Source: a virus
IMG/VR virus record: IMGVR_UViG_3300025671_000008
Coordinates: 1-54,420 of that record
Length of the DNA: 54,420 bases
Reading direction: 5' to 3' (one strand)
Below the pieces are notes generated by a model that did not search any database, was not told the DNA's origin, and worked only from the letters and a program-made list of their open reading frames with translations. The position numbers and the translations under genes are program-made. Shown piece after piece: positions 1-54,420 of this stretch (its first letter is position 1; each line of letters begins with the position of its first letter).

Positions 1-534
1 AGTGATTTCATCTTGATCGTTTGCTCGTTCAATCATTCGATCTGCTATGAATCCTGCTCGATCAACCGCATCTGTTTCATCTGTGACTAGACCTGTTTTT
101 GCCTTGATATGGCTAACTGCGATCTCGGTTTCCTCGTCCTCGATTTGTTCAATCAAATCTTCAAATCTCTCACGTTCACCAGCTGAAGCTCTTGCAGCAT
201 TCACCATTGCTTCCTGCTTCTTCTGCTCCAACATCAATGTTCGTTTCGCAATCTTCTCCTGGAACTCTTGATCCTGAGTGCTTTGGATAGCTGCGAACTC
301 CTGAGCATTACGCTGCATTCGTTCGTCTGATGCCTGCTTGTCAGCAAAGCCCTGCTGCCTCGCCATGATCTGCTCACGAGTCATCTGCCTCGTCGTAGCG
401 TCCTGCATGTTGGCTTGACGAGCACTCTCTTGACGGTCCTTCTCACGAGCAGCAGCCTTGTCACCTTCAGCAATATGCTGGGACACCATTGGAGATACGG
501 GATTCAAAGGCTGTTGATTCTGAAACGCACTCAT
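1..534 (-). CDS. Virion-protein gene, N-terminal part (continues across circular junction)
   Basis: This is the first part of a gene that continues at the other end of the contig (54293 down to 53301), giving about 508 residues in total. The start ATG at 534 overlaps the stop of the upstream gene (ATGA, 534-531). The frame from 534 is open through base 1 and is the same frame as the downstream part. The visible N-terminus (MSAFQNQQPLNPVSP) is Gln-rich, followed by long charged helix rich in Gln, Ala, Glu and Arg, probably coiled coil. No family is recognised. Its position among long helical virion genes suggests an internal or DNA-ejection protein, which is inference. Confidence 0.75.
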   Translation of the reverse strand, partial: MSAFQNQQPLNPVSPMVSQHIAEGDKAAAREKDRQESARQANMQDATTRQMTREQIMARQQGFADKQASDERMQRNAQEFAAIQSTQDQEFQEKIAKRTLMLEQKKQEAMVNAARASAGERERFEDLIEQIEDEETEIAVSHIKAKTGLVTDETDAVDRAGFIADRMIERANDQDEIT

Positions 535-1619
535 GAAATTGCTCCGAGATACTCATCCGGCATGCCCATCATGTATTGAGAGCCAGGCGTCATATCCAGC
601 TGGGCCATCTGGGAAAAGATCGCCGCAATAGAAACAGGACTGGACGGGTACTCCGCGATAGCCCTGAACGAGTTCTCCATGCCTGTGGCAAGGAACTGAT
701 TCGCCATGGCTTCAGCCCCTTGCTGCATGATCACACCCTGCTGGAACAGATTGGAAGCAGTTTGAGTTTGCTGGTTACGCAGAGATCCCGCCTGGTTGAT
801 GTTGCTGCCCGCCTGCATGCCCACCTGTCCGTAGTTCTGGGCACGCTGCATCTTCATCTGGGAACTCAATTCATTGAATCGGTTCGCCAAACCAGACATC
901 GTCTGTTGTGTCTGCTGTGCAGTTTCAAAGTCCATTTGAGCAAGAGCAGCCTGGGCCTGAGGGTCGCCCTTATCTGCGGCAATCTTCATCTGGTTTCTCT
1001 GCTGGCCCCTTTGCCGAGCAATTCCAAGAGCCTGAGCAGAAGCATCAGATGCCACAGACGACTCGAGATCATTCACAGCCTGCTCAAACAGGTTGTCGGA
1101 CTGCTCGAGAACGCCCTTGTTGAACTCAGTTTGGTCTGCCAGAAACTGATCGCCTGCATCCGAGATCGTTGCTGCCTGACCCGACAGCTGATCGAAGGCT
1201 CGATTTCCGCTTTCACGAATGTTCTGAGCCCCCCCCACATAGGCGTCCTGCATGTTCTGCAAACCCTCGTTCATTCGACCGGCTTGAATATTGCCGGCAC
1301 CTACGAGGTTCTGGTAGTCAGACAAGAGGGCCGCACCCATCTGGGCTCGGGCACCCTGAGCCGGAGTGGTCTCAAATGCCGACCGAGGCATGATGTCCCC
1401 GACAGATCGGAAGCCCGTGTTAGACGTGACTCCCGGTCTACGAAATTCACCGGGGTTCCCAGGAATGGGCATGAAACCCTGCTGGGCTGCTCGCTGCTCT
1501 GCCCCGGCTTGGTTCTGGAACATGTTGTAGAACTGGTCAAAGTGGCCACCGCCAAATCCCTGTCCGGGATTCATGCCTTGACCAAAGTTACCGAAGTTGT
1601 AGTTTCCAAACTGGCTCAT
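531..1619 (-). CDS. Gln/Ala-rich helical virion protein, unknown
   Basis: A 362-residue protein. The N-terminus is Gly/Phe/Gln/Asn-rich (MSQFGNYNFGNFGQGMNPGQ), followed by a long helical Gln/Ala/Met-rich body with repeated QAG and NQ stretches. This composition is typical of internal virion proteins of podoviruses (the T7 gp14-like class), but I cannot recognise a specific family. Its ATG at 1619 overlaps the stop of the large tail gene (TGATG), and its own stop overlaps the next ATG. One C8AC word lies at 1229 and encodes a Val-Gly-Gly step. The role in ejection or tail assembly is inferred from context only. Confidence 0.7.
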   Translation of the reverse strand: MSQFGNYNFGNFGQGMNPGQGFGGGHFDQFYNMFQNQAGAEQRAAQQGFMPIPGNPGEFRRPGVTSNTGFRSVGDIMPRSAFETTPAQGARAQMGAALLSDYQNLVGAGNIQAGRMNEGLQNMQDAYVGGAQNIRESGNRAFDQLSGQAATISDAGDQFLADQTEFNKGVLEQSDNLFEQAVNDLESSVASDASAQALGIARQRGQQRNQMKIAADKGDPQAQAALAQMDFETAQQTQQTMSGLANRFNELSSQMKMQRAQNYGQVGMQAGSNINQAGSLRNQQTQTASNLFQQGVIMQQGAEAMANQFLATGMENSFRAIAEYPSSPVSIAAIFSQMAQLDMTPGSQYMMGMPDEYLGAIS

Positions 1620-4429
1620 CAGGTTGGCCTCTCAGACATGTCAGTACTAGTGGCCCTGCCTCTGCAAATCACGGCCATCAGCTTAAAATCCAGGTCAGGA
1701 GCAAAGATCTCAATGCCGGGATTCAGCACTGAATCTTGGATACCGAACTTGCCGCCTACATTGGCGTCTGTCCCCTTGAAGGCGGCGTAATGATTGGACT
1801 CCCCGTTCTGAACAGAGTCTCCAATCTGGACCCCTGCAAAGTCAGAGGGAATTGCCTGAACCGATGCACTTGTAGCAGTGCTGTTCCAAGCCTCTCCCCG
1901 GAAGAACTTGTAGCCCGTGACCCCCCCACTCACGTCGGTGAAGTGGCACCCGATCGAAGAGATCTGCTTGTTGTTGAACATGTCGTATGACGTGATCGTC
2001 TTCCCGTCCTGTACCCGGACCATCGGGAGGGTGGCACCTACCCAGTGGACGTACATAGGAGACAGTCCCAGGATGGTTCCTGCGATCGCCGTCGTCGATG
2101 CTGACAACTTAGACACCAGATCAGAAGACCTGACGTACAGCTTCTTGAGGCTCGTGCCGGGGCTCGTCGCGTAGTAGATCTTGATCTTGGACCCGACTGA
2201 TTCAGGTGCCCCAGGTGACTCGAGGACGTAGGCATAGGCCCCCACCAGATCGACGCCATTGGTGCCAGCGTCAAGGTAATCAGGGGGCAGCGGAGATCCC
2301 CGGCTGGCATCAAGATTGATGATGGTCTGGCCTGAGGGAGAAGTACCCGCCAGCGAGAGACACTTGAAGTGGGTGTCGCCAGCAAAGTCCAGAGTCCGGA
2401 TCGTGGCAGAGTTGTTCGCAACCTGCGTCGGATTGGTCCCCGCGTTCTTAGATCGATCCACATCCAACAGGTACACCCGAGGCTTCCAGTTAGCCGGGAT
2501 ATCCGTAGCCGTGGTCGAAGGATGGTTCTGGAGGAAGAAGGCCCGCTCCACCATTGATGTATCAGCGGTAGGCACAGGATCCTTGACCGACCATGTCCGG
2601 GGCCAAACACCCTTCTTCACCTTGTCGAACGGCATGTCGTGGAATTCACTGACCCTGCCGACGTTGAACCAGAGACAGGCTACCTCTTCCGTGGCTGGGT
2701 TGAGGATGAACATGCAGGAGGCGTAGGGATCAAATTCCATCTGGAGTGATTCCAGGTTGGACTTCCAATCCTCCATCAGCAGGTTGTCGAGGAACTCCAC
2801 ATCGTCCAACTGCCCGTTGTTAGCGACAGCCTTCAGCCCCTTGGTCGTGACGAAGTAGGCCAATGGACCTGCTGTGGCTGCTGCATCCTGACCCGCCAAC
2901 CCGAAACCAGCGTGCATGTCCTCGATCTGGAGGAACAGGCCATTGCGGCGGATGTGGTAGATCCGATCCTTGCTGAACCCGACAGCAAACTCTCCGACTC
3001 TGACCAGCTTTTCAATCCGATTCTGGTAAATGTCGGGCGTGTACTTGTTGTTGATCGGGAACAGTTCAGGGCTACGCTCAGTCAGCGATGACCACCGGAG
3101 TTCACCCACATTCCGGATCCGGTCTTCCTGATTGCTCAGTACCTGAGTTCCGCCCTTGGGGTCAGCAACCAGCAATGCACCCTCAAACGGTACGGCACTC
3201 TTACCCTGAGGAACCTCAGCGTCATAAATGACTTTGTCCAGGTAGATGTCCTGCATGGCCAACGCCATGTCCGGCAGCTCGTACAGACACACGAATGACT
3301 TCATATTGACGGAAGCGTGGTCTATGTCATTGCTTTCGAGGAGACTATCAGTCCCACTCAGTTCATAGATGTTGTCCAAATGCAGGATGGATGCTGCGTA
3401 GATCCCCCCCACTTCCTGGGTACGCACGGATCGGAAGATGTAGATCTGGTCGTACTTATTGGTGTCCGCCCGGAAAAACAGCTTGGCGTACTTTGCTGCC
3501 GAACTCGTGAAATCTTCTTCTCGAACACCCTTTACTTCACTGAGTGCAGTACGGCGTCCTGACTTGGAATCATGCAGGTAGTACGCAAACGAGTAGTTAC
3601 CCGGCTCAAGTTTCTGATACTCACGATCTGGGAGGACGTTTAAAAAGAGCGGGTTGTCCGTTGAATCGTCTGTTCTGTCCACCTCATGCGTGGAGGCATT
3701 GGTGAGAACAATCTTGCCTTCACCAGACGAGACGGAAATTGATCCGGGATCTCTTGCGTCAATGGTAGATGAAGCATGGCCGGGATCATCCGGAGTCAGC
3801 AACGTAGGCTGAGAACCTGGACCACCCTCGACAATCTTGAGCTTCTTTGGGATGTTTAAATCTGGATCACCCGTGTCGATATACGCAAAGAGGGGCTTCT
3901 TCCCTCGCACAAAGACCCCGACGAACTGGCCCATGGACACGACATCCATAGACGACAGATCGACTTGAGCACCTGACGCAATACGGACAGTCCGCCATCC
4001 GCCAGCCTCACTCTGATCGTTAGACCCGTGGTAAGGGAAATCTGCAATATTCGTAGTCGGACAATAGTCCATGTAGATGGCGACATTGCCACCAGTGTGG
4101 TCCTTGATCCGGTACACAAATCCGTGAAGGAACTCACCTTCAGAGATGTGCATCTGGACCGGGAAGCAATCCGTCACTACAGATCGATTGGTGTGGTCTG
4201 TCCCCCCCACTCCACCATTAGCCTCGCTGGGGCTGAGGACCGCTGCGGTGGTATTCAGCTCGTGGGCCAGCTTCATCCCGCTCGAGGGACGGATGCCGAA
4301 TCGGAGTGAGCCATCAATGCCGGTCAGCTCGTGAGCCACCTGCTGCCCGGAGAGAGCAATACGCTCGATCCCCTTGTTCTGGGTTGTCTTGACCGTGGGA
4401 AATACCCACCGCTTGTTCTCGTTGCTCAT
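1619..4429 (-). CDS. Large beta-rich tail protein, possibly nozzle/tail tubular B-like
   Basis: About 936 residues. The ATG at 4429 was chosen over one nine codons upstream because it makes the ATGA overlap with the preceding stop, the rule in this arm. The sequence is beta-rich with many short hydrophobic strands. A central region (roughly 410-600) reads like a propeller-type tail protein, with motifs such as LRWSSL and VGFSKDRIYHIRR. The size, and the position next to ejection-type proteins, match tail nozzle / tail tubular protein B genes of podoviruses. Assignment rests on that resemblance, so it is tentative. The gene holds C7AC words at 1921, 3404 and 4202. Confidence 0.6.
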   Translation of the reverse strand: MSNENKRWVFPTVKTTQNKGIERIALSGQQVAHELTGIDGSLRFGIRPSSGMKLAHELNTTAAVLSPSEANGGVGGTDHTNRSVVTDCFPVQMHISEGEFLHGFVYRIKDHTGGNVAIYMDYCPTTNIADFPYHGSNDQSEAGGWRTVRIASGAQVDLSSMDVVSMGQFVGVFVRGKKPLFAYIDTGDPDLNIPKKLKIVEGGPGSQPTLLTPDDPGHASSTIDARDPGSISVSSGEGKIVLTNASTHEVDRTDDSTDNPLFLNVLPDREYQKLEPGNYSFAYYLHDSKSGRRTALSEVKGVREEDFTSSAAKYAKLFFRADTNKYDQIYIFRSVRTQEVGGIYAASILHLDNIYELSGTDSLLESNDIDHASVNMKSFVCLYELPDMALAMQDIYLDKVIYDAEVPQGKSAVPFEGALLVADPKGGTQVLSNQEDRIRNVGELRWSSLTERSPELFPINNKYTPDIYQNRIEKLVRVGEFAVGFSKDRIYHIRRNGLFLQIEDMHAGFGLAGQDAAATAGPLAYFVTTKGLKAVANNGQLDDVEFLDNLLMEDWKSNLESLQMEFDPYASCMFILNPATEEVACLWFNVGRVSEFHDMPFDKVKKGVWPRTWSVKDPVPTADTSMVERAFFLQNHPSTTATDIPANWKPRVYLLDVDRSKNAGTNPTQVANNSATIRTLDFAGDTHFKCLSLAGTSPSGQTIINLDASRGSPLPPDYLDAGTNGVDLVGAYAYVLESPGAPESVGSKIKIYYATSPGTSLKKLYVRSSDLVSKLSASTTAIAGTILGLSPMYVHWVGATLPMVRVQDGKTITSYDMFNNKQISSIGCHFTDVSGGVTGYKFFRGEAWNSTATSASVQAIPSDFAGVQIGDSVQNGESNHYAAFKGTDANVGGKFGIQDSVLNPGIEIFAPDLDFKLMAVICRGRATSTDMSERPT

Positions 4430-4746
4430 TTTCTCTGGCCTTTGGATTCCTGCCACCGGCCCTCAGGACAGGCGACCTTGGGCATCTTCAGCTTGTTGGT
4501 CAGCCGGGCACCGTCGCCCCGGCCACAACCACACTTCCCACAGAATCCAATCTCGTCGGCCTTATCCTCCACCCGGAAGGGGCAGGACATGCACGAGTCC
4601 TTCCGCTCCTGGAAAACGTGGGGGGGAACATCACCCTCCAATACCTGGGACGCCTTGGCCCGGATGTAGGACGCCACGTTCTTGGGGGTGATCTTGGCCT
4701 TGGCAGCCAGCTCGTCTTCGTTGACTCGAGGGATCTTGTAAGACAT
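4426..4746 (-). CDS. Small zinc-ribbon-like protein
   Basis: A 106-residue protein. The N-terminal half is helical with an HTH-like look (ITPKNVASYIRAKASQVLEG). The C-terminal half has a Cys cluster, CMSCPF then CGKCGCG then a later Cys, which fits a zinc ribbon. TGATG coupling joins it to the Cys-rich protein upstream, and ATGA coupling to the large tail gene downstream. It may be a small structural or assembly factor, and nothing in the sequence fixes a function. The reversed motif copy at 4618 encodes Pro-Pro-His. Confidence 0.65.
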   Translation of the reverse strand: MSYKIPRVNEDELAAKAKITPKNVASYIRAKASQVLEGDVPPHVFQERKDSCMSCPFRVEDKADEIGFCGKCGCGRGDGARLTNKLKMPKVACPEGRWQESKGQRK

Positions 4747-5819
4747 CAGGGTGCATCCGTAGTTACTTGAAAGTTGAGGCTGAATGGAAAACCTGATCCT
4801 GAAGTATCAATGCAAGAGCAACCCCAAGGCCCACATCCTCCGCTAGAGGCGTACCCAAGATCTAATGAAGTAGACATGGTGCCTGACCAAGTGAATGTGG
4901 AACAAGGAAAGCAATCATCAGGATCACTTAGATCTAGATTTCTGTTTTGCGAAACGTAAGAAGAAACCAAGCCATAGCCGCAGCTATGTTCTTCATTCGA
5001 CTCACCAGGCGGAAATCGATATCGATTTAACGTATTGTTTGCGTCGCCCAGATTCGCACTTTGAGTATTCGCACTCCCCGACACATTCACGTACAAGACC
5101 ATCCAATGAACACCGCCAGTGCAATTCAAATCATGGCAGCACCCTTGGTTAAATCCTCCGCAGTATCCTGGATCAGTAGGTGCAAGATCGCAACAGTCAG
5201 AAGCTTCTTGAACAACCGAATACTCAATCTTGGCAGCAAGTCGGAGTATTCCTTGATTCTGATAGATCGCACTAGAAGGATTGCTGCTCACCCCTGTATC
5301 AGGGTAAATCGTCACGTCACTAATGTTGAGTTTTGCGTTTGGGAACTTTGTTGAGTTAGGGCTAAACGAATATCCAGAAGAAGCAATCTTCAAGCATTTG
5401 AAGTCAGGCTCGTTCGCTTCGTACCCCCCCACGCAATCTCCAAACTTTTGATTGCAGTCAGGGTACGAAAGCTCGTCTTCACCACAGGTTGCACAATTGT
5501 TGTTCGATGCCTTTGTATAGAACTGGGCTTGAACAATCGTAGTTGCACCGTCATGACACACGGAATCAGGACCAAATCCAGCACAATCTGGAATTGGATC
5601 TTCAGGGCATCTCAATTGAAAACAGGAATTCAAAGACCCTGATGCTGCCGTTTGCCTGATGTAATCGTATTTAGACAAGCCATTGTTGGTGGCATCTTGA
5701 ATCAGCATGCGCTTGCAGCTAATGCTGGAGTTCATAGATCCACATGCAGGGAAAAGGTGGTAGTACGTTCCCCCGCAAGTGCGGCCTGTACAACAACAAG
5801 GTGCGGCGTAACCACTCAT
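4746..5819 (-). CDS. Cysteine-rich virion or surface protein
   Basis: About 357 residues with 27 cysteines, many in pairs or CxxC spacing (CCC near the N-terminus, CATC, CCDL, GCCHD, FPCS, GCSC near the C-terminus). The rest is Ser/Thr/Asn/Gly-rich and beta-like. The start at 5819 gives the ATGA overlap with the upstream stop. There is no signal peptide. Such Cys density is unusual for a phage structural gene and suggests either a disulphide-stabilised extracellular fibre or adhesin or metal binding. It sits between two other putative tail/surface genes. Function unknown. Confidence 0.65.
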   Translation of the reverse strand: MSGYAAPCCCTGRTCGGTYYHLFPACGSMNSSISCKRMLIQDATNNGLSKYDYIRQTAASGSLNSCFQLRCPEDPIPDCAGFGPDSVCHDGATTIVQAQFYTKASNNNCATCGEDELSYPDCNQKFGDCVGGYEANEPDFKCLKIASSGYSFSPNSTKFPNAKLNISDVTIYPDTGVSSNPSSAIYQNQGILRLAAKIEYSVVQEASDCCDLAPTDPGYCGGFNQGCCHDLNCTGGVHWMVLYVNVSGSANTQSANLGDANNTLNRYRFPPGESNEEHSCGYGLVSSYVSQNRNLDLSDPDDCFPCSTFTWSGTMSTSLDLGYASSGGCGPWGCSCIDTSGSGFPFSLNFQVTTDAP

Positions 5820-6646
5820 GAGCAAGTCGTATTGAAGTTGGGCAAGGAAGCACCGAACCAGGTGTTGCCGGCAAAGGCAGAACCACCATCGAACTTGCGA
5901 CCCATGACAACTGTGTTGTCCTCGTATCTACGGATGGATTCCCCTGCTGGGACCCCCGGAAGGTCCCCTTCAAGAGCAGCAGTTGTGTTGTTCAAGGTGG
6001 GCCGGTTATCGACAAGCCAATCTGCTGAGCCAGTAGTAATAGTTCCGGAACGTGAAAATACGTGGTAGAAACTACCTGTCGAAATTACGTCGTACTTCTT
6101 GAGACTGCCAGAAGTCTCGAATGCCAGCTGCTCGCAAGCGTACTGAATGAGATACAAAGTACCTTGCCCACCAGAGACATCACGATCGTTCACAGTGTGC
6201 TGAGCGGTATATGACACCAAACGCAGCATGTCCATGCCGACTGAGCCGAGGCTCAAGTTGACCGCATCAGAAATGGCACCGCCAACCGACCCCGCACCAG
6301 AGCCGTAGTCGCCCCCGGTAGTACTCATGCTCACCGTGAATGTGGGGGGTGTGGCACCATTGGACGCCACCTGAATAGGCAGCGTGCCCTGCACCTGAGT
6401 GGAGCCGGACACTGTCGAGGGGGAGATGAAGAAGTTACCGCCCGGAGCAGAGAGATTGAACTCTGGCCCCGTGTTGACGTTGGCGATATTCCCCCCCACA
6501 TTGTTGTTCCACGCACCGATGCTGCCCTGGTTGAACCGGGGCTGCCACTCCACCTCCCGCAACCAGCCAGGTGACACCCGCTTCTGACCAAGGCCAGATA
6601 GAACGTCTTCGTTGAAGGTGTTTACCTGGAGAGGGCTACCCTTCAT
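5816..6646 (-). CDS. Beta-rich putative tail/surface protein
   Basis: About 276 residues. The ATG at 6646 (MKGSPLQVNTF) is preferred because it lies just inside the end of the upstream gene; a longer reading would run deeper into that gene. The protein is rich in Gly, Ser, Thr and Asn with many predicted strands (NLSAPGGNFFISPS, PIQVASNGATPPTF). It ends with Cys-Ser, and its stop overlaps the start of the Cys-rich gene. It is probably a structural protein of the tail tip. No family is recognised. Confidence 0.6.
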   Translation of the reverse strand: MKGSPLQVNTFNEDVLSGLGQKRVSPGWLREVEWQPRFNQGSIGAWNNNVGGNIANVNTGPEFNLSAPGGNFFISPSTVSGSTQVQGTLPIQVASNGATPPTFTVSMSTTGGDYGSGAGSVGGAISDAVNLSLGSVGMDMLRLVSYTAQHTVNDRDVSGGQGTLYLIQYACEQLAFETSGSLKKYDVISTGSFYHVFSRSGTITTGSADWLVDNRPTLNNTTAALEGDLPGVPAGESIRRYEDNTVVMGRKFDGGSAFAGNTWFGASLPNFNTTCS

Positions 6647-6854
6647 TGCGGATTGGCTCCACAAAGAGAGGACTTCTATCGCCCATGTACGCTCCCTCAA
6701 TGTTGTAGGAGCAGTACTCTCGAGCTTCTTCGAAGTCCATGCCGTCGTCTTCCATCAGACCTTCCCAAATCTTGAGAAGCGAGTAGACGGCCTTGTCCCC
6801 GATAGTGCCCAAGAGAGCATCTTCACACCCCGGAATTGTCAGAATGTCATCCAT
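6636..6854 (-). CDS. Small acidic conserved phage protein
   Basis: A 72-residue acidic protein (MDDILTIPGCEDALLG, then DDGMDFEEAREY, then IEGAYMGD). This pattern is of the kind seen in many small conserved phage proteins of unknown role. The start overlaps the stop of a 43-residue membrane protein (TAATG), and its 3' end overlaps the next gene by about 11 bases. The location between lysis-type membrane candidates and tail genes gives no firm clue to function. Confidence 0.65.
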   Translation of the reverse strand: MDDILTIPGCEDALLGTIGDKAVYSLLKIWEGLMEDDGMDFEEAREYCSYNIEGAYMGDRSPLFVEPIRNEG

Positions 6855-6985
6855 TACTTGTTTATCTTCTCCTTGATCTCTTGAAGGTCACGACGAATTC
6901 CTTTGACCATGGTGTAGTACACAAGTACCCACACGATCAGAGGGGTGAGATTGTTCTCGAGGATGGGAATGATCGATGGTTCCAT
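6854..6985 (-). CDS. 43-residue single-membrane-span protein, holin candidate
   Basis: A very short gene of 44 codons. It starts with TGATG coupling to the dockerin gene (ATG at 6985) and ends with TAATG coupling to the next gene. The product has an N-terminal hydrophobic stretch (LIVWVLVYYTMV) followed by a strongly charged tail (KGIRRDLQEIKEKINK). A single membrane span plus a basic cytoplasmic tail fits small phage holins, antiholins or other membrane accessory proteins. The sequence alone cannot decide which. Confidence 0.6.
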   Translation of the reverse strand: MEPSIIPILENNLTPLIVWVLVYYTMVKGIRRDLQEIKEKINK

Positions 6986-7608
6986 CAGTCAACTCCAGGT
7001 TCGTATGTGTCTGACCACTGCCCGAACAAGATGCCAAGATCCTTGCCGTCTACGATCCCATCGAAGTTGAGGTCCGATCGGTTCTGGTCACTTCCGAAGT
7101 CCGCCAGCAGCAGACCCTGATCCTGAGCGTTCACCACGCCATCAGCGTTGATGTCTGCAATCTGATCGGCACGGCGAATCGTGCATACCCAATTGATTGC
7201 TTCAGTCACAGTGTTGTTGGCTCCGACAGTAAAGACATAATCGGAAACAATCCGCTGCTTGCCAGCGTCCCAGCACAATGGAGAACCCTGCTCGAAGATG
7301 GGAACGAAGCCGTCGTCGATCCTCGTCGACATCCGGTACTTCACGTTCTTCTCACTGCCGCTGAGGTTCTGGACCTGGGCAGTACCTGCGACTGTGAACC
7401 ATCCCACCTCAGTTACAGCAGGGCGGACATAGGTCACCATCAAGGCTCGTGTTTCAGTGCTGGCCTGCGAGTTGACTTCGATTGCACTCGTGACCTCGCC
7501 ATCCGAATCAACAAACGGAAGGCGAGTAGTAGTCATCGGAAGCATTCGAGGACTGCACGGCTCGGCGTCTTGAAACGCGACGGTAGTTGCGAGGAGTAGT
7601 TCGATCAT
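6985..7608 (-). CDS. Dockerin-domain protein
   Basis: A 207-residue protein with a short hydrophobic N-terminus (MIELLLATTVAF) that may be a weak signal sequence, a central beta domain (about 30-150), and a C-terminal type I dockerin. The dockerin has two calcium-loop repeats, ADINADGVVNAQDQGLLLAD and SDLNFDGIVDGKDLGILFGQ, each with the Asp-x-Asn/Asp-x-Asp pattern. Dockerins bind cohesins or mediate calcium-dependent cell-surface attachment. Copies of this sequence type are very common in Planctomycetes. In a phage tail/lysis operon it may attach to the host surface. The ATGA start at 7608 overlaps the upstream stop. Confidence 0.75.
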   Translation of the reverse strand: MIELLLATTVAFQDAEPCSPRMLPMTTTRLPFVDSDGEVTSAIEVNSQASTETRALMVTYVRPAVTEVGWFTVAGTAQVQNLSGSEKNVKYRMSTRIDDGFVPIFEQGSPLCWDAGKQRIVSDYVFTVGANNTVTEAINWVCTIRRADQIADINADGVVNAQDQGLLLADFGSDQNRSDLNFDGIVDGKDLGILFGQWSDTYEPGVD

Positions 7609-7829
7609 GGCGTTCCGGGATCTCCGGCTTCAGGATCAAACTCGATCGTCAGAAGTGCAGCAGCAGCGGCAGTCAACTCCGAAGCCTTTGCTTGGAACTG
7701 AGCGATCAGGGCATCGTCGATTGCACTTCGAGGCTCGATCGCCTCATAACTGGCTGCAAGGTTGCCAATCTGCGACTCGATGCGAGCCAGTTCCTTGAGA
7801 ATGTCAGTGAAAATAAAGAGCGTGTTCAT
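7605..7829 (-). CDS. Small helical Ala-rich protein
   Basis: A 74-residue protein. A short hydrophobic start (MNTLFIFTDILKEL) is followed by a helical Ala/Glu/Gln-rich body likely to form a coiled coil, and the C-terminus is Pro/Gly-rich. It begins two bases after the stop of the giant adhesin gene and overlaps the dockerin gene by four bases. It could be a chaperone or assembly factor for the neighbouring fibre, which is inference. No family recognised. Confidence 0.55.
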   Translation of the reverse strand: MNTLFIFTDILKELARIESQIGNLAASYEAIEPRSAIDDALIAQFQAKASELTAAAAALLTIEFDPEAGDPGTP

Positions 7830-7831
7830 GT

Positions 7832-10800
7832 CTATTGACCCCGTTCGTTGTAATGCGAGACAACGATAATCTCGTCACCGACGGATACGTTGCTCATGAA
7901 AGTAGTCCAGCTTGCGTATGCGACGTTCACGAGTGTCACCTCGTTGAGCCCGGATGTAGAAGTGGTTCCCGTTGCAGTGTGCGTCTTGGTCCCGTTGAGA
8001 TAGACCTCGAAGTCCAGCGATCCGACGTTGTTGACTACCCCGTACCTCATCTTCCCCTGACCGAGAGAAGAACTGGGCAGGAAATCGGTATAGCCATAGG
8101 GACCAATGTCGAAGCCGTTGAAGACCTGTGCGTAGTGGTAGGAACCAGCACCACTCAGGTAGGCACCATTCGCAACATCAATCTGAGTGTTGCTTGCAAT
8201 GATCGTCTGGATATCGCCGTAGAACACGATCGGAGGCTTGGTCCATTGATCTGTCCCGCCCGACCCTGTTGGCCCAATGTAATCATCGAGAAGGACAATG
8301 ATGAATCCGGGCTTCACGCCTGCATCTGAACCGAGATACCCAGAAGCGTTCTCAGTTGCGACCTGGCTCGTCGATGTGTCGCTGGGCCACGCAATCGGAG
8401 TTTCCCACTCCGTCTGACTTGTCGCTCCCGTGCTGGGAATATCGTTCTTGAAGACGTACCAACCCTTGGCGTTGGAAGTGCTGAGGTTTTCCGTCGCATC
8501 TGAATACTCGTTGATATACACCGCGATGTACGGGGCCTCGATTCCGTCGTACCCAGAGATGGTGTTGCCGCTCTTAGGCACATACCCACCAGTGACGCTT
8601 CCGAGCAGCATCGAAGTCATGGTGTTCGAGTAGGTCGTCGCGGCATAACCGGGGATTGCCTTCAGCGTAGACGCAGAGGTGTTTAGTTCATCCACCCCGT
8701 ATACACCATTTGCCAATCCATCCCAGTCCGGTTCAAGGTCTGAAACGAAGTAGGCAATAGTTTGACCAACGGCCAAGGCACTGGTGTTTCCGAGGCCGTC
8801 TCCAGAGTTGATATACGAGGTCTGGTTGGAGGAGATGTCAACAGGCTGACCGAGAATCTGTCGCTCACCACCATTGAATGAGAACCCAATGCGAAGCGAG
8901 TTCCAAAGCGCTCCCACCTGCGCGCTCGTGTATCCGCTTGTGTAAGAACCTAAAACGAAGCGTGGTTTTGTATTTGAGGAAGCACCGTCCCAGTACCCCG
9001 GAGGCCAACTGAAGGTGACATCCTTGAGGATCGCGTCTCCGCTCGAACTCACTCCCATGTTGGTCCAACTGGAATTTGTCAGCGTGTATGTGATCGTCTG
9101 CCGAGTCGAGTACCGGCTTGGGCCGTCATAGGCACGCCAAGACTCAACGGAACCGGGGTTGTCAGAGAAAAGCAACAACGCGAGATCCGTCGACATCTCG
9201 TTGAAGGTGTTACCGCTTGACGAACTTCCTCCGTGATAACGGAAGTCAGCCTTGTACGTTCCACCGCCCACAGCCTCCATGACTCTCCAGCCTTGCGAAG
9301 CGGAATAGAGTGCCGCGTAAGGATAAGCCTTCCCGAAATTGAGCGAACTCATATTGCCACCGGCAATCTCAACTCCCAACTGTCCAGCCCCGGTGTTCTT
9401 TATCTTCGTCGCGTAGAGAGAAGTGCCGCTGTTGACGAAAGGGGTGATGATGTTGTTGTAGTCTTCGGTGTAGGTAATGCTCGATTGCCCTCCACCAAGA
9501 GAGTAATCCGTCGCATAGACGTTCTCGTATTCAGAGACATCCCAGTCATTGCTCGATTTCGTAGGAGCAAGTGACTTGTACGGGTGCGAGAGAGGAAGGC
9601 TTGCTTCAAGGCCCCACTTGTGCGCGAGGTAGCCTTCGATGCTCTTGCGTTGCGATTCAGTCAACGCCTTCTCAAAGATCAGGATTTCAGCAATGTCCCC
9701 ATTGAAACCGAAAGTGGTGTAGTGCCTTCCGAATCCTCCGAGGTGGTATTGCGTCGTGCCTGAGCTGTTCGCCCAACTCGTGAACCGACAGTCAACCCCT
9801 TCGTAAATATGAGCTGCCGTCATTGACTGGTAAATGTCATCCCTGTCTGTCCATGATTGCTCGACACCGTTGACATAGTTCTTCAGGTCGGTGCCACTTC
9901 CAGATGACTCGAAGTTGCTCCAAAGCACCGTGGTGCCGCTACCGTTGTCCGACGACGGCGTGTAGGTGGCGGGGCCTGCGTCCATGTACACCCACTCGTC
10001 ATCGTTGTCAGGCTTGCCAACAATAAACAACGATGCGTTCAGTAGGTTGTGAGGCATCGTGCCTATGAGGCTTTCGGTGCCATCAAAGTAGATCGTGTTC
10101 TTGCCGTTCAGGCCACCCGTATTCAGCGAAGGCTGGTCAGCCGAAGTTGCCTGAGCCAGGTCCGATGTCGCGTAAGGGCTAGATGCGGTGTTCCCGCTCT
10201 TGTCTGCCCAGTTGCTTATGTTCGTAGTGCCAGTGATCGTTGAAGCATCCGAAGCATCAAACCAAGCAACGCACCCGTCGATGGCAGTCGGGTTGTATAC
10301 GAAGATTTCATCGGGGTCACGCCAGTGATCGGTTCCGCCTTCTCCGGTGGAGTCCACATAGTTTGAAAGCAAGAGCCTGACAACGTTGTACTCACCGCCG
10401 TTGTTGAACAATCCGAGGCCGCTGCCTATGTCGCCACCACCTGTCGGACACGCAATCGGAGTGTACAACTGCGATCCGTTTCCACCGGGATTTGGATCCG
10501 CATCCTTCTGGAATACATACCAACCCGAGTTATCTGCTTCTCCGAACGTACCCGCGTCTGCCTCCGCTTGTGAAATCCAGATCGCGTAGTAAGCAGGCAT
10601 CGCCAAGCGGTTCGTGTAATTTGCGTAGCGTGCGGTGGCTTTGCTGGTGTACCCACCGAAGTTCAACCGAGGGTCGTAAACGCCTGAATGCAACGGATAC
10701 GCAGTATCGAAGTTTGTAGTCCGTTGCACGTTCCCGTAGCCCTGCGTCATTCCCGCACCGACTTCGTATGTGTCCCAGTCAGCAGAAGCAGAAGACGGAG

Positions 10801-10900
10801 GCGACCACACCAGGTCTGCACCGGCGTACACCTTGGCGACTGAATCGGTGCCAACCTTGAGACTGGCGATCGCAGATGATGCTGCCTTAAAGTCTGCCAT
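7832..10900 (-). CDS. LamG-type adhesin / tail fibre, 1022 residues
   Basis: The start at 10900 gives TGATG coupling with the collagen-like fibre gene upstream; a TTG one codon earlier is less likely. The N-terminus ([19 protein letters not shown]) is short and looks like a fibre-attachment segment. A concanavalin-A/LamG-like domain lies at about 205-450, with the diagnostic stretch AEILIFEKALTESQRKSIEG near its end. Two related modules flank it, near 30-205 and 745-905; both contain GWYVF and GTD(H/Q)W motifs. The size, modular build and neighbours indicate the receptor-binding or glycan-binding fibre. No C7AC word occurs anywhere in this gene. Confidence 0.8.
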   Translation of the reverse strand: MADFKAASSAIASLKVGTDSVAKVYAGADLVWSPPSSASADWDTYEVGAGMTQGYGNVQRTTNFDTAYPLHSGVYDPRLNFGGYTSKATARYANYTNRLAMPAYYAIWISQAEADAGTFGEADNSGWYVFQKDADPNPGGNGSQLYTPIACPTGGGDIGSGLGLFNNGGEYNVVRLLLSNYVDSTGEGGTDHWRDPDEIFVYNPTAIDGCVAWFDASDASTITGTTNISNWADKSGNTASSPYATSDLAQATSADQPSLNTGGLNGKNTIYFDGTESLIGTMPHNLLNASLFIVGKPDNDDEWVYMDAGPATYTPSSDNGSGTTVLWSNFESSGSGTDLKNYVNGVEQSWTDRDDIYQSMTAAHIYEGVDCRFTSWANSSGTTQYHLGGFGRHYTTFGFNGDIAEILIFEKALTESQRKSIEGYLAHKWGLEASLPLSHPYKSLAPTKSSNDWDVSEYENVYATDYSLGGGQSSITYTEDYNNIITPFVNSGTSLYATKIKNTGAGQLGVEIAGGNMSSLNFGKAYPYAALYSASQGWRVMEAVGGGTYKADFRYHGGSSSSGNTFNEMSTDLALLLFSDNPGSVESWRAYDGPSRYSTRQTITYTLTNSSWTNMGVSSSGDAILKDVTFSWPPGYWDGASSNTKPRFVLGSYTSGYTSAQVGALWNSLRIGFSFNGGERQILGQPVDISSNQTSYINSGDGLGNTSALAVGQTIAYFVSDLEPDWDGLANGVYGVDELNTSASTLKAIPGYAATTYSNTMTSMLLGSVTGGYVPKSGNTISGYDGIEAPYIAVYINEYSDATENLSTSNAKGWYVFKNDIPSTGATSQTEWETPIAWPSDTSTSQVATENASGYLGSDAGVKPGFIIVLLDDYIGPTGSGGTDQWTKPPIVFYGDIQTIIASNTQIDVANGAYLSGAGSYHYAQVFNGFDIGPYGYTDFLPSSSLGQGKMRYGVVNNVGSLDFEVYLNGTKTHTATGTTSTSGLNEVTLVNVAYASWTTFMSNVSVGDEIIVVSHYNERGQ

Positions 10901-11829
10901 CAAACAATCACGTAGAGGGTGTTCGCGTTAGGGGAGATCGCGTCATACTGGGCTTGCGTACACTTAATGACGCCGGTGATCGAACCAGAAGACACACCCG
11001 TCATCGATGGACTGGTAACAGGTGAAGTCAAAACAGCTTGCGCTCCGATGTCTGCAAGGACTTCCGAAGCACTGCGACCCACAACAGTGGTGCCACTGAC
11101 CTTCAAGAAGTCTGTGTCTACAACGCCTGCACCAAACTTAGGCACGTTGTTCGTGCTGATGCCTGTATTGAGGGTCACGATCGAAGTGCTAAGCGACGAA
11201 ATTTGCCCTGTTGAAGAGTTGTAGGACAAGCCTGTTCCTGTCGCAGACAAAGCAGCCCGTGCCCGAGCAGAAGTGTGGTATTGATTAGTGCTGCCTTCGC
11301 TTAGATCGTCCGTGTCAAACGAACTAATGTCAGCAGGTCCAGCCGGGCCTTGCGGACCAGTGGCTCCTGCTGCTCCAGTAGGTCCAGTAGGTCCAGCGGC
11401 ACCTGTTGCACCCTGCGGTCCAGTAGCCCCTGCCGGACCTTGCGGGCCGGTGGCTCCGTCAGTGCCATCAGCACCATCGTTACCCGCAGGACCTTGAGCA
11501 CCAGTAGTCCCCTGAGGCCCAGTAGGACCTGCCGGGCCAGTCGCCCCCGCAGCACCAGCGGCACCGTCAGCACCATCATTACCTGCGGGGCCTTGAGCAC
11601 CTGTCGCACCTTGGGGTCCAGTTGCACCAGCAGCACCAGTAGCACCTGCTGCACCTGCCGGACCAGTAGGGCCAGTCGGACCAGTCGGACCAGCTGGACC
11701 TTGAGGTCCTGTTGAGCCCGCAGTAGTCAGAGTCACAGCCGAAGTACTTCCAGTGGACACAGACGTTGTTGTCGTCCCCCCCACTGAGATAGTGACGTTG
11801 GTCGTATTGGGCGTGACTGTAATAGGCAT
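10900..11829 (-). CDS. Collagen-like tail fibre
   Basis: A 309-residue protein. A beta-rich N-terminus ([18 protein letters not shown]) is followed at about 40-180 by an almost uninterrupted Gly-X-Y repeat dominated by GPTGPTG, GPAGAAG and GATGPQG. A C-terminal head ([19 protein letters not shown]) resembles the trimerising ends of phage tail fibres. Collagen-like segments form triple-helical stalks in phage fibres. The gene is coupled by TGATG to genes on both sides. The repeats leave long antisense ORFs that are not genes. Confidence 0.85.
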
Positions 11830-12182
11830 CAGACAGTGACCTCAGGAGTAAGGATCAAAGTCCCCTCGAGGATTCGAGTAATGGCCCCCCCACTTGCGGT
11901 GAATTCAACGTCGTAGACGTACTTACCAGGGGCAGTCATTGCCGAAGTCTTGTCTGAACTTATGGTGATCGTGACCTTGTTGGTATCCGCACCAGAACCA
12001 ATTACGAAATCGCTTTGGGCCAGCTCGAGAACCTTGTCCCCGCCGTACTTAGTACGGGCTTGCATCGCAAACGTACCACCTGTAAATTCCATTCCATTAG
12101 TACCGCCGTCCGCTTCGGTACGGGTGTAGTCCATCGTCGTGGTTTCGCCCTGATTGACGGTCCAGTCATAACGTGCTGACAT
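11829..12182 (-). CDS. Beta-sandwich adaptor protein (BppU-N-like)
   Basis: A 117-residue protein with the pattern of small phage adaptor domains. An opening strand ([16 protein letters not shown]) is followed by [20 protein letters not shown], then GKYVYDVEF and an [12 protein letters not shown] ending. This fold is typical of baseplate/fibre adaptor proteins that set the attachment of tail fibres. It lies directly before the collagen-like fibre and is coupled to it by TGATG. Function is by family resemblance and context, not proven. Confidence 0.65.
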
Positions 12183-13105
12183 CAGTGATACCTTCCCTTG
12201 AATGTGCCGTACATCGAGATTTCGTCGTATCCCGAATTGTCAACCGTGTTCTTCTGGTAGTACTTCCCTGTACGCATCTGGAGATTGGCGAGATTGTCCG
12301 TAGCACTCTTGATCGCAGATCGATACTGCTGCTGAATCATCTGGTAGTGCGTGTTCGTGATCTTTCGATACGCACCAAGCTTCAACGAACCACCCGCAGC
12401 AATTGCCTCATACAGGGATTGCATGCCGATCGGTGCAATCTCGTAAGTCAAATCCCCACTCACTGAAGAATCGAACTCCAACCGTGTCACCACCTGGTTG
12501 GTTGTGACATCGTGGGATTCAATCACACGCTCTTCGACCTGACCTGACGCAGGAAGAATCCGCAGGATCTGCCCGGCGTAAGAGTTCTCACGACGATCAA
12601 GGGCTCCCAATGTTGGCGAAGCACTCAAAGTGACCGTTCGCCTGTCCCCTGCCATCGCACCGTCAGTGGCATAGTGGGGGGAGACATCTCCACTGGGCAC
12701 GTAGTAGATGGTCCATGTCCCACCAGCCAGAGATTCCTGCTTGGGATCCACACGCAACGTATTACCTTCGACGGCCCAGCCCACCCCGTGAGGGTGGAAT
12801 TCGTTGCGGGGCATCACTTCGTCAATGATCTTCCCGTCAAGATCACGACACGCAATTCGCCAGATCTCTCCTACACCAGGAGGCAGCTGGTAATACTCCG
12901 TGTTCTCATCGAAGGTGATCTCCTGCCGCAGGACAACAGGATTGTCCAGGTTCATGTTGAGGCGCGACCAGACATCAACCATCACAGGGCTGATGATGTG
13001 CCTCACAATGAAATCGTTGCTGTACTTCGCGTCGAAATCTGGGTCATCCAGATATCCACGAATACGCTCGATTACGGTATAGAGAAATGAATTCGTAGAG
13101 TGCAT
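12182..13105 (-). CDS. Head-tail connector or tail adaptor protein
   Basis: A 307-residue protein. An N-terminal helical part (MHSTNSFLYTVIERIRGYLD) is followed by a beta domain with YYQLPPGVGEIWRI and GWAVEGNTLRV, then a helical C-terminus (YRKITNTHYQMIQQQYR). This helix-beta-helix order, and the position between the capsid cluster and fibre genes, match gp11-like adaptor / tail tubular A proteins of podoviruses. The reversed 6-G copy at 12674 encodes Ser-Pro-His. A moderate assignment. Confidence 0.55.
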   Translation of the reverse strand: MHSTNSFLYTVIERIRGYLDDPDFDAKYSNDFIVRHIISPVMVDVWSRLNMNLDNPVVLRQEITFDENTEYYQLPPGVGEIWRIACRDLDGKIIDEVMPRNEFHPHGVGWAVEGNTLRVDPKQESLAGGTWTIYYVPSGDVSPHYATDGAMAGDRRTVTLSASPTLGALDRRENSYAGQILRILPASGQVEERVIESHDVTTNQVVTRLEFDSSVSGDLTYEIAPIGMQSLYEAIAAGGSLKLGAYRKITNTHYQMIQQQYRSAIKSATDNLANLQMRTGKYYQKNTVDNSGYDEISMYGTFKGRYH

Positions 13106-13108
13106 GGG

Positions 13109-13660
13109 TCAACCGCCCGTAACAATGCGGCCCTTGGCCGAGTTCTGAAGATCCTCTGTGAAGGATTCAAACTCGGGGCTCTCATTGTTAGACCATTGCC
13201 GCTGCCTCAGAGAAGAAGCCGCAGTCTCGTGGCCCTGACCCTTGAGCCAGTCAGCGACACGATGCTTCTCCTCAATCCCGTCCCGCTTGGCTCTCTGCTT
13301 GGCCTTGGCCGTATCACGAATGCCCTTTCGGACGGACTCCGCGATCTCTGCCGCAGGACGCAGCCGGGTTCTGAGCCACTCCTTGTCGGGGGGGTTCCAG
13401 TCAAGAGGCTGCTCAAACGCTTCCAGCTCCATCATGATCCCAATCCCATCCCGCTCAGGGTGGTAGATCCATTTAGCCAGGACAAATGAATTGGATTGCT
13501 TGTGGTAGTACTGGAAGAGATCCTCAATCCCGCTCTCCCGCCTTGCCCACAGGATCCACTCTGAATCAGGCATCAACTGATGATGCTCAGTGAGTTGAAT
13601 CCCCGACCCCAAAGCATGTACTCGAGGGTCGAACGTAATCTCCATGTCATTCAGTGCCAT
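13109..13660 (-). CDS. Conserved-type phage protein of unknown role
   Basis: A 183-residue protein. Its N-terminal half is a compact alpha/beta domain rich in Trp (LMPDSEWILWARRESGIED, FVLAKWIYHPERDG). Its C-terminal half is a Lys/Arg/Glu-rich helix (KGIRDTAKAKQRAKRDG). Coupled by TGATG to the sigma-like gene upstream and three bases from the connector gene downstream. Proteins of this look occur in marine podoviruses near the connector genes without known function. Confidence 0.65.
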   Translation of the reverse strand: MALNDMEITFDPRVHALGSGIQLTEHHQLMPDSEWILWARRESGIEDLFQYYHKQSNSFVLAKWIYHPERDGIGIMMELEAFEQPLDWNPPDKEWLRTRLRPAAEIAESVRKGIRDTAKAKQRAKRDGIEEKHRVADWLKGQGHETAASSLRQRQWSNNESPEFESFTEDLQNSAKGRIVTGG

Positions 13661-14178
13661 CAGATTGCTTTCTCAAATATGCCCATCCGAAGAAACTTGG
13701 GACGTATGTGATTTCGAATCCAATACGTCACCGTGTTCGCAGACTTGTAATCAAAATGCTCTGCGATCTCCTGGTAAGGGCGGCCTTCTATCCGCATCTC
13801 CACGACCAGTCTTTCTCGCTCCGTCAAGTCCTCTGGGTATTCAGCACTTGGAATCAGGATGTACCCCGAGTCGATTCCGTCATCGAGACTCGACTCAAGA
13901 ATCTTCCATTGACTGTCGCGGTATCTCCAACCAAATGACTTGCCATAGGCGTAAGCCACACGCGACCAAAGAAACGCCTTGAGATACGTGACGACAGTGC
14001 CTTTGGTAGCGTCGTAGTTACGCTCCAAAAGATCCGCACCAGTCACGTACCCCTGATTCACCAACTCGTCATGAGTCCATTTGGTGAAGTGATTAGCACG
14101 CTTCAGTGCAGACGCCCAGTTATGAAGGAACCCAATGTGGTCAGCCATGTCCCGGCTGTAGCTTTGACCTGTGGGCAT
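13660..14178 (-). CDS. Sigma-factor-like HTH protein
   Basis: A 172-residue protein. The ATG at 14178 sits three bases after a run of seven G (the reverse complement of a C7AC word), which may act as its ribosome-binding site. The middle part (about 40-90, with GTVVTYLKAFLWSRVAYAYG) resembles sigma region 2. The C-terminal part (LTERERLVVEMRIEGRPYQE then IAEHFDYKSANTVTYWIRNH) is a clear sigma-70 region-4 helix-turn-helix. It could direct host RNA polymerase to late promoters or act as a regulator. A small sigma-like gene inside a head operon is unusual. The family call is good; the role is inference. Confidence 0.7.
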   Translation of the reverse strand: MPTGQSYSRDMADHIGFLHNWASALKRANHFTKWTHDELVNQGYVTGADLLERNYDATKGTVVTYLKAFLWSRVAYAYGKSFGWRYRDSQWKILESSLDDGIDSGYILIPSAEYPEDLTERERLVVEMRIEGRPYQEIAEHFDYKSANTVTYWIRNHIRPKFLRMGIFEKAI

Positions 14179-14188
14179 AGCCCCCCCA

Positions 14189-14410
14189 CTATTTCTTCTT
14201 GGATTTCCAGGAGACGCGGGCCGGACCCTTCTTTGCCGAAGTGCCCTTCTTGGTACACGCCGCCTTGGTGGGGCGACAAGCGGGGTAAGGCCGCTTGCTT
14301 CCGCCCTTTGCTGACTTGCGACCGCACGCCTTACCCGTCTTGCAGTCAATCCAACCCTTGCCGTTGTTCTGAGAGAACCACTTCTTAAGACCAGTCTTCT
14401 TCTTAGCCAT
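14189..14410 (-). CDS. Lys-rich mini-protein (KKWFSQNNGKGW type)
   Basis: A 73-residue basic protein starting MAKKKTGLKKWFSQNNGKGW, with WIDCKTGKACGRKSA, YPACRPT and Lys-rich ends. The pattern (KKWF, a W-D/C, CGRKS, YP-CRP) matches a small family seen in phages and large viruses (DUF5872-like). A GAAGGAG Shine-Dalgarno lies about 11 bases upstream of the ATG. Its four Cys may bind zinc. The highly basic charge suggests DNA or capsid binding. One of a run of micro-genes behind the capsid gene. Confidence 0.7.
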   Translation of the reverse strand: MAKKKTGLKKWFSQNNGKGWIDCKTGKACGRKSAKGGSKRPYPACRPTKAACTKKGTSAKKGPARVSWKSKKK

Positions 14411-14457
14411 CAGCAGCAGCACTCCTTCCACGCCTTACCACAGCGTGGACAAATCAT
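14410..14457 (-). CDS. 15-residue Cys-rich mini-ORF
   Basis: A 16-codon ORF (product MICPRCGKAWKECCC) whose TGA overlaps the ATG of the following basic protein (TGATG), the coupling rule of this operon. It contains CxxCG and a terminal triple Cys, like half of a zinc ribbon. There is no strong Shine-Dalgarno. It may be a translated coupler or leader peptide, or a real metal-binding micro-protein, or chance. The coupling and the Lys/Cys composition shared with its neighbours argue for it. Confidence 0.4.
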   Translation of the reverse strand: MICPRCGKAWKECCC

Positions 14458-14471
14458 TTCAGATGCCGGCG

Positions 14472-14630
14472 TCACTTCTTCTTCTTGCCCCCAGTGCCCC
14501 AGTTCTTAGCACCCTTCTTGCGGCACTTGACCAGAGCTCCACTGGCATAAGCAGACGGCCACTTCTTGTAACGACTCTTGACCTTGTGGTAACAAGCGTC
14601 CTTCTTGCCGCCCGTCTTCTTCTTTGCCAT
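14472..14630 (-). CDS. Lys-rich mini-protein (WPSAYASGALVKCR type)
   Basis: A 52-residue protein starting MAKKKTGGKKDACYHKVKSR. The core KWPSAYASGALVKCRKKGAK is a recognisable, strongly conserved pattern found in small proteins of marine phages and giant viruses, function unknown. It starts with TAATG coupling to the upstream 43-residue gene. The shared MAKKK start with its two relatives nearby suggests a family of basic capsid- or genome-associated proteins. Confidence 0.75.
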   Translation of the reverse strand: MAKKKTGGKKDACYHKVKSRYKKWPSAYASGALVKCRKKGAKNWGTGGKKKK

Positions 14631-14761
14631 TACTTCTTGACTCGCTTCTTGCTCTTCATCATCTTGCCGCAACCACCGGCCTTCTTGGCTTTCTTGGCCT
14701 TGGCGGCAGCAGCCTTGCCCTTAGCGGTGTAATCGAACTTCTTTCCATTCACGTTTGGCAT
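14630..14761 (-). CDS. 43-residue Lys/Ala-rich basic protein
   Basis: A 44-codon gene encoding MPNVNGKKFDYTAKGKAAAA, then alternating Lys/Ala, then GGCGKMMKSKKRVKK. It starts one base after the preceding stop and ends in TAATG overlap with the next. The K/A-rich helix resembles histone-tail-like or nucleoid-type segments. It belongs to the micro-protein cluster between the capsid and sigma-like genes. Such short proteins often carry a conserved VNGKKFxYT start in marine phages. Role unknown. Confidence 0.65.
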   Translation of the reverse strand: MPNVNGKKFDYTAKGKAAAAKAKKAKKAGGCGKMMKSKKRVKK

Positions 14762-14762
14762 A

Positions 14763-15020
14763 TCAGCACGCCCATCTGCGGCGAGCCTTGCGGAGCCGAC
14801 TGTTCGGATCCTTGGCCGCCTTAGGAAACTTTTTCATCTGACCCGCTGAACGGGCACAGAAAGACTTCTTACGAGGACCACCTCCAGGCTGAGGAGCCTT
14901 GAGGTTGGAACCCGTCTTCTTGTTGATTCGCCGTCGACCAGCAGCGGTGAGCCCGCCCTTCTTGGACTTGCACCCGTTCTTGATCCCACAGCCCTTCATG
15001 GCACCCTTCTTCTTGGCCAT
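14763..15020 (-). CDS. Basic mini-protein, GGLTAAGRRRINKKTGSNL type (DUF6321-like)
   Basis: An 85-residue protein starting MAKKKGAMKGCGIKNGCKSK, then GGLTAAGRRRINKKTGSNLK, then KKSFCARSAGQMKKF and an RRRWAC terminus. This series (GGLT..GR..N..TGSNLK, SFCAR, W-x-C end) is typical of a small phage family I place as DUF6321-like. A GGGGGG run five to six bases before the ATG is the probable ribosome-binding site. First gene after the capsid gene, separated from it by a strong hairpin. Confidence 0.75.
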   Translation of the reverse strand: MAKKKGAMKGCGIKNGCKSKKGGLTAAGRRRINKKTGSNLKAPQPGGGPRKKSFCARSAGQMKKFPKAAKDPNSRLRKARRRWAC

Positions 15021-15035
15021 GTCGACCCCCCGGAA

Positions 15036-15066
15036 GTGGGGGGTGGGGGCCGAAACCCCCACCCCT
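15036..15066 (-). terminator. Hairpin between capsid gene and mini-protein cluster
   Basis: On the minus strand a GGGGTGGGGG / CCCCCACCCC stem with a six-base loop follows the capsid stop within about 20 bases. No T-run follows; instead the G-rich strand leads straight into the ribosome-binding site of the next gene. It could act as a partial terminator that lowers expression of the mini-proteins, or as a 3' stabiliser of capsid mRNA. Confidence 0.5.
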
Positions 15067-15082
15067 TTCACTTACTACCCGA

Positions 15083-16642
15083 TCAGATGTTCGCCGCTTC
15101 GCCGTAGGTCTTCTCGGTGGTCACGCCACCAAGCTTGAGACCGGCAGGCTGATCCGGGATGAGCTGCATACGCAGCATGCCCGGCATCTGAACAGCCTCA
15201 CTGAGGAGGTGGGAACCCGCGTTCATGTACGGGTACTTCACGCTGCTACCGCCAGTGAGTGCCGGGACAACGAACCGGAACGGAACGTAAGAGTCCACTT
15301 CACCCATCTTCTGAAGGCCAGCGTAATCAGGCGGCACGTACCGCTTCCAGTTGTTGCCGGAAGTCTTCCAGCCGTAGACGGTTCCGTCTTCGACGTAGTT
15401 GGAAGTCGCACCCTTGTAGGTTCGACCTTCGAAGGTGAAGGCGAACTCGCCCGACGAGCCCTCGTTGCTGAGGTTCGAAAGAGCGTTGGTGCGATCGATC
15501 ATGTACTGACCGATCTTCTGGGCTTCGTAGGAAAGCCAGACGCCATCCGACGCAACCAGAGTATCGATCGTCTGACCGAGCTTCTGCTTGGCGGCGTGGA
15601 AACGACGGAGGTACTGACGGAGCTTCGACTCAGTCAGAACGCCGACTTCCGTCTTGATGAACGACTTGAACTCGGGGTTGTTGGTCACATCGATCTTGCC
15701 GGACATGGCAGTACCGATGGCCTCAGTACCGAGAAGATCGCCCGTTCCCTTGAGCCACGAGTTCACACCAGCGATGCCGGTGAATGCCTCGGCACTCGAG
15801 TTACCCGCAGCGAGTTCACCGCTGTTGGCGTAGACGATGATGTCGCCAGACGAAGCGTTGGCACTGATCGCGTCGTAAATGTCCTGCGAAGCGATCAGGT
15901 GGATCCAACCTTCAAGGTCATCAACCGCCTCGACATACAGCGACGTGCGAGCACTAGCCGTGTAGTTACGACGGGCACTCTTGGCGTTGTTGTAGATGTC
16001 AAGACGCTGGCCGGGGAAGAATCGCTCGTAAGCTTCTTCCGCAACCTTGACCTTGAAACGGTTCGGCGGGCCAGCAGCCGTCTCACTCTTCTGCGAAATC
16101 CTACCGAGACGGTAGTCAGAGTTCTGACTGACGTACCAGTAGTTACACATGGTGTGAGAAAGGTTCTGAGCAAAGCCCTGGAGCGTCGGAGCAATCACGT
16201 CGCCAATGACGGCGGGAGTTGCTTCCATCTGCATTTCACCCAGGGTGAGCATCAGGTTGGTGTACATCGCCCGCATGGGAACCGAAAGGCTGAACGTCTT
16301 GGCCTTGGGCCCATCGGCGGGGTCAGGGAACGTCGCCATCGTGCCACTGTTGGACTTGATGAGACGATCGCCCACAGCCACCGAGTTCTGCTCGTCACCG
16401 AAAAGACCGAAGTCATTGACGGGGTTCATCTGTTCGATGACACCAGTCATGCCGGTGCGATAGAGCTTGTTGACGACGAAGTCGCGAGAAAATTCCGAGA
16501 TCGGACCGACACCCTGAGAGGTGACGACCGTATCCCGCCAGACAGGATCCAGAGTCGGGAGGATCGTGTCGATCTGCTTGGAGAGGATCTCCTCAATACG
16601 GCCCGATTCCGTATTAAAGATCTGTCCTGCTGAAGAAGCCAT
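15083..16642 (-). CDS. Major capsid protein
   Basis: A 519-residue protein. The N-terminal arm is helical and charged (MASSAGQIFNTESGRIEEIL), followed by mixed alpha/beta sequence with many Gly/Ser/Asn loops. It lies directly after scaffold and portal genes and is the only protein of suitable size and composition in the head module. A GAGG ribosome-binding site precedes the ATG by nine bases. The C-terminal region (SYVPFRFVVPALTGG) fits an HK97-fold P-domain. Long antisense ORFs here arise from codon bias. Identification is by position and composition, with good confidence. Confidence 0.8.
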   Translation of the reverse strand: MASSAGQIFNTESGRIEEILSKQIDTILPTLDPVWRDTVVTSQGVGPISEFSRDFVVNKLYRTGMTGVIEQMNPVNDFGLFGDEQNSVAVGDRLIKSNSGTMATFPDPADGPKAKTFSLSVPMRAMYTNLMLTLGEMQMEATPAVIGDVIAPTLQGFAQNLSHTMCNYWYVSQNSDYRLGRISQKSETAAGPPNRFKVKVAEEAYERFFPGQRLDIYNNAKSARRNYTASARTSLYVEAVDDLEGWIHLIASQDIYDAISANASSGDIIVYANSGELAAGNSSAEAFTGIAGVNSWLKGTGDLLGTEAIGTAMSGKIDVTNNPEFKSFIKTEVGVLTESKLRQYLRRFHAAKQKLGQTIDTLVASDGVWLSYEAQKIGQYMIDRTNALSNLSNEGSSGEFAFTFEGRTYKGATSNYVEDGTVYGWKTSGNNWKRYVPPDYAGLQKMGEVDSYVPFRFVVPALTGGSSVKYPYMNAGSHLLSEAVQMPGMLRMQLIPDQPAGLKLGGVTTEKTYGEAANI

Positions 16643-16653
16643 GGGTATTTACC

Positions 16654-17535
16654 TCATGCTTTGGAGTCGCCACCCGGATCGGAGAGCGACCGAAGAATCT
16701 GATCAGAAGTCCAGTCACGCAACTGGGCTTCGACATCCCCATACGCCTTGTTGGTCGTATCGGGAAGCTCAACGGGCTTCCGCTGAGAGAGAGTTTCGGT
16801 CTGCTCCGCCGTTTCCGAGACACGTCCAATCTTGGAGGTATCACCGATTACCGTGAGCATGTCCTTGGAAACCTTGGATGCGGCCTTGTTCACTTCCTCC
16901 GCAAGCCAAGAATCTTCAAATGTTCCGGCTGCATCTCGTCGCCGACGGAGGTTTTCAAGAGCCGTGGCTCTGACTTGCTCCGTGATCCGTTCCTTTGCAC
17001 CCGTAAGGTCTTCGGAACTGCGAGTCGATTCGATCCAGCCAAGAAGAACTTTCGCATCTTCGTTGTCTTTGACCGCAGAAGAAACCGTTTTTTCCATCTC
17101 GGTTTTGAGATTCTGGGCACGCATTCGGTTGATCTCTTCCTGCATCCGACGCGCACTCTGACGAGCTTCTTCGTCCTTCATTTCAGGCATTTCCTGCGGT
17201 GCTTCCTGACTCATCGTGGGCTCCTCTTCGTCATAAATCTTGACCCAATCTTCGACCTGGTCATGTTCGTATCCGGCAGAAAGAAGCATTCGACGAGCGT
17301 CGTTCTTCTTGACCTGCATGTCCGTCTCCGGGTTCATCAGACGCATGGTCGATTCCCGGAATTCATTCAGTTGAGTGTTCTGTTCCTGAAGGGATGCAAG
17401 CTGCTCTCGAGCATCTGCAAGCTCTTTCAGTGAATACTCGTTCCCCCCCACCTTGACCGTTTGATCCAAGTCAAGCGTTTCGGTGGCCCCCGTGTCTTCC
17501 ATGACTTCCGGGGTTTCGGTCTGCTCATCAGACAT
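16654..17535 (-). CDS. Scaffolding protein
   Basis: A 293-residue, strongly acidic and helical protein. The N-terminus is Glu/Thr-rich (MSDEQTETPEVMEDTGATET), the middle is coiled coil (ELADAREQLASLQEQNTQLN), a Met/Glu/Gln-rich linker follows, and the C-terminus is basic/helical. These are the classic features of internal scaffold proteins that guide procapsid assembly and are then lost. It sits between the portal and capsid genes, as usual. The portal stop (TAA) abuts its ATG. The C7AC word at 17443 encodes Val-Gly-Gly. Confidence 0.8.
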   Translation of the reverse strand: MSDEQTETPEVMEDTGATETLDLDQTVKVGGNEYSLKELADAREQLASLQEQNTQLNEFRESTMRLMNPETDMQVKKNDARRMLLSAGYEHDQVEDWVKIYDEEEPTMSQEAPQEMPEMKDEEARQSARRMQEEINRMRAQNLKTEMEKTVSSAVKDNEDAKVLLGWIESTRSSEDLTGAKERITEQVRATALENLRRRRDAAGTFEDSWLAEEVNKAASKVSKDMLTVIGDTSKIGRVSETAEQTETLSQRKPVELPDTTNKAYGDVEAQLRDWTSDQILRSLSDPGGDSKA

Positions 17536-19527
17536 TTACTGGGCTCCTTGCATCTGCGGCGAAGGCATCTGCGGTTGCTGAGGTTGCTGCGGCATTCCTT
17601 CTGCCATTGCAGCCATGAGATCAGGGTTCGGGACCGTGTTAGGCAAGGACCGACCCATGAATTGAATCAAGGATTCGCGATACTTCTTGAACTCATCGAT
17701 CACACCTGGATCTGCCTTGGCCATCTGAGGACTGGACATGAAGGAAGACAGCACTCGAATCTGGAACTCGGGTGCCGAGGTATGAGGCGTGATGATGATT
17801 TGTCCTGGGCTCATTCCATCGCCATACAAAGTCAGGATGTTCTGAACCACCAGCTCGTAAGCCGCCTGGTTCTCATCCATGTACATCGCGAAGTCGAGTC
17901 CCTCCTTGAGAGCAAACAACTTCAAGGCATCCGGATCCATCAGTCCGGCCTGAAGAAGTTGCATCGCTTCCTGCTTGCGAGCTACTTCCGACCGAGGATT
18001 GATCTGCTTCACGGAGAAAGTCAGGCTCGAGACGTTCGGAATGGGGTTGTTCTCGAACGAAACCTCACTGCGATCGAAGTCGATGACAGCCCCGGCCAGA
18101 TCCAAGTCAAGACTGGTGACTGGAAGCGGCTTGGGTGACATCATCAATTCACGAGACGCATTTGAAACAATCGATCGATAGACCTTGCCGAATGCCTGGG
18201 ACACACCCATGGTCGGATTCGTCATGGCCCGATTGATCTGTTCGTCGAGGAACTGAAGTCCAGTCGCAGAATCGACTCGTCCCTTCTCGGCAATGAGATC
18301 CTGAACTGGATTGATCGACTGCATCAATTGCTTTGCGAACTGAGCCGTCTTTCCTGGGATATCGCCTGCGTTGTGGGGAGAGATCACAAACGGACTGAAC
18401 TTCTCGTTCAAGGGGTCAGGCTGATACGAGATCATCCTGAGTCCCTTACCCACATCCCGGAGTACAGAACGCTCATTGAACGAGCCCTGAGGCATCACAA
18501 CGACGCCGTACTTGTCGATGTCCCGGATGTTGTTGAACAAGGACTTCAACATCTTCTCCATCTCTCGATTGATCGAGAAGAGGAGATCGAACAGGCCCGC
18601 ACCATGGAACGTGCCCGTATCCATGAACCGACAGAAGCCGATCGGGCAGTAGGTCTGGGTGTTGGAGAGATCCTGATCCTCGATCATGTAATCACCCGAG
18701 CAGATGATGTATCGAGAGCAGGTTCCCTTAGGGCCATCGAGCCAAAGTTCACGGACCCGAACCACCGACATCTCCGTTTCAGGATGATCGCCGTGATAGT
18801 TGTCGCCCGTGAAAGCATTCGTGGTCCGGCCAAAGTCGCCGTCCACATCAGACTCCTCCATCACGTCACCCGTCTGGATCTCGTAGTACTCGAGATCCTC
18901 AAGGTTGCTCTTGATGCGAGGGCCGAACTTCTCAACCAATGTCTCGAGAGGCACCAATCGCTGACGGACGATGCCCGACTGCTTGGTGTAATCCTGAGAA
19001 ATCGAAGGGAACGGGAACAGCTCCTTGGGGTGAATTACCTCAAGATCTGCGGTCAATCCAATGGTGGGATGATCAGAGATATGTCCCTGAATCCCTGCGG
19101 ACCCAAGAGCCACCAGAGTATGAGCAAACTTCTGGCTGACCTCAGCGATCTGGTCCGGTGACACCAAGGCATCAGCAAGAAGCTGAGCAATGGAACGCTG
19201 CCGGATCATTGGGAGACTGGTGCCTGTCCTGAGAACCTTGGGCCTCAGATCCATGGAGGCCAGACGAGCGGCAGCCCGGTCAATGGCCGACAGCATCTCC
19301 TGAGATTGGAACTCAAGGTTGCCGTCTTCATCGAGATAGTGGGGGGAGAGGCGACCAGAAGCAGGATCAAACACGTCAAATCGACGCATCCCGTTCAGGT
19401 AGTAATAGACAAGAAGCCAGGTAATCCGTCGATAGGAAAGACGAGCAGTCTCCCGATCAACGTGATCTTCGATCATCCGGCAGATGTCACGCTTCTTTTT
19501 CGGGAGCTTGAACGTCTGATGAGCCAT
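17536..19527 (-). CDS. Portal protein
   Basis: A 663-residue protein in the expected position between terL and scaffold. The N-terminal clip/stem region (ITWLLVYYYLNGMRRFDVFD) is followed by the large alpha/beta body and a long helix-rich region (SINREMEKMLKSLFNNIRD, MQSINPVQDLIAEKGRVDSA). The C-terminus is Pro/Gln/Met-rich and disordered (MPQQPQQPQMPSPQM). The portal forms the dodecameric DNA channel at the capsid vertex. The length is near the upper range for podovirus portals. Confidence 0.85.
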   Translation of the reverse strand: MAHQTFKLPKKKRDICRMIEDHVDRETARLSYRRITWLLVYYYLNGMRRFDVFDPASGRLSPHYLDEDGNLEFQSQEMLSAIDRAAARLASMDLRPKVLRTGTSLPMIRQRSIAQLLADALVSPDQIAEVSQKFAHTLVALGSAGIQGHISDHPTIGLTADLEVIHPKELFPFPSISQDYTKQSGIVRQRLVPLETLVEKFGPRIKSNLEDLEYYEIQTGDVMEESDVDGDFGRTTNAFTGDNYHGDHPETEMSVVRVRELWLDGPKGTCSRYIICSGDYMIEDQDLSNTQTYCPIGFCRFMDTGTFHGAGLFDLLFSINREMEKMLKSLFNNIRDIDKYGVVVMPQGSFNERSVLRDVGKGLRMISYQPDPLNEKFSPFVISPHNAGDIPGKTAQFAKQLMQSINPVQDLIAEKGRVDSATGLQFLDEQINRAMTNPTMGVSQAFGKVYRSIVSNASRELMMSPKPLPVTSLDLDLAGAVIDFDRSEVSFENNPIPNVSSLTFSVKQINPRSEVARKQEAMQLLQAGLMDPDALKLFALKEGLDFAMYMDENQAAYELVVQNILTLYGDGMSPGQIIITPHTSAPEFQIRVLSSFMSSPQMAKADPGVIDEFKKYRESLIQFMGRSLPNTVPNPDLMAAMAEGMPQQPQQPQMPSPQMQGAQ

Positions 19528-19777
19528 GTTTCATTTTCCGTGCAGCAACCCCACCTGGTCGCCAAGTGGGTGGTACATCTGAAGGATTGAAATGAATGTT
19601 GGAAAGATTCAAATTTCCTGGTACTTGTGGTTCAGGAGTTTCGACTGGCTGGACTGGTAGGTCGGCATTTCGCTGCTGGCCGTAGTAAGCCCGAGCCATC
19701 GCTTCGTAGAGGAAATAAGGAATCGTGACCTGCTGATGCGGATCAGACTCGTGAGGGAGGGGTGTCTCGTTCTCCAT
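19487..19777 (-). CDS. Small acidic/Pro-rich protein between terL and portal
   Basis: A 96-residue protein starting MENETPLPHESDPHQQVTIP, with a helical patch (YFLYEAMARAYYGQQR) and a Pro/Gln-rich disordered remainder. The ATG at 19777 is preceded by GGAG at seven bases, better than an upstream ATG. It overlaps the end of terL by 35 bases and the start of portal by 41. It may be a packaging accessory or portal-binding peptide. No family recognised. Confidence 0.6.
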   Translation of the reverse strand: MENETPLPHESDPHQQVTIPYFLYEAMARAYYGQQRNADLPVQPVETPEPQVPGNLNLSNIHFNPSDVPPTWRPGGVAARKMKHGSSDVQAPEKEA

Positions 19778-21680
19778 CGATTTCTCCAATCTCATCCAGC
19801 AAGGACGGATCCAGCTTGTTCAAGCGATATGCGTAGGGGATACCGTTCTTGTCCTTGTAATCCCCGTCCAAAATGTGTTCTTCAGGCGTTCGATCGTCTT
19901 CGATATGTTCGACCTGACGATTGATTCGACCCTTGAGGATCGCACCGCTCATGGCCACAGTGTCCAGATGGTCGTCCTTAGCAAGGCCGCCATCCTTCAC
20001 CTCAGGGTTGAACTGCTCGATCTGATCAAAGAGATCCTTCCAATAGCGGTCCATCCGCCGCTCGAGAGGGAACTTGATCAAACCATTCTCGAACCGGAAC
20101 TGAAGGGCCGCGATCCGTGCTTCCTTGGCCACCATCCCCACTTTCAAGGGGACGACCTTGGGCAGGTAATCGACGTTGACCATCTCAGTCGCACGCTGCT
20201 TCACGATGGAATCAAGGTTCTGATAGAGGGCAATGGACTGCTTGACGACCTCAGGCCGGATCGACGGCACCCGCCATTTGCTAGCCATCTTGAACACCTC
20301 TTTGATCAGAGTGTTCTCATCGCACTGGCCCCCCCAGATATCAAGAACAAACAACTCGTTCTCAGGAGTCGCAGCCATCACCGTGCAGACTTTGAAGTCC
20401 GAATCCTTGGTCGCGGTCCAACTGGTGTCGATGGTCATGAACAGCCACGACTCTTCCAGGAATGCCGCCAGCGGCTTACTGACTTCCTTCCCCCCCACTC
20501 CCACCCAGTTCAGCAGGGTCATGCTGGCGTAAGGTGCCTCACCCAGGTACTCATCGACCTGCGAGTACTTCCAGGAGAGCGTCTCGTCCAGTTCGGGGAA
20601 GAACACGTCGTCACTGCTGCCGGGGTCAGCCATGTATTCCGACGCGAAGTTGGCCGACCCGATCATCTCCCGGATCTCTTCCAGCGAGATCCGCTCCTTC
20701 AGGCGTGGATCCGAGTTCTTCATCTCCCGGTCCACAGGCCACATTTCAGGCCAGCATGAAATCAGCTTGTTGGACTCGTCTCGGTATGCGGCCTTGATGA
20801 CCATCCGGTTCCAGTGATCAAATCGCGGATCCTTGGCTCGGACTCCCTTGGCCCCCTCCACCGTGTCCATCGCATACCAGGCGTAGTGCCGGCGTGAGAC
20901 GAACGTGGCCAACCACCGGATGCTGGTGTTGGGCCTCGTCACCATGGGCATGACCACCTTGAACAGCAGGTTGTCCATGTAGGACCGGAGAACCGACATC
21001 GAGGTAGATGCTCGAGGGTCATATTCCGGGTCATCCAAGACGTAACATCGAGGACGGCCACCTCGCTGACGACTCTCTGCCGATATCGCCCGGAACCACG
21101 AGCCGTTCTTGAGGTACATCATTTCAATACCGAATGATGCCTCGCCCCTCTTGGGGATGATTCGGTTGTCCGGGAACTCGGGCATCCAGTCTTCGTGGAT
21201 ACGAGCGTTCTCCGTGAACTGGGTCTTGAGGATCTGACCCGTCTGCTTGGCATTGTCGTTGGTCGATGTCGCGTAGATGAATGAGTAGCCTGGCCGAGTC
21301 ATCATCTGCATCAAGATGGCTTTACGGATGCAGTTGCTCTTGGCAAACCCTCGAGGCGCAATGGTGATTGACGCCCTTGCGTTGGCCCATTCCTTGTAAA
21401 TACCAAGATGCCCGTCCGGGATAGGGACGGGATCTTCGTCGTAGAACATCGGATTGAAGTCGTCCTCTTCGTCTGGAAACAGATACCAGTGATCGAAGAA
21501 GAGAACAGACGAAACGAATCTCAAAGCCTTGTCGCTCGGATCCTTCGTCGGAACAAGCCACTGACGACAAGCATTTACTCGTGCTTGACGCTGCCCGTCA
21601 GGGGTCAATGTTTCGTAATCAGGGGGAAGAGGAAAGAGAGGATTTCCCTCACTCTTCGTCGGTACTCGTTTTATCCGCAA
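19743..21680 (-). CDS. terL: Terminase large subunit
   Basis: A 645-residue packaging motor. The N-terminal ATPase has an atypical Walker A (APRGFAKS, 108-115) and a Walker B (CYVLDDPE, 212-219). The C-terminal RNase H-like nuclease shows LFMTIDTSWTATKDSDF and the late KDDHLDTVAMSG Asp motif. It translocates DNA into the procapsid through the portal and cuts concatemers. The start at 21680 overlaps the preceding small gene by 32 bases. C7AC at 20490 encodes Val-Gly-Gly. Confidence 0.95.
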   Translation of the reverse strand: MRIKRVPTKSEGNPLFPLPPDYETLTPDGQRQARVNACRQWLVPTKDPSDKALRFVSSVLFFDHWYLFPDEEDDFNPMFYDEDPVPIPDGHLGIYKEWANARASITIAPRGFAKSNCIRKAILMQMMTRPGYSFIYATSTNDNAKQTGQILKTQFTENARIHEDWMPEFPDNRIIPKRGEASFGIEMMYLKNGSWFRAISAESRQRGGRPRCYVLDDPEYDPRASTSMSVLRSYMDNLLFKVVMPMVTRPNTSIRWLATFVSRRHYAWYAMDTVEGAKGVRAKDPRFDHWNRMVIKAAYRDESNKLISCWPEMWPVDREMKNSDPRLKERISLEEIREMIGSANFASEYMADPGSSDDVFFPELDETLSWKYSQVDEYLGEAPYASMTLLNWVGVGGKEVSKPLAAFLEESWLFMTIDTSWTATKDSDFKVCTVMAATPENELFVLDIWGGQCDENTLIKEVFKMASKWRVPSIRPEVVKQSIALYQNLDSIVKQRATEMVNVDYLPKVVPLKVGMVAKEARIAALQFRFENGLIKFPLERRMDRYWKDLFDQIEQFNPEVKDGGLAKDDHLDTVAMSGAILKGRINRQVEHIEDDRTPEEHILDGDYKDKNGIPYAYRLNKLDPSLLDEIGEIDGERDTPPSRV

Positions 21681-21966
21681 TCAGCAGTCCTTTGCCGATC
21701 ATTTCCACGGTCGCCATTCGAGCGAGGCACGCCACGAAAGTAATCGCGTGGTGCTTTACCAGGGAATGAGGAGCGATAGTCTTGTAGAGCCGATAGAACT
21801 CTTCCGTCGGCTCGTCTTTCTCAATCAGGTACGTATAGAGACGGGCACCAAACTGCTCTCGCGAGCCAAGAACCTGGTCAATGTCCTTGATGGCAAGGTC
21901 ATATAGGATCTGTCCTGCGGATCTCGCCAGGCCCATCGGACCCATTTGCCGTGCGGTCCTCACCAT
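21649..21966 (-). CDS. Terminase-adjacent helical protein, second frame of an overlap
   Basis: About 105 residues if it starts at the ATG at 21966, which has AAGGAG nine bases upstream; 21987 is an alternative. The C-terminal part (ILYDLAIKDIDQVLGSREQF, ARMATVEMIGKGLLIADKT) is helical and looks genuine. It overlaps the upstream gene in another frame and terL by 32 bases. It may be the terminase small subunit or a partner of it. The exact start and role are uncertain. Confidence 0.55.
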   Translation of the reverse strand: MVRTARQMGPMGLARSAGQILYDLAIKDIDQVLGSREQFGARLYTYLIEKDEPTEEFYRLYKTIAPHSLVKHHAITFVACLARMATVEMIGKGLLIADKTSTDEE

Positions 21967-22372
21967 CTCCTCCATCTCCTTCGACATTAGACGGGAGATA
22001 TGCGGCTGCGAATGTAGGCTTCTCGTCGTAGATTTCTTTGAGCTTGTTTTCGGGTAGAGCAGCTGAGACGCGCGAGGCTGTTCGGGTGAGCTTGACGCTG
22101 TTTCCCGAATCTTGACTGACGGCTGTGACTTCTTGCTTTTCGATGAGTCCTGAGGCATCCGCTACTTCCTTAAGTACTTTTCGAAGCTGCCCATGAGCCC
22201 GCAGGGCAATGGACGCATCTGTATCCCTGAACAACTGTACCAAAGTACGGACCTCTTCGTGGATACTGAAGTCCACGTCTTTGAGGGCCTTACTTGCCTG
22301 GTCCACTTCGAAGAACGAAAGAACCTTGTCAGGGGGGATTTGGTGCTTGGTGATCGGGGTTTCAGGAGGCAT
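21899..22372 (-). CDS. Putative terminase small subunit-like protein
   Basis: About 157 residues starting MPPETPITKHQIPPDKVLSF (TGATG overlap with the gene upstream). The body is helical (VDQASKALKDVDFSIHEEVR, IALRAHGQLRKVLKEVADAS) and then has a Lys/Ser-rich linker. The last 30 residues (EGDGGDGEDRTANGSDGPGE) lie in the frame overlapping the next gene and look disordered. The position just before terL and the helical build suggest a small terminase or its helper. Not recognised at family level. Confidence 0.5.
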   Translation of the reverse strand: MPPETPITKHQIPPDKVLSFFEVDQASKALKDVDFSIHEEVRTLVQLFRDTDASIALRAHGQLRKVLKEVADASGLIEKQEVTAVSQDSGNSVKLTRTASRVSAALPENKLKEIYDEKPTFAAAYLPSNVEGDGGDGEDRTANGSDGPGEIRRTDPI

Positions 22373-24285
22373 CAACCTCGGCCTCCACGGATGATCTTGG
22401 ACAAGATCCTGAGTGCCTCATCCTTGTCTACGCCGGTATCAGCAACCGAACCACTCAGCATCCGGAACAGTTCCTTGACCATGTTCTGGCTGCCTCGAGA
22501 TCGAGCTTCCTGTCGAGCCAAACCGCCCATGCCCAATCGAACCAAGTCTTCTCGGCGGGCCCGACCTTCCTTGAGTTCCTTGAGCATCCGGGTCAAAAGA
22601 ATGGCTTCTTGGTCGGCCTTAGCCGTACCCGCACGCTGGCGAGGAGGACCAAGCACCTCAAGAGGATTGCCTTGACCTGGAATCCGTTCGGGCGTGGGAT
22701 CAGGCCGAGCAGCTTCTGCCCGCCTTGCCATGAGACGACGGTTAGTCGCAGTCTCCCCCCCACGGTTCATGAGGTCTTCGTTACGTTCGCCTCCAAATAG
22801 AAACTGCCTGGCTGCCAGATCAGGTCGAGATATTGACCCGGCAGAAATTGCGGGAGGCAAGCCGGTCCTAGCCGCAGGACCTCCACCTCGACTTCGGGGC
22901 TTCTGAAGATCATCGTCATCGAAAGCGATATCAGAATCGGAGTCGAGTCCTGCTTCTCCCATCAAAGCATCAAGTGATTCCTCGGGCCTTGTCCTTGAGA
23001 AATCTCCTGCCTGAATGTCTTCAATTCGAGACAACGCTTCTTGCTCAGCTTTAAGCTTTGCAATTTTTACTTGAAGCTCTCGCTCTCTACCCGTACCAAG
23101 ACGCTGGCCTTCTGTGCGGTTTGCGATATAGCCTCGTTCACCTGAACCGCCTCGGCCTTCTCGGCGATCCGGATCAGACTCCATGAGTTCAACATCTTGG
23201 CTTTGCCGATCAAGAGCGGTTTCATCAAACTTACCCTTGCCCTTCGAGTAAGTGCCTGGCGATCTCCGCTCGGATCGGAGTTGCCTTTCTGCTACTGCTA
23301 TTTCTTTGTCAAGTTCCATTTGTCTTTGAGCGACTCGGACAACAGGATCTTCCTTTGCAGCAGCTCGGAGCTTCTTGATGTTTCGCCCAAGAGGATCTCT
23401 CTTTCGATTCGGCGAAGTCAACCCTCGGTTGGTTCGTCGAACTCCCAGATCAGAAGTAATAGAGGTAGAGGGCAAAGCTCTAACTCCTGAGTAACGGGTG
23501 TTCTCATCTACAGGTAAAGTTTCGCCCTCCGCTACTTTGCGGATCGTTTTTGGCTTTTCCCTTCTACTACGTTCTGCACGATCGCTTGCTCGAAGACCGG
23601 AACGAACGCCTTCTGGTCGTGGCCGAAATCTTGACTTTCGCTTCCGCTTCTCGTCTGAAGTTTCAAGATCGTCACTTCGAATCGCCAGCTCATCGCCAGG
23701 AAAAGTTACGGAGCGAGGATTAGTTTCGTCGAAGCTGAGACGTCCCTGGTTGTCTCTAACGGGCTCACCCACAGTGACCTTGGTAGTCGTAGGCTTCTTT
23801 TTCTTAGGCTTCTCTGCATCTCTGTCTCGTTGAAACCTTGCCTTATTGCTCCCTTTCTTTGCCGCATCTCCCTTGGTGGTTTTTACTGTTGCTCCGCCTT
23901 GCTCATACTGCTTGATTTGTTGATCGGCAACCGTGGAAGAAACAACCTTCTTTTCACCTTTGATGTCAATGGGCTCTCCATCAAGAGTAGACCGGAACTC
24001 TCTGGAAACCCGGCCATCGCTCGTGTAGGTGTAGACCACATACTTTGCAAGACGCTTTCGATTACCCCCAGATGAAACATCCTTAGGGTCAACTTTTTTT
24101 GGAAGCCTTACTGTTCGAGTCTTCGTTTCAAAAACATCAGTGTCTGGATCGCGAACTTGATCTTGTTCACGACCTGTCTGACTAAGAGAGCCCTCTGCGA
24201 TTAGAGGGTTATTTCCTGTTCGTTGGCGAATACCCGTTTTCTCAGGTTCGGGCTGAAAGATTCCTTTTCCAAAGACAACTGCCAT
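22372..24285 (-). CDS. Highly charged, mostly disordered protein, 637 residues
   Basis: The composition is extreme: Arg, Lys, Asp, Glu, Gly and Ser dominate, with long stretches such as RKRKSRFRPRPEGVRSGLRA and EKPKKKKPTTTKV. A helical C-terminal segment (QEAILLTRMLKELKEGRARR) may be the folded part. There is no signal peptide and no recognisable domain. It lies second in the late arm. It may be a virion protein that coats or ejects with DNA, or a scaffold. A similar composition is seen in the 406-residue protein at 51778-52998. Confidence 0.6.
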   Translation of the reverse strand: MAVVFGKGIFQPEPEKTGIRQRTGNNPLIAEGSLSQTGREQDQVRDPDTDVFETKTRTVRLPKKVDPKDVSSGGNRKRLAKYVVYTYTSDGRVSREFRSTLDGEPIDIKGEKKVVSSTVADQQIKQYEQGGATVKTTKGDAAKKGSNKARFQRDRDAEKPKKKKPTTTKVTVGEPVRDNQGRLSFDETNPRSVTFPGDELAIRSDDLETSDEKRKRKSRFRPRPEGVRSGLRASDRAERSRREKPKTIRKVAEGETLPVDENTRYSGVRALPSTSITSDLGVRRTNRGLTSPNRKRDPLGRNIKKLRAAAKEDPVVRVAQRQMELDKEIAVAERQLRSERRSPGTYSKGKGKFDETALDRQSQDVELMESDPDRREGRGGSGERGYIANRTEGQRLGTGRERELQVKIAKLKAEQEALSRIEDIQAGDFSRTRPEESLDALMGEAGLDSDSDIAFDDDDLQKPRSRGGGPAARTGLPPAISAGSISRPDLAARQFLFGGERNEDLMNRGGETATNRRLMARRAEAARPDPTPERIPGQGNPLEVLGPPRQRAGTAKADQEAILLTRMLKELKEGRARREDLVRLGMGGLARQEARSRGSQNMVKELFRMLSGSVADTGVDKDEALRILSKIIRGGRG

Positions 24286-24286
24286 A

Positions 24287-25297
24287 TCAACGTCCCCCCA
24301 TCACGTAAGCAAGCAGATCCTCTGCCGACGGCACATATCCGTTTTCGTCATAAAACTGATCTACCGCGTCAGGCATAGCCTTGACGATTGCGTCAGTCTC
24401 AGCCCTGTCCACAGCAAGACGGTTCTTCAATCCTTTGGTTTCAGGAAGATCCCCCACTTGTACTTGGGGATTGGGGTCAAGCAGATCCAACATCGTTCCA
24501 AGAACAGACAAAGAGCTTCCAGGGCCAGCTGGATTAGCACTGTTCAGTACATCACCGATGCCCCTTGCCCCACTCGACCCTAAATCGATAGCTCCGCCAA
24601 CAACGTCGCTTAGCACGTCAGGGTAGAGATCAATGTCAAAAGGCGAAGCCAATAGTGCATCTCGCAGCGGACCCGCCAGTGATTCATCTAGAACAACCTC
24701 AGGAGTAAAGAGGTTGTCTCGCTCCGAAGGCACACTCGAGAACATCATGTTGGGATTGGGGTTGGGGACACCTCCCAGATCGCCTTCCATCATCCGCATG
24801 ATTTCATTGACCTGGTCCTCAGCCGTGGGAGGCCCCATGTCTGAAGGATCTCTCTCCACAAAATGTCGGCGGAGATGCATAGGAGAAGGAAGACGCCCTG
24901 GATTAGCCGGTCCAACAATACTTGTAGGTGGCGGTGATGCTTGGACTGGATCAGGCAATGTTTGAACTGACTCAGGCTTTGGGCCCAAGACAGACTTCTG
25001 GTTTCCGTTTGCGTCCGTGACAACGTGATGTTCAGGGGCTCGATTGTCAGCCTGCCGGTTAGCCGTCGCAATTCGCTGGGCCGCTGTACCCGAAGTCTGG
25101 TTCACATTCATCTCACGACGACGCGCATCAATCGCCGCCGTCTTTGCAGGATCCATGTATCCGGCAGAGGTGGCTTTCTTCTTCCTACTCGTCGCACGAA
25201 GGATCCGGGCTCGATCGGCTCGAGCCTTCTCTTCCTTTCGTCGCTCCTCAAGAAACATCGAAAAGGCGGGATCTACTGATGATTGAAGTTGCGTCAT
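24287..25297 (-). CDS. First late-arm gene, unknown charged/Pro-rich protein
   Basis: About 336 residues. The ATG at 25297 (MTQLQSSVDPAFSMF) is preceded by GAGGAG at nine bases; a longer reading would run into the divergent gene. The N-terminus is a basic/acidic helix (LEERRKEEKARADRARILRA), the middle is Pro/Asn-rich, and the C-terminus ends in SAEDLLAYVMGGR. Probably a virion or packaging-associated protein. Divergent from the helicase gene across only 39 bp. Confidence 0.6.
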   Translation of the reverse strand: MTQLQSSVDPAFSMFLEERRKEEKARADRARILRATSRKKKATSAGYMDPAKTAAIDARRREMNVNQTSGTAAQRIATANRQADNRAPEHHVVTDANGNQKSVLGPKPESVQTLPDPVQASPPPTSIVGPANPGRLPSPMHLRRHFVERDPSDMGPPTAEDQVNEIMRMMEGDLGGVPNPNPNMMFSSVPSERDNLFTPEVVLDESLAGPLRDALLASPFDIDLYPDVLSDVVGGAIDLGSSGARGIGDVLNSANPAGPGSSLSVLGTMLDLLDPNPQVQVGDLPETKGLKNRLAVDRAETDAIVKAMPDAVDQFYDENGYVPSAEDLLAYVMGGR

Positions 25298-25336
25298 TAG
25301 TGTATACTCCTCTTTGTACCCCCTACCCGAGTACCT
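25298..25336. promoter_or_regulatory. Divergent promoter region between the two arms
   Basis: Only 39 bp separate the start codons of the late arm (minus) and the replication arm (plus). It contains a TATACT hexamer at about 25303 that could serve as a plus-strand -10, with a weak TGATTG 17 bases upstream inside the opposite gene. The minus-strand start has its own GAGGAG ribosome-binding site here. A shared control region is likely; exact promoters are not certain. Confidence 0.45.
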
Positions 25337-26731
25337 ATGACCAACACGACCTCTAACAACACGCTGAGTTCGCCTGAGCCGATGCAAGTCGCGAGGCATC
25401 TCATGCGGAGCAAGTTCTCCACCCCAAACAATCGAAACGGACTCTGGTATTGGAGAGGCGTTTTCTATGAGTGGTACGGAGAAGAGTGGAAACCTCGGAC
25501 CCAGGAATGGGTGGAGTCCTCTCTTTGGAACGCACTCGAGAACCTGACCTATCAGACCGTCAGTAATGGGGTTGTGTCACAACAAAGGTTCGCACCCAAC
25601 CTCTCTAAAGTGCAGAACGTCCTGCGAGCTTTGCAGGCAATTGCAACTTTGGCCCACGAACGAGTCCCGATCTGGATGGGCGACGGAGACGCACCCAACC
25701 CCAGACACTCCATTTCGTTTCAAGACGTAATTCTCAACTGTCAATCCATCTCGTTCACCGACAGAACCGATGCGTGGTTCGACCCCCACGTCCTGCCGGT
25801 CGCCTATGACGATGGAGCTGCTCCCCCCCACACGTGGCTGCGGTGCCTGGAAGAGTGGAGCGGCGGGGACGAGAAGTGGATCACCCTGCTTCAGCGGATG
25901 TTTGGTTACTGCCTGCTCCCCCACCGGGAATACGCCAAGTGGTTCCTGTTCTACGGCAAGATCCGGGGTGGCAAGGGCACGATCATGTCCGTACTGAAGG
26001 CCCTGATGCGAGAGGGCTACATGGGCACCTGCCTGGAGGACATCGCCGGGCAGTTCGGGCTCTGGGGTATCGAACAAGCCCGAGTCATGGCCATCAACGA
26101 GGTGTCAGAAATTTCAAGCCGTGAGGGGGAGGCGGCCTGTCGAGTGCTGAAGAGCATCGTTGGCCGTGACCCCATCAGCATTAACCGCAAATACGAGCCC
26201 CCGCTGCGGAATGTGACGGTGGATGCTGTCCCCATCATGCAGGCAAACGAGATCCCGAAGCTCCCCAACAAGGGCCAAGGGTTGTCGAGCAAGATGGTCG
26301 TGCTTCCCTTCACGGTTTCCTTCCTCGGACGCGAAGATTACGGCCTCCTAAGCAAGCTTCTCAAGGAATTGCCGGCAATCGCACGCTGGGCCGTTCAGGG
26401 CGCGATCGATCTCGAGCAGGAGCCGGACCCCCGACTCAAGTTCATCATGCCTGATGCCGCCCAGGAAACGGTCGAGGAATACACCACCGTCAACAACCCG
26501 TATGACGAGTTCCTCCAAGACTTGTTCGAGGAGGCCAGCGGGGCATTTGTCGGCACGAAGGTGGTCTACGAGAATTGGAAGAACTGGTCCAAGAACCTGA
26601 AGATCCAGCAGGTGTCACAAGCCCAGTTCATTCACAAGCTGCTTCAGGATTCGACCTGGAACATCACGAAGCACCGGATCAAGAACGGCGGGGCGAGGGG
26701 ACTGAGAGGACTCAAGCTCAAGTCGCGGTAA
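25337..26731 (+). CDS. SF3 helicase / primase (phage P4/D5 type)
   Basis: A 464-residue protein. The superfamily 3 ATPase has a Walker A GKIRGGKGTIM (about 206-216) and a Walker B-type INEVSEI (about 254-260). A Trp/Tyr-rich N-terminal D5-like domain (NRNGLWYWRGVFYEWYGEEW) precedes it. The C-terminal helical part resembles the DNA-binding end of D5-family helicases. It would open the origin and unwind DNA for the family A polymerase encoded downstream. A GGTACC repeat cluster follows immediately. The C7AC word at 25823 encodes Pro-Pro-His. Confidence 0.85.
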   Translation: MTNTTSNNTLSSPEPMQVARHLMRSKFSTPNNRNGLWYWRGVFYEWYGEEWKPRTQEWVESSLWNALENLTYQTVSNGVVSQQRFAPNLSKVQNVLRALQAIATLAHERVPIWMGDGDAPNPRHSISFQDVILNCQSISFTDRTDAWFDPHVLPVAYDDGAAPPHTWLRCLEEWSGGDEKWITLLQRMFGYCLLPHREYAKWFLFYGKIRGGKGTIMSVLKALMREGYMGTCLEDIAGQFGLWGIEQARVMAINEVSEISSREGEAACRVLKSIVGRDPISINRKYEPPLRNVTVDAVPIMQANEIPKLPNKGQGLSSKMVVLPFTVSFLGREDYGLLSKLLKELPAIARWAVQGAIDLEQEPDPRLKFIMPDAAQETVEEYTTVNNPYDEFLQDLFEEASGAFVGTKVVYENWKNWSKNLKIQQVSQAQFIHKLLQDSTWNITKHRIKNGGARGLRGLKLKSR

Positions 26732-27110
26732 AGGTACCGGGGGGTACCACGGGGGTACCGGGGGACATGGTTCCTCCGGTGCCCTTTTTTCGTATCAAGA
26801 GCCCCGATTCTGCTGGGGGGTACCATGAGTACCACCTCTCCATAAAAGTAGAGAGGTTAAGGGGGGTAGTAAAGAGATACGCCAGGGCATGGTACCCATG
26901 GCACCCGTGGTACTTATGCGTGTGGGGGGGACAAGAACGCTGGTTCCAAATACCAAGATCCCTGGTATAGCCGCGGAATTTTGATAGCGGAACGGCCTTT
27001 CTACTAATTAGGTATACAGCAGTCAGGGGGCTCTAGGGGGGGTGGTACCACAGTACCTCTAATTACATATATATATTTACTCATACCACGCAAGGCTAAG
27101 TATTCAGACA
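26732..27110. other. Candidate replication origin: GGTACC iterons and AT-rich tract
   Basis: No convincing gene lies between the helicase stop and the next start at 27200. The first 30 bases hold three GGTACC copies spaced 10-11 bp (26733, 26743, 26754), each next to a G-run. Further copies lie at 26819, 26891 and 27044, with related GTACC at 26829 and 27053. An AT-rich segment (TTACATATATATATTTACTC, around 27063-27082) follows. Iterons next to the helicase gene plus an AT-rich unwinding tract are the classic layout of a phage origin. A reversed C7AC word lies at 26932. Confidence 0.55.
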
Positions 27111-27116
27111 GTTGTT

Positions 27117-27129
27117 TTGGTTGTTTTGG
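27117..27129 (+). repeat. 13-bp repeat TTGGTTGTTTTGG, copy 1
   Basis: TTGGTTGTTTTGG occurs at 27117-27129 and again at 27501-27513, each in the upstream region of a short early gene. It could be a promoter element or operator shared by the two genes. Confidence 0.4.
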
Positions 27130-27199
27130 GTGATGGTATTGGGATCAGGCATTGCATTGGCTTTGCCTGGTTTTTCCTTCCTTTCACTCAGGAGTTGTC

Positions 27200-27442
27200 A
27201 TGTCTCAGAAAATCAAAGTGACAGACAAGGACCTCCGAAATGGGTATCTCGCCCATCTGGAGGCCGGTTATTGCCATGGCCAAATCTTGGCCACGCTCAA
27301 CGAGATTGCGGAAATCGTTAACGACTTCCCCAGCTCTTCCACTGATGTAGATGCAGAGAAGCGGAAGTTGGAAGTGTTCCAACTTCTTCATTCAATCCAA
27401 CGTCAACTTCACTTCGCCGTAGAAGTGAATCACGGAGATTGA
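27200..27442 (+). CDS. Small early protein, unknown
   Basis: An 80-residue protein starting MSQKIKVTDKDLRNGYLAHL, with AGGAG seven bases before the ATG. Acidic/helical with a His/Cys-containing patch (EAGYCHGQILATLNEIAEIV). First of a series of small genes after the putative origin. No family recognised. It may be a host-takeover or anti-defence protein, as is usual for early phage regions, which is inference. Confidence 0.6.
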   Translation: MSQKIKVTDKDLRNGYLAHLEAGYCHGQILATLNEIAEIVNDFPSSSTDVDAEKRKLEVFQLLHSIQRQLHFAVEVNHGD

Positions 27443-27460
27443 TTGTTTCCCCCCTTGGGA

Positions 27461-27497
27461 GGCCGGTGCTGCGCCGGCCCCCCTCGGGGGGGTTTTG
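27461..27497 (+). terminator. Tandem terminator hairpins
   Basis: A GGCCGG/CCGGCC hairpin and then a CCCCCC-TC-GGGGGG hairpin followed by TTTT. They sit after the first small early gene and before the next, so the genes are separately terminated. Confidence 0.65.
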
Positions 27498-27500
27498 GTT

Positions 27501-27513
27501 TTGGTTGTTTTGG
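27501..27513 (+). repeat. 13-bp repeat TTGGTTGTTTTGG, copy 2
   Basis: Identical to 27117-27129. It lies right after the terminator and upstream of the gene at 27547, so the pair may mark two co-regulated promoters. Confidence 0.4.
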
Positions 27514-27546
27514 ATGTTACTAGACCACTACACGGAGGTAGTAATC

Positions 27547-27918
27547 ATGCAAGACGTTGTAGATCTGAACTCAGGGTTTCACATCCTGGAGTTCGAGGAC
27601 TTTAGAGCAGCAGACCTGTCACAAGTCCAGAACGTCCCCATTGAAACCAATGGCGACGAAGACCACATGTATGACAAAGCGATAGTGAAATTCCAAAAGG
27701 AGTTCCACACACTCGCTGATGTCAAGACGTATGCAATCCAGTGCTTGTTGCACTTGGTTGCACACCGCCCTCGTCTACTGAATGCCCTAAGGAGTCATCG
27801 CTTCGACAAAGACTCCTTGCAGCATGTAGACCTGAGTGGTCCGAATGCACTCAAGCAAGTAAGAGCCATCCGCGTTGCAGACCTGCTCCTAGCACGAGCG
27901 GCTCATGCAACCACCTGA
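27547..27918 (+). CDS. Small acidic early protein
   Basis: A 123-residue protein starting MQDVVDLNSGFHILEFEDFR, with a GGAGG ribosome-binding site eight bases upstream. The N-terminal half is acidic; the C-terminal half is helical and His/Leu-rich (TYAIQCLLHLVAHRPRLLNA). Ends in HATT and overlaps the next gene by 14 bases. No family recognised. Confidence 0.6.
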   Translation: MQDVVDLNSGFHILEFEDFRAADLSQVQNVPIETNGDEDHMYDKAIVKFQKEFHTLADVKTYAIQCLLHLVAHRPRLLNALRSHRFDKDSLQHVDLSGPNALKQVRAIRVADLLLARAAHATT

Positions 27919-28114
27919 AATGCGCACACATTTCAAGTGCATTTACCACGGATCTAGATTGGTTCAAGTGACCAGTTCAGATTCTCGTTATCCCGATGTC
28001 TCACAAGTTCCCCTTGTGAGCAACAGGACCACGACGACTCAAGACGTTGTGGTTCCGGCCCGTCAAGCCGAATCCATGTATCGACTTCTTCAGATTCAAC
28101 TCAAAAGAAAGTAG
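27905..28114 (+). CDS. Small protein, start uncertain
   Basis: A 69-residue reading starting MQPPEMRTHFKCIYHGSRLV; an internal Met five codons on is an alternative. Ends KLQIQLKRK-like (basic). It overlaps the previous gene by 14 bases, and the next starts seven bases after it. The composition is acceptable but not distinctive, so moderate confidence it is real. Confidence 0.45.
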   Translation: MQPPEMRTHFKCIYHGSRLVQVTSSDSRYPDVSQVPLVSNRTTTTQDVVVPARQAESMYRLLQIQLKRK

Positions 28115-28120
28115 GAACTC

Positions 28121-28732
28121 ATGTACTACGGTGCAACCGAGAAGGTCTGCCCCTCGCAGGCCGAGCTGTTTCGTGTCTCCAACATCACGACCAAGACCTC
28201 TGGATCGAGGTACACGACGGTGGCCTTCAAGGCTTACCCGAAGAGCAACAGCCAGGCAGACGTGCTGGTCAGTGTTCCGCCCAACACGGACGCCAAGCAG
28301 CTGGTGATGTACACGCCCGACGGACGTGCAGTCAACCCCAACGTCGAGATCCTCTTCACGATCATCGACCGACTCCTGGGCAAGACCAAGGCCAAGGCCG
28401 CAGCCAAGGCTTGGGTGAGTCACAACTCCACCACCGAACAAGGCGACTTCAACTGGAAGAAGTACCTCGAACCCTTGTACGGCATGTTCATCCAGATCAA
28501 CGTGCGTGAGACTGGAGAAGCATCATGCACCATGAACGACATGGGCATGGCACAGTTCCTTGATGGATCACCGCTGGTCGATCCTGACACCGATGCAGAA
28601 GCCAAGGAAGAGATGGTGAAGCACGTCCTTGCTCGATTCGAGACGCCGACTGATCAGAAGGCACTCGAAGACGAGTTCGGCAAGGAGAAGCGGAAGACTC
28701 CTCGCAACCGGTCCACGCCTGCCAAGGCGTGA
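28121..28732 (+). CDS. Unknown early protein, 203 residues
   Basis: Starts MYYGATEKVCPSQAELFRVS with AGGA upstream. The protein is beta-rich at the N-terminus (VSNITTKTSGSRYTTVAFKA), helical in the middle (ILFTIIDRLLGKTKAKAAAK) and ends with a basic tail (KEKRKTPRNRSTPAKA). Moderately basic tail and well-formed codon use suggest a nucleic-acid-associated protein. A strong terminator follows directly. Family not recognised. Confidence 0.65.
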   Translation: MYYGATEKVCPSQAELFRVSNITTKTSGSRYTTVAFKAYPKSNSQADVLVSVPPNTDAKQLVMYTPDGRAVNPNVEILFTIIDRLLGKTKAKAAAKAWVSHNSTTEQGDFNWKKYLEPLYGMFIQINVRETGEASCTMNDMGMAQFLDGSPLVDPDTDAEAKEEMVKHVLARFETPTDQKALEDEFGKEKRKTPRNRSTPAKA

Positions 28733-28747
28733 CGCAAGTATCTCCTG

Positions 28748-28793
28748 AACCAAGGGGAGACAGGCTTCGGCTTGTCTCCTCTTTGGTTTTTTT
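28748..28793 (+). terminator. Strong rho-independent terminator
   Basis: A long stem (AACCAAGGGGAGACAGGC with GCTTGTCTCCTCTTTGGTT) with a TTCG tetraloop, followed by a run of T. It closes the transcript of the 203-residue gene. Confidence 0.85.
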
Positions 28794-28882
28794 CTTTTGT
28801 TTGTTGATGTGATTGATTGAGTACCAGTGGCATATCGTAATTTTTATATATCCCACTCTTACTCATACTCTCTTTACTTCTT

Positions 28883-28908
28883 ACCTTTGGATAGGCCAAA
28901 GGTATAGT
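28883..28908 (+). promoter_or_regulatory. Promoter with palindromic operator
   Basis: A perfect 8-bp inverted repeat ACCTTTGG-ATAGG-CCAAAGGT (28883-28903) runs into TATAGT (28903-28908), a good -10. A CTTACC 17 bases upstream is a weak -35. A bound repressor would cover the -10. The gene it serves starts at 28933. Confidence 0.5.
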
Positions 28909-28932
28909 CCACGCAACTTGAAGGAATCCGAC

Positions 28933-29328
28933 ATGCACACTCGCACATGCCCCAAGTGTTCTGGTTCAGGTACAAGGTCTGGCCATCCTGATGACCCCAA
29001 CCCGTGTAATCACTGCGTTGAAGGAGTCACAGCAGAAGAGGGATACAAGCTGGTGTGGTTCGTCTACAGCGAACCAGGATATCCCGTCCTCGATAACGAG
29101 TCACACGAAGTTGCGGAAGCCGAGTTAGAGGCCATGGGTTACGAAGATCTCGACTGGAACAGACACGGAGACGCTTACGTCGGTGCTGCAATCATTGATG
29201 AGCAGACACACGAGATCATGCAGGAATCTACAAACATCGATTCCAAGTGGTTCGAATGGAATGATGACGAACCATGTGACCGAGATGCATGGCGTAAGTA
29301 CCTGGGATCTCGACCCGTGATGAGTTGA
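28933..29328 (+). CDS. Small protein with DnaJ-type zinc motif
   Basis: A 131-residue protein starting MHTRTCPKCSGSGTRSGHPD, with a CxxCxGxG motif and CNHC a little later, like the zinc-binding part of DnaJ. The rest is acidic and helical (HEVAEAELEAMGYEDLDWNR). AAGGA lies seven bases before the ATG. It may modify host chaperones or simply bind zinc. Followed by a hairpin terminator. Function unknown. Confidence 0.6.
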   Translation: MHTRTCPKCSGSGTRSGHPDDPNPCNHCVEGVTAEEGYKLVWFVYSEPGYPVLDNESHEVAEAELEAMGYEDLDWNRHGDAYVGAAIIDEQTHEIMQESTNIDSKWFEWNDDEPCDRDAWRKYLGSRPVMS

Positions 29329-29341
29329 GTGATGTTGGCTC

Positions 29342-29399
29342 GAGCCCCGCCTCTCGCTGCGCGAGGCGGGGCTCTCCCCCCTCATCTCTCTTTTTTTTT
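29342..29399 (+). terminator. GC-rich terminator
   Basis: A 12-bp stem GAGCCCCGCCTC/GAGGCGGGGCTC (29342-29374) ends the zinc-motif gene, and a T-run follows 16 bases further on (29391-29399). Confidence 0.65.
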
Positions 29400-29400
29400 G

Positions 29401-29658
29401 ATTGCAGAACCTTCAGGATTAGGTGTGGACCTGGCCTGAAGGGGGGGCGTACAAACCCGTGACTTCAGGTCCACCTAACGCAAGTTCGTCGGAGTCCATT
29501 TAATGACAGGTAGCTCCTGCACATTCACGATGCCGACACCGTTCTAGCTATTGTTCCTGCCAGACGACGGTCTGTAGAGGTTGCACTAATACAATTCTAA
29601 AGCGGCATGCTGCAATTAAGGGTGGCACTACTAGGCCAGTAGTGCTGCCCTTTTTTTT
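29401..29658 (+). ncRNA. Candidate structured non-coding RNA
   Basis: About 250 bases without a credible ORF lie between two terminators. The 5' part holds nested inverted repeats: CCTTCAGG with CCTGAAGG, and GTGGACCTG with CAGGTCCAC. The 3' end is a strong rho-independent terminator, AGGGTGGCACTACT/AGTAGTGCTGCCCT with eight T (29619-29658). A region that is structured at one end and terminated at the other fits a small phage RNA. No known RNA family is recognised and no clear promoter is seen, so the call is tentative. Confidence 0.45.
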
Positions 29659-29718
29659 GATATGCTGTACTCATGTACCTACCCCACCGGGTACACCATA
29701 TTCAAGGAGGCCAGACTT

Positions 29719-29931
29719 ATGGCAGAGGCTCAACCAATCCGTGAGCTGATGAGCATTGCGCTCTACAGAGACGCAACGATCTTTGACATGCACCTCTACC
29801 TGGCAATCGCCAAGGCCGAGGGCTTTACCAATCTCATTCCAGAAATGGAACAGATCATCGAAGCACGGAAAGGAGAACTCGATGCCCCGACTACCCAACC
29901 AGCGTTACCAGAGACTCGTGAAGAAGATTGA
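29719..29931 (+). CDS. Small helical early protein
   Basis: A 70-residue protein starting MAEAQPIRELMSIALYRDAT, with AAGGAGG nine bases upstream, one of the best ribosome-binding sites in the window. Helical throughout. It overlaps the next gene by 50 bases in another frame. Function unknown. Confidence 0.6.
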   Translation: MAEAQPIRELMSIALYRDATIFDMHLYLAIAKAEGFTNLIPEMEQIIEARKGELDAPTTQPALPETREED

Positions 29932-30091
29932 ACAAGGCAACCAGGCAAGTAATGAACTTGAAGAACTCTTTGCGAAGCATCTCGGAGAAGACTACGACTG
30001 CAATGAGTTGGCAGGCACGAGCTGTACCACCTTTGACACTTTGTTCTTGCCTAGTTCATTTGCAGAGGCACTCGAGCACTTCACCAGGTGA
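29882..30091 (+). CDS. Small helical early protein
   Basis: A 69-residue protein starting MPRLPNQRYQRLVKKIEQGN, with AAAGGAG six bases upstream. A basic N-terminus is followed by acidic helix (ELEELFAKHLGEDYDCNELA). Its stop overlaps a GTG start of the next ORF. No family recognised. Confidence 0.55.
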   Translation: MPRLPNQRYQRLVKKIEQGNQASNELEELFAKHLGEDYDCNELAGTSCTTFDTLFLPSSFAEALEHFTR

Positions 30092-30363
30092 GCAATAAAG
30101 AAGCCTTCTCAAGCACATGGGAAGTTCTTATGTCTTCCCTGAGTGAAGAGTCACAACAAGAACTAAAGGAGTATGTGGATGACGAACGAGACGACTTCTG
30201 TCGAGATCACAATGCCGATGCGTGTCAACTACGACGGCTACCTGTCTTTCGTACCCGACCTAAAGGGTGCCTCCAAAAGCAACGCCCGCTGTCTCATGGA
30301 ACGATGGTACGAGATTGCTTGGATTGCTCAGGCCATGTTCAACATGAAGATGCTTTCTCCTGA
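30088..30363 (+). CDS. Small acidic protein with GTG start
   Basis: A GTG at 30088 overlaps the preceding stop (GTGA). The first 42 residues (MSNKEAFSSTWEVLMSSLSE, then acidic) look genuine. Beyond about 30218 the frame overlaps the next gene and reads like out-of-frame sequence. Either the gene has a long 3' overlap or the two frames are joined by a shift. Confidence 0.4.
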   Translation: MSNKEAFSSTWEVLMSSLSEESQQELKEYVDDERDDFCRDHNADACQLRRLPVFRTRPKGCLQKQRPLSHGTMVRDCLDCSGHVQHEDAFS

Positions 30364-30913
30364 AGACTGGCACATCACGATTGCCAGTCGTAAAGAGATG
30401 GAAGACTGGGGAGAAATCGGCTGGGTGAACAAGACGTATGACGTCAAGTTCTTTTACGAACTCACTGATGTACGCAATCAGTTGCACGAACGAGAAGTAC
30501 CTGGATGCAGCAACCGATTTCGATTTGAGTTTGCGCCTTCCAACTTCATGGTCATGAACACAAAAGGCAAGAGATCATTTGGCATTTCGCTTGATGGCAA
30601 TGAGGATCTTGAGGATTTGTTCCAGGAATTCAGGCACAGACTGCCAATCAAAAGTCCTCACCTGACTCTCTGTAATGACACAGGAAAGATGAAGGACTCA
30701 GTTGGCTGGACCAGCTACACCCAAATGGATGTAAATCAGATTGCTTGGACTGGAATCCCAGGGCTTCCACCAGAATTCAATCCTAACCGAGAGAAGTCGT
30801 TGCACCACTTGCACCAAGACTGGTTGTTTAGCCAAGGAAAAGACCTCACCCGTTACGACCGTACTCCTTCTTACGAAGAACTTGAATGCTTCGGCATCAA
30901 CACAAGGGACTGA
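30212..30913 (+). CDS. Unknown early protein, about 233 residues
   Basis: Starts MPMRVNYDGYLSFVPDLKGA; the second ATG at 30218 is an alternative, and neither has a strong ribosome-binding site. Rich in Trp, Phe and Tyr (MERWYEIAWIAQAMFNMKML, FRFEFAPSNFMVMNTKGK). A well-formed alpha/beta protein with no recognised family. The next gene follows after five bases. Confidence 0.6.
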   Translation: MPMRVNYDGYLSFVPDLKGASKSNARCLMERWYEIAWIAQAMFNMKMLSPEDWHITIASRKEMEDWGEIGWVNKTYDVKFFYELTDVRNQLHEREVPGCSNRFRFEFAPSNFMVMNTKGKRSFGISLDGNEDLEDLFQEFRHRLPIKSPHLTLCNDTGKMKDSVGWTSYTQMDVNQIAWTGIPGLPPEFNPNREKSLHHLHQDWLFSQGKDLTRYDRTPSYEELECFGINTRD

Positions 30914-30918
30914 AGACA

Positions 30919-31239
30919 ATGAACATTCTTGATGCACTCAAGCCCTCAGATATCACTGAGGAAGAGTGGGACTCTCGTGCCCACTTTGGATTTCGTGGTG
31001 GCAAGATGCAAATGATTGACTTGGGTAGTGGCTACGTCAACATCACAGGCAAGTGTGTGATGAGTGGCAAGGACTATGTCGTCCACCGCATCCTCATTGC
31101 ACACATCAACATGTGGCTCAACGAGAACAAGATGATCCAGGACGCACTGTCTCAGCTGTCAGCTGATGACCGTGGATTCCTGCTGGATGGAATCTGTCCC
31201 GACGCTCGAGCAAAGATGGAGGAATCACTCAATGGCTGA
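30919..31239 (+). CDS. Small early protein, unknown
   Basis: A 106-residue protein starting MNILDALKPSDITEEEWDSR, GAAG upstream. Contains GFRGGKMQMIDLGSGYVNIT and a helical acidic C-terminus. It overlaps the next gene by eight bases. No family recognised. Confidence 0.6.
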   Translation: MNILDALKPSDITEEEWDSRAHFGFRGGKMQMIDLGSGYVNITGKCVMSGKDYVVHRILIAHINMWLNENKMIQDALSQLSADDRGFLLDGICPDARAKMEESLNG

Positions 31240-31531
31240 AGGTTACGTGTACGTAGACGCAGGATGTATCTGGATCGGTGATCCCTGTTACGTCATGGGA
31301 GATGACGCAAGCAGTCGCGTAAAGGATTGGGCCGGAGACTTCTGCGACAAGCTGGACAGCAAGGTGTCAGTTCAACAGCCGCTTGGGTTGGGAATAGGCA
31401 TGTGTATCGACAGTGGTTTTGGAGACGGTCGATACCCCGTGACTGTTGAGTACGACTCCCATTCAGGCAGACCTGCATCTGTCACTGTCACCTTCATTGA
31501 GGAGCGATTCGAAGATGACGACTACGAATGA
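31232..31531 (+). CDS. Small protein with IWIGDPCYV motif
   Basis: A 99-residue protein starting MAEGYVYVDAGCIWIGDPCY. The xIWIGDPCYV pattern recurs in small phage proteins of unknown function. The C-terminus is acidic (FIEERFEDDDYE). The ATG lies inside the end of the previous gene; GGAGGAA precedes it. Function unknown. Confidence 0.6.
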   Translation: MAEGYVYVDAGCIWIGDPCYVMGDDASSRVKDWAGDFCDKLDSKVSVQQPLGLGIGMCIDSGFGDGRYPVTVEYDSHSGRPASVTVTFIEERFEDDDYE

Positions 31532-31838
31532 ACGCGAGTTGATTGATTCCGTCATCGCCCTGGCAGATGCCGTCGATCCTTCAGGCAAGCTTGCAAAGCA
31601 CACTGACGGGGTACCCGAACTCAACGACAGCGAGTACTCCCTAGATGAAGTGATTGAGTGGGTGCTTGATGTGATGGACGCTATTGGTGAAGCCATGTCC
31701 CACACACTGCAACAGAAAGACGAACGCCTCTATCAATTCGCCTGCATGGTGAATGATGGCGACGACATTGCATTTGATGTGGCAGAGAACATCGCCATTG
31801 AATTCGATCACCTCAAAGAAGAGGAAGAGGAGGAATGA
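31515..31838 (+). CDS. Small acidic protein ending in a Glu run
   Basis: A 107-residue protein starting MTTTNERELIDSVIALADAV, strongly acidic, ending in six Glu. Strong negative charge makes a DNA-mimic or inhibitor role conceivable, which is speculative. It overlaps the previous gene by 17 bases and the next by ATGA. Confidence 0.55.
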   Translation: MTTTNERELIDSVIALADAVDPSGKLAKHTDGVPELNDSEYSLDEVIEWVLDVMDAIGEAMSHTLQQKDERLYQFACMVNDGDDIAFDVAENIAIEFDHLKEEEEEE

Positions 31839-31978
31839 AACCTCGCAACAAAAACAAGAGCAGGTTCACACAGGACGCTATCACCCGAGCAGCAAGGGGG
31901 ACGCACTCTAACCCCAAGAACCGCACCAAAGCCAAGGCCAAGCCCTTACCCGGCTACAAGAAGAGGACCAAGAGATGA
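31835..31978 (+). CDS. 47-residue basic protein
   Basis: A 48-codon gene, start ATG overlapping the previous stop (ATGA, 31835-31838), ending with ATGA overlap into the next gene. The product is Lys/Arg/Asn-rich (MKPRNKNKSRFTQDAITRAA, then KNRTKAKAKPLPGYKKRTKR). It directly follows a highly acidic protein, so the pair may interact. No family recognised. Confidence 0.55.
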   Translation: MKPRNKNKSRFTQDAITRAARGTHSNPKNRTKAKAKPLPGYKKRTKR

Positions 31979-32172
31979 CGAGGAAATCAATCAGAGTTGA
32001 CCATACTCCTGAACAACCCATCGTTTACCTGGTGACATCAAACAGGGTCACATCTGAATGTATCGCCGAGGTGTATACCTACAAGCACGCAGCACTTGAA
32101 CGTGCAGGTGAGATGGTCGGATGGGTAGTCCACACCATTGACCTGGAGGATGACTTATGCCCGAGTACCTAG
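31975..32172 (+). CDS. Small protein, unknown
   Basis: A 65-residue protein (MTRKSIRVDHTPEQPIVYLV) with a mixed alpha/beta look, ATGA-coupled at the start and overlapping the next gene by 16 bases. No family recognised. Confidence 0.5.
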   Translation: MTRKSIRVDHTPEQPIVYLVTSNRVTSECIAEVYTYKHAALERAGEMVGWVVHTIDLEDDLCPST

Positions 32173-32384
32173 TGACACTGTGGTATACCGAGATTCTCGA
32201 CGGCAAAGCCTACACTCGAGTCAAAGCTTCAAACCGAGATGAAGCACGAGCCAAGTTCTTCAAAGAGATCAATGAAGGCAATGAAGACAAGATGGAATGG
32301 GAGTACAAAGTTAAAGGTAGTGATGACTTGATCTACAACTACGACGAAGTGGATGTGACAGAGATCAAAGTGGAGGACGATTAA
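32157..32384 (+). CDS. Small acidic protein, unknown
   Basis: A 75-residue protein starting MPEYLVTLWYTEILDGKAYT, with helix DEARAKFFKEINEGNEDKME and an acidic end. Its stop overlaps the next ATG (TAATG). The pattern resembles small phage ferredoxin-fold proteins, but that is a guess. Confidence 0.55.
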   Translation: MPEYLVTLWYTEILDGKAYTRVKASNRDEARAKFFKEINEGNEDKMEWEYKVKGSDDLIYNYDEVDVTEIKVEDD

Positions 32385-32737
32385 TGCCCCGATCAGGAAT
32401 CATCTTGTGTTCCTATCGACAAATGATGAAGGCGATTAAGGAAGAAGAGCAAAAGAAAGCAGCAGAAGAATGGATCTTGAAATGGGAGAACACAATCCCT
32501 GAAGAAGAACGAGTCTCAATCATGCAAGCTGCTCTTGATCACTTTAAAAAGGAACGTCAGACTGCTTACGCGGATGATGTCGCTCTTCACATTTACATCC
32601 AAGTAAATGGATGTAAGCCTAAGACTCCAATAGCTGATGGAGATACAAGCCAAGACGTTCCATCCTCTCCCGGCCAACCTCCATCCGACAGTAGTGATTG
32701 TCAATCCCAAGACGAGCATGACCCATCAACGCCCTGA
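32384..32737 (+). CDS. Small protein overlapping integrase 3' end
   Basis: A 117-residue reading. The first 78 residues (helical, EEEQKKAAEEWILKWENTIP) look genuine. From about 32619 it runs antisense to the end of the integrase and becomes Ser/Pro/Asp-rich. A convergent overlap of 118 bases of this kind would put the two genes in transcriptional conflict. The start is coupled by TAATG. Confidence 0.5.
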   Translation: MPRSGIILCSYRQMMKAIKEEEQKKAAEEWILKWENTIPEEERVSIMQAALDHFKKERQTAYADDVALHIYIQVNGCKPKTPIADGDTSQDVPSSPGQPPSDSSDCQSQDEHDPSTP

Positions 32738-33581
32738 CTGCTCCGTCATCCTGACCATCAAGCACTGACCTCACAGTTCTTCGCACCGCATACATGCCCA
32801 GGCATGGGACACCTGCCTTCTCACAGGTGTCACGCCAATGACGTTGCACTGTCCTCTTTGCTCCCCACTTAATCTCAAGACACCAACGGTGTTCCTCAGG
32901 TACCCAAGCAGCACGACTGATGCCTGTCTTGGATCTGTTCAATTGAAACACACCATCATGCCACTCCCCCCCACACATTTCAGTGACATCCTTCGGGCCG
33001 TATGCACAGAACCAGGCACACCTGACCAGCCCGTCCTCATCCGCACGGATGAGATCCTTCAACTCACGCACCATGTGGTAGCCACGCTTGTTCGCCCGTG
33101 ACTTACGCTTCTCCCTCATTGTGGGGGGGAGCATGACAGGCAAGTCTTCGACAATCTGAATGCCACGTACTTCAGCCCAGCGATATACAGATCTTGTCCA
33201 GATGACGAAGTTGTGTCTTCTCCACACCCCATAACGTCGGTTGACGTACTCGTAGGCATGCCGGACTCCGCCCCCCCGTTCCGGGAGGGGCGTCGTCCTT
33301 CCATCTACGAATCTCTTCAGGGTGGAAGCAAGCCACTGGTAGTCTTTAAGTGTAGACTGGGCAAGACCTTCCGACTCCTTGTCTTTTAGCCAGGCATCAA
33401 GCACGAGAGTCAACGGCCTGCGAAACTCTTGCTTGCTCTGCTCAAGTCTCGACATCCAGTACTGGAGGTGAGCTTGTTCTTCATCTGTTCCGAAGTACCT
33501 GTGCTTGCCTTCTACAAATCTGTACCACTGTCCGTTAGAATGCAGCTTAAGGTCCCTACTTGTCGTGAATCGATCGCCCAT
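32619..33581 (-). CDS. int: Tyrosine integrase
   Basis: A 320-residue recombinase, transcribed against its neighbours. The N-terminal arm-binding and SAM-like core-binding domains are followed by the catalytic domain at about 170-315. The active-site pattern is unusual: the Arg-I box reads CAYGPKDVTEM (Lys where Arg is normal), then KTG, then YAVRRTVRS (Tyr in place of the usual His), then LMGHARLGIDNHY with the nucleophile Tyr. The substitutions resemble integrases common in Planctomycetes. The adjacent tRNA-derived sequence is its attachment site. C7AC words at 32966 and 33121 (reversed). Confidence 0.85.
   Translation of the reverse strand: MGDRFTTSRDLKLHSNGQWYRFVEGKHRYFGTDEEQAHLQYWMSRLEQSKQEFRRPLTLVLDAWLKDKESEGLAQSTLKDYQWLASTLKRFVDGRTTPLPERGGGVRHAYEYVNRRYGVWRRHNFVIWTRSVYRWAEVRGIQIVEDLPVMLPPTMREKRKSRANKRGYHMVRELKDLIRADEDGLVRCAWFCAYGPKDVTEMCGGEWHDGVFQLNRSKTGISRAAWVPEEHRWCLEIKWGAKRTVQRHWRDTCEKAGVPCLGMYAVRRTVRSVLDGQDDGAVRALMGHARLGIDNHYCRMEVGRERMERLGLYLHQLLES
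33558..33568 (+). repeat. ACTTGTCGTGA repeat, left copy
   Basis: ACTTGTCGTGA lies inside the 5' end of the integrase gene. The same word recurs at 33710-33720, with a close variant at 33720-33730. Repeats flanking the tRNA-like core are the expected layout of integrase arm-binding sites. Confidence 0.45.
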
Positions 33582-33599
33582 GACACGTAACTCCTTACT

Positions 33600-33641
33600 G
33601 GACAGGTGGCCGAGCGGCTGAAGGCACCGGTTTGCTAAACG
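33600..33641 (+). other. attP core candidate: 5' half of a tRNA-Ser(GCU)
   Basis: GGACAGGTGGCCGAGCGGCT begins at 33600 and continues through the D-arm (GAAGGC) and anticodon loop (TTTGCTAAAC) of a serine tRNA. After the anticodon loop the bases no longer pair as the other half of the anticodon stem, and there is no variable arm, T-loop or 3' acceptor. It is therefore a partial tRNA copy, next to the integrase start. Most phages carry the 3' part; this one carries the 5' part. Very likely the attP crossover region. Confidence 0.7.
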
Positions 33642-33709
33642 CTTCTTCCACCTGTTGACCCCCCCACTGTATCCAAAAGGCCGCTCGAGTCAGGGCTAAA
33701 CATGCCGTG

Positions 33710-33730
33710 ACTTGTCGTGACTTGTCGATC
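33710..33730 (+). repeat. Tandem ACTTGTCG repeats, right arm
   Basis: Two copies overlap by one base (ACTTGTCGTGA at 33710-33720, ACTTGTCGATC at 33720-33730). They mirror the copy at 33558-33568 across the tRNA-like core and probably bind the integrase or its helper. Confidence 0.45.
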
Positions 33731-33754
33731 AGACCTTCCCGTTTTTACACGGGT

Positions 33755-33772
33755 GTGCTATACCATTAGCAC
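33755..33772 (+). promoter_or_regulatory. Palindromic promoter/operator
   Basis: GTGCTA-TACCAT-TAGCAC is a 6-bp inverted repeat that overlaps a TATACC -10-like hexamer (33759-33764). A small hairpin (CCCGTTTTTACACGGG) lies just upstream. It precedes the gene at 33810 and resembles the operator-promoter at 28883. Confidence 0.45.
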
Positions 33773-33809
33773 CCCACCACTCTTTACCTCACTTCAAAGG
33801 AGTTGCCCC

Positions 33810-34025
33810 ATGATGACAACCTCACGACCCGAAGTTGTTGAAGACATGCACCTTAGATACCTGGACACACTTCGTGATTCAGGTCAGACAAACATGCACG
33901 GAGCCGGCACTTATCTCAGTGAGGCATTCGATCTCGACCCAAGTATTTCTAGAAAAATTCTGAAGTACTGGATGGCCAGCTTCTCAGAAGCGGAATCACG
34001 AAAGAGGCGTGGCGAAGATGCCTGA
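33810..34025 (+). CDS. Small protein beside attP, unknown
   Basis: A 71-residue protein starting MMTTSRPEVVEDMHLRYLDT, with AAGGAG eight bases upstream. Helical, acidic at the start and basic at the end (SFSEAESRKRRGEDA). First gene to the right of the attachment site, so it may be expressed from a prophage; a regulator is possible. No DNA-binding motif is clear. Confidence 0.55.
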   Translation: MMTTSRPEVVEDMHLRYLDTLRDSGQTNMHGAGTYLSEAFDLDPSISRKILKYWMASFSEAESRKRRGEDA

Positions 34026-34212
34026 TACCCCCCCACCCTCTGATCTTCCTGCTCTTCCCAAACAAGGAGAAGAACGAACTGGTGAGCCTCGCATCAATCA
34101 GCGGGGCTACGACCTTTGCATGGATTGTTTCACAACTCTCCATCAAGACACGCACTTCACTCGAGGTGGCCTGAACTACTGCCTCCATTGTGCCGCATCC
34201 CTTCCTCACTGA
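34018..34212 (+). CDS. Small zinc-ribbon protein
   Basis: A 64-residue protein (MPDTPPPSDLPALPKQGEER). Two CxxC pairs, YDLCMDC and NYCLHCA, are spaced like a zinc ribbon. Pro-rich N-terminus contains the C7AC word at 34028. It overlaps the previous gene by eight bases. Confidence 0.55.
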   Translation: MPDTPPPSDLPALPKQGEERTGEPRINQRGYDLCMDCFTTLHQDTHFTRGGLNYCLHCAASLPH

Positions 34213-34297
34213 AACCCTTGTTCCAAATCCGTATGACTCCCGACACTCAATACAAACCACCACAAATACAGGTGGAGTCCACGGTCAAGAGAGTGTC

Positions 34298-34570
34298 ATG
34301 ATTTCCAAAGAATCCCAGAACAACTTCCAAGAGTTGGTTCGAGTTTGTTCTCACGGCGAGATGTGTGTTGTCGAATGCTCGGATTCCAAAGACCGTAAGT
34401 ACCAGGTGATCTGTGCAGTGGTGGATCTTCCTGAGTTTGACGAAGCCGTGTACGTCCCCTTTGGTTTCATGTTGACACCCAACATGTACAACTTGCTGGA
34501 CCGCATCAAACCACCCGAGTCCCTCAAGGGTGAATGGGCTTGGCCCGAAAGCACCTTCTATTCGTCATGA
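34298..34570 (+). CDS. Small acidic/aromatic protein
   Basis: A 90-residue protein starting MISKESQNNFQELVRVCSHG. A longer reading from 34190 is open but lacks support. Contains VDLPEFDEAVYVPFGFMLTP. Ends at an ATGA overlap with the uracil glycosylase gene. Function unknown. Confidence 0.5.
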   Translation: MISKESQNNFQELVRVCSHGEMCVVECSDSKDRKYQVICAVVDLPEFDEAVYVPFGFMLTPNMYNLLDRIKPPESLKGEWAWPESTFYSS

Positions 34571-35241
34571 ACCTGCCCCAATTTCCTTCGCATTCTTCAT
34601 GCACGTCTTGTGAGCTGCATCAAGAAGCCAATCATCCGGGGGTGCCGACTGCTCATTACGGGCAGTCGGTATTTCCTTCTCCAGACACACCGTTTCTCAT
34701 CGTCATCGGCATGAACCCTGGGTACCACGAAGACAGAACCAATGAATGCTTTGTCGGTCCCGCAGGAAAGATGCTGAAGAACGTGTACATGGAATCCCTT
34801 GGGATCCTCGACACGCATGTGGTGTACTTCACCAACGCAGTGCGATGCACCACGCCAGGCGACACCGGCCTCAAGAACAGTCACATCAAGAAGTGCTGGC
34901 CGCATACCCAGTCAGACATCAGAAACATCTCCGACTGGCACAATGTGGGGGGGAGCATCCTTTGCCTGGGAACACACGCAGCACAGGCTGCAACCAAACA
35001 CTTGATGGGTAAAGCTTTCTCCTTATCGAGAGCACTTGATAAGCAAGGCTTTCCTCTTCCGCCAATTTCCGACAACAAGTCACTTCAGTTTTTTGTGACA
35101 TATCACCCTGCGGCTGTGCTTCGAACGCAACGATTGAAGTATGCTGTCTCTGAACACCTTGACCTTATTGGACAGCATCTTCAGGGAGCCGTCGCATCGC
35201 CATCGCTTCCAATGATCATCCCACCAAGGAGTCCAAGGTGA
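34567..35241 (+). CDS. Uracil-DNA glycosylase (family 4-like)
   Basis: A 224-residue protein that removes uracil from DNA. The N-terminal SCTSCELHQEA has the first two Cys of a 4Fe-4S cluster; AVRCTTPGD and KKCWPHT give the others. The catalytic region is IGMNPGYHEDRTNECFVGPA, and the late HPAAVLR is the typical minor-groove loop. It sits directly before the DNA polymerase gene with ATGA coupling upstream and a GTGA overlap downstream. It would protect the genome from deamination or act in replication. The reversed C7AC word is at 34945. Confidence 0.85.
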   Translation: MNLPQFPSHSSCTSCELHQEANHPGVPTAHYGQSVFPSPDTPFLIVIGMNPGYHEDRTNECFVGPAGKMLKNVYMESLGILDTHVVYFTNAVRCTTPGDTGLKNSHIKKCWPHTQSDIRNISDWHNVGGSILCLGTHAAQAATKHLMGKAFSLSRALDKQGFPLPPISDNKSLQFFVTYHPAAVLRTQRLKYAVSEHLDLIGQHLQGAVASPSLPMIIPPRSPR

Positions 35242-35492
35242 AAACCTCTGTAGAAAGAACCATGTCAATTGAGATTGAGATCCCAGTTGACATACACCTA
35301 GACGTTCATCCCTCAGCAGTTGACATCCTCGATGTCGAGTTCACTCAAAAGAAAAGTGATGTGCTTCACTACCTTCAGGAACTCATAGAAGAGTTTGCCC
35401 AAGACGAGAGCTTCGATAGCAGGCAACTTCTCGATGAAGCTTATGAAGATGCACAGGCACAGAAAGCTGATGACTTCCGAAAGGACAACTGA
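35238..35492 (+). CDS. Small acidic protein before DNA polymerase
   Basis: An 84-residue reading starts with GTG overlapping the previous stop; an ATG at 35262 (MSIEIEIPVDIHLDVHPSAV) is an alternative. Acidic and helical at the C-terminus (LQELIEEFAQDESFDSRQLL). It may be a polymerase accessory, by position only. Confidence 0.5.
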   Translation: MKTSVERTMSIEIEIPVDIHLDVHPSAVDILDVEFTQKKSDVLHYLQELIEEFAQDESFDSRQLLDEAYEDAQAQKADDFRKDN

Positions 35493-35494
35493 AC

Positions 35495-37864
35495 GTGGAT
35501 GCTCCCATCATCTCGCTTGACATTGAAACCTACGGTGCCGCAAAGCATCGGCGAGATGGCCGGAAACTCCCTTCGCAGAAGTACTTTCATCCTCGCAAGT
35601 CCGAGTATTGGCAAGCAGTAGAAAAGAAAGATTTGATCCTGACCTGTGCCATCACTGTTGCCGAGTCAGACCCACGAGAGAACAAGACCTGGGACCGAGC
35701 ATCTATCCAAGCACTCAAGCCTGGTGAGACTTTCGTTCTCGAGATGGACAAGAGCATGCACCGAGAATGCCTGGCTCTTTGGCTGAAGCATGCTGACACG
35801 ATCATCGGATCGAACATCCAGTTCGACTTGCTCTTCCTCAGGGCCTACGACAACGCTTTCAAGTTCCTTCTGGACGGCAGGCACACGTACATCGATACGA
35901 CTGTGGTTGCTTACCTTTGGAATGAGTTGTCCTCTTCTCGCAGCTTGAAGAAACTTGGTCCTCTCCTGGGCCAGTTCACTTACGACGAGTCCCTTGCAGA
36001 AGGGAATCGATTTGCCAGCGTGTCAGATGACAAGCTCTCCAAGTACAACGCAGAAGACACACACAACACGCTGCTCGTGCTGGCCGAACTTGCACGTCGT
36101 ATGCCCACCAACACTGACAAGTTGTCAGAGTTCTGCATCAATCATTACAGCGGTGCGATTCACTCTGTCTTGTGCATGACCGAAGAGGGAATTCCTTTTT
36201 CCTCAATCGAACTCGAACAACTGCACGATGAACTAGAAGAAAAACTTGAAGTTGCTCGAGCGAAAGCAGAAGATTGCGGACTCATTCTTTCAGGCAAAGG
36301 TTCTGCCCAATCCAAGAATGAGTTCTTCAATGACGCAGTCACGCTGATCGAACGAGCTGGTCAGGAGAACATCCTCGATCTCCTGGACAAGACGCCTAAG
36401 ACACAGAAGATCTCACACTCTAAGAAAAACAGAGTGATTCTCAGCCAGTACCTCCCGGATTCACCGACGGGGAAAAGCCTTGTAAAGGACGGGCTTCACT
36501 GGTTTAGTCAGTTTCAAGACGCACAGAAACTGCTTTCTACATACGTGTTTCCGCTACTTCTTCACAAGCGGAATGATTCAACAAATCTCAAGTCGAGCAT
36601 AATTCCATGGCCAACACTGGATTCATCCCGAACACTGTTTGCTTCTGTCGACGACCAGAAGGAAGTCATTTCATTGAACAAGACGGAGACTCCATCAAGA
36701 TTGATGCCGGAGTCTTCTACGCTGTTCTCAAAGACATCGTCCCCAAAGACCTCGATCTCGATACCCTTCGTGCAATCCACGCCACTACAATCAAAGAAGT
36801 GCTGTATCGAGCAGGCGCTCAAGAACAATCAAAGCAGTACACCACTGAAGCTTCGGAAGAGATTCTCGATAAAGAGATCCCCCGCTGTTGCTGATGCTGC
36901 TGCCTACCCTTCATGGTTCATCACCCCAAGTCGGGTAAAGAATGATGAAGGTTCCGAGGGGGGGACTATTCAAGGTCGGATCACTTGTAAAGATCCATCT
37001 GCTCAGACCTTTCCCCCCCACATCAAAGAGTGCATGGCCTCCCGATTCGAGGGGGGTTCCATCGTAGGCATCGACTTGAGCCAGATTGAACTTAGGGTTT
37101 CAGCCCTGGTATCGGGCGAGCCCTCGATTCGCAACGCTTACATCAACGGAGAAGATCTGCACGCAACCCGTGCTCGATCACTGTGGCCTGACTACGACCA
37201 GGTACCCGAAGAGAAGAAGCGTCGAAGGCAGGTCGGGAAGATGATGAACTTTGCTGATCTCTTCCTGTCCTCAGCCAACACCATGCGAGAACAGGTGTAT
37301 GCCCAGAGCAATGGAGATATCGATCTGCCCATCGACGTGTTTAAGGAAGTAGTAAACACTCGGAATAAGATTCGACCGGTGCTTACAGCGTGGCAGAAAG
37401 AAATGATCTGGACCGCTAAAGCCCGACACCGAATTGAACTCCCGTTGACCGGTCAGTCTCGTTACTTCTCCGATATTGCCAAGGAGAGATCCGAGATTGT
37501 GAACTTCCCAATCCAAACGACTGCATCAAATCTGATGATGCAGATCCAGTTTCACTTACAGACAGAGCTAAACCGTCAGTTTCCGACGTACATTTCTGAA
37601 CGCCCCCGCTTGTTTCTTCAAGTATTCGATGCGGTGTACATTGACACACCACCCAAAATGGGGGGTATGATGAGGGACATCTTCAAGATCGCAATTGAAA
37701 AAGTGTGCAGCCCTTCCGGTTATTGGGGGCTCCTGACGAAGCACTACGATTCACCTCTAATTCCTCTTGAATTTGATGTTGAGGTTCTTGCGACAAGATC
37801 CCCCTCGGAGCCCCCCCATGAGCAATCAATACAAGCCAGATCCTGCCACGAAGGAGCGGCATAA
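35495..37864 (+). CDS. Family A DNA polymerase with 3'-5' exonuclease
   Basis: A 789-residue replicative polymerase. The exonuclease domain shows LDIETYG (8-14), SNIQFDLLFL (about 111-120) and YNAEDTHNTLL (about 185-195). The polymerase domain has motif A GIDLSQIELRVSAL (about 525-540), an O-helix RRRRQVGKMMNFADLF with Phe at the position equivalent to Klenow 762, and a motif C reading LQVFDAVYID where HDE is usual. Between residues about 355 and 470 lies an abnormal Ser/Thr/Pro/Lys-rich stretch that looks out of frame. It contains a second open frame (see 36607-36894). Confidence 0.92.
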   Translation: MDAPIISLDIETYGAAKHRRDGRKLPSQKYFHPRKSEYWQAVEKKDLILTCAITVAESDPRENKTWDRASIQALKPGETFVLEMDKSMHRECLALWLKHADTIIGSNIQFDLLFLRAYDNAFKFLLDGRHTYIDTTVVAYLWNELSSSRSLKKLGPLLGQFTYDESLAEGNRFASVSDDKLSKYNAEDTHNTLLVLAELARRMPTNTDKLSEFCINHYSGAIHSVLCMTEEGIPFSSIELEQLHDELEEKLEVARAKAEDCGLILSGKGSAQSKNEFFNDAVTLIERAGQENILDLLDKTPKTQKISHSKKNRVILSQYLPDSPTGKSLVKDGLHWFSQFQDAQKLLSTYVFPLLLHKRNDSTNLKSSIIPWPTLDSSRTLFASVDDQKEVISLNKTETPSRLMPESSTLFSKTSSPKTSISIPFVQSTPLQSKKCCIEQALKNNQSSTPLKLRKRFSIKRSPAVADAAAYPSWFITPSRVKNDEGSEGGTIQGRITCKDPSAQTFPPHIKECMASRFEGGSIVGIDLSQIELRVSALVSGEPSIRNAYINGEDLHATRARSLWPDYDQVPEEKKRRRQVGKMMNFADLFLSSANTMREQVYAQSNGDIDLPIDVFKEVVNTRNKIRPVLTAWQKEMIWTAKARHRIELPLTGQSRYFSDIAKERSEIVNFPIQTTASNLMMQIQFHLQTELNRQFPTYISERPRLFLQVFDAVYIDTPPKMGGMMRDIFKIAIEKVCSPSGYWGLLTKHYDSPLIPLEFDVEVLATRSPSEPPHEQSIQARSCHEGAA
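36607..36894 (+). CDS. Protein-like overlapping ORF inside the DNA polymerase gene
   Basis: A 95-residue ORF in the -1 frame relative to the polymerase (MANTGFIPNTVCFCRRPEGS, then FIEQDGDSIKIDAGVFYAVL, then DLDLDTLRAIHATTIKEVLY). Its composition is balanced and helix-compatible, while the polymerase frame over the same bases is Ser/Thr/Lys-rich and low in hydrophobics. In related polymerases the distance between the preceding motif (LLSTYV) and YPSWFI is much shorter, so these about 340 bp look inserted. There is no strong ribosome-binding site. It could be an overprinted gene or the remnant of an intervening sequence. Confidence 0.45.
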   Translation: MANTGFIPNTVCFCRRPEGSHFIEQDGDSIKIDAGVFYAVLKDIVPKDLDLDTLRAIHATTIKEVLYRAGAQEQSKQYTTEASEEILDKEIPRCC

Positions 37865-38168
37865 GAAAATTGTTTCTCTTCTTAAGCAAGGCTACTCTGT
37901 TCAAGAAGTCTGCAAGCAGGTAAAGATCACACCCAAGCGGGTGTATGCAGTTGCTGAGCGAGCCTCTGTCTCAACTAATCCAATGGTTCATCCTCAATCA
38001 GATGATGAGAACTCTATCTGCCGATTGAACCATGCTGGTTGGAGTCTCAAGAAGATCTCTAAATACATGGGCCGAGAGACTCAGGCCATCACACGGGTGC
38101 TGAATCGGATCAAGGAAGATCCGGTGATGAACAAGACCAAGGATAGGTACGGAGAGTTTGAAGCGTAG
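37818..38168 (+). CDS. HTH DNA-binding protein
   Basis: A 116-residue basic protein starting MSNQYKPDPATKERHKKIVS. Two helix-turn-helix candidates: VSLLKQGYSVQEVCKQVKIT and NHAGWSLKKISKYMGRETQA. A GGAG precedes a run of seven C and the ATG. Its end overlaps the TTG start of the next gene. Probably a regulator. Confidence 0.65.
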   Translation: MSNQYKPDPATKERHKKIVSLLKQGYSVQEVCKQVKITPKRVYAVAERASVSTNPMVHPQSDDENSICRLNHAGWSLKKISKYMGRETQAITRVLNRIKEDPVMNKTKDRYGEFEA

Positions 38169-38682
38169 CTGGGTAATCCTCCGGGACACACGGGAAAAGA
38201 AACCCCTAGCCTTTCCTGCCACGCTGCCTTGTCTCAACGATCAGCTCCCCCCCACATCTAAAGCCAGCCTTTCAGTACGCCTCGAGGTGGTGGATTCCAC
38301 TCTCACCACTGGGGACTACGTTCTGCAAGGGCACGAAGACCAGGTTCTCATTGAGAGAAAAGGTGGCCTTCGAGAGATTGCCGGCAACTGCCTCACCCGA
38401 GACGGTCGTCGGCGTTTCATTTCACAGATAGACAGGCTCAAGGCCCAGGCCAAGCACCCCTACCTGATGCTCGAGGGATCCCCTTTAGACCTCCAGAAAC
38501 CTGTTTCCAATGTGCCGAAACCGTTTCTTGCGTTGGATGCTATCCAAAGGATACTCCTGGAAAGAGGGGTACCTTTGCTGCTACTCCCCTCAACGACAGT
38601 CGCATCACGGCGTGCGATGGGGGAATGGGTGGCTCGACTCTTGATCAACGGAGCATTGACCCATGGCATGGATGACACATAA
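38158..38682 (+). CDS. ERCC4-type nuclease
   Basis: A 174-residue protein with the ERCC4/XPF nuclease pattern: ILRDTREKKPLAF, then LTTGDYVLQGHEDQVLIERK with the ERK catalytic motif, then GRRRFISQIDRLKAQ. Such nucleases cut branched DNA and act in recombination or repair. The only possible start is a TTG at 38158, overlapping the previous stop, with GGAG just upstream. The C7AC word at 38247 encodes Pro-Pro-Thr. Confidence 0.75.
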   Translation: MKRSWVILRDTREKKPLAFPATLPCLNDQLPPTSKASLSVRLEVVDSTLTTGDYVLQGHEDQVLIERKGGLREIAGNCLTRDGRRRFISQIDRLKAQAKHPYLMLEGSPLDLQKPVSNVPKPFLALDAIQRILLERGVPLLLLPSTTVASRRAMGEWVARLLINGALTHGMDDT

Positions 38683-38953
38683 AAGCGGCACTCTCGCAAA
38701 TGGAGAAACCTTTGTAGTAAACCTCGCGGGAGACTCTCAGTGGTTTTGTTTTGAAACCGATATCGCAGGAGTGCTTACTTCGAGCCTAGACAACGCAACT
38801 TACGGCACATTTCTAGATCATACTGGTGCCAACAAAGGTGTCTTGACTGCAAACGGAGACCCTAGAATTCTTCCCCAATATCCGTACATTAAATTCACTG
38901 CGGGGGGAACGGGTGTAATCACAGTATGTGAGTGGGTCCGAGATCCTGCCTGA
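38663..38953 (+). CDS. Small beta-rich protein, decoration-like
   Basis: A 96-residue protein starting MAWMTHKSGTLANGETFVVN, beta-rich with Gly/Thr/Asn loops (FTAGGTGVITVCEWV near the end). Similar small beta proteins decorate phage heads or tails, but this one sits in the replication arm. It overlaps its neighbours by 20 and one bases. Function unknown. Confidence 0.55.
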   Translation: MAWMTHKSGTLANGETFVVNLAGDSQWFCFETDIAGVLTSSLDNATYGTFLDHTGANKGVLTANGDPRILPQYPYIKFTAGGTGVITVCEWVRDPA

Positions 38954-39609
38954 TGGCACGAGTCCTCGTCATCGGGGATCTCCACTGTCCTGCGGATCTT
39001 GACCAGTACCGCAAGCATGTGTGCAAGATCCGATCCAAGTGGAAAACCAACCGCACCGTGTTCATCGGCGACATCGTTGATGGGCACAGGTGGGGGCGAT
39101 GGGATCCCACTCACGATGCTCCTGACTCAGAGAGCGAGTACAAGCAAACACTTCAGCGAGTGAAGTGGTGGCATCAGAACTTCAAGGATTCAACAGTCGT
39201 CATCGGAAACCATGACGAACGGTCCGTCCGACAAGCGCGATCAGTTGGAATCCCGGACGGCCTGATCAAGAACTACAACGACGCATGGAAGACCCCCACC
39301 TGGAAGTGGGTGCACACAGTCGATATCGACTCGGTCCGATACTTCCACGGTGAGGGCTTCTCGGGTAAGTACCCCCACGTCAACGCTGCCCTGGCCCACA
39401 ACCAATCAATTTGCATGGGTCATATTCATTCTGTTGCAGCAATTCAATGGGTGCAAAGGCCCAACAATTTTCGATTCTTTGGAATGTGCGTTGGGTCTGG
39501 AATTGACCAGGACCATCCGGCCTTGAGGTATGCCTCTCGAAGCCCAAGCAAGAGCATCATTTCCTGCGGTGTTGTAATTGATGGAACCCCCTACCTCGAG
39601 GTGATGTGA
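38953..39609 (+). CDS. Calcineurin-like metallophosphatase
   Basis: A 218-residue protein with all blocks of the family: VIGDLHCP, FIGDIVDGH, VIGNHDER and MGHIHS. It binds two metals and hydrolyses phosphoesters; phage members may act on nucleotides or cyclic signals. Start by TGATG overlap. The surroundings do not reveal the substrate. Such enzymes can serve as anti-defence factors, which is inference. Confidence 0.85.
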   Translation: MARVLVIGDLHCPADLDQYRKHVCKIRSKWKTNRTVFIGDIVDGHRWGRWDPTHDAPDSESEYKQTLQRVKWWHQNFKDSTVVIGNHDERSVRQARSVGIPDGLIKNYNDAWKTPTWKWVHTVDIDSVRYFHGEGFSGKYPHVNAALAHNQSICMGHIHSVAAIQWVQRPNNFRFFGMCVGSGIDQDHPALRYASRSPSKSIISCGVVIDGTPYLEVM

Positions 39610-39836
39610 TGGCGAATCAAGGATTGAACCACATTCGTGCAATGGTGGGATCGTTCATTGAAGAAGAAGGTGCCGACGCAGTAGTGATCATCTACAGCAA
39701 GGTGAAGAAGAACAAGACGCAAACTTTCCTCGTTCCATACGGAAACGCACACACATGCAGTGCATTGATTGATTACGCATACGAAAACTACGACGACCCT
39801 GAACCCGTCGTAGAGGAAGAAGATTCTGATGAGTAG
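39609..39836 (+). CDS. Small acidic protein, unknown
   Basis: A 75-residue protein (MANQGLNHIRAMVGSFIEEE) ending in an acidic tail (DDPEPVVEEEDSDE). TGATG-coupled at its start, overlapping the next gene by eight bases. No family recognised. Confidence 0.55.
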   Translation: MANQGLNHIRAMVGSFIEEEGADAVVIIYSKVKKNKTQTFLVPYGNAHTCSALIDYAYENYDDPEPVVEEEDSDE

Positions 39837-40086
39837 TGAATCCCTAAAGATCTCAAACGTGACCGGCATCCTCCAGCTCGTGGTGCTGGTCATTGGCGTA
39901 GGCGGAATCTTCTTTACCTTCGGCACGCGAGAAGAAGTATTGAACTCTCTCGAGAGCGATGTGTCCGAGCTGCGTGCCATCAGCTCCGACCTGGTCAAGG
40001 CTCAGGTCCTTTCGCAGGCCAAGGACGGGGAACACGATCGAATGTTGCAGGACATTCTCGTTCGACTCGCTCGCCTTGAACAATGA
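39829..40086 (+). CDS. Membrane-anchored coiled-coil protein, lysis candidate
   Basis: An 85-residue protein. A hydrophobic segment (GILQLVVLVIGVGGIFFTFG, about 13-32) precedes a long helix (NSLESDVSELRAISSDLVKA) and a charged end. This build fits inner-membrane spanin subunits or holins. The next gene begins with a lipoprotein signal, as in spanin pairs, and starts at an ATGA overlap. Confidence 0.55.
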   Translation: MSSESLKISNVTGILQLVVLVIGVGGIFFTFGTREEVLNSLESDVSELRAISSDLVKAQVLSQAKDGEHDRMLQDILVRLARLEQ

Positions 40087-40598
40087 AATGCTTACTCTCA
40101 TCGCTGCTTATCGTTATCTGCGTTGGTTGCACAAGTACCGAACGCATCTCGAAGAGCAGCAATCAGATACAACGAGACGCAACGTCAAGCCTTGAACGCT
40201 TCGAGGCCATCGCCGCCGCAGCCCCACCCCCCCACAACGACACCGCAGTGGGGGGGATACAGGAGCAGCAGCGGATCATTGCGACAACCCAACAGATCCA
40301 CACACACCTGACCGGCGTGGAAGACAAAGTACCCGAGTGGATTTATCTCCTTGAATACTTGGCAATCGCCCTCATCTCAGTCGTTGTTCTTCTGATCCTC
40401 TGGTACACGGGGATTGGCCCACTGATCCGAACCATCTTTGGATGGATACCAAGAGCCAAACGGCGAGACGCATCTCTCGCTGTAGATGTTCTATCGGATT
40501 CTGATCCCGCTGACATTCGTGAGTACTTCGCAGCGAGAAGAGCCAGTGATCAGGAGTTTGACAAGGCGTATGAAAAAGCTCGACGAGCAAGAACTTAA
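40083..40598 (+). CDS. Lipoprotein-type membrane protein, spanin candidate
   Basis: A 171-residue protein. The N-terminus has a lipobox (LLIVICVGC, cleavage before Cys16). A linker follows, then a second hydrophobic segment (YLAIALISVVVLLILWYTGI, about 93-112) and about 55 charged residues. A lipid-anchored N-terminus plus a C-terminal membrane span resembles a unimolecular spanin. The linker holds the inverted pair of C7AC words (40227 and 40248). Confidence 0.55.
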   Translation: MKCLLSSLLIVICVGCTSTERISKSSNQIQRDATSSLERFEAIAAAAPPPHNDTAVGGIQEQQRIIATTQQIHTHLTGVEDKVPEWIYLLEYLAIALISVVVLLILWYTGIGPLIRTIFGWIPRAKRRDASLAVDVLSDSDPADIREYFAARRASDQEFDKAYEKARRART

Positions 40599-40809
40599 AC
40601 AGATTATTCGTTTCGCTCAGATGAGCGACCCTCTGCCAGGTACCGATCTTTGGATCATGCAAGCAAGCGAGTACCTGCATCTCCTCGTGCATCAGATAAG
40701 GAATCAAACATGCTGCACCTCGCCTCAATCGAATCTCTCCTCGGAAGCATCTGGTTTGCAGGACTCACCTGCGTTGTTGGCTACATCGGAGGATGCGTCT
40801 TCCCCGTGA
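40570..40809 (+). CDS. Small protein, partly overlapped
   Basis: A 79-residue reading starting MKKLDEQELKQIIRFAQMSD. The first half is helical and plausible. From about 40710 it overlaps a second gene in another frame and becomes Ser/Cys-rich, so the real end may be different. No family recognised. Confidence 0.4.
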   Translation: MKKLDEQELKQIIRFAQMSDPLPGTDLWIMQASEYLHLLVHQIRNQTCCTSPQSNLSSEASGLQDSPALLATSEDASSP

Positions 40810-40835
40810 GCAAGTTGAAGAGCAAGATCGACTGA
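40710..40835 (+). CDS. 41-residue membrane micro-protein
   Basis: A 42-codon gene with AAGGA seven bases upstream (MLHLASIESLLGSIWFAGLT), then CVVGYIGGCVF and a basic end (KLKSKID). One or two membrane segments; fits holin-like or T7-type small lysis/membrane proteins. It ends the lysis-like group, and a terminator follows. Confidence 0.55.
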   Translation: MLHLASIESLLGSIWFAGLTCVVGYIGGCVFPVSKLKSKID

Positions 40836-40838
40836 GAA

Positions 40839-40893
40839 AAGCGTTCGATCAAACGCTCCAGGCCCGCCCCCGCTTCGCGTAGGGCGGGCCTTT
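40839..40893 (+). terminator. Tandem hairpin terminator
   Basis: A small AGCGTT/AACGCT hairpin and then a strong GGCCCGCCC/GGGCGGGCC stem (40861-40890) followed by TTT. It ends the lysis-like group. Confidence 0.75.
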
Positions 40894-40910
40894 CGCGTCC
40901 ATGCTCTCCC

Positions 40911-40939
40911 TTGGTATAGTGTATTCATTCCCCCCCCAC
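40911..40939 (+). promoter_or_regulatory. Promoter-like region with C8AC word in the leader
   Basis: TTGGTATAGT (about 40914-40923) resembles the TATAGT at 28903 and may be a -10. A C8AC word (40930-40939) follows in the leader of the gene at 40963. A good -35 is not visible. Confidence 0.4.
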
Positions 40940-40962
40940 CTTCTTTCCCACCGGAGTCCTGC

Positions 40963-41265
40963 ATGCTTGACAAGATGAATGCTCTTGACCACGTTCGTGA
41001 CGACGATCCTGATCCTGCAATGCACGCAGCGATGAACCTGGATCCCGACGCCCTCATCCCTGAGCTGCTCGGTCACGTCGAAGCCATGATCGAAATCTCA
41101 AACCGTGCTGCATTCGTTGCGCAAGATCTGCACATGCTCGTGAAAGGAATCTCCGATGCCACCGGCTCTCCCATCCCTGAAGCCCCCTGCCACTATGGGG
41201 AAAGACGCCGCGGACTTTCTCAGGGCACATCAGATTCTCCCGATCAGTCCGCCTGTCCGTTCTAG
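40963..41265 (+). CDS. Small acidic protein before nuclease gene
   Basis: A 100-residue reading starting MLDKMNALDHVRDDDPDPAM with GGAG seven bases upstream. The first 64 residues (acidic helix, IPELLGHVEAMIEISNRAAF) look real. The last third overlaps the next gene in another frame. Function unknown. Confidence 0.5.
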   Translation: MLDKMNALDHVRDDDPDPAMHAAMNLDPDALIPELLGHVEAMIEISNRAAFVAQDLHMLVKGISDATGSPIPEAPCHYGERRRGLSQGTSDSPDQSACPF

Positions 41266-42454
41266 TGATTATCGATTGTGCATGAGTGATCCGTTCACGT
41301 ACTACATGGCAAGGCGTTTAGGTGTCGTGCCGGCACTCTCTCACTCCCCTGCCTTGAACCGTGGTACATGGATGCACCTCAGGTTCCAGCACTTTGATCT
41401 ACCGCAGGCCCGACTCAACTCTCTGATGGATCACCACCTCGGCAAGAGGATGGAGGAGTTGACTGAAACGTGTAAAGACCTGGGGATTCAAAGCGAAGGT
41501 CGGGCCAAGGTCATGACTCGAGAGGAGAAGGACTTCAGCTGCTCACTAGGTTGGTACGAAGCAGCGAAGACGGTCGAGTGCTATCAAGGCCAGTCATTCG
41601 AAGAGTTCCTGCTCTCTCCTCACTGGCACCGCATGGGCACGGAGTATCGCCTGGTCACATCGATCAAGACCAACAACCGTTCAAAGCCAATCAAGTGTGT
41701 CACTCAACCTGACCTTCTGCTCTACCACAAGGGGCAGAACTCGGTATGGATTCTCGATCTTAAGACGACAGCCATGGACCCGAAGAAGAGAGCGATGGGA
41801 ATTCCCATCGACTTCCAAACTGAGCATTACATGTTCAGCGTCCAAGCGTTGCTCGAGACAGGAGATCTCCAGCGGGCATTCAATCTGCCCAGCGATTGCA
41901 AGCTGGGGGGAATGATGCACCTGATCATTCGAAAGCCAAGCATTGAGTTCGGCCTGAAGGATCGGGAATTCACCATCGATACCTCACCACTCAAGAGCGG
42001 GCCTCGCAAGGGCCAGCCTCGGATGGTGAAGAACTACGAAGGTGAGCCTCGCCTAGACAACTACATTCAGCGGTGTGCTGACTGGTACCACGCGACTGGG
42101 GACTACATCGACAAAGCAGCAGAGTGGGAAGAGTCTCCACCCGTAGGCATTTCCTTCACTTCGGCTTCACTGGTCCTTGACGAGGGTATCCAAATGCGAT
42201 ACCGTAGTCGTGTACGGCTGATTCAGCGATACGCATCGGACCTCGAGGCCCACCCCTCCAACTTCCCGATGTCTGACTCACCGTTCACTCGAGCGGATTT
42301 GTGTACATATTCACCCTTCATGCTCTCCCCGGTCGGAGAGTGGCCAGGCCTGATTCAGCAGGAAGGCTTTGTGGTCCGTCGTCGAGACGAACCCATCCCC
42401 GAAGACATCGAGTTCGATGTGATACGGGAACCGGAATCGGAATTTACTGATTGA
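41156..42454 (+). CDS. PD-(D/E)XK nuclease, RecB/Cas4-like
   Basis: A 432-residue nuclease. The motif TQPDLLLYHKGQNSVWILDL followed by KTT (about 183-206) gives the Asp...(Asp)xK core, and TEHYMFSVQALLE is the following helix. An early Cys in SSDYRLCMSDPFTYYMARRL is typical of the CPR-like entry of this family. It likely processes DNA ends in phage recombination. AAAGGA precedes the ATG by seven bases. Confidence 0.75.
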   Translation: MPPALPSLKPPATMGKDAADFLRAHQILPISPPVRSSDYRLCMSDPFTYYMARRLGVVPALSHSPALNRGTWMHLRFQHFDLPQARLNSLMDHHLGKRMEELTETCKDLGIQSEGRAKVMTREEKDFSCSLGWYEAAKTVECYQGQSFEEFLLSPHWHRMGTEYRLVTSIKTNNRSKPIKCVTQPDLLLYHKGQNSVWILDLKTTAMDPKKRAMGIPIDFQTEHYMFSVQALLETGDLQRAFNLPSDCKLGGMMHLIIRKPSIEFGLKDREFTIDTSPLKSGPRKGQPRMVKNYEGEPRLDNYIQRCADWYHATGDYIDKAAEWEESPPVGISFTSASLVLDEGIQMRYRSRVRLIQRYASDLEAHPSNFPMSDSPFTRADLCTYSPFMLSPVGEWPGLIQQEGFVVRRRDEPIPEDIEFDVIREPESEFTD

Positions 42455-42591
42455 ACTCTGACTGTTTCATCCTGGACTGCTGCACCGCTGTGGACTCCAC
42501 GACTCCCCTCACCCTTGAGGAGGTCGCCCTTCAGTACGGCGTGTCTCGGGATACGGTTTTAATCACAGCAATGGAACAAGAAGATGAATGA
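42451..42591 (+). CDS. Tiny HTH-like protein
   Basis: A 46-residue reading with TTG overlapping the previous stop; a GTG at 42490 gives 33 residues. The core (TPLTLEEVALQYGVSRDTVL) looks like a helix-turn-helix. The stop overlaps the next ATG. Low-level support but consistent coupling. Confidence 0.45.
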   Translation: MNSDCFILDCCTAVDSTTPLTLEEVALQYGVSRDTVLITAMEQEDE

Positions 42592-42934
42592 GATCAATAA
42601 GGAAATCGCGTTCCAAGTGATCCTTCCGAAGCTCCAACTGATTTGCAGCAAGGAAGAGATCAAGAGCGTGCCCGAGCTTCGCAAGAAGTTTAACTCCACC
42701 TACGAAGAGTCGATCTCCGCTGCGAAGTTCCAGGAGTGGATCGATCTCCTCGAAGTGAAGTTCACAAAGAAGGTCGTGATCGAATGGCCCGCAGGGGCCC
42801 GGCCCGCCGGGCAGCCCCCAGCGGTCCCTCAGGATGACGACTTGGAAGAGCAGCAGGATGAACTTGCTGATGACTTCCCCCCCACTCCAGCCTCAGCAAT
42901 GCGTATGGACGCATTCAACCAGATGTCGCAATGA
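42584..42934 (+). CDS. Helical acidic protein before ATPase gene
   Basis: A 116-residue protein starting MNEINKEIAFQVILPKLQLI. The N-terminal two thirds look folded; a Pro/Gln/acid-rich tail follows and contains the C7AC word (42877, Phe-Pro-Pro-Thr). ATGA-coupled to the ATPase gene. May be a partner of the recombination ATPase. Confidence 0.6.
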   Translation: MNEINKEIAFQVILPKLQLICSKEEIKSVPELRKKFNSTYEESISAAKFQEWIDLLEVKFTKKVVIEWPAGARPAGQPPAVPQDDDLEEQQDELADDFPPTPASAMRMDAFNQMSQ

Positions 42935-43833
42935 CTCATACAACCTTTCAGGGAGAACCCATGGGTTTTAAAACACTCGGTTTTTCAGGGCAGCGAATGC
43001 AGTACCCACTCAATTCCATGTTTGGAATGGTCGTGGGCGAACAGAACACGGGGAAGAGCTACCTCTTCCAAAGCAATCCCGATGCGTTCATCTTCAATCT
43101 TGATCTCTCCAGCACGGTGATCCCCACTTGTGCTGCGACCATCTGGCCCGGCGTGAATGCCGAAGGCAGACCCATCGATGTGAATGGAGCATTGATCAAG
43201 CTGCAATGGGAAGACGTACTCGAGAAGAAGAAGCAGCTGATTCAAATGGCTTCTGCTGATCAGCCTCGACCCAAGTGCGTGGTCTTCGACACCATCACTC
43301 CGATGAGCCGCATGCTCAAACCATGGGTTGCAAAGCAGATGGGCAAAGCCCAGTTCTCACAACTGCACGGGCCTGCCGCTTACGACAAACTTTTTGAAGA
43401 GATCCTTCAGATCGCTTTCGATCTTCGCCAGGCAGGTTACGGCGTGTGGTTCATCGCACACCTGTCGAAGGAGTTCGTGCAGATCAGCGAGGACTCTTCC
43501 ACCAAGCAAACGGAACTCATCCTCAACCTCTCGCAGGGGATGAACCGCAGACTTACTCCCGCTGTCGAGATGATCGCTCCGATCTGTTGCGACGTTGTAA
43601 CTGAGATGGTCCCACGAACCAAGACCATCAAGTTGTCCAACGGCACCACGAAAGAGCAGACCGTTCACGACACGCTTACTGCCTACAAGCGGAAGATCGC
43701 GTTCAGTGATCCTCGGTTTGCAGGACTCATTCGTACTCGAACCGTCAATCGAATGAGTGATATTCCCCTCGACGGTAAATCCCCCTGGTCCGCTTTTGAA
43801 ACCGCGTTCAACGACGCCAACAAGGAATCTTGA
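42931..43833 (+). CDS. Sak4-like RecA-fold ATPase
   Basis: A 300-residue protein with Walker A GEQNTGKSYL (about 36-45) and Walker B CVVFDTI (about 116-122), in the order seen in phage Sak4 single-strand annealing/recombination ATPases. The nearby SSB-like and PD-(D/E)XK genes complete a recombination module. An ATG ten codons later (42961) with GGGAGA upstream is an alternative start. Confidence 0.75.
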   Translation: MTHTTFQGEPMGFKTLGFSGQRMQYPLNSMFGMVVGEQNTGKSYLFQSNPDAFIFNLDLSSTVIPTCAATIWPGVNAEGRPIDVNGALIKLQWEDVLEKKKQLIQMASADQPRPKCVVFDTITPMSRMLKPWVAKQMGKAQFSQLHGPAAYDKLFEEILQIAFDLRQAGYGVWFIAHLSKEFVQISEDSSTKQTELILNLSQGMNRRLTPAVEMIAPICCDVVTEMVPRTKTIKLSNGTTKEQTVHDTLTAYKRKIAFSDPRFAGLIRTRTVNRMSDIPLDGKSPWSAFETAFNDANKES

Positions 43834-43834
43834 A

Positions 43835-44368
43835 ATGAGTATCAACAACGCCGCCCTCTCTGCTTTCAACTCCGAGATGAAGACTCTCTCTGCCGATACC
43901 GACGGCGGGTACAACTCGTGGTTCCCCGATGAGGGCATGTACGACTGCACCATCAACGGGATCTACCTTGGCGAATGCACCGCCAAGGAGTGGATCGACA
44001 ACGAGCCGAAGGAACACGACGGCATCCTCGTGAAGTTCAACTACACGCTTCTGGATGATCCCGGTTCGCCTGACAACCCTCGATCTTTTGATGGTTCTCC
44101 CTTCATCCTCCCGGCTGGTGGAGCATCTGCCTACTCCTCGGAGAAGGCACAGAAGCAGCTCGAGCGCACGCTCAAGCGTCTCAAGGGCCACCTCTGCGTG
44201 ATGCTCGACATGAGCGATATCCCTGACGTTTCCGCTGCTGTTTCAGAAGTCGAGAGCAGGCTTCAGACCGAGTCGATTCTCGCCAAGGTCAAGTGCAGCT
44301 CCTACACCAATCCGACCTCGGGCAAGACGTACCACACCGAATACGTGAATTCTCTGCTCGGTGTTTGA
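43835..44368 (+). CDS. Putative single-strand DNA-binding protein
   Basis: A 177-residue protein (MSINNAALSAFNSEMKTLSA) with AAGGA upstream. Beta-rich first part (GMYDCTINGIYLGECTAKEW) then helix (AQKQLERTLKRLKGHLCVML) and a final strand region. Such proteins next to Sak4 ATPases are usually SSB-like or DUF669-type. The fold call is by context and pattern. Confidence 0.6.
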   Translation: MSINNAALSAFNSEMKTLSADTDGGYNSWFPDEGMYDCTINGIYLGECTAKEWIDNEPKEHDGILVKFNYTLLDDPGSPDNPRSFDGSPFILPAGGASAYSSEKAQKQLERTLKRLKGHLCVMLDMSDIPDVSAAVSEVESRLQTESILAKVKCSSYTNPTSGKTYHTEYVNSLLGV

Positions 44369-44376
44369 GGTTCATC

Positions 44377-44514
44377 ATGGGAAGGTTGAATCCTTACCTT
44401 AGAGACTTTCCCCCCCACTTCCGTGCTTGGGGTTGCCTATCACGCACCCCAAGCACTTCATCTCTTTCTCCTCCTCCGCGCTACCTCCTTCTTCACGAGG
44501 GAGGTAGTGTTTAA
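44377..44514 (+). CDS. Doubtful 45-residue ORF
   Basis: MGRLNPYLRDFPPHFRAWGC then Ser/Pro-rich, with GAGG seven bases upstream. Much of it coincides with a terminator-like hairpin (44423-44456), so it may be non-coding. It contains the C7AC word at 44410. Confidence 0.3.
   Translation: MGRLNPYLRDFPPHFRAWGCLSRTPSTSSLSPPPRYLLLHEGGSV
44423..44456 (+). terminator. Hairpin with 11-bp stem
   Basis: GTGCTTGGGGT/ACCCCAAGCAC with a 12-base loop, followed by a pyrimidine-rich stretch. Likely a terminator of the SSB transcript or an mRNA-processing element. Confidence 0.6.
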
Positions 44515-45044
44515 TGGCTATCAGCATTCCCACATGGGCCAACCTTGGCCCTGTAAAAATTGCTGAAGGGCCAGGCCAACCCGTTCGCGTTCGTATCTCG
44601 ACGGGCCTTGGACGAATTCCAACGCCTGCGATTGATGAACTCGAGATCTCGCCAAACAAAGGATTCACCTCCCTTATGGGATTCCTCTGTTTGGTTCGAG
44701 AGCCACACCTCGGTGGGACTAGGTGGTGGCTCTGCGGCTCATGGATGCTGTTTCAATCAACCGCTGATTGGGATACCCACGAGCTGCTCTTAAGGGAGTC
44801 GGAGCCTACCGAGTGTGACTTTCAGGGGTTGTCGGAGCCCCTCAAATTATCCACTCGGTGGGCCGACTCCTGTTTTAAGTTCCTGGACTTTCGAGTTCAG
44901 CACCCCCACATGAAAGAACTCATTGAACACATGGGCGACCCCCACGGTGAAGGATCTCAATTCTTTAATCGCCTTCTTCCAGGTCGTCTCCCATGTGCGT
45001 TGCGTTGCACCCCCCAACACTGGCAAGTTTGGATACAGCTATGA
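44514..45044 (+). CDS. Unknown protein, 176 residues
   Basis: Starts MAISIPTWANLGPVKIAEGP with GGGAGG nine bases upstream. Trp/Phe-rich middle (LGGTRWWLCGSWMLFQSTAD) and helical end. Its stop overlaps the next ATG (ATGA). No family recognised. Confidence 0.55.
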   Translation: MAISIPTWANLGPVKIAEGPGQPVRVRISTGLGRIPTPAIDELEISPNKGFTSLMGFLCLVREPHLGGTRWWLCGSWMLFQSTADWDTHELLLRESEPTECDFQGLSEPLKLSTRWADSCFKFLDFRVQHPHMKELIEHMGDPHGEGSQFFNRLLPGRLPCALRCTPQHWQVWIQL

Positions 45045-45343
45045 AATTTCCAAAGGACAAGATTGAGACAGATGAAGACGGCAATCTGCTCTTCATTTAC
45101 ATGGACAAAGACACGCAGAACTGGGCGTGTTGCAAGATCGGCACACTCGTGGACTGTTCCACAAGTGGATACGCGATGTTGCATTTCAAAACGCCTGTCA
45201 AAGCTGACGTAAGAAGTTCAGATGTTTATCTGAATGGCTCGTACCGCTCTCGAGGCAAAGAACACATCGTCGTTGTCCCCGTTGAACCACAGTCACCCCC
45301 CGAACCCAGCCTGTTTCGATCAGGCGGCATCTCTCTCGATTGA
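45041..45343 (+). CDS. Small protein, unknown
   Basis: A 100-residue protein (MKFPKDKIETDEDGNLLFIY). Beta-rich with SDVYLNGSYRSRGKEHIVVV; Pro/Ser-rich end. ATGA-coupled at its start; an upstream ATG at 44993 is less likely. Confidence 0.5.
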   Translation: MKFPKDKIETDEDGNLLFIYMDKDTQNWACCKIGTLVDCSTSGYAMLHFKTPVKADVRSSDVYLNGSYRSRGKEHIVVVPVEPQSPPEPSLFRSGGISLD

Positions 45344-45353
45344 AAGGAATCAG

Positions 45354-45728
45354 ATGCAACTCTCAGCACTCTCTCACTACCCATTGGTAAAGCATCTCGA
45401 AGATAACCTCATGCAGGATCTTCGAAAGAGCGATCCCTACTCGTACCGAATCATTCAGTATCTGCTGACGTATCACCGTTTGGGCAGCGACTACATGATG
45501 TACGACCTTCAATCGAAAACTTCAGAGCTTGTGTCCGATCTGCTTGAAGACAGCAACGACTACCTGCAAAAGAACGCTGACCTCATCGAGCAAGTCGCTG
45601 ATCTCGAGACAGATAAGTCCTGCATGGAGCAGGAAATGAATTGCTTGAAGGAAGCACTGGAAGAGAACAAGCAGGTCGTTCTCAAGGAACGACAGAACTT
45701 TCCCACCCTTACGGAGGATCTCTGCTGA
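45354..45728 (+). CDS. Coiled-coil protein
   Basis: A 124-residue protein (MQLSALSHYPLVKHLEDNLM) whose C-terminal 70 residues form a clear coiled coil (ADLIEQVADLETDKSCMEQE). AAAGGA precedes the ATG. Its stop overlaps the DUF932 gene start. Function unknown. Confidence 0.6.
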   Translation: MQLSALSHYPLVKHLEDNLMQDLRKSDPYSYRIIQYLLTYHRLGSDYMMYDLQSKTSELVSDLLEDSNDYLQKNADLIEQVADLETDKSCMEQEMNCLKEALEENKQVVLKERQNFPTLTEDLC

Positions 45729-46735
45729 TGGCACACGGAATCACTGAAACCGACGGGCTCGTACTTCACAAGACACGAGCATGGCACGGCCTCGGCACTG
45801 TTGTCGAAGACGCCCCCACCCCGGCCCAAGCCCTGGAACTCGCAGGACTCAACTGGAAGGTGGGCTTCACCAACGGAGTGGGGGGGACAACAGAAGATGT
45901 TCCCGTCCACACCAGAGACTGGAAGCTGGTCGTTCGTGAGGACAACAACGAAGTTCTTGGTTGCGTCAGCAAGAACTACTCGGCCATTCAGAATGAGATG
46001 CTGTCCGACTTCGCGTCTGCTCTGGCAGCAGAAGACGACATCGTCAAGGTCGAGAGTGCCGGCAGTCTCTTCGGAGGCCGTCGTATCTTCTACCTGCTGA
46101 AGAGCGAGTCGTTCAACATGGCCGATGATCGAGATGAAGTTGTCCCGTACATCCTGTTGTCGAACAGTCATGATGGCTCCTTGTCGTTCTCTGCCCGACC
46201 CACCTCCATCCGTGTGGTGTGCAACAACACTCTCACCTGGGCTCTCGAGAGTGGAGGCAAGAACATCTTCCGTCTCAAGCACACCAAGAACCTACTGGCC
46301 AATGTGGATCAGGCCCGCAAGGCACTCAAGCTTTACAGCAAGGGTGTGCCTGTGTTCCAGAATCAGTGCCGGCAACTCAACGCCAAGCCTCTTCGCGGTG
46401 AAGATACAAATCGCTACTTCAAGCAGATGTGGCAAGTGCTGAACGGTCCCGTCGACAAGCGTGGGTTCACGAAGGATGAAATCACCACTCGCGAAGTCAT
46501 CAGGAATGATTGGGCACGCAACAAGTGTGGCCTTCTTACATACCACTGTGATCGCGATCGACTTGCCCCTACTGTTTGGACCGGATTCAATGCCATCACT
46601 GAAGACGAGCAAGAGTCGTACAGCACCTCGCCAGACCGTAACCTCAGTTCCAAGCTCTTCGGAGCAGGGGAAGACAAGACCAACAAGCTCTGGAACGCGA
46701 CGCTCAAAATCGCAGACCAGTTCGCGACAGCTTGA
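45728..46735 (+). CDS. DUF932 / TIGR03299-type protein
   Basis: A 335-residue protein (MAHGITETDGLVLHKTRAWH) with the pattern of phage/plasmid DUF932 proteins: AWHGLG near the start, a conserved GCVSKNYSAIQN, and IRVVCNNTLTWAL. Found in many phages and plasmids; role unknown, possibly DNA-associated. TGATG start. The following HTH ORF lacks a normal start. The reversed C7AC word is at 45888. Confidence 0.75.
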   Translation: MAHGITETDGLVLHKTRAWHGLGTVVEDAPTPAQALELAGLNWKVGFTNGVGGTTEDVPVHTRDWKLVVREDNNEVLGCVSKNYSAIQNEMLSDFASALAAEDDIVKVESAGSLFGGRRIFYLLKSESFNMADDRDEVVPYILLSNSHDGSLSFSARPTSIRVVCNNTLTWALESGGKNIFRLKHTKNLLANVDQARKALKLYSKGVPVFQNQCRQLNAKPLRGEDTNRYFKQMWQVLNGPVDKRGFTKDEITTREVIRNDWARNKCGLLTYHCDRDRLAPTVWTGFNAITEDEQESYSTSPDRNLSSKLFGAGEDKTNKLWNATLKIADQFATA

Positions 46736-47099
46736 GTCGAAGTACAAGCTTCTTCCATTCATCAATGAGAAGATTGGGTATCCCCCTCAGTTGGGGAAAT
46801 CAAAGCTTGATGTCTTCAGCAAGGTGATCTGGTTGGGCCTAGTCAAGGAGTTGTATCCCGAGCTGACCTATCCAGGTATCGCCGAGTACCTTGGCTTGAA
46901 GAGCCACTCATCGGTCCACGGCTGGCACAGACAATGGCTCTGCCTGCCTTGGACTGATCGGTTCTACTGGCTCATGTTCATCACTCGACATCCCGATGCC
47001 AACCCTGAGCAGGCAATCAAGGATGGGATGAACAACATCACTGGGGTTAAGTATGTGCCCCAAGATCAAGCTTCACCAGTGTCTCGTTTCGAGTCTTAA
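46736..47099 (+). CDS. HTH protein without a clear start (DnaA-C-like)
   Basis: About 120 residues of good-looking sequence (YKLLPFINEKIGYPPQLGKS, then YPGIAEYLGLKSHSSVHGWH) with a helix-turn-helix resembling DnaA domain IV or replication initiator HTH. The frame is +1 relative to the DUF932 gene and opens upstream of that gene's stop. No ATG or GTG with a ribosome-binding site exists near the junction; a TTG at 46791 would cut the conserved start. A +1 frameshift fusion or a non-standard start is possible. The start given is approximate. Confidence 0.5.
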
Positions 47100-47350
47100 A
47101 TCAGCCGGGGGCTAGGCAGCGCGTAACCAGACTGGGGCTGATTAAGTTACAGCCTGCCTGGATAGACGCACCTAGTCCCCGTTTCTGCTTCCGGGGTCAT
47201 GGCCCCAGACATGGGGGTGGGAGCGTGATGACCCCGGATACTGATTCAATACGGGCGATTTCGGGGTCATGGCTTTTAGCGAGTTAAAGGATAGGTGCCG
47301 GTCCGGGACGGGTAACCACAGGCACCCTTGGTGGCCCCGTCTAGTTTTAA
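47100..47350. other. Convergent intergenic region with repeats and palindromes
   Basis: No gene seen. CGGGGTCATGGC occurs twice in direct orientation (47192 and 47262), and its partial inverse ATGACCCCGG at 47228, forming a possible stem. GGTGCC and GGCACC pair around 47296-47326. The palindrome GTTTTAATTAAAAC (47344-47357) overlaps the stop of the minus-strand gene and could terminate both arms. Confidence 0.5.
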
Positions 47351-50300
47351 TTAAAACCCTTCTGTCGCACTGTAGTTGTCGAAGACAGATGGGGTTGCTC
47401 TAGACTTCTCAGCGGTAGATCGATCGAGTTCGCCAGGCATAGTTCCACCGGCACGCTCCAATATCGGTCGGTACTGCTGCCTTATCTGAGGGTTGAGTCG
47501 TTCATACATTCGCTCGCGAAGTGGGACTTCTCGAACTTGGATAGCTCGGTCGATCTGCTGTTGAGTTACGGTCAGAGGCATTCCAAACTTTCGTTCGAAG
47601 TTCTGAGCCACAGCATTCGCCCGCTGAGTGTTGTTGTTCAAGAGAGCATTGATGTAATCAGCTTTGATTCCATTGAACTGCTCACGGTTGCTGACCATGA
47701 ACTTGTGCAGTTCCTGGTTCTGCTTGTTCATGTACGGCCCAAGACCCACAGAAGACAGGATTCGTTTGACGGCAGGTTCGTACTGAATGACCGTTCCGTC
47801 TGCTCGATAGGTGGGGACATCACCGTTCTCATTCATCTGATTAAAATCAGTGAACTCTCGTTGCAGTCCTCCAATGATCCCCTTCTGGTCCCCCATCTGA
47901 GGAGCCAGATTCAAGGCTCGCTGGAGGGCAATGCCACCAGGCAGCACCCGAGGCACCACAGCACCAATCAAGGACTGATCCTCCGCCAGCAGGGCCTGAG
48001 TCCCATCCATGGCCAAATCGATGATGGGGGGGATAGGCATCTTGTAGCCCAAGCTCGCCCGGTCAGAGGTGAACATCGGGCCAACAATCGTTGACTCCCA
48101 CATGGTCTGGGCTCCGAGGCCCTTGCTGAAGTCCATCCCGAGAGCATTCTTCCCGATCTCGTAGATGGCAGCACTGAACCCCAGAGTCCGAGCCATGTCG
48201 TGAAACATGGAGGAGTATTTACCCTGCGTCTCAAAGCCCGTCAGGCCCCATGTACGGCGTCCCTGATTGATCATGGGCGCCGTGTCCGTCCAGGACGTGA
48301 GCGTCCTCAGAGGGAACGTGAGGAACTGTCGGGCCCAAGGGAGAGACAAGAACCCCTGCTGGAACATGGCAGGGCTATTGACAATGTCAGAGCCAAACTG
48401 GGTGTTCTGAACCATGGACTTGATCGAGTCCGTGGAGCGGAAGATATCGTCCTTCTTGCCCTGCATGGCGTAATCAGTCAAACCGTTCTTGACGGTCTTC
48501 CTCATCCCCCCCACTTTCCCTGCTGCCTGAGTGGCCGCAAAGGCTGCCTCTCCAGTAGCCACCCGGTTGAAGATCTCGGTGTGCTGGAACAGCTTGAGCG
48601 GCAATTCCGTCAGGGCATATTTCAGAGGTCTGGGGTTCTTGTCGGCGATTGTCGAAAAGGCCACCTGGTCAAGCAGCTCGTAGGAGCTGGCCCGGATGTT
48701 GAGCAGATCCTCTCCGTCCACATTGGACAGGCGGAAATGCTTGCGGCGAAGCTCGTCGATGTCGTCGGCGTTGCCCCGGATGCCCAGCTTGATCCTGTCG
48801 TCGATGTAACTGAAGTACTGCTTGAATGCCTGGCCGTACCCCTTGGCCATGTTGCCGGCACCCATCCAGGTCTGGGCAAAGAGCAATGGCTGAAACAAAT
48901 TCAAGACTGCCGAAGCAGGGTTGAATCCCAGGTGAGAGGAGTAAAGAGCGGTAGCAGCACCACGACCAAACTCACTTCCATCAAACTCGGTCAAGTCTCT
49001 CTTGGCAAACGACTTCAAAGAGCCGAGGAACTGACTGCTCTGTGAGTTCTCCCCCCCCACTTTAGCCATGAACTTGCTGTTGGCCAGGCCGCCTGCAATG
49101 TGCTGGGCACCCAGCATCGCGTGGTAGCCCATGAGATCATTGATCTTCATCTCACCACGGATACGAGGAATCAGTACCCCTTGAATGTAACTGCTGGTTG
49201 CCTTGTCCCCAGCAAGATCCAAGTCTCGTACCAATGTCTGGTACACGTCGTACCTCGAGTTGCCCCCCAACATCTTTCGAGCAGCCACTTCTCGCCGAGC
49301 ATCTCGAGCTTTCTGTACAGGGAAGTCCCGAAGGGCCAGACGCACATCACCGGGGAGAGCGTCGGCATAGAACGCCACATCATTTCGGGTCTGCTTGAGG
49401 TACTTGTTAATGGAGTAATCAAAGTCGAGGTTGGATACCTGGACAATGCCATCTTCAGGACTGCGTCGGAATGCTTCTTGAAGCAGCTTTCGATTCTGCC
49501 CCACGAAGTTCTCGAGATTGGAGTTCGCTACACCTGCCTTGGCATAAAGCTCACCAATGATCTCGAGATCTTCCGGGTCATAGATGCCGTCCGAGACACT
49601 TCGATTACGGATCCGGCCCGAAGCAAAGTTGACCTTGCGACGGGAGTCTTGGACTCGATCTACCCTGACCTTGTCGCCATTCTCAAGGACATTCGACCAG
49701 ACATTGCGAGGCATGTAGTTGTCAAGGTCATCCAGAGATCGCTGATCCCGAACCAATTGCTTGAACTCAGAAATATCCAGAGATCCGTTACGCAATTTCT
49801 TGACGACCTCTTCAGCAATCTCGTTGTTCATGTGGCCGAAGTATTCAGATGCCAGGAATGGAACATCCTCAGCCCTTGCCACCTGCACACTCTTCTTGAG
49901 ACTGCCGTACAACCTCAGGATCTTGTCGTCATCAAACCCCCCTGACCTGTTCAAGAACAAGTCACCGTAACGCTTCTTCATGACTGCTCGAGTCATGCCC
50001 ATGTACGGAGCAAACCCCTCCTGCTCAAGCCACTTGGACATAAGATCGTCAGGGTCTAGGTTAGGTCGGACTCGTTGCTCAATCTCGTTCGTGATTCGAT
50101 CTGCTCGAGACACTCGGACAGGCACATCATCGCCCACGATAGGACGGACCTGATTCAAGAACTCTGCTTCTGGAATCTTGCCCTCGTCCAAATCACGCAG
50201 AGCAGCATTCACCGCACCTGCTTGCTCTCGGTTGACAGGCAACTTCTTCCCTGACTCCGTGACCACGTTGTGGGCCATGCCCATGTTGGCCTGCTTGCGG

Positions 50301-50974
50301 ACCACCTGCTTGTTCATCCCGTCCAACACGGCGTGCATGTAGACCTGGGATCTCTTGAGATAGGTAGGCAACGAAATGTACTCGCCGTTGATGTTGGCAA
50401 ATACTTCCGGTGCCCGCTCAGGACGAAGACTTTGGAGAGGCGTCTTCAACCTAAATCGTTCAGAGATACGTGATTGAAGAGAGGCCAGAGTAGAGCGGAT
50501 AGGGATCTGCTCTTCTTCTACCAGGTCACTGATCCTCTTGGTGGTGGAGTTCAACACCGTAGGCAGTGCAGTACCCTGCCCCATTTGATGGGCATTAAGC
50601 AGGCCAAGGCTCTTGAGAACAGACTTGTTCCCAATGACATACTCACCGTATTTCGAGCCCGTGAAGATACGACCTGTAGCCGACAAAGCCTTACCCGCTG
50701 CTGGCGACGTGACAAACGTCAGCCAGACAAACGGGTTTGACGCAAGGTCGATGACCGTGTTTGCCAATGCAGAACCACCGTACTCCTGCTTCAATCGTTC
50801 GACAAAGGAATCCCTCTCCCTTGGGCTCAAAGCAGAGGGATCAAGCATTGTCTGCTTGAACGATTTCCAGGTCAGTTCATCATCGAGGAACTGAGTGAAA
50901 GCGACAGTGGGCCTGTCATAGATGGCAACAGGATCAAAGCCGTCTAGGCCGTCTTCCTGCGGATCGTAATCCAT
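47351..50974 (-). CDS. Very large internal virion / ejection-type protein, 1207 residues
   Basis: The start at 50974 gives TGATG coupling. Mostly helical, with amphipathic and hydrophobic stretches (ASNPFVWLTFVTSPAAGKAL, LGFNPASAVLNLFQPLLFAQ) that could enter membranes. Size and build match the largest internal core or pilot proteins of podoviruses, which form a conduit for DNA. It is the last gene of the late arm. C7AC words at 48506 and 49051 (C8). Function by resemblance of build, not by a recognised domain. Confidence 0.6.
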   Translation of the reverse strand: MDYDPQEDGLDGFDPVAIYDRPTVAFTQFLDDELTWKSFKQTMLDPSALSPRERDSFVERLKQEYGGSALANTVIDLASNPFVWLTFVTSPAAGKALSATGRIFTGSKYGEYVIGNKSVLKSLGLLNAHQMGQGTALPTVLNSTTKRISDLVEEEQIPIRSTLASLQSRISERFRLKTPLQSLRPERAPEVFANINGEYISLPTYLKRSQVYMHAVLDGMNKQVVRKQANMGMAHNVVTESGKKLPVNREQAGAVNAALRDLDEGKIPEAEFLNQVRPIVGDDVPVRVSRADRITNEIEQRVRPNLDPDDLMSKWLEQEGFAPYMGMTRAVMKKRYGDLFLNRSGGFDDDKILRLYGSLKKSVQVARAEDVPFLASEYFGHMNNEIAEEVVKKLRNGSLDISEFKQLVRDQRSLDDLDNYMPRNVWSNVLENGDKVRVDRVQDSRRKVNFASGRIRNRSVSDGIYDPEDLEIIGELYAKAGVANSNLENFVGQNRKLLQEAFRRSPEDGIVQVSNLDFDYSINKYLKQTRNDVAFYADALPGDVRLALRDFPVQKARDARREVAARKMLGGNSRYDVYQTLVRDLDLAGDKATSSYIQGVLIPRIRGEMKINDLMGYHAMLGAQHIAGGLANSKFMAKVGGENSQSSQFLGSLKSFAKRDLTEFDGSEFGRGAATALYSSHLGFNPASAVLNLFQPLLFAQTWMGAGNMAKGYGQAFKQYFSYIDDRIKLGIRGNADDIDELRRKHFRLSNVDGEDLLNIRASSYELLDQVAFSTIADKNPRPLKYALTELPLKLFQHTEIFNRVATGEAAFAATQAAGKVGGMRKTVKNGLTDYAMQGKKDDIFRSTDSIKSMVQNTQFGSDIVNSPAMFQQGFLSLPWARQFLTFPLRTLTSWTDTAPMINQGRRTWGLTGFETQGKYSSMFHDMARTLGFSAAIYEIGKNALGMDFSKGLGAQTMWESTIVGPMFTSDRASLGYKMPIPPIIDLAMDGTQALLAEDQSLIGAVVPRVLPGGIALQRALNLAPQMGDQKGIIGGLQREFTDFNQMNENGDVPTYRADGTVIQYEPAVKRILSSVGLGPYMNKQNQELHKFMVSNREQFNGIKADYINALLNNNTQRANAVAQNFERKFGMPLTVTQQQIDRAIQVREVPLRERMYERLNPQIRQQYRPILERAGGTMPGELDRSTAEKSRATPSVFDNYSATEGF

Positions 50975-51339
50975 CAACCAATCCGGGTGCGGATCCGAAG
51001 CTGAATGACCACGCCATCAACCGCAACGGTATTGAAATCAGCCGTGACACTGTCTCCAGCAGCAATGACGTTGTTGGTCTTGTCAATGGTTGCAGCAGCG
51101 AAGCTCGCACCAAGAGTCAGTGCCGTGTTCACCGCAGCAGTTCCCGAAGCAGTCGTCTTCAGGGTCAGGCTTGGAGTGCCTGCATCAGCCTTGGCGTGAA
51201 CCGCTTCAATGACGGTGTCTCGTTCCGCATAGAAGATGGGCTTGTCATCCAGCGGGTTGTCAATATTGTTCAGCTGAATAACCACGATCTGATGGAAGTC
51301 CGGAAGTTCCGAAGCCTCGATAGGGATTGCGCCTGCCAT
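50974..51339 (-). CDS. Small beta-rich virion protein
   Basis: A 121-residue protein (MAGAIPIEASELPDFHQIVV) with repeated short strands and Ala/Thr loops (TASGTAAVNTALTLGASFAA), typical of head decoration or fibre-cap domains. Between ejection-type proteins. AGGA precedes the ATG by nine bases. Confidence 0.6.
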   Translation of the reverse strand: MAGAIPIEASELPDFHQIVVIQLNNIDNPLDDKPIFYAERDTVIEAVHAKADAGTPSLTLKTTASGTAAVNTALTLGASFAAATIDKTNNVIAAGDSVTADFNTVAVDGVVIQLRIRTRIG

Positions 51340-51349
51340 TGTTTAATTC

Positions 51350-51778
51350 CTAGAAAAGGGGAGAAGGATCTTGTCCACCCAAGGATCCCATGTTCATGGC
51401 AAGTTCCTGCAAGAGATCTTGCCGTTGCATTCCACCCAGAACCACGGCCCCCTCTGGGAGCCTGCGGCCTGCCATGGCACTCATGTAAAGGTGAGGAGCC
51501 TTCATCTGCAATGCCGCTAGATTCTGCTCGTACTGCCGACGAAGCCGATCCTTCTTCAACCGCGATGCAAAAAGCCTGCTGCGTTTCTCTTGCTCTTCTT
51601 TGAACAAAGCCTCTGGATCTTGACTGGGATCCCTCAATCCCAGATCCTCAGCAGCAGCCATTCCCAATGGGATACCCGCTATCTCTGCCCCGTAGAAAGC
51701 GGTCAAAGGATTGATCGGCTTTGACAGAGAGGTGCCTGTATTACGCAGTAGGCCCTTAATCAGCGACAATCGGCTCAT
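51350..51778 (-). CDS. Helical virion-associated protein
   Basis: About 142 residues (MSRLSLIKGLLRNTGTSLSK), start by TGATG coupling with the upstream gene. A possible membrane-active segment (PLTAFYGAEIAGIPLGMAAA) precedes a charged helix (FKEEQEKRSRLFASRLKKDR). Likely an ejection partner of the adjacent large proteins; unproven. Confidence 0.55.
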   Translation of the reverse strand: MSRLSLIKGLLRNTGTSLSKPINPLTAFYGAEIAGIPLGMAAAEDLGLRDPSQDPEALFKEEQEKRSRLFASRLKKDRLRRQYEQNLAALQMKAPHLYMSAMAGRRLPEGAVVLGGMQRQDLLQELAMNMGSLGGQDPSPLF

Positions 51779-52998
51779 CAATAAATCCCCTGCCGAGCCA
51801 TCAGTTCGGCATATCCAGGTCTGTTGTTAGATGCGATCCGCTGGAGTTCTTGTTCACGACCTTGGATCAACTGCTGCAACTCACTCGAAAGACGATCTCG
51901 ATTTGCACCAGCATTCAGATTCGATGGACGAGCCATATCTGCTACTGCACCAAAGTGACCCGTGCTGTCTCGAGATAAAGCCTTCTGTTGAATACCCGCT
52001 TGAAGAGCCAGCATCATTTCTCGATTCTTGTTGGCGTCTTCCTTAGCTCGCCTTGAGCCCCGTGTAGCCAAGTCATACGCCATGAGCCCGTAACCAATCG
52101 GACCCAGCATTCGGAGTAGTGTCCCCCCCATTCCCATAGGGGCAGCCGCCTTTGCAGCCTTAGCCGCTTTAGATGCCTTGCCTGCTTTTGACGCACCCTT
52201 TTTTGCAGGATCCTTTTTGTCTGCTTGCCTTCGAAGCAACTCAGCTTCTTTAGCCTTAGCTTCATCCTGTTGCTTCTTAAGTGCCTCCGCTCTTACCTCA
52301 GCCTTCGTCGGAACACGACCTGTTGCTAGACCAGGAGAAAGAAACAGGCTTGCCTTTGACACAAGGCGTGTCGCAGGATTTTTAGACTTAGCGTCTCTAC
52401 GATACTTCTTGTTCCGTTCTCTTGCTGCTTTCTGTTCAGGGTCAGGTTCATTTGCTGCTCTTTCAGCAGCATCCGCTTTCTCTTGCTCATTTATGCGTCG
52501 GACTTCCTCCGACCTAACGTCCCTCTCAGCATCAGGAATTTCACCTGCTTCCCTGCGAACCGCATCTCCTGCTTGTTCACTTGTCAATTCGACATCAAGA
52601 TCTGACGGGCCTTCGGTGCCACGAGACTGAGTGCCCCGAGCAAGAGATCTACCACTGCGTTCGGATCTTTCTTGAAGGCTTTCGGTAAACTTTGTCCTTC
52701 TACCTACATCATTGATTCGATCGCGGAACTCACGGTTAGTAACTGGCCGTGCAGATACGACCTCAACGTCGGTATCTGAATCAGGATTAAATGCCTTTGA
52801 AATCTTGCTGGCACCCTTAGTGTCCTGCTGCTCTTGATAAACGTCCTTGAGGTGGTTTTCAAGACCTTCCGCATCCTTTGAGTTACGGAAGTCGTCAAAG
52901 GTATCACGATCAACAAAGATCGATGTCTTCAAATCTCCGACTTGCAGATCTACTTCAACAAGCTCTTCCTGGTCAAGCAGTTCTTCAAAGGTTGCCAT
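51778..52998 (-). CDS. Highly charged protein, 406 residues
   Basis: N-terminus folded and acidic (MATFEELLDQEELVEVDLQV), followed by a long Arg/Glu/Asp/Lys-rich stretch that looks disordered or coiled coil. Near 270-320 a hydrophobic Ala/Gly/Met segment (AAPMGMGGTLLRMLGPIGYG) follows a Lys/Ala repeat. This resembles the 637-residue charged protein at 22372-24285 in composition. Probably an internal virion protein. Confidence 0.6.
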   Translation of the reverse strand: MATFEELLDQEELVEVDLQVGDLKTSIFVDRDTFDDFRNSKDAEGLENHLKDVYQEQQDTKGASKISKAFNPDSDTDVEVVSARPVTNREFRDRINDVGRRTKFTESLQERSERSGRSLARGTQSRGTEGPSDLDVELTSEQAGDAVRREAGEIPDAERDVRSEEVRRINEQEKADAAERAANEPDPEQKAARERNKKYRRDAKSKNPATRLVSKASLFLSPGLATGRVPTKAEVRAEALKKQQDEAKAKEAELLRRQADKKDPAKKGASKAGKASKAAKAAKAAAPMGMGGTLLRMLGPIGYGLMAYDLATRGSRRAKEDANKNREMMLALQAGIQQKALSRDSTGHFGAVADMARPSNLNAGANRDRLSSELQQLIQGREQELQRIASNNRPGYAELMARQGIY

Positions 52999-53311
52999 GG
53001 GCCTCTTCCAATCTTTCAGCAGCTTCTTGATGCGTCAACGCACCCAATCGAATAGTGGTTTCTTCCCCCCCACGTTCCACTTGCAGTACCGCCCGGTCAC
53101 GAGTCACGGCCCGATCCTTACGGTTGTCCCACAAGAACCGACGCACAGCACGAGCAGAGAACTCAGTGGGGGGGACAGAAGCAGACAGCCCAGGCAACGG
53201 CACCACCACCGCACCGTCCGGGGCTGAGTCAAAGTCAAAGCCGGGATCACTCAGCAACACGCTGTCGTGGTCCATTGCCTTGGCTGAAATTTGCTTCCAA
53301 TCACGAGTCAT
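52985..53311 (-). CDS. Small protein, unknown
   Basis: A 108-residue protein (MTRDWKQISAKAMDHDSVLL) with an acidic/Pro-rich middle and helix at the end (THQEAAERLEEAHGNL). It overlaps the next gene by 14 and the previous by 11 bases. Two motif copies in opposite orientation lie in it (53065 and 53166). Confidence 0.55.
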   Translation of the reverse strand: MTRDWKQISAKAMDHDSVLLSDPGFDFDSAPDGAVVVPLPGLSASVPPTEFSARAVRRFLWDNRKDRAVTRDRAVLQVERGGEETTIRLGALTHQEAAERLEEAHGNL

Positions 53312-54420
53312 TAAACAGCTCCTCGTAATCGATCAGCCCTGCTTCTAGACCCTCAAGACTTGCAGCTCTTTCCGCATCGGCTTGAAGTCTCCTTATCCTC
53401 ATTTCAGCGTCAGCCTTTTCGTCAACACGTTCGAGGTCGCGAAGTTCCAAGTCCCGCCCACGAGTAATCAGCTCTTCAAGCACGCCAACTTCATAAGGAG
53501 CAGCTTGGTCATCGTCATAACGTGCCAATACACCCGACGGCAAATCTCCTAGTGCCCGAACTGTTGGCATTGTCAAGAGAGTGTCTCGGTCACTAATTCT
53601 CTCCGCGATGCTTCTAAGCCTTGCAGAAGTCATACCTCGCAGCCTTCGACCCATTGCTTCAAGGTTGCTTGACGCATCAATCAAACTCTGTGGAACTGCA
53701 CTTTGGGTTTGAAAGTTCTCATCAGAAGGATCCATCGATCCTCGTGCGTTGTAAGCAGAACTCCTGATTACGTTTGCTTGTTCGAACATGTAAGACCCAA
53801 AAGTCTCAGGGTCAATTTCCAACTCCTTCAACTCAGCTATCAAGTTGGTGTCTTCGCCGCGTCCATAAAGGATGTCTGTCACCAATCCTTCTAGACGAAC
53901 TCTTTTCTCCTTGGCAAGTATGTCTCGTTCCTGGCCTGGAATAGTCTTTCCTTCTGTAATTCCAATGAACGAACCAGCAATGAATTGACTCATTGCTTCT
54001 TTCCCAACAGAAGTCTCCGCTGCGGCATCTGCTTGAAGCCCTTCTTCAACTCCCTGGTATGGGATATCAAGAGCGTCTAGAACTGCGTTGAATCCCCTGT
54101 CTGCAAAAAATACAAGACTGACACCCGCAGAAGTTAATGCAGCAGCAGCATCATCACCCTTAGCAAGATTGAGAGAACTCATGATCGCGTTTCTTGTAGC
54201 TTCTTCTGTATTTTTATACAAGAAGTTAAAGCGTGTGGCCAAAGCATCTCGAACAACAAAAGGCAAATTGCCTGCGTCCTCTTTCGCTCGGTCAGTGATT
54301 TCATCTTGATCGTTTGCTCGTTCAATCATTCGATCTGCTATGAATCCTGCTCGATCAACCGCATCTGTTTCATCTGTGACTAGACCTGTTTTTGCCTTGA
54401 TATGGCTAACTGCGATCTCG
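53301..54420 (-). CDS. Virion-protein gene, C-terminal part (continues at base 534-1)
   Basis: The remaining part of the gene whose start is at 534. The frame runs through the 127-bp repeat, so on the closed circle the product is about 508 residues. This part is helical and charged, with a hydrophobic stretch near AALTSAGVSLVFFADRGF and long coiled coil at the end (LELRDLERVDEKADAEMRIR). No family recognised; ejection/internal protein by context. Confidence 0.75.
   Translation of the reverse strand, partial: EIAVSHIKAKTGLVTDETDAVDRAGFIADRMIERANDQDEITDRAKEDAGNLPFVVRDALATRFNFLYKNTEEATRNAIMSSLNLAKGDDAAAALTSAGVSLVFFADRGFNAVLDALDIPYQGVEEGLQADAAAETSVGKEAMSQFIAGSFIGITEGKTIPGQERDILAKEKRVRLEGLVTDILYGRGEDTNLIAELKELEIDPETFGSYMFEQANVIRSSAYNARGSMDPSDENFQTQSAVPQSLIDASSNLEAMGRRLRGMTSARLRSIAERISDRDTLLTMPTVRALGDLPSGVLARYDDDQAAPYEVGVLEELITRGRDLELRDLERVDEKADAEMRIRRLQADAERAASLEGLEAGLIDYEELFNDS
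54294..54420. repeat. 127-bp terminal repeat (identical to 1-127)
   Basis: Bases 54294-54420 equal bases 1-127. The length 127 is a standard assembler k-mer, so this most likely marks closure of a circular assembly, not a biological terminal repeat. An open gene crosses it without interruption. Confidence 0.9.

Follow-up and report, generated by a model that had tools for sequence, protein, structure and literature searches.

The window analysed here, a phage contig of 54,420 bases, carries a gene for a family A DNA polymerase whose linker between two conserved blocks is expanded and, over much of its length, is written in codons that suit the -1 frame better than the polymerase frame. The polymerase frame is homologous to that of relatives on both flanks, the -1 codon signal is in excess, and the -1 product shows neither conservation nor a homologue in the collections searched. 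The explanation that we favour, and to which we give an even chance of being right, is that out-of-frame coding-like DNA, whether a fragment or the result of a compensated frameshift, is tolerated in a disordered linker and translated only in the polymerase frame. The features concerned, all on the plus strand, are:

35495-37864, plus strand: family A DNA polymerase with an exonuclease-like (3'-5') N-terminal half, 789 aa, GTG start
36607-36894, plus strand: 95-codon ATG ORF in the -1 frame, hypothetical product, stop codon TGA at 36892-36894
36608-36901, plus strand: linker expansion, polymerase aa 372-469, flanked by the LLSTYV...SSIIP block and by AYPSWF
36608-36667, plus strand: first 20 linker codons, with codon usage normal in the polymerase frame and not in the -1 frame (codon scoring)
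36668-36883, plus strand: about 71 codons whose usage suits the -1 frame better than the polymerase frame, by 28.9 bits
36609-36886, plus strand: stretch over which blastn detects no similarity to the DNA of L051/L129, the closest relative (matching pieces stop at 36608 and restart at 36887)
36860-36901, plus strand: conserved linker 3' end in the polymerase frame, RFxxxR.....D then AYPSWF, with which the -1 ORF overlaps at its 3' end

The polymerase belongs to family A and is intact. Its frame is open throughout as a single frame, linker included, and it matches DNA_pol_A of Pfam at 6.9e-22 and a PHROG DNA polymerase at 1.4e-46, as well as exonuclease-subunit families. The catalytic blocks of family A polymerases are present and conserved in alignments with relatives, and an AlphaFold2 model of the protein resembles Bst/Klenow Pol I in a fold search, with E-values down to 2.5e-19. 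A second contig (L002), which may derive from a related sample, carries an identical 7,056-bp stretch, and this copy speaks against an error of assembly. At its 3' end (37767-37864) the polymerase gene overlaps the next ORF (37767-38168, +1 frame), and the coding signal backs a real overlap. Two other ORFs of the window have no PHROG match, one of 1208 aa on the minus strand at 47351-50977 and one at 34567-35241, whose GMNPG motif we take to resemble that of uracil-DNA glycosylases.

Relatives of the polymerase were gathered by alignment-based scans of IMG/VR and of genome contigs, and linker length was measured from SSIIP to AYP. The linker has 98 aa in the window versus 62 aa in the closest relative (L015/L051, 61-63% identical) and about 55-60 aa in the sister clade, and most other members of the family have about 6-14 aa; the range is about 6-66 aa among the relatives, and about 6 to 98 aa for the family with the window included. 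A first-pass annotation, made from the sequence, had proposed that about 340 bp were extra at this place. From the linker lengths, the correct description is an expansion of a hypervariable linker rather than 340 bp of clean insert. Homology in the polymerase frame extends up to SSIIP and again from RFxxxR to AYPSWF, conservation of RFxxxR...AYP covering 36860-36907, and the window shares its spacing from RFxxxR to AYP/AFP with nearly all long-linker relatives. The non-homologous middle is thus confined to about 36608-36855, and the 3' end of the ORF lies on native polymerase sequence, to which the last 15 or so codons before AYPSWF (about 36854-36901) belong. The insertion-like expansion that had been claimed holds up statistically. 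In neither frame is the linker middle similar to the linker of any relative. In the AlphaFold2 model, aa 375-449 are predicted to be disordered (pLDDT about 27-43) between well-predicted blocks, and a linker disordered in this way could plausibly absorb foreign sequence.

Two observations on the relatives may be added. Four of them (L103, L105, L108 and L110) have a longer N-terminal half, with a match span of about 1,480 nt versus 1,070-1,080, which points to another variable insertion site in the polymerase family. Two contigs that carry family polymerases, L129 and L130, bear the labels of Phycisphaerae and Myxococcales MAGs; since L129 is 99.9% identical to the viral contig L051 over 6.8 kb of DNA, these two may be phage contigs that were binned into MAGs.

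Codon usage was scored with this phage's own long ORFs as reference, and the comparison of both frames that the first-pass annotation had proposed came out on the side of the -1 frame over 36668-36883. The difference listed above is the strongest alternative-frame signal in the tested genes, the runner-up in any phase reaching 18.3 bits, and the real overlap at the polymerase 3' end, which served as positive control, scores 15.8 bits. The -1 codon score is equal to that of real genes. None of 3000 synonymous recodings of the polymerase reaches it, whether by usage or by codon permutation (p < 1/3000, gene level); the second-frame signal exceeds what the polymerase protein forces on the DNA, a property expected of overlapping genes. 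Over the same segment Ser, Thr, Lys and Pro make up 53% of the residues in the polymerase frame, all 275 real-frame windows of sampled genes being lower (maximum 49%). The -1 peptide has a normal composition, with Asp plus Glu at 21%, above every -1 shadow window. The Ser/Thr/Lys/Pro-rich polymerase frame, the ordinary composition of the other frame and the ORF itself, in which the quoted peptide was found, are thus as they had been described.

That the ORF is a coding frame along its length holds only in part. The open stretch of the -1 frame runs from 36577 to the TGA, and the codon signal starts near 36668, about 60 nt downstream of the only ATG, with no start codon at this onset; over 36608-36667 the polymerase frame scores better. 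The length of the ORF is weakly unusual (gene-level p about 0.03-0.05), and it was dropped as evidence because other genes hold -1 runs of 100-106 codons. A minus-strand frame over 36562-36828 gives a weaker signal of 18.1 bits and has no homologue, and the opposite strand was rejected as a coding frame for these two reasons.

The site is best pictured as a linker on the polymerase surface, hypervariable and disordered, that joins two conserved blocks and whose middle (roughly 36668-36855) would consist, in this lineage, of DNA with the codon structure of the -1 frame. We infer that this DNA arose either from a coding fragment inserted out of frame or from a compensating pair of frameshifts within an older linker, that it is tolerated with the polymerase frame reading its +1 shadow, by chance stop-free and rich in Ser, Thr, Lys and Pro, and that today the polymerase frame alone is translated. 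The segment would have survived because such a shadow is often stop-free in this codon usage (given the -1 peptide, about a third of the simulated recodings leave the polymerase frame open by chance), and because the linker tolerates change. Consistent with this, the polymerase frame is preferred in seven of eight other long linkers, the eighth (L130) being neutral, and a second, unrelated long linker, that of L113 (see below), has a -1 signal that likewise lacks a start at its onset. Against a tolerated relic stands the result that neither a donor sequence nor an ancestral in-frame linker was found among the relatives and collections searched, the DNA of the stretch having no similarity to phages, to the rest of the window or to relatives. 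Codon choice over 36836-36883 also speaks against a dead relic, as it continues to suit the -1 frame better in a part where the polymerase frame is conserved (p 0.001 by usage, 0.03 by permutation), an effect that comes from three rare codons. Two particular histories were rejected: a compensated frameshift that would have ended on the right at the C5 run at 36880, because RFxxxR at 36860 matches the relatives' spacing in the polymerase frame, and a frameshift of a still recognisable ancestral linker, because neither frame resembles the relatives.

Possibly, though on the whole we doubt it, the signal is a by-product of composition, in which codons rich in Ser, Thr, Pro and Lys, once shifted by one base, read as NTC, NCC and NAC and look coding-like, the -1 ORF being accidental. 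The length of the ORF, unremarkable on its own, would fit, as would a parallel found elsewhere in the family. Among 44 distinct linkers the -1 signal stays at or below about 10 bits, save in the two longest, that of the window (30.5) and that of L113 (36.6), a distant family member on a long branch, for which a closer relative was searched for and none was found. The L113 signal lies at the same linker position (L113:4659-4850); the polymerase frame of that linker is S/P/R-rich, and no sequence in common with the linker of the window is visible. The -1 segment of L113 has no start codon at its beginning, and its product is unrelated to the window's, as a signal caused by composition predicts. 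This parallel shows that the out-of-frame pattern belongs to long linkers in this family and not to one particular gene. However, recodings that keep the polymerase amino acids fail to reproduce the signal in L113 just as in the window (p < 1/3000 each), and the Ser/Thr/Lys/Pro content of the window segment is above that of any real-frame window of sampled genes.

A genuine overprinted gene, as the first-pass annotation had suggested, is an unlikely reading. The -1 ORF would be translated from its ATG into a small helical protein, and the polymerase would keep a disordered linker. The gene-like codon score and its excess over every synonymous recoding, the persistence of this excess across the conserved polymerase end and the protein-like composition all favour it. 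An AlphaFold2 model of the -1 product from the single sequence (pLDDT 56) has residues 34-90 helical at about 55-74, which is compatible with a real protein and is not evidence of one; a fold search with this low-confidence model returned meaningless matches. The coding-like -1 frame holds up statistically, but conservation weighs against a gene, and initiation would be weak. Shine-Dalgarno pairing at the ATG at 36607 (-2.2 kcal/mol) is below the strength expected at random (mean -3.3); many real starts in this phage pair at -5 to -11 kcal/mol, some other apparent starts being equally weak. The first 20 codons are not coding-like in the -1 frame. Searches for homologues of the product gave only E-values of 3 or more by tblastn against phages and plasmids, only the identical copy in IMG/VR, none in genome contigs or in the contigs of 34 relatives, and no significant match in Pfam, PHROGs or the PDB. 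Conservation of the second frame, also expected of overlapping genes, is absent in the relatives, and the closest of them has 6 stops in the corresponding -1 frame. The first-pass annotation had named one observation that would count against it, a linker equally long in relatives and conserved there in the polymerase frame, and no such relative was found.

A broader version, in which long linkers are nurseries of new genes and at least two lineages, those of the window and of L113, would encode and express a second protein in the -1 frame, seems to us quite improbable. An intervening element such as a self-splicing intron or an intein, or a ribosomal frameshift product, is very improbable: the DNA boundaries are sharp near the ORF ends and the insert preserves the frame, but the stretch has no Rfam match at E up to 1 and an RNA fold no better than shuffles (z 0.22), which led us to reject an intron, no intein family and hence no Intein/Hint domain was detected in the whole polymerase by Pfam at E up to 1 (DNA_pol_A and a sub-threshold match in the exonuclease half being all that is listed), no X XXY YYZ slippery heptamer occurs within 36560-36700, and the linker is of low complexity and partly homologous to relatives' linkers, with RFxxxR inside the stretch conserved in the polymerase frame. 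The alternative of an element interrupting the gene while keeping its frame open, which had been raised at the outset, is accordingly not supported.

Extra sequence between conserved family A blocks has precedents. The T7 polymerase, of family A, carries a thioredoxin-binding insertion. Plant organellar family A DNA polymerases bear lineage-specific insertions (PMC7699545). Insertions of both kinds are functional elements encoded in the polymerase frame, whereas the expansion in the window is predicted to be disordered and has its codon signal out of frame. In Hepatitis B virus, the second frame over the polymerase spacer is an established gene. The likeness lies in the spacer domain of that polymerase, which is variable and tether-like and is overlapped by a second frame, that of preS (PMC9093120). 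In contrast, the -1 frame of the window is putative and found in one phage lineage only, and the polymerase family is unrelated. Overlapping genes that arose by overprinting in viruses have been reviewed (PMC8227390), and our case is similar to them in having a protein-like second frame over a disordered part of another protein; it differs in that the -1 ORF lacks conservation, has a weak initiation signal and has a hypothetical product.

Should the segment prove to be tolerated out-of-frame DNA, it would illustrate clearly how frame-shadow sequence can enlarge the disordered linkers of an essential enzyme, and it would caution against equating a codon signal from a single genome with a gene. 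If instead the -1 frame is expressed, the window would hold an overprinted gene within the replicative polymerase of a phage, and another, independent case would be available for comparison.
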